This document shows, piece by piece, positions 1 to 24,043 of a stretch of DNA of 24,043 nucleotides. Below the pieces are notes generated by a model that saw nothing but the letters and a program-made list of their open reading frames with translations, ran no database searches and was not told the origin of the DNA. Source of the DNA: a virus; the IMG/VR virus record IMGVR_UViG_3300008120_000377, positions 1-24,043 of that record; one strand, written 5' to 3'. The position numbers were made by a program, and so were the translations under genes. How positions within the stretch are numbered: the stretch's first letter is position 1; every line of letters begins with the position of its first letter.

Positions 1-13
1 AAGGATATTGAAA

Positions 14-478
14 ATGGAAACAACTAATGAAATAGTAGTGCCAGCACACTACAACCCTAATCAAATCGTAACCTATAAGATTATTGATTCTGATTCTGGT
101 TCGCTACCAAGCGACTATACAAATTGGTATCCAACAGTAAAGGTTAGCGACCTTGAGTGGGAATTACACCAATACCGCAGAGAAAGCCGAGAACTTAATA
201 GATATACTCAAAAAGTGACTATGTTAGAAAGTCGCCTACCTGATTACCTTGATATGGATTCAGAGGAAATCGTTGCTGATATTTGTAGTATATTTGGATT
301 TAATCCTACTAAGGAAATTGAATTTGAGGCTACCGCCACAATTAGAGGAACAATATCAGTTCCGTTAGATGAAGTTGCTAACTTTGATGTTAGTGATATT
401 GACTTAAATGTTTATGCTGAACTAAGTTCATATGACGGAGATGTTGATGTTGAGATAGATAATATCTATAAAGCGTGA
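14..478 (+). CDS. Hypothetical phage protein, acidic
   Basis: Open frame of about 154 residues. I start it at the ATG at 14, because AAGGA at 1-5 lies at normal Shine-Dalgarno distance; an in-frame TTG at 8 would sit too close. The middle is a charged, probably helical segment. The C-terminal half alternates hydrophobic and acidic residues (DVSDIDLNVYAE, then DGDVDVEIDN), suggesting a small beta-rich domain. I do not recognise the family. It opens a rightward run of small phage genes, and its upstream context lies outside the window. Confidence 0.7.
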   Translation: METTNEIVVPAHYNPNQIVTYKIIDSDSGSLPSDYTNWYPTVKVSDLEWELHQYRRESRELNRYTQKVTMLESRLPDYLDMDSEEIVADICSIFGFNPTKEIEFEATATIRGTISVPLDEVANFDVSDIDLNVYAELSSYDGDVDVEIDNIYKA

Positions 479-656
479 TAGTAGGGCTATCCAAGACCTG
501 AGCATGTCTTAAAACTGCTCCACCTCAAATTTCGAACCGATCTTGTTTAATTTGTCAAGTTACGAACGATGTCCGATTTGCCCCAATTTACAAACTAAAC
601 TTGATTTTGTCAGTATCTTATGATAAACTTATTAAAACACTACGGAAAGGAAAAAA
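479..656 (+). promoter_or_regulatory. Intergenic region with promoter for the DUF932 gene
   Basis: A -35 TTGATT (601-606) and -10 TAAACT (624-629) are separated by 17 bases, and GGAAAGGA at 644-651 forms the ribosome binding site of the next gene. A copy of the recurrent motif TTACGAAC lies at 560-567, and a partial copy (TTCGAAC) starts at 531. A short GAGCA/TGCTC inverted repeat after the preceding gene has no T tract, so I do not call it a terminator. Confidence 0.6.
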
Positions 657-1676
657 ATGGCTCATGAATTAGAAACGCAAAATGGCGTTGCTTCATTTGC
701 TTCTTTTAGAGAACCTGCTTGGCATGGTCTTGGCACAGTTTTCTCAGAAGAAAAAACAACAAGCGAAATGCTTGCTGCTGCTAATCTAAATAATTGGAAT
801 GTTAGATTGGTTGATGTTGAGATTCCAAATACCCTTACATCAGATAAGGCTTATCAATATGTTGTTCGCACTAACCCTACGGATAACACACAGACCGATG
901 TTCTCGGTGTTGTCGGTGAGCGTTATCATGTTTTACAGAATGAAGATTTATTTTCATTCGGTGATAATATCCTAGACGGCGGAGGTCGCTGGGAAACCGC
1001 TGGTTCAATTCGTGGAGGGCGTGTAGTATTCGGCTCTCTTGCTCTTGAGCGTGAAACAGTATTAGACCCTAATGGTGTTGCGGATAAAGTAAAAACTTAT
1101 TTACTTATCAACACAAGCCACGATGGCTCTATTGCTATTCAAGCGTCAATAACACCCGTTCGTGTTGTATGCGCTAACACTCTTAATCTTGCTCTTGGTT
1201 CTAAGCGTGGCAAGAACGCTATCAAGCAATCATTCAAGATTCGTCATACACAGACCGCTAACGGCAAGGTTCAAATTGCTCGTGAGGCTCTTGGTCTTGC
1301 TAATGCTTATATGGACGCTTTTGATGTTATGGCTAAGGCTATGATTGAAAAAGAAATTACAGCGCAACAGTTCAATGATATTGTTCTTGCTGCTTATCCT
1401 AAGCCTGACAAAGACGCAGCGAAAGTTGCTCTTACTAAATGGACCAATAAGGTTGATGTTATCAATGACATCTATACAGGTCAATTTAATGGAATGATTG
1501 CTAACACCGCTTGGGGTGCTTTCAATGCTCTAACTGAACGCCTTGATTGGCACAGGTCTGCTCGTGGTGGTAATACTGAGGCAATGCTCGCTGCTGCTTC
1601 TGGATTTGACCCAATGATTACAGCAGAAAAAAATCGTCTGCTTGGTATTGTAAAAAATACTTTAGCGATTGCGTAA
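657..1676 (+). CDS. DUF932 phage/plasmid-like protein
   Basis: A 339-residue protein recognised as the DUF932 (TIGR03299 phage/plasmid-like) family by its N-terminal ASFREPAWHGLGTVF segment, the central NTSHDGSIAIQ and TPVRVVCANTLNLAL motifs and overall length. These proteins are common in phages and plasmids; their biochemical role is not established, and replication or recombination roles are only proposed. The start is set by the strong GGAAAGGA site. It is the largest gene of the left block and uses more GC-rich, regular codons than the auxiliary genes further right, suggesting a resident core gene. Confidence 0.9.
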   Translation: MAHELETQNGVASFASFREPAWHGLGTVFSEEKTTSEMLAAANLNNWNVRLVDVEIPNTLTSDKAYQYVVRTNPTDNTQTDVLGVVGERYHVLQNEDLFSFGDNILDGGGRWETAGSIRGGRVVFGSLALERETVLDPNGVADKVKTYLLINTSHDGSIAIQASITPVRVVCANTLNLALGSKRGKNAIKQSFKIRHTQTANGKVQIAREALGLANAYMDAFDVMAKAMIEKEITAQQFNDIVLAAYPKPDKDAAKVALTKWTNKVDVINDIYTGQFNGMIANTAWGAFNALTERLDWHRSARGGNTEAMLAAASGFDPMITAEKNRLLGIVKNTLAIA

Positions 1677-1690
1677 GTAATCGCAACTCC

Positions 1691-1722
1691 TGAGTAAGAG
1701 TATAAACTGCTCAATTTTTTTT
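1691..1722 (+). terminator. Weak possible terminator after DUF932
   Basis: TGAGTA and TGCTCA can form a six-pair stem (one G-U) with an 11-base loop, followed by a run of eight T. The stem is weak, so this is tentative. Confidence 0.3.
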
Positions 1723-1788
1723 ACAAAATTCCCAGGATCTTAAAATTTTCGAAATGAGATTTTTTTATTTTATTTAATTACGAAGGAC

Positions 1789-1817
1789 TTGCCTTTTCCC
1801 TAGGTTTTTGCTATTAT
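1789..1817 (+). promoter_or_regulatory. Promoter for leaderless gene at 1824
   Basis: TTGCCT (1789-1794), a 17-base spacer and TATTAT (1812-1817). The ATG follows six bases after the -10, so transcription should start at or next to the A of the start codon. An ATTACGAAG motif ends three bases upstream of the -35. Confidence 0.65.
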
Positions 1818-1823
1818 TAGTTT

Positions 1824-2042
1824 ATGACCCTAAACGTAGAAATATATGAAATGGAATACTCCGTATCTCCTGGTGGCGTTGACTGCTGGGAAATGACTAT
1901 TGGCAATAAATGCTATTCAGGTTTTAAGACTGCTGGACACGCATTGGACCACTTGCTAATTATGCACCCTTCTGATACATTTGACTTATCAGTGACTTCT
2001 CTTAACGCATACCACAAAGAAATAGAAGAGGTAGGGGCATAA
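1824..2042 (+). CDS. Hypothetical phage protein, 72 aa
   Basis: Small protein with no Shine-Dalgarno; the ATG lies six bases after a TATTAT -10 box, so it is probably translated from a leaderless mRNA. It contains GVDCWEMTIGNKCYSGFKTAGHALDHLL. I do not recognise the family. Its stop overlaps the next start (TAATG), so it heads a three-gene coupled operon. Confidence 0.7.
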   Translation: MTLNVEIYEMEYSVSPGGVDCWEMTIGNKCYSGFKTAGHALDHLLIMHPSDTFDLSVTSLNAYHKEIEEVGA

Positions 2043-2188
2043 TGAAACAAATAACAATACAGTTTACATTTGATAATGAATATACTGAGGAAGAGTTTCT
2101 TGCCAGTATGGATTCATGGATAAATGATTTTATGGATACAAGCATGGCTGATAACATGACTTATGAGGTATTAGAGGACGTAGAATAA
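2042..2188 (+). CDS. Hypothetical acidic microprotein, 48 aa
   Basis: Coupled by TAATG overlap to both neighbours. The translation begins MKQITIQFTFDNEYTEEEFL and continues with an acidic, Met-rich segment. Sequence-tight coupling and an open frame support it as real; the function is unknown. Confidence 0.6.
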   Translation: MKQITIQFTFDNEYTEEEFLASMDSWINDFMDTSMADNMTYEVLEDVE

Positions 2189-2331
2189 TGTCTCGACTGT
2201 ATACAATTGATGAATTAGTTACAGAGATCTATGAAGACAACCTATCTCATTTTGATGACAGGGATACATCGGATGACTGTGATTGTCATATCCATACTAC
2301 TATTAGGACTATTGTGCAATATTGGGAGTGA
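2188..2331 (+). CDS. Hypothetical acidic microprotein, 47 aa
   Basis: Begins MSRLYTIDELVTEIYEDNL and ends with a DDCDCHIHTTIRTIVQYWE segment whose CxCxxH cluster could bind metal. It is translationally coupled to the previous gene (TAATG). The next promoter begins two bases after its stop codon. Function unknown. Confidence 0.6.
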   Translation: MSRLYTIDELVTEIYEDNLSHFDDRDTSDDCDCHIHTTIRTIVQYWE

Positions 2332-2332
2332 C

Positions 2333-2361
2333 TTGACATCCCCCTGACATTTTGCTAAAAT
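2333..2361 (+). promoter_or_regulatory. Strong sigma70-type promoter
   Basis: TTGACA (2333-2338), 17-base spacer, TAAAAT (2356-2361). ATTACGAAC at 2365-2373 covers the predicted transcription start. A leader with AGAAAGGA (2379-2386) precedes the GTG start at 2393. Confidence 0.8.
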
Positions 2362-2392
2362 TGCATTACGAACTCAACAGAAAGGACCCCCT

Positions 2393-2680
2393 GTGCCAAA
2401 CTGGTGCTACAACTATCTTGACATATCAGGTGATGAAACCCTGATTGCAGATATAAAACGACAACTCAATAAGCCATTTGTAAAGGACCATGATTCATGG
2501 AATGCTACAACAGGACAAATGGAAGTATCTCAAACCGCATACTCAAATCCTGTATTTGCTTTTCATAATATCTATAATCATATTCAGGACGGTATCTCTG
2601 ATGAAGAGTATCTAAAGCAACCTGACCATAGCCTACCATTAGAAGAATCTCTTATGTTCAAAGGCAACGGAGTATCCTGA
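2393..2680 (+). CDS. DUF1281/Api92-like protein, N-terminal part
   Basis: Begins MPNWCYNYLDISGDE, the N-terminal signature of the DUF1281 (Api92-like, ferredoxin-fold) family found in phages and plasmids. It starts at GTG with an AGAAAGGA site six bases upstream. The frame ends at a TGA at 2678-2680, while the remaining family domain (AWSPP) lies in the +1 frame immediately downstream. Either a +1 ribosomal frameshift at TCC-TGA joins the two (222 residues in all), or a deletion/indel split the gene. From memory, related proteins carry an NWGTKW-type segment in between that I do not see here. Confidence 0.75.
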   Translation: MPNWCYNYLDISGDETLIADIKRQLNKPFVKDHDSWNATTGQMEVSQTAYSNPVFAFHNIYNHIQDGISDEEYLKQPDHSLPLEESLMFKGNGVS

Positions 2681-2690
2681 GACTGAGTTA

Positions 2691-3062
2691 ATGGAAGAAG
2701 ATGAGACTTCTCTTGCATACCGTTTTAATACCGCTTGGTCTCCGCCTATTGAGGCTATAACTAAACTATCAACACAGTATCCAACTCTTAACTTTAATCT
2801 ATCTTATGAAGAAGAAACAGGTTGGGGTGGCGAGGTTACACTGCTTAATGGTTTTATCACTACTGTTGAAGACTATGGTAGTAAGTGTAGAGATTGTGAT
2901 TCATTAGATACCCTTGAATACTGTGAGAACGATTGTGGAGAAATCTGCAGCGATTGTAATTACATGGGTGAAGCAGACCTTGACTGTGTTGCGGAATGTG
3001 ATATCCATAAAGTATACTTAGACGACGAGCATGTTCCTGAATACAGAAGGGTAGACAAATGA
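2691..3062 (+). CDS. DUF1281/Api92-like protein, C-terminal part, Cys-rich tail
   Basis: Contains FNTAWSPPIEAI and LNFNLSYEEETGWGGEV, the C-terminal half of the DUF1281 domain, followed by a cysteine-rich tail (CRDC, CENDC, CSDC, CVAEC) that probably binds zinc. The listed ATG lacks a nearby Shine-Dalgarno, and the frame is open upstream to 2643, which favours translation as an extension of the previous frame rather than independent initiation. The stop overlaps the next ATG (ATGA). Confidence 0.7.
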   Translation: MEEDETSLAYRFNTAWSPPIEAITKLSTQYPTLNFNLSYEEETGWGGEVTLLNGFITTVEDYGSKCRDCDSLDTLEYCENDCGEICSDCNYMGEADLDCVAECDIHKVYLDDEHVPEYRRVDK

Positions 3063-3256
3063 ACCTAGAAACATTAATTGAATTTATCAAGATTACTATT
3101 ATTAGTCTTGAGCAAGATTTGGACGGTATAGCAGAAGCGATGATTTTATTAGACCCTGCTTCTAAAGACTACACTGAATTAGATATAGAACACACTTACA
3201 TAAGTGGACAAATCATGGGTATGAGATATATACTTAGTCAAACACAGGAAGGATAA
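3059..3256 (+). CDS. Hypothetical helical protein, 65 aa
   Basis: Starts within the ATGA overlap with the preceding gene. Predominantly helical, with heptad-like hydrophobic spacing (IEFIKITIISLEQDLDGIAEAM). No family recognised. Confidence 0.65.
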   Translation: MNLETLIEFIKITIISLEQDLDGIAEAMILLDPASKDYTELDIEHTYISGQIMGMRYILSQTQEG

Positions 3257-3258
3257 AA

Positions 3259-3543
3259 ATGGAAATAGCACCAACAACTCTGGACCCGTATCTGCAGAGA
3301 CAGGTCGACCATGGTATCAGCGGTATTGATGTCATGCATGGCCACCTCAAAGTTTTAATGCTGGAGGCTGAACAAGAACTGACAGAGGCGCAGCGTATTG
3401 AAGAGGAGAACGACTTTAGTGACGCTATGGAATCTATGGAGCGTAAATATTGGGAGGGACAGGTAGACGCACTTGCTAATCTATATAGTTTAACATATGA
3501 CCTGTCATTTGCCATTGCAGCCAAGGAGGCGACCAATGAATGA
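3259..3543 (+). CDS. Hypothetical helical protein, 94 aa
   Basis: Preceded by GGAAGGA at good spacing and only two bases after the previous stop. It is rich in Glu and Ala and helical (LMLEAEQELTEAQRIEEEN), likely coiled coil. No family recognised; part of the same operon as its upstream neighbours. Confidence 0.7.
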   Translation: MEIAPTTLDPYLQRQVDHGISGIDVMHGHLKVLMLEAEQELTEAQRIEEENDFSDAMESMERKYWEGQVDALANLYSLTYDLSFAIAAKEATNE

Positions 3544-3553
3544 ATGGATCCAG

Positions 3554-3582
3554 TTGACAATCCCATTAGACTTTGATACTAT
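3554..3582 (+). promoter_or_regulatory. Promoter with extended -10
   Basis: TTGACA (3554-3559), 17-base spacer, TACTAT (3577-3582) preceded by TGA, giving an extended -10. It drives the gene at 3609 through a short leader carrying ACAGAAAGGA. Confidence 0.7.
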
Positions 3583-3608
3583 TAACACAAACCACAGAAA
3601 GGAAAATA

Positions 3609-3935
3609 ATGAATACTAAAAACCTAACACTAATAGGTCATTTCGGAGTAGACAGCGGGCAAGCCATGGTTGGAGACCCTTGCTATCTTGATGAATGGAA
3701 ACCATGGAATTCAGAGGAGGACAACTTTGAGGACCATGTAAATAAAGTTGGCGAGTATGGCTACCTTGGTGCCTGTAATGCTACCCTTGATAAAGGTTAC
3801 GGAGAATTAGGAAATGGTTCTGCCGTTGCTTTCTCTACAGGCTATGGCGATGGATACTATCCTGTCTATGCTGAAATCAATGAGGACGGACGAGTTGCTA
3901 AGATTGTTATTGATTTTGTAGGAGATGATGAATAG
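3609..3935 (+). CDS. DUF4241-like phage protein
   Basis: 108-residue protein starting at the ATG behind AGAAAGGA. It begins MNTKNLTLIGHFGVDSGQ and carries MVGDPCYLDEW, then STGYGDGYYPVYAEINEDGRV near the C-terminus, the pattern of small VGDPCY proteins related to DUF4241. The function of the family is unknown. The stop overlaps the next GTG start (TAGTG), so the two are co-translated. Confidence 0.75.
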   Translation: MNTKNLTLIGHFGVDSGQAMVGDPCYLDEWKPWNSEEDNFEDHVNKVGEYGYLGACNATLDKGYGELGNGSAVAFSTGYGDGYYPVYAEINEDGRVAKIVIDFVGDDE

Positions 3936-4294
3936 TGGGAGCACGTTGTAACTTTGTATTTAAACAATCAGAGGACCACGCTGTGGCCTTATACAGCCAC
4001 TGGGATGAGGACCATATGTATGAGTTGCTTGCAGCAGCCCTGCAGCATGCACGTCCACGTCTACAAATGGGGGACATTGCATATGCTACCCGTATGGCTA
4101 TTAGTTATATTATTAAAGATTCTATTCTGGATGAGACTGGCTATGGTATTACAGCCATGGACCCATCAGACCAAGGCTTCTTAGACCATCCAATCACAAT
4201 TGACCTCACTGACATGACCGTGGGCAGCGGTGAAGACTGGCACAATATTGAAGACTTTATTAATTATAATCTTGTGACGACGGTCACTAAATAA
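3935..4294 (+). CDS. Conserved phage protein of the GARCNFVF type
   Basis: 119 residues from a GTG start coupled to the previous stop. The N-terminal GARCNFVFKQSEDHAVALYS and following HWDEDH resemble conserved uncharacterised actinophage proteins that I recall starting with similar NFVF...YSHW motifs. The C-terminus contains HPITIDLTDMTVG. Function unknown. A strong terminator follows immediately. Confidence 0.75.
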   Translation: MGARCNFVFKQSEDHAVALYSHWDEDHMYELLAAALQHARPRLQMGDIAYATRMAISYIIKDSILDETGYGITAMDPSDQGFLDHPITIDLTDMTVGSGEDWHNIEDFINYNLVTTVTK

Positions 4295-4360
4295 AAGAGG
4301 GTTGGGTCCCCTCTTAATAGGAGGGCAGGTCCCCTTTCTGACTTGCCCTCCACATCTTTT
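4295..4360 (+). terminator. Double-hairpin terminator
   Basis: AAGAGGG (4295-4301) pairs with CCCTCTT (4309-4315). A second, stronger stem pairs GGAGGGCAGG (4320-4329) with CTTGCCCTCC (4342-4351), nine of ten pairs, followed by ACATCTTTTT. Ends the operon that begins at 3609. Confidence 0.8.
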
Positions 4361-4362
4361 TC

Positions 4363-4371
4363 TGATACACT
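4363..4371 (+). promoter_or_regulatory. Possible extended -10 promoter
   Basis: TGA followed by TACACT just upstream of the gene at 4383. No good -35 was seen, and the site overlaps the end of the terminator. Confidence 0.35.
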
Positions 4372-4382
4372 GAGGAGTGTTT

Positions 4383-4616
4383 ATGCGTATATCTAAAGCA
4401 ATGGTGCCCGAAGAACGGGTAGCCAAAAGAGTCAAGGCTATAGTTGAAGACCTAGACCTAGACCTAGAACAGGCTGGCATAATGATTGCTAGAACCCTTC
4501 CACACTTGACTTTCACAAGATTAAAGTATATAATGGAAGTTGCTAATGATGAAAAAGAAATGATATTAAATCCGCAAATTAGACAAGATAGGTGGCGACA
4601 AGGTGGACTATGGTAA
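4383..4616 (+). CDS. Hypothetical helical protein, 77 aa
   Basis: I start at the ATG at 4383 because GAGGA (4372-4376) is six bases upstream; the in-frame GTG at 4377 overlaps that site. The protein is basic and helical (MVPEERVAKRVKAIVEDL) with a repeated DLDLDL stretch. Family unknown. Its end overlaps the next gene by 14 bases. Confidence 0.65.
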   Translation: MRISKAMVPEERVAKRVKAIVEDLDLDLEQAGIMIARTLPHLTFTRLKYIMEVANDEKEMILNPQIRQDRWRQGGLW

Positions 4617-4926
4617 AGCAGTAGGTATCCTAAGATACTTAAAAGAAAATGAACTTGACATAGTAGACATAGAGTTTTTGCCATCAGAGTTTTTTATAGA
4701 GTTTGAGGAAGGACTACAACTTGCCGTATTTGTTGATGGTGGTTGGGCTAAACTAACTTCAGAAGGAAAAGTAGTTATTGACTCAATTTGGGGAATACTT
4801 TGTGCTCTTAGAGATATAAGCCCCAATGTTATGTATGATAACCTGCTTGACTTTTTTAAGGCTCAGGCAATAGATGCTGAAGTTGTCCCTATTGAACAGG
4901 GCAAGAAAAAGAAAAAATCTAAATAA
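4603..4926 (+). CDS. Hypothetical phage protein, Lys-rich tail
   Basis: 107 residues from a GTG start inside the preceding gene. It begins MDYGKAVGILRYLKENEL, has a hydrophobic mid-section (LQLAVFVDGGWAKL) and ends in KKKKKSK, a basic tail suited to nucleic acid binding. No family recognised. Confidence 0.7.
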   Translation: MDYGKAVGILRYLKENELDIVDIEFLPSEFFIEFEEGLQLAVFVDGGWAKLTSEGKVVIDSIWGILCALRDISPNVMYDNLLDFFKAQAIDAEVVPIEQGKKKKKSK

Positions 4927-4932
4927 TCTTTA

Positions 4933-4961
4933 GACCGCTGCTGCGGTTCGATCTTTCTTTG
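4933..4961 (+). terminator. Likely terminator
   Basis: ACCGC and GCGGT form a tight stem with loop TGCT right after the stop codon, followed by a T-rich stretch (ATCTTTCTTTG). Confidence 0.55.
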
Positions 4962-4971
4962 TGTATATTAG

Positions 4972-5048
4972 ATTACGAACCATTATATTTTTTCCCAGAT
5001 TTTTAGATTACGAAGCCCATTGTTTAAGCCCAGGGGATATGGTAAACT
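4972..5048 (+). promoter_or_regulatory. Regulated promoter with two ATTACGAA motifs
   Basis: TTGTTT (5020-5025), 17-base spacer and TAAACT (5043-5048), with the ATG six bases downstream. ATTACGAAC (4972-4980) and ATTACGAAG (5007-5015) lie 35 bp apart; the second ends four bases upstream of the -35. TTTTTTCCCAGATTTTT lies between the two copies. Confidence 0.6.
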
Positions 5049-5054
5049 AGATCT

Positions 5055-5327
5055 ATGACTTTTGAAACCAAGTGTGACATATTAGGGCAGTTCTGGTTTG
5101 AATTTAGAGATGATGAGAAACTAAAAGACTTTATCGAATACAACGATATTGGTTTGCCACTAGCATGGTTTATATCCACACATGTTGTTATGCCTACCTC
5201 GATGGCAGAAGAGTATGTCAACGAAACCTTTGATCTCTTTATATCTGCATTTGAGATTTCTCATGAAGAAGCAGATCTATTTACAAACCTTAATGATCTA
5301 TTAGCCTATGTTGAGGGTAGAGAATAA
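5055..5327 (+). CDS. Hypothetical acidic protein, 90 aa
   Basis: Starts six bases after a TAAACT -10, with no Shine-Dalgarno, so probably leaderless. It begins MTFETKCDILGQFWFEFRDD; acidic, aromatic-rich and mostly helical. No family recognised. It is the last clear gene before the non-coding control region. Confidence 0.7.
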   Translation: MTFETKCDILGQFWFEFRDDEKLKDFIEYNDIGLPLAWFISTHVVMPTSMAEEYVNETFDLFISAFEISHEEADLFTNLNDLLAYVEGRE

Positions 5328-5360
5328 CAAACCATAATATGGCCAAACCATAATAAATGA

Positions 5361-5369
5361 TGTTATTAT
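5361..5369 (+). promoter_or_regulatory. Extended -10 for leaderless start at 5376
   Basis: TGT followed by TATTAT, with the ATG exactly six bases after the -10. No convincing -35. Confidence 0.45.
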
Positions 5370-5375
5370 TGATAT

Positions 5376-5588
5376 ATGGCCAGACATTTCTATAGACTCA
5401 ATAATCCAAAAGCAGCCAAACAAGAAGACATTGGTTTGACTAATGCCTTTGTAGCCTTTACTCATACTATAGGTCTTAGTAGGTTCTTTTTCTTTATCCC
5501 GCCGCTTTTTGGCGGGCATCAAGAGCGGCCTATTACGAGCGGGGATCAAAAAGATTACAAACCCCATCACAAAAACCTCTATAAGTAA
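5376..5588 (+). CDS. Possible small protein, 70 aa
   Basis: The N-terminal half (MARHFYRLNNPKAAKQEDIG) looks protein-like, and the start fits the -10/six-base/ATG pattern seen elsewhere. The second half is basic and low in structure and encodes across a GC-rich palindrome (CCCGCC 5498-5503, GGCGGG 5511-5516), so the frame may be a truncated gene or partly fortuitous. No family recognised. Confidence 0.4.
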   Translation: MARHFYRLNNPKAAKQEDIGLTNAFVAFTHTIGLSRFFFFIPPLFGGHQERPITSGDQKDYKPHHKNLYK

Positions 5589-5708
5589 GTAACAAACCAT
5601 ATTTCCTGGTTTTCTGGTTTTTTAAAACATTTTAAAACATAATAAAAAGTATTACGAACTTATTGGATTTTTTCCAGAATTTTGGGCAAAAAAAGATTAC
5701 GAACGCTA

Positions 5709-5737
5709 TTGACAAACCCCCATATTTAGGCTATAAT
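5709..5737 (+). promoter_or_regulatory. Perfect consensus sigma70 promoter P1
   Basis: TTGACA (5709-5714), exactly 17 bases, TATAAT (5732-5737), with ATTACGAAC ending four bases upstream of the -35. No coding frame follows for more than 500 bases, so the transcript may be a non-coding or primer RNA or a long leader. A CAAACC/GGTTTG inverted repeat (5741-5761) sits at its start site. Confidence 0.85.
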
Positions 5738-5758
5738 GCCCAAACCTTATATGATGGT

Positions 5759-5787
5759 TTGACAATATCGGGCATATATGGTATGAG
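5759..5787 (+). promoter_or_regulatory. Second tandem promoter P2
   Basis: TTGACA (5759-5764), 17-base spacer and TATGAG (5782-5787), exactly 50 bases downstream of P1. The -10 is imperfect. Confidence 0.5.
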
Positions 5788-5863
5788 GGTTTGTGAGGTT
5801 TGAAGATATAGGGATGTAAGGTTTGGCAGCGACATTACGATCCCGCCTTATAAAAACGTTCCA

Positions 5864-5904
5864 TCCTCCACTATCCTCCACTTTACTCCACTTCTACTCC
5901 ATAT
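5864..5904 (+). repeat. Four tandem CTCCACT iteron-like repeats
   Basis: Four direct repeats of 10-11 bases: TCCTCCACTA, TCCTCCACTT, TACTCCACTTC and TACTCCATAT. The near-helical period and position just upstream of the DnaA boxes suggest binding sites for an initiator or regulator. Confidence 0.65.
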
Positions 5905-5929
5905 AGAAATAATATCAGTAAGATTTATC

Positions 5930-5993
5930 TGTGGATAACCTGTGGATAACTTCTATATTCAAACCAATATAGATGTGTCTAACCTGTGGATAA
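5930..5993 (+). promoter_or_regulatory. Cluster of three DnaA boxes
   Basis: TGTGGATAA, the reverse complement of the canonical DnaA box TTATCCACA, occurs at 5930-5938, 5941-5949 and 5985-5993, all in one orientation and each extended to CTGTGGATAAC. The spacings of 11 and 44 bases put all three on the same helical face. Confidence 0.8.
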
Positions 5994-6017
5994 CTCTGTC
6001 TTTTCCCATCCACACTG

Positions 6018-6046
6018 TTGACAATAATAAACTATCTTCGTATCAG
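6018..6046 (+). promoter_or_regulatory. Possible promoter downstream of DnaA boxes
   Basis: TTGACA (6018-6023) with TATCAG (6041-6046) at 17 bases. The -35 is perfect and the -10 poor. DnaA bound just upstream could regulate it. Confidence 0.35.
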
Positions 6047-6281
6047 ATATCCTAGTATAAACCTGATGTAAATGCATTGGGCTATTATAAAACCTTTTAA
6101 GCGACGGTACACATAAAACCACCTTTGGTCCCATATGGGATATATTCTACTATGGGGGATAATGGGGATACTTTACATCCCCTCCATTTTATCGGGGATA
6201 TAGATATATTAACCCATAGTGCTCGTTTAGAGCATAGGGGGGTTTGTATTTCTATTTTCCGCCGAACTTTAGCATAACTCA

Positions 6282-6290
6282 TGATACAAT
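6282..6290 (+). promoter_or_regulatory. Extended -10 upstream of sulfotransferase
   Basis: TGA followed by TACAAT, eight bases before the ATG at 6299. No Shine-Dalgarno is present, so the transcript would be leaderless or nearly so. Confidence 0.5.
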
Positions 6291-6298
6291 CATAAATA

Positions 6299-6826
6299 AT
6301 GAGCAATTTAAGAACTATAGAATCAGTTTCAATATGTACATATCCCAGATCTGGTAGCGTTTATCTGTCTAATTTGATAGTAGCCAAAACTGGATATCAA
6401 TTTCCTAAATATCATTATTTTGTAGAAGGTACCATTATAGTTGTAGTCAGAAATCCTTTAGACTCAATAACATCTGAAGCAACAAAACTTTCTCATTATG
6501 ATGAATTTTATAAGATTTCTGACTTAATCAAAAAATATTCTGGTTTTTATACAGAGTTGTTAAAAAGACCTGCAATAATATTTAAATATGAAGATTTGCT
6601 ACAGAATCCTGATGGCATTATCAAAACATTAATTAAAGAATTGAATATAACTGAAATAAATGAAACCCCATTTGAAGAAGTTCAAGATAATATTAGTGAA
6701 AAACATATAACAACCAGCACTAAGTCATCACACTATGATCTTGTTAAAGAAAAGGTCAAAGAATATGATTTAAAAGAATTAAATAAATTATATGAACAAG
6801 TAAAAAATAAAGCATTAAAACCTTAA
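6299..6826 (+). CDS. Sulfotransferase family protein
   Basis: 175 residues. The N-terminal TYPRSGSVYLSN (about 14-25) matches the 5'-phosphosulfate-binding motif YPRSGTTWL of PAPS-dependent sulfotransferases, and VVRNPLDSITSE (about 49-60) matches the 3'-phosphate-binding RNPxDxxxS element. KYEDLLQNPD is also typical. It is shorter than usual enzymes (about 250-300 residues), so it is compact or divergent. It is followed by a 2OG dioxygenase and a second sulfotransferase, suggesting joint modification of a glycan or protein. The acceptor is unknown. Confidence 0.8.
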   Translation: MSNLRTIESVSICTYPRSGSVYLSNLIVAKTGYQFPKYHYFVEGTIIVVVRNPLDSITSEATKLSHYDEFYKISDLIKKYSGFYTELLKRPAIIFKYEDLLQNPDGIIKTLIKELNITEINETPFEEVQDNISEKHITTSTKSSHYDLVKEKVKEYDLKELNKLYEQVKNKALKP

Positions 6827-6834
6827 ATGAAGTG

Positions 6835-6840
6835 TATAAT
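6835..6840 (+). promoter_or_regulatory. TATAAT -10 for leaderless dioxygenase start
   Basis: Perfect TATAAT with ATG six bases downstream, located in the eight-base gap after the sulfotransferase stop and overlapping the alternative GTG. No clear -35. Confidence 0.55.
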
Positions 6841-6846
6841 ATAAAA

Positions 6847-7461
6847 ATGGGTTATAAGATAAATGGAAAAGACATAGGACATGATCCAGACTCTTTTGAT
6901 AGGTCTGATGCTTATAAACAGTATTTTGAGAGGGTAAGCAATAATAAAGAAAATATCATAGTTATCAATAATTTTTTAGATTATCAAACTTGTGATGAAT
7001 TAATAAATTATACAAAAATGTTTAATGGACAGAAAATACCTTGTCAATGGGATGAAAATGGACAAGAGTGTAATTGGTTTCAAGTATTTAACAGCCCTCC
7101 AATGCAAAGTTTTGCATGGCTTTTTGACAAAGTTGGTGCGTTAATAGAAAATTCTTTTTCTGTAAAAATAATACCAAGACCAAATCAACCAATTTGTGTA
7201 GTGAAATGGGATGCAGGAACAAGTTTAGGAGTTCATGTAGATGACATCGGTAATCCAAATGCAAGTCCTTTAGCCAGCATTATATATTTAAATGATGACT
7301 ATGAGGGCGGAGAATTATATTTTCTAGATCATGACTTATTAATAAAACCTAAAAAAGGTGATTTGATTTATTTTCCAGGAACGTATAATTTTGCTCATGA
7401 AGTCAAAACCGTAATATCTGGAACAAGATATACAGTACCATTGTGGTACGATATAGTATAA
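6847..7461 (+). CDS. 2OG-Fe(II) dioxygenase, prolyl-4-hydroxylase-like
   Basis: 204 residues from the ATG at 6847, chosen because it lies six bases after TATAAT; a GTG at 6832 would add five residues. The jelly-roll motif is complete: iron ligands H130 and D132 (GVHVDD), distal H184 (FAHEV) and 2-oxoglutarate-binding R194 (GTRYTVPLW), plus LNDDYEGGELYF between them. Members hydroxylate prolyl, lysyl or other substrates using O2 and 2-oxoglutarate. The substrate is unknown. A second homologue lies at 16224-16970. Confidence 0.88.
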   Translation: MGYKINGKDIGHDPDSFDRSDAYKQYFERVSNNKENIIVINNFLDYQTCDELINYTKMFNGQKIPCQWDENGQECNWFQVFNSPPMQSFAWLFDKVGALIENSFSVKIIPRPNQPICVVKWDAGTSLGVHVDDIGNPNASPLASIIYLNDDYEGGELYFLDHDLLIKPKKGDLIYFPGTYNFAHEVKTVISGTRYTVPLWYDIV

Positions 7462-7464
7462 AAT

Positions 7465-8097
7465 ATGAATGATGCCTTGAACATTGTCAAAGATTGGGCA
7501 ATAGTTACAGTTCCTCGTACAGGAAGTCATTATCTACAAGAAAGACTATTTGTACATACTGGACATGTAGTGCTAAAATATCATGAACCTAAACCTCAGA
7601 CTTGGGGTTATGCAATTGGAGGCCTTCTAAATAACAATGCTCGTTTTTGGAGCGGGTTGGAAATAGGTCAACTCAAAATGATAACCATAGCCAGGGATCC
7701 AAAAGATTTACTTATATCAGACATTACTATGGCTATAAAGCAAAAACATAGAAACTTTGAAGACATATCATTATTACAAATAAAAGATATACAAGATAGG
7801 GCTAACCAATATTGTGATCATTATACAAAACTATCAAGCCAAAGCAAAATAATAGTAGACTATGATCAACTAGTGTCTTATCCATTTGAAACAACCTGTC
7901 ATATAGCAAATTTATTAAATATTAAAATTATAACAGAAAAATATAAAACTAAACTAAAAGACTATAAGAATGGTTATATGGTAAGTAGTAAAAATGCTTC
8001 AGGCTATGATGTTATCAAAGAGGCTGTAGGCCAAGTAGATTTGTTTAAATTTTACGAGGCATACGATAAAATCAAGTCTAAGTGTATTTCTTTATAG
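7465..8097 (+). CDS. Second sulfotransferase family protein
   Basis: 210 residues. TVPRTGSHYLQE (about 15-26) fits the PAPS 5'-phosphosulfate loop and IARDPKDLLISD (about 75-86) the 3'-phosphate element. The C-terminus (SGYDVIKEAV...YEAYDKIK) resembles that of the protein at 6299 (SSHYDLVKEKV...YEQVKNK), so the two are divergent relatives flanking the dioxygenase. Its 3' end overlaps that of the convergent gene on the other strand by 20 bases. Confidence 0.78.
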   Translation: MNDALNIVKDWAIVTVPRTGSHYLQERLFVHTGHVVLKYHEPKPQTWGYAIGGLLNNNARFWSGLEIGQLKMITIARDPKDLLISDITMAIKQKHRNFEDISLLQIKDIQDRANQYCDHYTKLSSQSKIIVDYDQLVSYPFETTCHIANLLNIKIITEKYKTKLKDYKNGYMVSSKNASGYDVIKEAVGQVDLFKFYEAYDKIKSKCISL

Positions 8098-8392
8098 ATT
8101 TATTGACCAAACCAATTATCTTTCTTTTGGTTATTTTTGAGGCATCAAATGTCTCCGTATAGCCCCCATATGGCATGTCTTCCTTATGTAGGTAATAGCC
8201 GTATTTATCCCTTAGTATTTGTAGTACTGTAGATTCTATTCTTCTACATCCCCGCCGATCTTGAAAATACCAATATGCCACTAATTCCCACCCCTTGGCC
8301 CTATGTTGGCGAAACCTTCTACCTGTGATATCCCCCACACCTACCTTGATGGCATGATATTTTTCATGATAAATCACATATAGAATGGACAT
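8078..8392 (-). CDS. GIY-YIG-like (T5orf172/MUG113-type) protein
   Basis: 104 residues. I start at the ATG at 8392, six bases after a TATAAT on the minus strand; this puts LYVIYHEKYHAIKVGVG at the N-terminus as expected. The pattern GVGDITGRRFRQHRAKGWE, then a Glu-containing helix (CRRIESTVLQIL) and a GGYTETFD terminal motif fits GIY-YIG-fold proteins of the T5orf172 class. Phage members may be nucleases. It is the only leftward gene in its region and may be an inserted selfish or mobile gene; I cannot show activity. Confidence 0.55.
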   Translation of the reverse strand: MSILYVIYHEKYHAIKVGVGDITGRRFRQHRAKGWELVAYWYFQDRRGCRRIESTVLQILRDKYGYYLHKEDMPYGGYTETFDASKITKRKIIGLVNKSIKKYT

Positions 8393-8398
8393 AAAGGT

Positions 8399-8408
8399 AT
8401 TATATAAT
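8399..8408. promoter_or_regulatory. Overlapping divergent -10 boxes
   Basis: The palindrome ATTATATAAT provides a TATAAT for each strand: minus-strand 8399-8404, six bases from the leftward ATG at 8392, and plus-strand 8403-8408, nine bases before the rightward ATG at 8418. No good -35 on either side. Polymerase could occupy only one at a time. Confidence 0.45.
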
Positions 8409-8417
8409 GGGTTTGCC

Positions 8418-8570
8418 ATGTTATCTCGTGAGTCCAAGATTGATTCTATAGTTGAAATTATTTATGATCAACTTAAAGGAAAACACAAGGATAGGTTGGC
8501 TAAGCAATTGGCAGAAGAAATATTGGATGCCATAGAAGACGAAGCCCCTACTTGGTATGAGCATGGATAA
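8418..8570 (+). CDS. Small helical acidic protein, 50 aa
   Basis: Starts at ATG 8418 behind a TATAAT nine bases upstream. Translation MLSRESKIDSIVEIIYDQLK then an acidic amphipathic helix (AKQLAEEILDAIEDE). No family recognised. It overlaps the next small gene and begins a rightward run of microproteins. Confidence 0.6.
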   Translation: MLSRESKIDSIVEIIYDQLKGKHKDRLAKQLAEEILDAIEDEAPTWYEHG

Positions 8571-8673
8571 AGAAAAAATAAAATATCTTTGCTACAGTTG
8601 CGGTGTTATATTTATGATAGATATTGATATTAAGGACAAATGGGAACATTGTCCAACATGCTATAATAAATAA
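8563..8673 (+). CDS. Zinc-ribbon microprotein, 36 aa
   Basis: Reads MDKEKIKYLCYSCGVIF, then an acidic linker and EHCPTCYNK. The CxxC...CPxC arrangement is a rubredoxin-like knuckle pair expected to bind one metal ion. It overlaps the end of the previous gene by eight bases. Function unknown. Confidence 0.6.
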   Translation: MDKEKIKYLCYSCGVIFMIDIDIKDKWEHCPTCYNK

Positions 8674-8793
8674 ATGGAAAAAGCAAAATGTTATTATTGT
8701 GACGAAGAGTCAAAATATACTCAGCCAGGAAAAAATACAGGCAAGATTATAGACGTCTGCGAAAAACATTTTGATTTTAAACATTGGGGATAG
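8674..8793 (+). CDS. Cys/His microprotein, 39 aa
   Basis: The ATG directly follows the previous stop and lies six bases after a TATAAT (8662-8667). It has CYYCDEE near the N-terminus and DVCEKHF near the C-terminus, a CxxC/CxxH metal-binding pattern. Confidence 0.55.
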   Translation: MEKAKCYYCDEESKYTQPGKNTGKIIDVCEKHFDFKHWG

Positions 8794-8801
8794 GAGATAA
8801 T

Positions 8802-8897
8802 ATGAATACAGAAGAGTGGTCAAGAGAGACTAAGCAGAAGGTTATTATATCTGTTATGGTTATTCTAGCATCATTAGTATTCTTTGCCCTTATCTAA
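8802..8897 (+). CDS. Single-span membrane microprotein, 31 aa
   Basis: Preceded by TAGGAGATAAT. A charged N-terminus (MNTEEWSRETKQK) is followed by one hydrophobic span to the C-terminus (VIISVMVILASLVFFALI). The stop is coupled to the next ATG (TAATG). A role in membrane or lysis timing is possible but not shown. Confidence 0.6.
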   Translation: MNTEEWSRETKQKVIISVMVILASLVFFALI

Positions 8898-9052
8898 TGA
8901 AACAGTCTAATGACAATAAGTCAGAAACGCAACGTAAAAGGGCTGAAAAAAATAAAAATCGTATGTCTGACAAACCATACCTATCTAAACATGAGAGATG
9001 GGAATTAAGAGAAAGATTACGAATAATATCTGAAAGTCTATCAAAGTTTTAA
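8897..9052 (+). CDS. Basic microprotein, 51 aa
   Basis: Coupled to the membrane microprotein by TAATG. Rich in Lys, Arg and Asn (TQRKRAEKNKNRMSDKPYL), then a helical segment (HERWELRERLRIISESL). May bind nucleic acid or a membrane; no family recognised. Confidence 0.55.
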   Translation: MKQSNDNKSETQRKRAEKNKNRMSDKPYLSKHERWELRERLRIISESLSKF

Positions 9053-9054
9053 GG

Positions 9055-9225
9055 ATGAATGTAAATAGAATGAACATAAAAGATAAGATAGATAATATAT
9101 TATTTAAAATTGGACAAGAAATAAAGATACATAAAATAAATTCTGATAATACTATTATTGAAATAGATTATGACAAATATTCTGATGAAATTTTAAAACT
9201 TTTTGAAGAATATAAGGATATCTAA
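9055..9225 (+). CDS. Hypothetical small protein, 56 aa
   Basis: Begins MNVNRMNIKDKIDNILFKIG; a second in-frame ATG at 9070 is an equally likely start, since AAGGA at 9051-9055 abuts the first ATG. Helical and charged, ending KLFEEYKDI. Confidence 0.5.
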   Translation: MNVNRMNIKDKIDNILFKIGQEIKIHKINSDNTIIEIDYDKYSDEILKLFEEYKDI

Positions 9226-9226
9226 C

Positions 9227-9255
9227 TTTACAATTTTGTCGGTTTAGTGTATACT
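9227..9255 (+). promoter_or_regulatory. Promoter for leaderless zinc-finger gene
   Basis: TTTACA (9227-9232), 17-base spacer, TATACT (9250-9255), ATG six bases later. Both hexamers match consensus at five of six. Confidence 0.7.
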
Positions 9256-9261
9256 AAAAGT

Positions 9262-9369
9262 ATGAATGGAAAAATTGTTATTTGTCCCGTGTGCAAAAAA
9301 GAAACAGAAGTGCGTTGGGGTATTTTTGCTCATGATACACTAAATAGACATATGAAGGAGCACAAGTGA
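9262..9369 (+). CDS. C2H2-type zinc-finger microprotein, 35 aa
   Basis: A single finger: C8 and C11 (ICPVC), then H30 and H34 (LNRHMKEH), a CxxC-x18-HxxxH layout. Leaderless start. A DNA- or protein-binding regulator of host or phage is plausible. Its stop overlaps the next GTG start. Confidence 0.65.
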   Translation: MNGKIVICPVCKKETEVRWGIFAHDTLNRHMKEHK

Positions 9370-9530
9370 CAGAATATAAGTTTGATGATCCAGACAATGA
9401 AGGCTATGAGATTATTGTTCCTAAAGAAGTGGTTAAAAGCATACTCATAAAGCATTATGCCAAAACCTTTTATTGGGCAGTAGGATTATTTTCATTTATA
9501 ATTGGATTTTTAATAGGAGTAATTGTATGA
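9366..9530 (+). CDS. Single-span membrane microprotein, 54 aa
   Basis: GTG start five bases after AAGGAG. An acidic, soluble N-terminus (MTEYKFDDPDNEGYEIIVPK) is followed by one C-terminal span (YWAVGLFSFIIGFLIGVIV). Coupled on both sides. Confidence 0.65.
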   Translation: MTEYKFDDPDNEGYEIIVPKEVVKSILIKHYAKTFYWAVGLFSFIIGFLIGVIV

Positions 9531-9706
9531 GTAGAGAGCCAGTAGAGTTTGCAGAATTAGAAAAATCAGTTGTTGTTACACTTAAAACCAAATGTCCTGA
9601 AAAATATTTGTTGGTAGATAGACAAACTGGAGATGTATTTGTTGCTAAAGAAACTGGAGAATGGGAGTTAGTTCGTGGGGGTCCACACAGACATGTACGA
9701 CGATGA
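9527..9706 (+). CDS. Hypothetical protein, 59 aa
   Basis: Starts in the ATGA overlap with the membrane protein, with AGGAG seven bases upstream. Begins MSREPVEFAELEKSVVVTLK and contains YLLVDRQTGDVFVAKETGEW, a beta-hairpin-like pattern seen in small phage proteins; ends in a basic RHVRR tail. Family unknown. Confidence 0.65.
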   Translation: MSREPVEFAELEKSVVVTLKTKCPEKYLLVDRQTGDVFVAKETGEWELVRGGPHRHVRR

Positions 9707-9941
9707 TAGTTTAGAGTGGGAGTCAGTGAGAATTGATAACTCCCGTCCACCATTACGATGGCTGGCAAATTTAGCAGGACACTTTGCATCAAATGCTATG
9801 ATGCGTATGTTTGATAGAGAAGAAAATGGCATTGATTCTTCTTTTGGATATAGAATAGATGGATTTATTTGGGAAAAACTTTGGCCAATTTATGATAGAT
9901 GGGGAACTTTTTATCATATGAAAACAGAAATAGAGGAATAA
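9693..9941 (+). CDS. Hypothetical protein, 82 aa
   Basis: Starts at ATG 9693; GTG at 9675 would add six residues and overlap the upstream gene more. Contains RPPLRWLANLAGHFASNAMM and ends with KLWPIYDRWGTFY, an aromatic-rich helical protein. No family recognised. Confidence 0.65.
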   Translation: MYDDDSLEWESVRIDNSRPPLRWLANLAGHFASNAMMRMFDREENGIDSSFGYRIDGFIWEKLWPIYDRWGTFYHMKTEIEE

Positions 9942-9945
9942 CAAT

Positions 9946-10131
9946 ATGCCATGTGGCTGTGGATTTTCAACAGAGTATCCAAATTGTAATGGTACTCACA
10001 GTGTTGTTAAGCAAGTTAAAGATAAAATAACTGAAGCCATTGAGGCTATTGATATTTCAGATGGTAAATTAAATGGTCTTGGTATGAAAATTCTTGTGTT
10101 AGAGGCTATCAAAAAAACTAAAGGCGTGTAA
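9946..10131 (+). CDS. CDGSH-type iron-sulfur protein
   Basis: 61 residues preceded by AGAGGAATAACAAT. Residues 3-18 match the CDGSH 2Fe-2S signature exactly in spacing: C3-x-C5-x2-S8-x3-P12-x-C14-N15-G16-T17-H18, with Asn for the usual Asp. C3, C5, C14 and H18 would ligate the cluster. A helical C-terminal extension (VVKQVKDKITEAIEAIDI) follows. Electron transfer or redox sensing is known for the family. It is coupled to the next gene by TAATG. Confidence 0.78.
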   Translation: MPCGCGFSTEYPNCNGTHSVVKQVKDKITEAIEAIDISDGKLNGLGMKILVLEAIKKTKGV

Positions 10132-10427
10132 TGATTAAGCCACCTTGGAGTGCCATTAGATGGGGCTATAAGGCTGTTATAGACCAGATCGTAAGTGACT
10201 ATAGGTCTTGCCCTAATGTTGTTGAGATTAACAATAAACTATACTGTTATACCTGGTATAGACATGATGATTGTGTAAGAGTAATGAATATTCTATATAA
10301 GATTACGAAAGATGATTTGTATACCCTGCCAGAAATGAGGCCTGCAGTTAAAGAGGCTTTTGATGAAATGCTTGCTGATCCAGATACAGTAGAAATATTA
10401 CGAAGACTTGAAGACAACGGTATTTGA
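10131..10427 (+). CDS. Hypothetical protein, 98 aa
   Basis: Coupled to the CDGSH gene. Begins MIKPPWSAIRWGYKAVIDQI and contains CYTWYRHDDCVRVMNILYKI. Mostly helical, no recognised family. Its stop codon overlaps the -35 of the next promoter. Confidence 0.68.
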   Translation: MIKPPWSAIRWGYKAVIDQIVSDYRSCPNVVEINNKLYCYTWYRHDDCVRVMNILYKITKDDLYTLPEMRPAVKEAFDEMLADPDTVEILRRLEDNGI

Positions 10428-10453
10428 CAATCTACCCTGCCCTGTTCTATAAT
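10424..10453 (+). promoter_or_regulatory. Strong promoter for secreted protein
   Basis: Perfect TTGACA (10424-10429) and TATAAT (10448-10453) with an 18-base spacer. The leader carries AAACAGAAAGG before the ATG at 10485. Confidence 0.8.
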
Positions 10454-10484
10454 TAGTATACAACCTAAACAGAAAGGCTTTACA

Positions 10485-11789
10485 ATGAAGAAACTTATCG
10501 CTATTATTTTTGCAATCTCTTTGATTGCTCCCTCGCCTGCTCAGGCAAATGAATTTCTAGAAAGGTCAAATTTACAGCAACAAATAAATAACCAGTACGC
10601 TTTGTCCCTTAATGCTGCAAACGATTATCATTCTAAAAATGTTTTAAGTATTCAAAATAATTATAATTCAAATCTTCAAAATATTAAAAACACTGCTGGC
10701 GTAAAAGAAACACAATCTATTGCTGATTACCAAAATGCAATGTTAGAATGGAAACAAGTTGACCAAGTTAAAATAGTAAAAAGCATTGACATCGTGAAAG
10801 ATACAGGATGTAAACCAAGTTCTGTAGATAGATATGGTGTAGCGCAATCAAAAGATTGCGTAGTCGACGTTAACATTTTAAATTCAAGAAGTTCAAATGG
10901 TGTTAATTCTTTAATCAGACTTTCTACTCAAGATGGAGGAAGGAGGGATCTTGGGCCTACTGGTGCTCCTGTGGGACCAATACTTTCTGGAGAAGCCAAA
11001 GACAGCAGATATGGTCATTTTGGCATTCCTGGTGGAGATAATGTTATCTATCAGTTAGTTGCTGGCTGGAATGAGTGGGAAAAGCCAAACTGGATAGACT
11101 TTAACTGGGACTTTGAGTGGGAATATTCTCAAGCAGGAATGAGATGGGAAGTTCCTGCAAAAACAATTCTATCTTTTGATTTAGGATGGATATACCCTGT
11201 TAAAATTGACGGAACAAGAATTCCATATTCAGAATTTAGTGCTGCCAGGAATAAGGTAAAGACATCTTATGCGAATATGCTGTCTGCTCAGGCTAACCAT
11301 AAAAAATTGGTTGCGTCTGCAAACGCTGAATATTATACGCAATTGTCAAATGCTGAAGCATATAAAAAATCTTTGATTGCAGATGCAGAAAGAATTAGGT
11401 TTGAAGCAGAATCTTCAATTAAGTGGGTTGATGATGCGAATCAAACATTAAAAAATTATTTTCCAGACAAAATTAAATCTGACTTGATGAAAGATGGATA
11501 TTTTAAACCATTAAAGCCATTTTATTATACCTCAAAAACTGGAAGGTATATTGTAAGTGCTACACAGATTGATAAAAATACTGTAGTTGCTACTGCTGGT
11601 CCAGAGTATAAAAGATATAAATATGTCTATACAAAAAAAGAACAAGCCGATCACATGCGTATATCCAATAATCTGTTAAATCAGCAAACAAAAGTATATT
11701 ACCAAACAATTGACCAAGCAAAATTTCAGGGATATGAAGTAAACTGCAAAGCAAAGAATCCTTGTCAAATTTCTTATAAAAAGAATTAA
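10485..11789 (+). CDS. Secreted protein of unknown function, 434 aa
   Basis: Clear signal peptide: MKK, a hydrophobic core (LIAIIFAISLIAPS) and an AQA cleavage site near residue 21. The mature protein is rich in Asn, Gln and Ala, with coiled-coil-like ends (LQQQINNQYALSLNAANDY; SAQANHKKLVASANAEYYTQ) flanking a Trp-rich centre (AGWNEWEKPNWIDFNWDFEW). Four cysteines could form disulfides. It probably acts outside the cell or on the surface. Pairing with a secreted protease downstream suggests capture of host secretome genes. No family recognised. Confidence 0.8.
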   Translation: MKKLIAIIFAISLIAPSPAQANEFLERSNLQQQINNQYALSLNAANDYHSKNVLSIQNNYNSNLQNIKNTAGVKETQSIADYQNAMLEWKQVDQVKIVKSIDIVKDTGCKPSSVDRYGVAQSKDCVVDVNILNSRSSNGVNSLIRLSTQDGGRRDLGPTGAPVGPILSGEAKDSRYGHFGIPGGDNVIYQLVAGWNEWEKPNWIDFNWDFEWEYSQAGMRWEVPAKTILSFDLGWIYPVKIDGTRIPYSEFSAARNKVKTSYANMLSAQANHKKLVASANAEYYTQLSNAEAYKKSLIADAERIRFEAESSIKWVDDANQTLKNYFPDKIKSDLMKDGYFKPLKPFYYTSKTGRYIVSATQIDKNTVVATAGPEYKRYKYVYTKKEQADHMRISNNLLNQQTKVYYQTIDQAKFQGYEVNCKAKNPCQISYKKN

Positions 11790-11794
11790 TAACA

Positions 11795-11959
11795 ATGACT
11801 AAGTTTGCTGCATTTATATTTTTATTACTAACATCAATAATTTGGGTTCCATTATTTTTAATAGTGTTTGCTTGGATTGTTGGATCTATATCGTGGGGTA
11901 CGGTATTGGGAGTTACAATTTTATTTACTATAATATTTTTTAGTCAAAAAGGACTATAA
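11795..11959 (+). CDS. Small membrane protein, 54 aa
   Basis: Begins MTKFAAFIFLLLTSIIWVPL; two hydrophobic spans separated by a short GSISWG turn and ending QKGL. The frame fills the gap between the secreted protein and a tRNA. No clear Shine-Dalgarno. Possible holin- or superinfection-type protein, but nothing specific shows this. Confidence 0.5.
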   Translation: MTKFAAFIFLLLTSIIWVPLFLIVFAWIVGSISWGTVLGVTILFTIIFFSQKGL

Positions 11960-11965
11960 AAATAA

Positions 11966-12039
11966 GGAGCAGTAGCCAAGTTGGTCAAGGCCCCGAACTC
12001 ATAATTCGGCTATCGTAGGTTCAAGTCCTACCTGCTCTA
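11966..12039 (+). tRNA. tRNA with CAT anticodon (elongator Met or Ile2)
   Basis: Full cloverleaf: acceptor GGAGCAG/CTGCTCT (one G-U), D stem GCC/GGC, anticodon stem CCGAA/TTCGG with loop CTCATAA, T arm GTAGG/CCTAC with loop TTCAAGT. No encoded CCA. The loop alone cannot tell elongator Met from an Ile tRNA read after lysidine modification; the acceptor excludes initiator tRNA. Confidence 0.9.
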
Positions 12040-12085
12040 CAAGGTTCCGTTTATAGTTAGTTCAAATCCAATCAAGGTTGTTTAC

Positions 12086-12114
12086 TTGACTTTGTTGTAT
12101 CAAATCTGTATAAT
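12086..12114 (+). promoter_or_regulatory. Promoter for leaderless protease gene
   Basis: TTGACT (12086-12091), 17-base spacer, TATAAT (12109-12114), ATG six bases later. Confidence 0.75.
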
Positions 12115-12120
12115 AATTAT

Positions 12121-13287
12121 ATGAAAAAACTTTTATCAGTATTTTTATCTTTATTTTTAATTTTATCTATACCCTTTTCCAATGCCGTTGAATTTGGTCA
12201 AGATGCAACTGGTGATCCAAATGCTGTCAAAGTACAAGGCGTAACTTCTGGTTTTCTATATTCTGAAAGAATTGTATTTACCGTTGCTCACTTTCTTGAC
12301 TCTATGAAAAGTGTTGAACAATGGGAAAAAGATGGGTTTGTTTATGAGCCTGGAATTAATTCAACTATTGGAAAGAAGAAATACAAAGTTAAGAAAGTTC
12401 TTGTTGCACCTACATACCGACCAAGGATTGGCAAGGATCTGACCCGTATTGATGACTTTACTATTTTGATATTAGAAGAGGACTTGCCATTGAAAAATAC
12501 AGTCAAAGTTGCAACAAATGCTGAAATTCAATCGTTTTTGAAGAATTCATCAAAGGTTCAAATGGTTGGATATGGATTGCAGAACCCTCAGCAAAGAATT
12601 AACCCTAGAACTGAATACCGTTCACCACATCGGATGGTCGGTAATTTGGTAGATAAGTCTCAACTTGAATCTTTTTATCGTTTAAATACTTGGCACATTC
12701 CTCCGAATCAAACAATTTTAGATTTTGGAGTCTCCCTTTCTCAAACACTGGGATCGATGTGTGATGACGATTCAGGTGCAGGATTTTTTGTAGAAATTGA
12801 TAAAACAAGGTATTACTTGGGAACGGTAGGTGGCTTGGGATGGGCGTTACCAAATTGCAGAAGTGATAGATCTCAATCGTTTGGCGTTGGAGGGGGAATG
12901 GCAGGATTTACACCCGCATATAGATTCTTGGATTTGATTAAGACTGCAGAGAATATTGTTGCTGAAGATAAAAGAAAAGAATTCCTAAAAGCAGAAGAGG
13001 CACGTCTGGCTGCAGAGTTGAAAGCAAGGCAAGAGGCAGAAGCAAAGGCAAAGGCTGAGGAAGAAGCCAAAGCAAAGGCCGAGGAAGAAGCGAAAGCGAA
13101 GTCTGAAGCAGAGGCCAAAGCAAGGGCCGAGGAGGAAACCAAAGCCAAGCAAGAAGCGGAGGCAAAGATAAAGTTAGAAGCCTCAAAGAAAAAAACTACA
13201 ATTACTTGTGTCAAAGGAAAAATAATTAAAAAGATAACAGCAATAAATCCTAAATGTCCTAAAAACTTTAAAAATAATAATACGTGA
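12121..13287 (+). CDS. Secreted trypsin-like serine protease
   Basis: 388 residues. A signal peptide with cleavage near SNA (residue 22) is followed by a chymotrypsin-fold domain: catalytic His57 (FTVAH), Asp112 (DDFTILIL) and Ser218 (CDDDSGAGF). A charged helical repeat region follows (about 285-355, AEAKAKAEEEAKAK type), then a C-terminal TTITCVKGK...INPKCP motif that I associate with secreted proteins of actinobacteria, possibly a surface or glycan anchor. Transcript probably leaderless. It could process phage or surface proteins or degrade host extracellular targets; likely host-derived. Confidence 0.85.
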   Translation: MKKLLSVFLSLFLILSIPFSNAVEFGQDATGDPNAVKVQGVTSGFLYSERIVFTVAHFLDSMKSVEQWEKDGFVYEPGINSTIGKKKYKVKKVLVAPTYRPRIGKDLTRIDDFTILILEEDLPLKNTVKVATNAEIQSFLKNSSKVQMVGYGLQNPQQRINPRTEYRSPHRMVGNLVDKSQLESFYRLNTWHIPPNQTILDFGVSLSQTLGSMCDDDSGAGFFVEIDKTRYYLGTVGGLGWALPNCRSDRSQSFGVGGGMAGFTPAYRFLDLIKTAENIVAEDKRKEFLKAEEARLAAELKARQEAEAKAKAEEEAKAKAEEEAKAKSEAEAKARAEEETKAKQEAEAKIKLEASKKKTTITCVKGKIIKKITAINPKCPKNFKNNNT

Positions 13288-13293
13288 TAGAAT
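13285..13293 (+). promoter_or_regulatory. Extended -10 overlapping the protease stop codon
   Basis: TGA (the protease stop) followed by TAGAAT (13288-13293), with ATG six bases downstream. The stop codon doubles as the extended -10 element. Confidence 0.55.
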
Positions 13294-13299
13294 ATATAA

Positions 13300-14274
13300 A
13301 TGAATAAAAATATGTTTGATATTTCAAATTTTTATACTTTTAATAAAAATAATGATGATTTTTTAATGAATTTTTCAAAAAATACAATTTTCGGACGGCA
13401 TAAGGATTTATATGTAGAAATGGTTCCTGGAGAACAAAGAGAAATTTATAGGTTTAATAAAAGATCAAATGGAACAATTGATGAAGAAAATATATATAAT
13501 ATTAATGAATTAGGGCTAAGAGGTTTGAATTATCAAAACCCTGAAATAGTTGCTGTTGGTTGCTCCATTACTTATGGAATGGGCATTCCAGAAGAATATA
13601 CCTGGCCTATGTTTTTATCTAAAAAAGTTAATACAGAAATTTTAAATTTTGGAATCAGTGGATATTCTATAAGTTTACTTTGTCAAAAAATAATAGAATA
13701 TTGTTATTTTAATAATCATTTTCCAAAAAATATTTTTTGTTTTTTCCCAAGTCTTTTTAGAACTTTTAATATTAACCCAATGCTAGGTAAAAAAATAACA
13801 AATAGTCTATTTATAAAAACTATAAATCCATTAGTTAGAGATGATAAAGAATTTATTTGGCATTTTGAGAATAATAATTTTGAATACGAAGAAAAAATAA
13901 ATCCATCAATACATAATACAATTTTTAATTCAATAAATAGTATTTTTATTTTAGAAAAATTTTGCATAGATCATAATATTAATTTACTTTGGACAACATG
14001 GAATCAACCTTCAAATACTTTATTAGAAAAATTAAACAGTATTCCTAATTTTAAATTAGAAAAATATAAAAAATTTGACAATATTTCAAATAATAATTTT
14101 GAAATAAAATGTAATTCAAATCATGACAATAATTTATTTAATCACAAATGCTGGAGCATTGGATCTGATTATTTTGTTGTAAATGGCAATAAACTTAAAG
14201 ACTATCAGTCTCATCCAGGAATTCACTATCATTATCATGTTGCAGATTTTTTTGCAAAGGTGTATAATAATTAA
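13300..14274 (+). CDS. SGNH/GDSL-like hydrolase
   Basis: 324 residues. Block I is VAVGCSITYGMGI with candidate nucleophile S89 replacing the GDS context; a Gly block follows (LNFGISGYSIS), and near the C-terminus DYQSHPGIHYH provides D301 and H305 for the triad. SGNH enzymes remove acyl or acetyl groups from glycans and lipids. The gene is very AT-rich. It is a distant relative of the two paralogues at 18839 and 19827. Confidence 0.75.
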   Translation: MNKNMFDISNFYTFNKNNDDFLMNFSKNTIFGRHKDLYVEMVPGEQREIYRFNKRSNGTIDEENIYNINELGLRGLNYQNPEIVAVGCSITYGMGIPEEYTWPMFLSKKVNTEILNFGISGYSISLLCQKIIEYCYFNNHFPKNIFCFFPSLFRTFNINPMLGKKITNSLFIKTINPLVRDDKEFIWHFENNNFEYEEKINPSIHNTIFNSINSIFILEKFCIDHNINLLWTTWNQPSNTLLEKLNSIPNFKLEKYKKFDNISNNNFEIKCNSNHDNNLFNHKCWSIGSDYFVVNGNKLKDYQSHPGIHYHYHVADFFAKVYNN

Positions 14275-14276
14275 AT

Positions 14277-14349
14277 TGGTCTGTAGTTCAGTTGGTAGAA
14301 CACTCGACTGTTAATCGAGATGTCGCAGGATCGAGACCTGCCAGACCAG
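14277..14349 (+). tRNA. tRNA-Asn (GTT)
   Basis: Acceptor TGGTCTG/CAGACCA, anticodon stem CTCGA/TCGAG with loop CTGTTAA (anticodon GTT), T arm with GCAGG/CCTGC. Discriminator G, followed by CA rather than an encoded CCA. It lies two bases after the SGNH gene and just before the halogenase promoter. Confidence 0.93.
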
Positions 14350-14355
14350 CAATGG

Positions 14356-14361
14356 TATAAT
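14356..14361 (+). promoter_or_regulatory. -10 box between tRNA-Asn and halogenase
   Basis: TATAAT seven bases after the tRNA 3' end. It overlaps the upstream in-frame ATG at 14360, supporting the downstream start at 14378. No clear -35. Confidence 0.45.
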
Positions 14362-14377
14362 GTTACATGAGGATAAT

Positions 14378-15982
14378 ATGTCAATAAATAAAATCGTAAT
14401 TGTTGGCGGGGGATCTGCTGGCTGGATGTCAGCAGCAACTTTAATAAAAGCATTTCCAAATAAAGAAATAATTGTAATAGAATCTAAAGATGTTCCAATC
14501 ATCGGTGTTGGAGAATCCACATTGGCTGGGATCAAAAGATGGACAAACTTTATAGGACTAAAAGATAAAGATTTTTTAAAGGCTACCGATGCTACTTATA
14601 AGTTAAGTATAAAATTTAATGATTTTTATAAAAAAGATTCTGGTGGTTTTCATTATCCTTTTGGCACTCCAATGATAGATAAAAATAGAAATCCATTTCA
14701 AGACTGGCATATTAAAAAATATATCTATCCAGATACACCAGTAACAGATTTTGTTGAATGTTTGTTTCCAGCATCTGCATTATTTAATCAAAATAAGTAT
14801 TGTCCAAATACTGATAATAAGTTTGATAATTTTGATCACAATAAAAATGTAGCATATCACTTTGATGCTGTTAAATTTGGAAGATGGCTTAAAGAATTTA
14901 TATGCTTGCCTAGTGGAGTAATTCATATTGAAGCAACTGTTACTAATATTGTTAAAGATGATAAAGTAGGAATTAAATATCTAGAATTAGATAATAAACA
15001 AATTGTTGATGCAGATTTATTTATAGATTGTACAGGATTTAAAAGTTTGTTATTAGGTCAATCTTTAAATGAGCCATATATATCTTTACAAAATTTAATT
15101 CCGAATAATGGTGCTTGGGCAGCCCAGGTTCCATATAAAGATAAAGAAAAAGAAATGGAGTCGTATACAAATTGTACGGCACTAGGAAATGGTTGGTGCT
15201 GGAATACACCATTATACTCTAGGCTGGGAACTGGATATGTTCATTCAACAAAATTTATTACAAAAGAACAAGCATTAGATGAGTTTAAGCAATACCTAAT
15301 GTCAGATAAAATGGTAATACCTCGTACAAAAGAAGAGGTAGAAAAATTACAGTTTAGATATATTGATATGAAAATTGGTATTCATGAAAGAACATTTGTA
15401 AAAAATGTAGTGGCAATAGGTATGGCTGCTGGCTTTATTGAACCTCTAGAATCTAATGGTTTGTATACAGTTCATGAATTTTTGTTTAAATTAGTAGATA
15501 TCTTACAAAGAAATGATATAAGTCAATTTGATCGTAACATGTATAACTCATCAACCAAAAATATATTTGATGGTTTTATTAGATTTGTATCTTTACATTA
15601 TTTACTTTCTCATAGGGATGATACTGAATATTGGAAAGGCATTAAAGATGGAATTATAATTGATGTTGAAAAAGAAATGATGGATCATTATTCTGATGAT
15701 CATAATGCATTTAATGATTTAGTACAAAGATATATGGTTAGTTTTCAACATCCTATGGGAATTGCTGGAATAACTTATATAGCAACTGGAATGAATTTGA
15801 ATATGATGAATGAGGCCAGGGCAAAAAATGAATACTTTTTATCAGGAATTCCTCTTGAACATACAGCCTATCAGGCTAATCTATTATGGGAATCAAGAAA
15901 AGAAAAATGGAAAAATAATGCAAATGATGCACCATCACTTTATCAATATTTAAAAGAAAACTTTTTTGACGGAAAAGAGTAG
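14378..15982 (+). CDS. FAD-dependent tryptophan halogenase
   Basis: 534 residues from ATG 14378, chosen for GAGGAT just upstream and the canonical N-terminus MSINKIVIVGGGSAGWMSAA. Signatures: FAD-binding GGGSAGW (10-16), VGESTLAGIKRW, catalytic lysine K75 in ATYKLSIKF (the PrnA Lys79 position), WCWNTP (273-278, the WxWxIP halogenase motif with Thr for Ile) and PLESNG with E358, matching PrnA Glu346. It should use reduced FAD, O2 and halide to halogenate Trp or an indole-like or peptide substrate. A flavin reductase partner is not visible and would come from elsewhere. Confidence 0.92.
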   Translation: MSINKIVIVGGGSAGWMSAATLIKAFPNKEIIVIESKDVPIIGVGESTLAGIKRWTNFIGLKDKDFLKATDATYKLSIKFNDFYKKDSGGFHYPFGTPMIDKNRNPFQDWHIKKYIYPDTPVTDFVECLFPASALFNQNKYCPNTDNKFDNFDHNKNVAYHFDAVKFGRWLKEFICLPSGVIHIEATVTNIVKDDKVGIKYLELDNKQIVDADLFIDCTGFKSLLLGQSLNEPYISLQNLIPNNGAWAAQVPYKDKEKEMESYTNCTALGNGWCWNTPLYSRLGTGYVHSTKFITKEQALDEFKQYLMSDKMVIPRTKEEVEKLQFRYIDMKIGIHERTFVKNVVAIGMAAGFIEPLESNGLYTVHEFLFKLVDILQRNDISQFDRNMYNSSTKNIFDGFIRFVSLHYLLSHRDDTEYWKGIKDGIIIDVEKEMMDHYSDDHNAFNDLVQRYMVSFQHPMGIAGITYIATGMNLNMMNEARAKNEYFLSGIPLEHTAYQANLLWESRKEKWKNNANDAPSLYQYLKENFFDGKE

Positions 15983-16004
15983 TTGCGATACTATATTTAC
16001 TATT

Positions 16005-16078
16005 GGTCCGTTAGTTCAGTTGGTTAGAACGCTACCCTGTCACGGTAGAGGTCGTGAGTTCAAGTCTCATACGGATCG
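16005..16078 (+). tRNA. tRNA-Asp (GTC)
   Basis: Acceptor GGTCCGT/ACGGATC (one G-U), anticodon stem CTACC/GGTAG with loop CTGTCAC (anticodon GTC), T arm GTGAG/CTCAT with loop TTCAAGT (one weak pair). No encoded CCA. It lies 22 bases after the halogenase and three bases before a convergent gene. Confidence 0.92.
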
Positions 16079-16080
16079 CT

Positions 16081-16221
16081 TTATTTATTCTTTTTATTAT
16101 ATTCTCCATATTTACCAAGAACTGCTTTAACTGTACCGTCTTTGCGAAGACGAACAACCATACCATTTTTAATTTGTAATGGATTAAAAGCGTGAGACTT
16201 TTTATATTGTCCAGATGACAT
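16081..16221 (-). CDS. Small basic protein, 46 aa
   Basis: Begins MSSGQYKKSHAFNPLQIKNG and continues MVVRLRKDGTVKAVLGKYGE before a basic tail. Starts two bases after the dioxygenase stop, with AGGAAAAATAAG upstream. Probably a small beta domain; no family recognised. Last gene of a leftward three-gene operon. Confidence 0.65.
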   Translation of the reverse strand: MSSGQYKKSHAFNPLQIKNGMVVRLRKDGTVKAVLGKYGEYNKKNK

Positions 16222-16223
16222 TC

Positions 16224-16970
16224 TTATTTTTCCTGACTTTCATATTTATTTTCACTTAAATATTTTTTATGTGTTTCAAGCCCGACTGGCTCAAGACCAT
16301 CTTCTTCAGGCCATAGTTGCATCGAATCTATATACGACCAATTTTTGTAATTTGGCTCAACATCTATATCATATGTATACCAACTTGGCATAGTGTATCT
16401 TATTCCTTTAGTAATTACTTCTACAGTGTGTAAATATTCCATATTACCTGGGAAAAGTATCATATCCCCAGCCCTTGGTTTAATTTTTAAATTATAGTTT
16501 GGGAAAGTAATCTCTCCACCTTCGTAATCATCATTTGGATACATTAAAACAGATACGTTATATTTAAAAAAATCAGCAGCAAGTGCGGGACTTCCGTCTG
16601 GTTTTTGACAATCACAATGTAGTTTAGAATTCATTCCTTCAACCCATTTAACAAAGTGAGTTGAGTTAACGGCATCACGTTTTACTGGAATATCGTATTT
16701 TTTTATAAAAAGTTTATCTATCTCTTCAAATATCTTTTCTTCATACTTTACTAATATTTCATAAATTTCTAAATTTTCTTTTTTTATTTGTTCTTGTCTT
16801 ATGTCTTTTCCACCCATAAATTCATTATCATTTTCATATTTTTTTAAATAATTTTGTATTTTAACTAAATCATCATTTTCTATAAAGTTATTAATTAAAA
16901 CTATATTTTCTTTTTTTGATCCTAATCTATCAAAATAATATGTATATTTTTCCCAATCTAATTGACTCAT
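16224..16970 (-). CDS. 2OG-Fe(II) dioxygenase, prolyl-4-hydroxylase-like
   Basis: 248 residues with AAAGGA upstream of the ATG. The N-terminal ENIVLINNFIENDDL resembles ENIIVINNFLDYQTC in the homologue at 6847. The catalytic set is H118 and D120 (LHCDCQ), H181 (YLHTVEV) and R191 (GIRYTMPSWY), with PNDDYEGGEITF between. A C-terminal tail of about 50 residues (PNYKNWSYIDSMQLWPEEDG) is absent from the other. Substrate unknown. Confidence 0.87.
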   Translation of the reverse strand: MSQLDWEKYTYYFDRLGSKKENIVLINNFIENDDLVKIQNYLKKYENDNEFMGGKDIRQEQIKKENLEIYEILVKYEEKIFEEIDKLFIKKYDIPVKRDAVNSTHFVKWVEGMNSKLHCDCQKPDGSPALAADFFKYNVSVLMYPNDDYEGGEITFPNYNLKIKPRAGDMILFPGNMEYLHTVEVITKGIRYTMPSWYTYDIDVEPNYKNWSYIDSMQLWPEEDGLEPVGLETHKKYLSENKYESQEK

Positions 16971-16997
16971 ATTTTTTCCTTTGATATATTTAACCTT

Positions 16998-18083
16998 TTA
17001 CAATATTTGAAGCGTTGTATTTCCACTACCACGCTTTCTACTCTTCTTTTCAATAGAATTAAAGGTATCGGCAAACAATGCTTTATCTTTTTCTGCATTT
17101 ACTATGCGACGTGACCATGAAAAGCCTGCATCTCCGCCCCATGCAAGCCACATAATATATCCATTAGATGGATTAGATTGATTTGCCCAGTCTTTACCCT
17201 TCTTATCTACCTCATGGCGTGAGAAATAAGAATACATTCTTTTAACAGTACTGAGAGATAGGGTTTCTCCTCTTGCTAACTGCCCTGCACGAGTCCAACC
17301 TACTGATGTTCCAGCACCTTTTGCTTTACCCTGCTCTTTAAATTTAATTGCTTTACGTGCTGCTGCACGAGCACCTGCTGGTGGAGAATATCCTTCAGCC
17401 TTAGATACTGAATCTGTTTCATAAACCACATCATCAGAATCTTCCCAAAGATCATCTGCTTTTTCTGCAGGTACACAATTTGGTACTGGCTTTCCATTTT
17501 CTCCTGGCTTCATTCCACGCTGAACATATCCATCCCAACATGGTGCCTGTTTAATTACATTTGCACAACAATCTGATTTCATTTCTCCAGATTGACATTG
17601 AGGACATTCTTCACATGTAACATTTAATTCTTTACACATTGGGCAGCCACATCCTTCGTATGCTTTATCCATTCCTACATTTGATTCTAATGATGGCATT
17701 ACCATTACCTCCGATGCCTTTGCTCCAACAAAATATTCAGTCTCCTCAAGACCGCCTTCTTCCATTTCAAAAAGTTGTATTAGTATGGCTGGTTCTGTTG
17801 GGCTTGCCTCAAGAGCATATTCAGATCCTGGAGTTCCAAGCATTCCTTCTATCATAACATGAACAACACGACCCACATACATTTCTTCTTCGTGTGGGGC
17901 CATAACCATGTCGCCTTCTTTGACCATTGCCTTGCCTATATTGCCCTCAGAGCGGTTTATAGCATAGATCTGTGCTGCAGCCTCAGAACGAGTCTTATGG
18001 CATCCCATAACCTCTCCTGTGTCCTTTAAAGCGGGGTATCCAGAACAACCATTGGACCCCTTAGCACCTATACGATACGGCAT
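16998..18083 (-). CDS. Mosaic phage structural-region protein
   Basis: 361 residues made of modules I recall from phage head/portal-region proteins: CSGYPALKDTGEVMGCHKT (13-31); an SH3-like segment EGDMVMAPHEEEMYVGRVVH to EYFVGAKASEVM (56-127); a Cys-rich zinc site (CGCPMC, CEECPQC, DCC; 145-173); CWDGYVQRGMKPGENGKPVP (182-201); and a C-terminal domain SPPAGARAAARKAI...GYIMWLAWGGDAGFSWSRRIV (233-328). The last module is widespread in phages and of unknown function. The start lies six bases after a TATACT on the minus strand. Confidence 0.7.
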   Translation of the reverse strand: MPYRIGAKGSNGCSGYPALKDTGEVMGCHKTRSEAAAQIYAINRSEGNIGKAMVKEGDMVMAPHEEEMYVGRVVHVMIEGMLGTPGSEYALEASPTEPAILIQLFEMEEGGLEETEYFVGAKASEVMVMPSLESNVGMDKAYEGCGCPMCKELNVTCEECPQCQSGEMKSDCCANVIKQAPCWDGYVQRGMKPGENGKPVPNCVPAEKADDLWEDSDDVVYETDSVSKAEGYSPPAGARAAARKAIKFKEQGKAKGAGTSVGWTRAGQLARGETLSLSTVKRMYSYFSRHEVDKKGKDWANQSNPSNGYIMWLAWGGDAGFSWSRRIVNAEKDKALFADTFNSIEKKSRKRGSGNTTLQIL

Positions 18084-18089
18084 ATAAGT

Positions 18090-18119
18090 AGTATATCATA
18101 ATATTGATAGTGATATAAT
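18090..18119. promoter_or_regulatory. Divergent promoter region
   Basis: Minus strand: TGA plus TATACT (18090-18098), six bases from the leftward ATG at 18083. Plus strand: TGA plus TATAAT (18111-18119), followed by AGGAG (18131-18135) and the ATG at 18141. Both are extended -10 promoters without clear -35 boxes. Confidence 0.6.
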
Positions 18120-18140
18120 GTATATGATATAGGAGAAATA

Positions 18141-18839
18141 ATGCCCAAAAAACCAGCAAAGCATATGAATTATAACGAAGAAATAACTTATAATGACGAC
18201 GAAATTGAAGATAGTTTTATAATATCTCAGAATCAATTAACAAATGCTAAATTATTTAGTTCAAGGGAAGAGTATGCAAAAAACTTTAAGAAAAAAATAT
18301 CTTATTTAGAAGTTGGAGTGGCTTGGGGATATTCTGCACAAATGTTTATTGATTATGCGGAAGCGGATAGTGCAGACTTATTAGATTGGTATAATCAAGA
18401 TCTTAAGTGTTGGTCATGGAGAAAATTTGGTTCTTGCCAATGTACAGGATTTAAGCATGAAATATTATATACGCCAGAAACACACGAACAATACATTAAA
18501 GATAAATTCTCTTATCACAAAAATATAAAAACTATAAAAGGAGATGCATTAGATTTATTGCCAACTTTAAATAAAAAATATGATCTTATATATATAGACA
18601 TAACAAATGAACGAATAACCACAAGAAAGGTATTATCATATTGCTCAAACTTAGTTGATATAGGTGGAATCATTGGTCTTAATGATTACTTGATTTATGA
18701 TGGTATAATTGAAGATGCCCCATATGGAACATTTCAAACTGTAAATGAGTTTTTAGAATTAAATAAAAATTGGGTAGTTGATGCAATAGCATTACATAAC
18801 CTCGGATTTTATGATATATATATTAGGAGAGAATCTTAG
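18141..18839 (+). CDS. Class I SAM-dependent methyltransferase-like
   Basis: 232 residues with AGGAG five bases upstream. Rossmann motif I is YLEVGVAWGYSAQMF (about 55-69); KTIKGDALDLLPTL and KYDLIYIDI follow as the acidic/post motifs, then LVDIGGIIGLNDY. This is the Methyltransf_24-like layout often seen near glycan and peptide modification genes. An insert with CWSWRKFGSCQC is unusual. Its stop overlaps the next GTG (TAGTG), so it is coupled to the SGNH cassette. Confidence 0.75.
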   Translation: MPKKPAKHMNYNEEITYNDDEIEDSFIISQNQLTNAKLFSSREEYAKNFKKKISYLEVGVAWGYSAQMFIDYAEADSADLLDWYNQDLKCWSWRKFGSCQCTGFKHEILYTPETHEQYIKDKFSYHKNIKTIKGDALDLLPTLNKKYDLIYIDITNERITTRKVLSYCSNLVDIGGIIGLNDYLIYDGIIEDAPYGTFQTVNEFLELNKNWVVDAIALHNLGFYDIYIRRES

Positions 18840-19747
18840 TGAAATGGGAAATTGAAAAAAAAGAAAACTTTGATAGTTTAAGAATAAAAGAATTTGATCA
18901 AACATGGGGTCCATTTGTTATTGATTGTCAACAGTATAATAACAATAATAATAAAAGTTCAGAATACGGCTACAGTACTGATGGAAATTTTCATTATTTA
19001 AGCAATCTTCCAGTAGAAGAAATAATTGATAAAACTGTAGAAGTAGTATATAAATATAATAAAAATTGGTTTAGATGTGATAATTTTATTAAAAATCATA
19101 AAGGACTTCATATTTTATATGCTGGATGTTCTAATACCGAGGGAGTTGGATCTAATATAGAAGACACTTGGTCTCATATGTTACACCTAAAACTTTCTGA
19201 GTATAATGATATAAGCGGATATTTTAATTTAGGGAAAGGTGGTTATGGATTACATAAAATTTTAAATAATTTTATTGTTTACATAAAAGAATATGGTAAG
19301 CCAGATTATTTTTTTGTTTTAGCGCCAAACGTATTGAGGGGTTGGAAATGGGAAAATAATGCATGGATGTACGCTCAAAAAATTCCCTATGATACAAAAC
19401 AAGATAACCTACAAGAACAAATATTAGATCATAGAAAAGAACTTCCTAATTGGCTTACCCTTATGAATGCACTAGAATCAATATGCCACACTAACAATAT
19501 AAAGTTTTTATGGAGCACTTGGGACCTTAATGAAATACCAAATATATTAAAGTCAGGACTATTTAATGATTCATTTTTTCCATTACCCGAAAGAACTGAA
19601 TCAGTTATTGAAGGATACAGGCCAGGATTAAAAATGAATAAAGGAGATCTTATAGCAAGAGATGGACATCCTGGAAAGGTTGTTCACGAAATTTGGAGCG
19701 ATTATTTTATTAGAGCAATAAAAGGACGAGGCTGGCTAAATGTTTAA
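18839..19747 (+). CDS. SGNH/GDSL-like hydrolase, paralogue A
   Basis: 302 residues from GTG, eight bases after AGGAGA. Block I ILYAGCSNTEGVG (candidate nucleophile S98), Gly block FNLGKGGYGLHK (about 130-140), N164 in APNVLR and the C-terminal ARDGHPGKVVHEIW with D275 and H277 complete an SGNH layout. Shares clear similarity along its length with the next paralogue. Likely an esterase or acetyl transfer enzyme acting on a glycan; not secreted by any visible signal. Confidence 0.75.
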   Translation: MKWEIEKKENFDSLRIKEFDQTWGPFVIDCQQYNNNNNKSSEYGYSTDGNFHYLSNLPVEEIIDKTVEVVYKYNKNWFRCDNFIKNHKGLHILYAGCSNTEGVGSNIEDTWSHMLHLKLSEYNDISGYFNLGKGGYGLHKILNNFIVYIKEYGKPDYFFVLAPNVLRGWKWENNAWMYAQKIPYDTKQDNLQEQILDHRKELPNWLTLMNALESICHTNNIKFLWSTWDLNEIPNILKSGLFNDSFFPLPERTESVIEGYRPGLKMNKGDLIARDGHPGKVVHEIWSDYFIRAIKGRGWLNV

Positions 19748-19820
19748 AAAAATTGTTAGATGGTATAGAATAAAAAAAATAAAAAAAGAGTTAAATAAAC
19801 CTAAACCTTATATATATTAG
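19740..19820 (+). CDS. Cationic micropeptide A, 26 aa
   Basis: Begins inside the stop of the SGNH gene (ATGTTTAA overlap). Starts MFKKIVRWYRIKKIKKELNK and ends PKPYIY. It forms a cationic amphipathic helix with Trp8/Tyr9 and a Tyr-rich end. An ORF of identical length and similar sequence occupies the same place after paralogue B, which supports it as a real gene. Function unknown. Confidence 0.6.
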   Translation: MFKKIVRWYRIKKIKKELNKPKPYIY

Positions 19821-19826
19821 GATAGA

Positions 19827-20726
19827 ATGATGACAAGTTGGGAAATTGAAACAAAAGAGCCTTTGGATTATTTAAAAATAAAAGAATTTGATGTAACATG
19901 GGCGATGACCCCAGAAGAGGCATTATCAAAATATAATATAAAATTCGGTTACAGAACCGATGGGAATTTTCATTATTTAGATAAACTTCCAGCAGAAAAT
20001 ATCATTGATAAGAGTGTACAGGTTTTATATAAATATAATCAAAACTGGTTTAGATGTGATAATTTTACTAAAAATCATAATGGATTACATATTTTATATA
20101 GTGGATGCTCAAATACAGAAGGTTATGGGGCTAATATAGAAAACACTTGGCCTCATATGCTACATTCACATTTGTCTAATTTTAATACTATTAGTGGATA
20201 TTTTAATTTAGGAAAGGGTGGAAATGGATTACATAAAATTTTAAATAGTTTTATTGCTTATATAAAAGAATATGGCAAACCAGATTATTTTTTTGTTTTG
20301 GCTCCTAGCGTATTAAGAGTATGGGAATGGGAAGATGGCTTTTGGAAATATAAAACAAAGCCTTTATATGCTACATACGAAGATAAAATAAAAGAATTAA
20401 TTCTAGATCATAGAAAAGAATTTCCCAATTGGCTAACACTAATGAACGCATTAGAAGCAATATGCAATACCAATGATATTAAATTTTTATGGACCACTTG
20501 GGATAACAATGAAACCATTAATATAATTCAAACAGAACTTTTTAATAATTCATTTTTTCCATTGCCACCTAGATATGATTTCATTGTTGAGAAATACAGA
20601 CCAGGATTAAAAATGAATAAAGGAGATCTTAGAGCAAGAGATGGACATCCTGGAAAGGTTGTTCACGAAATTTGGAGCGATTATTTTATCAAAGAAATAA
20701 AAAAACGTGGTTGGTTAAATGTTTAA
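19827..20726 (+). CDS. SGNH/GDSL-like hydrolase, paralogue B
   Basis: 299 residues with AGGATAG upstream; the second ATG (19830) is an equally possible start. Same motifs as paralogue A: SGCSNTEGYG (S95), FNLGKGGNGLHK and ARDGHPGKVVHEIW (D272, H274). Bases 20601-20689 are identical to 19622-19710 except one, while the rest has diverged, suggesting recent gene conversion at the catalytic C-terminus. Confidence 0.75.
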   Translation: MMTSWEIETKEPLDYLKIKEFDVTWAMTPEEALSKYNIKFGYRTDGNFHYLDKLPAENIIDKSVQVLYKYNQNWFRCDNFTKNHNGLHILYSGCSNTEGYGANIENTWPHMLHSHLSNFNTISGYFNLGKGGNGLHKILNSFIAYIKEYGKPDYFFVLAPSVLRVWEWEDGFWKYKTKPLYATYEDKIKELILDHRKEFPNWLTLMNALEAICNTNDIKFLWTTWDNNETINIIQTELFNNSFFPLPPRYDFIVEKYRPGLKMNKGDLRARDGHPGKVVHEIWSDYFIKEIKKRGWLNV

Positions 20727-20799
20727 AAAAATTGTTAAATGGTATAGAATGAAAAAAATAAAAAAACAATTAAAGGCAACAAAATATTTTATTTATTAA
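20719..20799 (+). CDS. Cationic micropeptide B, 26 aa
   Basis: Same overlap and length as micropeptide A: begins MFKKIVKWYRMKKIKKQLKA and ends TKYFIY. Substitutions are mostly conservative (R/K, I/M, E/Q), and start, stop and length are kept, as expected under selection for protein. Confidence 0.6.
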   Translation: MFKKIVKWYRMKKIKKQLKATKYFIY

Positions 20800-20807
20800 A
20801 TTATATA

Positions 20808-20816
20808 TGATATAAT
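20808..20816 (+). promoter_or_regulatory. Extended -10 for leaderless gene at 20823
   Basis: TGA followed by a perfect TATAAT (20811-20816); ATG six bases later. Confidence 0.6.
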
Positions 20817-20822
20817 AAATAC

Positions 20823-20999
20823 ATGGAAAGTCTAACACCAGAACAGCAGGCTGAAGTAATTGTTCATAAAATAATGCAGGCAACAAAAGATAAAATAGTT
20901 TCTATTCTACAACCTCAGTTTGATAAAATATCAGATGGACATATTCATTTTGATAAGGGTTTAGCGGACGCTATTATTACTGATATTAAAAACGCATAA
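20823..20999 (+). CDS. Hypothetical small protein, 58 aa
   Basis: Leaderless-type start. Begins MESLTPEQQAEVIVHKIMQA and ends FDKGLADAIITDIKNA; helical, charged, no recognised family. A hairpin terminator follows the stop. Confidence 0.65.
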   Translation: MESLTPEQQAEVIVHKIMQATKDKIVSILQPQFDKISDGHIHFDKGLADAIITDIKNA

Positions 21000-21013
21000 T
21001 AAAAAAGCAGTTT

Positions 21014-21040
21014 AGCCACATGCTCAGGTGGCTTTTTATT
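21014..21040 (+). terminator. Terminator between convergent genes
   Basis: AGCCAC (21014-21019) pairs with GTGGCT (21028-21033), followed by TTTTATTT. On the other strand an A-rich flank gives a T-rich tail, so it may serve both the gene at 20823 and Hsp20. Confidence 0.75.
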
Positions 21041-21459
21041 TACTTTATTTTGATTGTTTTTGGTTTCTTTTCTTCGGGGATGTTTCTCTCCACAAAGACG
21101 CTAAGAATACCGTCTGCCATTTCAGCACGATCAACCTCCATATACTCTCCAAGAGCAAAGGTGCGTGTGAACTTTCTGGTTGCGATACCTTTATGAAGGA
21201 CATTAGTTTCGTCCTCTTCGGTTTTTTCACCCTTGATAATTAAACTTCCATTATCCACAGAAACCTCTACCTCGTCCTTGCTAAAACCAGCAAGTGCTAA
21301 AGATAGTTTGTAAGTGTCCTCATCAAGTTTTACCACATCATATGGTGGATAAGATTGACGAGTTGCCTCACGATGGATATTTGAAAGACGGTCCAACTCT
21401 CTGTTGAAACCAATAAAAAATGGATCCTTAAATAGATCCAATGCAAATGAACTTACCAT
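21040..21459 (-). CDS. Hsp20/alpha-crystallin small heat-shock protein
   Basis: 139 residues from the ATG at 21459, eight bases from a full AAGGAGG. The alpha-crystallin domain runs from YPPYDVVKLDEDTYKLSLAL through GFSKDEVEVSVDNGSLIIKG to GILSVFVERNIPEEKKPK, with the C-terminal IKI (I-x-I) tail for oligomer contacts. Small heat-shock proteins hold unfolding proteins; large phages often carry one, perhaps to aid virion assembly. Confidence 0.92.
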   Translation of the reverse strand: MVSSFALDLFKDPFFIGFNRELDRLSNIHREATRQSYPPYDVVKLDEDTYKLSLALAGFSKDEVEVSVDNGSLIIKGEKTEEDETNVLHKGIATRKFTRTFALGEYMEVDRAEMADGILSVFVERNIPEEKKPKTIKIK

Positions 21460-21484
21460 TATTTCCTCCTTGTTAAGCGAGTTC

Positions 21485-21562
21485 AATTTGTACCCCCCTT
21501 TGGGCAGGTACAGTATATTAAACGTAATGGGGCACGGAATTATTCCCGATACCCCATTATGA
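21485..21562 (-). promoter_or_regulatory. Hairpin-rich spacer upstream of Hsp20
   Basis: TAATGGGG (21525-21532) pairs with CCCCATTA (21552-21559) around an inner GGAA/TTCC, and GTACC/GGTAC forms another stem closer to the Hsp20 start. These may end the holin transcript or fold the Hsp20 leader. No clear T tract, so I do not call a terminator. Confidence 0.4.
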
Positions 21563-21569
21563 TTTTAAT

Positions 21570-21875
21570 TTATAGATGATCTGCTGGAGTTCCGCCACCA
21601 GAAGACTTCTTCTTTTTGGCTGGAGCCTTTTTCTTGGAAGCAGACTTCTCTGCTAACTTCTTAAGTTCTGCATCAGCCAAATTTGCTACCCAACCAAACG
21701 CAGGGTCTTTTGGATTGATTGCTCTTATTGCTGGTCCTACTACTGCAATTAAACCTGCAATTAATAAGCCATCTATTCCAAGATCGCTATTAGCCTGATA
21801 TGACTGTGCTACAGCAACACCAAATGATGCAATATAAGTCTCTAGCACTTTCTTTTGTTTTTCTTTAAGTTTCAT
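21570..21875 (-). CDS. Holin-like membrane protein
   Basis: 101 residues from the ATG at 21875, with AGGAGG just upstream. Two hydrophobic segments (about 10-26 and 34-52) lead into GPAIRAINPKDPAFGW, a motif very like the RALNPxDxAFG end of actinophage holins, then a Lys-rich cytoplasmic tail (KKKAPAKKKK). Holins time lysis by making membrane lesions. No endolysin is visible in the window. Next to a XapX-like membrane gene. Confidence 0.68.
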   Translation of the reverse strand: MKLKEKQKKVLETYIASFGVAVAQSYQANSDLGIDGLLIAGLIAVVGPAIRAINPKDPAFGWVANLADAELKKLAEKSASKKKAPAKKKKSSGGGTPADHL

Positions 21876-21883
21876 TTTTCCTC

Positions 21884-22054
21884 CTAGGATATGAACTTTG
21901 TTATGACTGACCACAATGGTTGTGCCAGCCATATTCCAATTATACCAGCAACGCCAGCAAACACTGGTGGCGCTGGTAATGGAAGTTTAAATGCTAAAAA
22001 TATCAAGCCACACACTAATCCAGTTATTAAAGATATAATTGTGGTGTAATCCAT
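21884..22054 (-). CDS. XapX-like (DUF1427) membrane protein, 56 aa
   Basis: Begins MDYTTIISLITGLVCGLIFL and continues AFKLPLPAPPVFAGVAGIIG, the XapX/DUF1427 pattern with two membrane spans around a PxPAPP loop. Starts within a TAATG overlap with the upstream zinc-ribbon gene and ends just before the holin-like gene. Role unknown; its position suggests a lysis or membrane module. Confidence 0.72.
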   Translation of the reverse strand: MDYTTIISLITGLVCGLIFLAFKLPLPAPPVFAGVAGIIGIWLAQPLWSVITKFIS

Positions 22055-22242
22055 TATTCTTTCTCCTTTATTTTATCAAGTGGTGTTGGTAATGTTATTA
22101 AAGTTCCACAGTCTCTACATGTACCGTCCAAAAAATATAAACCTATTTCATAGTCTATTGGATCAAATTGAACCACTGCGTTAAAAAAAACACAGCCACA
22201 ATTAGGACATGAACAGGTTGGAATTCCTCTAGCATCAATCAT
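22054..22242 (-). CDS. Zinc-ribbon protein, 62 aa
   Basis: I start at the ATG at 22242, which overlaps the end of the upstream gene. CSCPNCGCVFF and GTCRDCGTLI give a four-cysteine zinc ribbon with about 25 residues between knuckles. Stop coupled to XapX. Function unknown. Confidence 0.65.
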   Translation of the reverse strand: MIDARGIPTCSCPNCGCVFFNAVVQFDPIDYEIGLYFLDGTCRDCGTLITLPTPLDKIKEKE

Positions 22243-22603
22243 TAGGAATATCTTCTGGATATATTTTTTGTAATTTATTAAAAGCAATCTTTATTTTTTT
22301 TATAGAATCTACATTAGGATTGGCTAACTCATCTTCAATTTCTGATTTAAAAACTAAAAGGGAGTTGTGAACATCTTCTATGTATTTATATGCAATGTCA
22401 CGAGTTTCATTTAAAAAAGAAAGCAAATGTTCTCTTTCAGGCTGATTGTTCTGATTAAATCTATTTTCTATAAACTCAACATCTTTGATTGTTTGATTCA
22501 TTATTAATAATAACTGAAGATTTTTATTTTTTAATCTAATAACTTCTAAAGATAATCCAAAAATAACTAGCACAAACAATAAAAATAATATAAACTCAAA
22601 CAT
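22235..22603 (-). CDS. Membrane-anchored coiled-coil protein, 122 aa
   Basis: Start at ATG 22603 behind GAGGAGAG, overlapping the previous gene. An N-terminal membrane span (MFEFILFLLFVLVIFGLSLE) is followed by helical, charged sequence (RLKNKNLQLLLIMNQTIKDV). Possibly an inner-membrane protein with a cytoplasmic coiled coil, as in spanin-like or signalling proteins. No family recognised. Confidence 0.65.
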   Translation of the reverse strand: MFEFILFLLFVLVIFGLSLEVIRLKNKNLQLLLIMNQTIKDVEFIENRFNQNNQPEREHLLSFLNETRDIAYKYIEDVHNSLLVFKSEIEDELANPNVDSIKKIKIAFNKLQKIYPEDIPND

Positions 22604-23081
22604 TTCTCTCCTCATGTGTTATCCAGTAGTATTTACAAGTAGAGCAGCACGGCTGATTATATATACTGTATTTTGCATGTGCAAACTTTAAATAATACAT
22701 TGGATCTTTATCAAATAAACTAGCCTTATGTGTAGTAATTACACGCATTAACTTATTTGTGTCGTTCCAGAATGAAGGCTTTTGATTGCCCCATTTGTCC
22801 CAGCATTGATCTTTAAGTCTATTAAGATTAGCCTCATTGTTTTCTGTACGAATACCTCGATTACGAGCCTCACGAATCATAGCCTGAACATATTGCCATA
22901 ATCCACGCTCATAACCTTTCCACATAAGAACCGCAGGATGGTTGCGCCAGCCACCTGTAGGAGATTTGCCAGACAGAACATTAAGTATTTGATAGCATTC
23001 AAGTATTTGTTTATTAAGACGTTTACTATCAAGCCAGCGGGCAGTTGTAACTGGATTTGCTGAAGGCAAAAATGTTTGCAC
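22596..23081 (-). CDS. Pyrimidine-dimer DNA glycosylase (Pyr_excise family)
   Basis: 161 residues. MQTFLPSANPVTTARWLDSK, then RLNKQILECYQILNVL and GGWRNHPAVLMWKGYERGLW, match the pyrimidine-dimer glycosylase family related to T4 endonuclease V (DenV). These excise UV photoproducts and nick the backbone; E28 in the second motif is a likely catalytic acid. The C-terminus carries CCSTCKYYW, an added metal-binding-like site. Fits a phage exposed to sunlight in surface water. Confidence 0.85.
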   Translation of the reverse strand: MQTFLPSANPVTTARWLDSKRLNKQILECYQILNVLSGKSPTGGWRNHPAVLMWKGYERGLWQYVQAMIREARNRGIRTENNEANLNRLKDQCWDKWGNQKPSFWNDTNKLMRVITTHKASLFDKDPMYYLKFAHAKYSIYNQPCCSTCKYYWITHEERNV

Positions 23082-23653
23082 TAACTTCTCCTAACTTCAA
23101 AATTTCCCCAACGAGCAGATCTTAATAATACTCTTTCGCTGTATTGTTTGTCAAGTTCTAAATGGTTCCAATGTTTTATTTCATGTTTATTTGCCACATC
23201 AATTGCCTCTTCTTCAGAGTTTGCCTTTACGTGCAATTCATACTCATCTCTAATTATTGCTTTAACAATGTAGGTGTTATCCCCTTCTCCAAATGGAACT
23301 ATTCCATCATAATATGTAAAATCAATATTTATAAAATTTCCACCTATAACCTTACATTTAATAATATCTTTTTGTAAAACTATAAATTTCTTTTCGACAA
23401 CATGTTCGTTGTCATTAAATAAAATTTTTCCAAAATCAGAAGTGCAGGCCAAAGCATTTATCGTTCCAGAACTATTTGGGACAGCGCCATCTATTATTGA
23501 TATATTATATTTGTATTTAAATTTACTAATAGATATTGCTAATAATGCTTCTTTGACATCATTATAATTATTAAAGTCAAACGCTTCAAAAGGGGCTCCT
23601 TTAGAAACAAATATGTCATCTTCAACCCAAATTCCCACAGCAGTTTTGGGCAT
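23081..23653 (-). CDS. Hypothetical protein, about 190 aa, start uncertain
   Basis: The protein proper begins around MPKTAVGIWVEDDIFVSKGA and ends KQYSERVLLRSARWGNFEVR, with an acidic/basic mixed middle and a segment ANSEEEAIDVANKHE typical of DUF-type phage proteins that convert repeated Glu/Asp helices. I place the start at ATG 23653, six bases after GATAAT; alternatives are an ATT at 23674 five bases behind AAGGAGG, or ATG 23713 inside the upstream gene. The stop overlaps the next ATG. Confidence 0.6.
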   Translation of the reverse strand: MPKTAVGIWVEDDIFVSKGAPFEAFDFNNYNDVKEALLAISISKFKYKYNISIIDGAVPNSSGTINALACTSDFGKILFNDNEHVVEKKFIVLQKDIIKCKVIGGNFINIDFTYYDGIVPFGEGDNTYIVKAIIRDEYELHVKANSEEEAIDVANKHEIKHWNHLELDKQYSERVLLRSARWGNFEVRRS

Positions 23654-23669
23654 ATTGAAATTATCTATA

Positions 23670-23909
23670 TTAATCTTTTCCTCCTTCTCTAACAAGAAGA
23701 ACAATGGCTCCATTATCCTCAAGAGCCTTTTTAACTCTTATCATATATTCTACAGCACGACGCTTATCTTCGTCAAGCAGTAACATAAAAGATTTTTCTG
23801 GAGCACGAACGGTAATAAAACTATCATTATCTATTAGTTCTAATTTAAATCCCTTTGGAGCAAAGTGATCTAATGATCTAAATGCCCTCTTCATATTATC
23901 TGTATACAT
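23670..23909 (-). CDS. Hypothetical protein, 79 aa
   Basis: Begins MYTDNMKRAFRSLDHFAPKG; a second ATG at residue 6 is possible. Contains SFITVRAPEKSFMLLLDEDK and a hydrophobic strand GAIVLLV near the end. Coupled by TAATG to the DUF2061 gene. No family recognised. Confidence 0.6.
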   Translation of the reverse strand: MYTDNMKRAFRSLDHFAPKGFKLELIDNDSFITVRAPEKSFMLLLDEDKRRAVEYMIRVKKALEDNGAIVLLVREGGKD

Positions 23910-24043
23910 TATTTTCTACCCCATTTAATTTTATTCCAACCACGCTCATGGAAGTAATAAAGAATTGTTTTTGTAAATACCTCAAAACTTGCGATTGCAC
24001 CTGCTGTGACAGGCTCTTTAGTTATGACCCAAGAGATAACAAA
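23909..24043 (-). CDS. DUF2061 membrane protein, C-terminal part
   Basis: Runs off the window end; 44 C-terminal residues are visible. FVISWVITKEPVTAGAIASF, then EVFTKTILYYFHERGWNKIK and WGRK, match the C-terminus of DUF2061 small membrane proteins (typical ISxLxTG...EVxTKxxLYYxHERxWxxIxWG). Stop overlaps the next start (TAATG). Function of the family unknown. Confidence 0.75.
   Translation of the reverse strand, partial: FVISWVITKEPVTAGAIASFEVFTKTILYYFHERGWNKIKWGRK

Follow-up and report, generated by a model that had tools for sequence, protein, structure and literature searches.

The window, by which the whole stretch of 24,043 nucleotides is meant, comes from a 24-kb virus record and contains a methyltransferase–SGNH–micropeptide operon. 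The first gene of this operon (18141..18839, + strand) is predicted to encode a class I SAM methyltransferase of the Methyltransf_24 type (Pfam Methyltransf_24, E 7.6e-9), and its stop codon overlaps the start of the next gene. This next gene, SGNH hydrolase copy 1 (18839..19747, + strand), starts with GTG and has the nucleophile block GCSNTEG, the block DGHPG and the Asn of block III; it was assigned from the family profile and the fold. It is followed by a first micropeptide gene (19740..19820, + strand) of 26 amino acids, MFKKIVRWYRIKKIKKELNKPKPYIY. SGNH hydrolase copy 2 (19827..20726, + strand) has the blocks of copy 1, but Ser is found at residue 161, the position of the near-invariant block-III Asn; this copy shows a weak match to Pfam Lipase_GDSL. 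A second micropeptide gene (20719..20799, + strand), again of 26 amino acids, MFKKIVKWYRMKKIKKQLKATKYFIY, ends the operon. Both peptides are cationic and were assigned from conservation in their family; a basic leader followed by a C-terminal tripeptide, YIY in the first and FIY in the second, is proposed for them. Near the operon, a gene on the - strand (16224..16970) encodes a 2OG-Fe(II) oxygenase (Pfam 2OG-FeII_Oxy_3, E 1.1e-8; PHROG 61), a candidate tailoring enzyme by association only.

Both micropeptide ORFs overlap the stop of the preceding SGNH gene by the identical 8 bases, ATGTTTAA. The initial annotation had described two ORFs of exactly 26 residues with the same overlap, and both were found as described. 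At the protein level, the two SGNH copies share 71% identity. When the two cassettes are compared in 45-base blocks, nucleotide identity reaches its maximum (0.98 to 0.89) from the 3' end of SGNH into the start of the peptide gene. The SGNH–peptide step is duplicated within the operon. With its two peptide copies, the window is an exception to the single-copy rule of its relatives. The two peptide genes differ at 3 synonymous and 10 non-synonymous sites. The pair by itself is insufficient to prove coding; the proof is supplied by the sequences of the relatives.

The family was first reached by searching viral sequences with a DNA pattern for the SGNH–peptide junction. This pattern led to one viral contig (L003), which has the gene order of the window at an SGNH identity of 36-37% and also encodes a third 26-mer, MFKKIIRWYRFRKIKKQLKKPKRFIY. 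No relatives came from viral searches that used one SGNH protein or a two-row SGNH alignment; a four-sequence SGNH profile gave 80 loci. All ORFs of 15-45 aa near the SGNH stops were then listed, with no motif demanded of them. In this listing, a short basic peptide with the end [FYW][ITL]Y comes after most terminal SGNH genes; there are about 36 such peptides, and the terminal Tyr is present in 36/36. In the fuller IMG/VR collection, 53 nucleotide sequences and 50 peptide sequences are distinct, so that the pair, for which a search of relatives had been suggested, does recur across IMG/VR. Independently, a scan that took the methyltransferase as its anchor added 19 more peptides; its regular expression fixed the last three residues, and the terminal-residue statistics were taken from the motif-free listing.

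When the peptides are aligned from their right ends, the last ~15 residues are free of gaps and the C-terminus reads [RK]KIKK[QE][LI]xKP[RK]x[FY]IY-stop. The C-terminal tripeptide, [FYW][ITLV]Y across the family, is the most conserved part of the peptide, and KIKK in the proposed leader is conserved too. A length of 26 residues, which had been thought to be conserved, is shared by both window copies and is the commonest in the family; it is not fixed, and lengths from about 25 to at least 34 occur among the relatives. The peptides are cationic, as had been noted from the window, with net charges of +7 to +14 (mean +10.5).

The C-terminus was also searched for as a degenerate DNA pattern. This pattern matched 33 viral stretches, nearly all of them adjoining an SGNH gene, as do those with a usable open frame; the viral matches without a neighbouring SGNH gene were one chance match and one truncated at the edge of its stretch. 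In 257 Gb of cellular genomes, the same pattern gave 5 chance matches, none with a valid peptide ORF. Six peptides searched against PHROGs and Pfam gave insignificant matches only (the window peptides are among those without a significant match), and one peptide searched by tblastn against phages at E 10 gave no match. The peptide is described nowhere in the open-licence papers searched. Judged from these searches, the micropeptides are a new and unannotated small-gene family, absent from Pfam and PHROGs.

The relatives also reveal how the peptide gene evolves. Pooled from 22 disjoint pairs, the pN/pS ratio is 0.32 in the peptide frame, compared with 1.49 and 1.13 in the two off frames. Within the last three codons, 18 of the 22 changes are at third positions, and the codons of FIY-stop vary synonymously (ATT/ATA/ATC, TAT/TAC and TAA/TAG/TGA, with Phe codons varying too). 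This pattern indicates that purifying selection acts on the peptide. The initial annotation had proposed real small genes, paired with SGNH and missed by annotation, and had named broken frames and a lack of codon bias in other copies as the signs against them. When looked for, these signs did not tell against the proposal; the in-frame value of 0.32 and the recurrence of the pair strongly support it. The peptide starts lie between -34 and +10 relative to the SGNH stop, and all three relative frames are found. Because the relative frame varies, the micropeptide cannot be a frameshifted tail of the SGNH protein, and among the family loci no SGNH carries a fused FIY tail.

The peptide gene is tightly coupled to one group of SGNH genes. 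When 19 records (10-123 kb) were searched along their full length, 18 proved to carry exactly one peptide gene each, always adjoining the best-scoring SGNH gene, and most of these records also carry more distant SGNH genes without a peptide. In the SGNH tree, a group of 46 rows (support 87, which is not high) contains 40 members with the peptide and 4 that lack it, and contig ends truncate the remaining 2; the 4 that lack it are the upstream, that is, non-terminal, members of tandem SGNH arrays. A separate clade of six rows has 0 peptides. In the methyltransferase-anchored scan, all loci in which SGNH directly follows the methyltransferase with enough sequence carry the peptide (68/68). Eight of these 68 fell below the charge threshold of the scan: 3 were read directly, and for the others near-identical loci exist. 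Because of partial redundancy among the loci, these counts are not independent trials. Nine further methyltransferase loci have no downstream SGNH gene; of those read in detail, two (L142, L156) show the order methyltransferase-2OG-2OG-carbamoyltransferase, and in a third (L158) an SGNH–peptide pair lies elsewhere in the genome. In one locus (L113), the peptide copy is before, not after, the SGNH gene. The mean net charge is -8.3 for the peptide-bearing SGNH proteins and -1.0 in a small peptide-less set, a comparison in which kinship is not corrected for. Its strict link to one enzyme is what brought to light this conserved gene family of ~26 codons, which the PHROGs and Pfam libraries miss.

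In an alignment of 54 SGNH rows, S95, D272 and H274 are invariant: the Ser is in blocks of the GCSxTEG type, and the Asp and His are in D-x-H. The block-III Asn is present in at least 90% of the alignment and in window copy 1, whereas window copy 2 has Ser. Searches of the tested SGNH proteins against PHROG, Pfam and NCBIfam gave no family above the cut-off. The AlphaFold2 model of copy 2 has a pLDDT of 91.7 and a pTM of 0.91, and Foldseek matched it to TesA-type SGNH enzymes and to CgnD (E 1.3e-4 for CgnD). When the structures were re-aligned, CgnD (8a2n) ranked first, with a Z of 15.5 and an rmsd of 3.9 over 215 residues; the next structure had a Z of 13.4 over 165 residues. The resemblance of the crocagin precursor to the phage peptide, with its basic N-terminal part, fixed C-terminal tripeptide and adjoining SGNH gene, emerged from the fold search and was not assumed beforehand. 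The likeness to CgnD is by fold only, within a fold of many members, since no link at the sequence level to CgnD or to any PDB chain was found. Structure comparison shows a resemblance to carbohydrate esterases as well. By modelled fold, the Ser of block I and the C-terminal Asp and His, the large ORFs of the window are SGNH hydrolases.

The nearest viral models include several proteins of uncultured Caudovirales named 'SGNH_hydrolase', and the phage SGNH/GDSL acylhydrolases in BFVD/UniProt share the common fold and the nucleophile block. They differ from the present enzymes in that no partner peptide is described for them in the literature searched. Cellular homologues of the SGNH protein were sought in 291 genomes of the phylum of a Cylindrospermum genome and in 299 genomes of the phylum of a Pelagibacteraceae genome, in a search without a positive control, and none was found.

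In the preferred reading, which has a probability of about 0.5 and takes crocagin biosynthesis as its analogue, the micropeptide would be a RiPP-like precursor that the neighbouring SGNH enzyme trims. The peptide would be a short ribosomal precursor composed of a strongly basic leader of about 23 residues and the C-terminal tripeptide [FY]-I-Y. The acidic SGNH protein would bind the leader and, acting as a processing hydrolase, cut it off, as CgnD does. The methyltransferase and the 2OG-Fe(II) oxygenase might modify the tripeptide or the precursor, and the product would be a small modified peptide made during infection. A RiPP requires a genetically encoded precursor, and such a precursor seems to be provided by this conserved short ORF with its codon-like evolution. 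Recognition and cleavage of the leader are suggested by the constrained, free C-terminal tripeptide, by the complementary charges of peptide and enzyme, and by a fold like that of CgnD. Translation, cleavage and modification of the peptide, and any effect on the host, are inferred. The Ser at block III of SGNH copy 2 stands against a role of the peptide as substrate.

In crocagin biosynthesis, the precursor CgnA has 21 aa, namely a leader of 18 aa in which positive charges are enriched and a C-terminal core of 3 aa; candidates for such precursors are recognised by alignment of their C-termini (PMC10070186). CgnD is the SGNH hydrolase that frees the crocagin core from the leader (PMC10070186; also PMC10885120). 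The phage system is similar to that of Chondromyces crocatus in several respects: a very short precursor, a basic leader, an aromatic tripeptide at C-termini that can be aligned, and an SGNH partner whose best full-length fold match is CgnD. Enzymes of the 2OG dioxygenase, methyltransferase and carbamoyltransferase types are all encoded in the phages; this is weak evidence, because such enzymes are common in these phages. The differences are also clear. The phage core is [FYW][ITLV]Y with a terminal Tyr, whereas the crocagin precursor ends in x-Tyr-Trp; the phage SGNH proteins have Asp-x-His, whereas CgnD has Asp-x-x-His (PMC10070186); and the phage enzymes are partly scattered in the genome, whereas those of crocagin are in one cluster. 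CgnB and CgnE match no Pfam family, and their distant relatives are Peptidase_M29-like (PMC10070186). No Peptidase_M29 match was found in 13 contigs, and proteins like CgnB and CgnE could be missed by such a search. The micropeptide system should therefore not be filed as crocagin, and the best analogy is that it works like CgnA–CgnD.

The methyltransferase gene is directly upstream of SGNH in 38 of the 50 distinct peptide loci and is fused to SGNH in one more (L083). The AlphaFold2 model of the methyltransferase (pLDDT 92) has an O-methyltransferase-like fold, which is common and generic; the top structural match is MeT1, the fold is near those of sugar and catechol O-methyltransferases, and CgnL is absent among the listed matches. 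The 2OG-Fe(II) oxygenase of the window cluster is within 4 kb of the peptide in 39/50 loci. A second 2OG family, with HxD...HxR residues, abuts SGNH in two loci (L034, L021) and the peptide in others (L088, L103, L104). The carbamoyltransferase is in 13/13 large contigs, including one without the peptide, and is therefore not specific to the peptide. The 2OG enzymes and the carbamoyltransferase are general features of these phages.

The main rival to the substrate reading, regarded as the less likely of the two, is that the peptide is not cut at all. It would be a subunit, activator, inhibitor or localisation factor of the acidic SGNH protein, with its C-terminus docked in the active-site channel, and the enzyme would act on a glycan or a lipid. 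The strict one-to-one coupling, the overlapping genes and the opposite charges of the two proteins would suit such a partner. The resemblance of the methyltransferase to sugar and catechol O-methyltransferases is consistent with a glycan-decoration operon, and so is the match of the SGNH fold to carbohydrate esterases with an enzyme of this kind. However, a near-invariant [FY]IY end with an exact terminal Tyr is not needed for binding, and in most tandem SGNH arrays the peptide is found only on the last copy. The functions first guessed for the peptide were a membrane-active peptide, an SGNH partner and a modification substrate. The last two fit best, and the conservation of the C-terminus together with the CgnD-like fold favours the substrate.

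That the micropeptide is an independent small protein, for example one that binds RNA, DNA or a host protein and uses the SGNH gene only for translational coupling, seems improbable. Its composition is rich in arginine and lysine, many phage small proteins bind host targets, and the copy in L113 precedes the SGNH gene. In the contigs searched whole, however, it is never away from an SGNH gene, the pattern scan left only the chance match and the truncated one outside such a setting, and the peptide is absent from the peptide-less SGNH clade.

It is quite improbable that the peptide acts in lysis, as a cationic helix permeabilising the envelope and made beside lysis genes. It is very cationic and has hydrophobic residues, and the holin-like and endolysin-like neighbours described below would suit this function. 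The peptides had been described as amphipathic helices, a description not supported by comparison with composition-matched shuffles: the mean z is -0.37 in 18-residue windows, -0.58 over the whole proposed helical part and only 0.92 in 11-residue windows. Since the helical moment does not exceed that of the shuffles, a membrane-active peptide is disfavoured, and the early guess to this effect found no specific support. Exact conservation of the C-terminus and dependence on one SGNH group would not be expected for a membrane disruptor, and the hosts, to judge from the WhiB genes, are probably actinobacteria, whose envelope has no typical outer membrane. Finally, it is hardly conceivable that there is no separate gene and that the ATGTTTAA overlap and an A-rich run in the window reflect either an SGNH protein extended by frameshifting or readthrough or a conserved DNA/RNA element, for example a promoter with the sequence TTTATATAT. 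These ideas are rejected by the three relative frames with starts on both sides of the SGNH stop, the synonymous third-position variation at FIY and the absence of a fused SGNH tail.

WhiB regulators are encoded in 13/13 large contigs; of the 14 control genomes, Corynebacterium alone has them. From this distribution, the hosts of the phages are probably actinobacteria. An early guess of a T4-type phage was dropped, with no Gp23 match in a search without a positive control and WhiB in 13/13 contigs. The phages are guessed to be aquatic from the kind of genes and records. It can be proposed tentatively that large actinobacterial phages encode a minimal RiPP system, consisting of an SGNH protease, a methyltransferase, at least one 2OG oxygenase and a precursor of ~26 aa. 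Such a system might make a modified aromatic-Ile-Tyr tripeptide during infection, perhaps acting on a host regulator as crocagin acts on CsrA. If the peptide is indeed the substrate, viral genomes carry a ribosomal-peptide pathway with a tripeptide product. Phage infection would then be linked to small-molecule chemistry, and the pair would offer a very small system for testing how an SGNH protease recognises a leader. Should the peptide prove to be no more than a partner subunit, a defined and directly testable enzyme–micropeptide pair is still obtained.

Two other systems with short precursors or related enzymes were compared. In mycofactocin biosynthesis, the short precursor MftA has a C-terminal Val-Tyr core whose terminal Tyr, preceded by an aliphatic residue, undergoes the chemistry, and the radical-SAM enzyme MftC and a creatininase-type peptidase are needed. 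The micropeptide resembles it in its short length and in its C-terminal Tyr after an aliphatic residue; neither a radical-SAM enzyme nor a creatininase-type peptidase was seen among the neighbours annotated here. The hydrolase of the mycofactocin system is MftE (PMC10885120). Borosins, whose precursors are modified by peptide alpha-N-methyltransferases of the TP_methylase fold, were considered on account of a TP_methylase-fold gene directly after the peptide in four loci (L007, L008, L004, L109). In a profile search against the PDB, this adjacent TP_methylase was identified as RsmI, a 16S rRNA methyltransferase (E 1.6e-35). The borosin idea was rejected, as the gene is RsmI-like and present in some lineages only, and no borosin enzyme was among the matches listed.

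The other genes downstream of the peptide vary and include a sulfotransferase (L009), a trypsin-like protease and others. Within a few genes downstream of the peptide there is often a member of cluster 2, a gene family judged holin-like by eye, and an endolysin-like gene follows related SGNH genes in other loci.

Residue 161 of the second SGNH hydrolase copy of the window (19827-20726) is Ser, at the position of the block-III Asn, the oxyanion-hole residue, which is found in at least 90% of the aligned family. The activity of this duplicated enzyme may be altered. A third, distant SGNH gene, with 26% identity over a part, lies in the region 13300-15982 of the window and has no peptide gene. 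It is followed by a gene for a tryptophan halogenase (Pfam E-value of 9e-99); that is, a viral halogenase adjoins an SGNH gene in this region.

In the related viral locus L113, a copy of the micropeptide ending in FIY (2240-2332) is located directly 5' of an SGNH gene, not 3', and its stop touches the SGNH start. In the phage loci L007, L008, L004, and L109, an RsmI-like gene (16S rRNA methyltransferase family) starts at or beside the peptide stop. Many longer members of the peptide family, such as those of L065, L076, and L043, have four additional residues in the middle of the peptide (30 residues rather than 26). This insertion corresponds to approximately one helical turn, and the register of the C-terminal part is unchanged.

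The methyltransferase of the operon (window 18141-18839) belongs to a family that shares a conserved segment, CWSWRK.G.C.C....KHE.LYTPETH, common to the phages. This segment contains spaced Cys residues and may be a metal or substrate site. In two related loci, L142 and L156 (around 3500-6900), the methyltransferase shares its operon with a pair of 2OG-like oxygenases and a carbamoyltransferase of the NodU type, and both SGNH and the peptide are absent from these operons. In L083 (3185-4819), the methyltransferase and SGNH are fused in a single ORF of 544 residues, and the usual peptide comes next.
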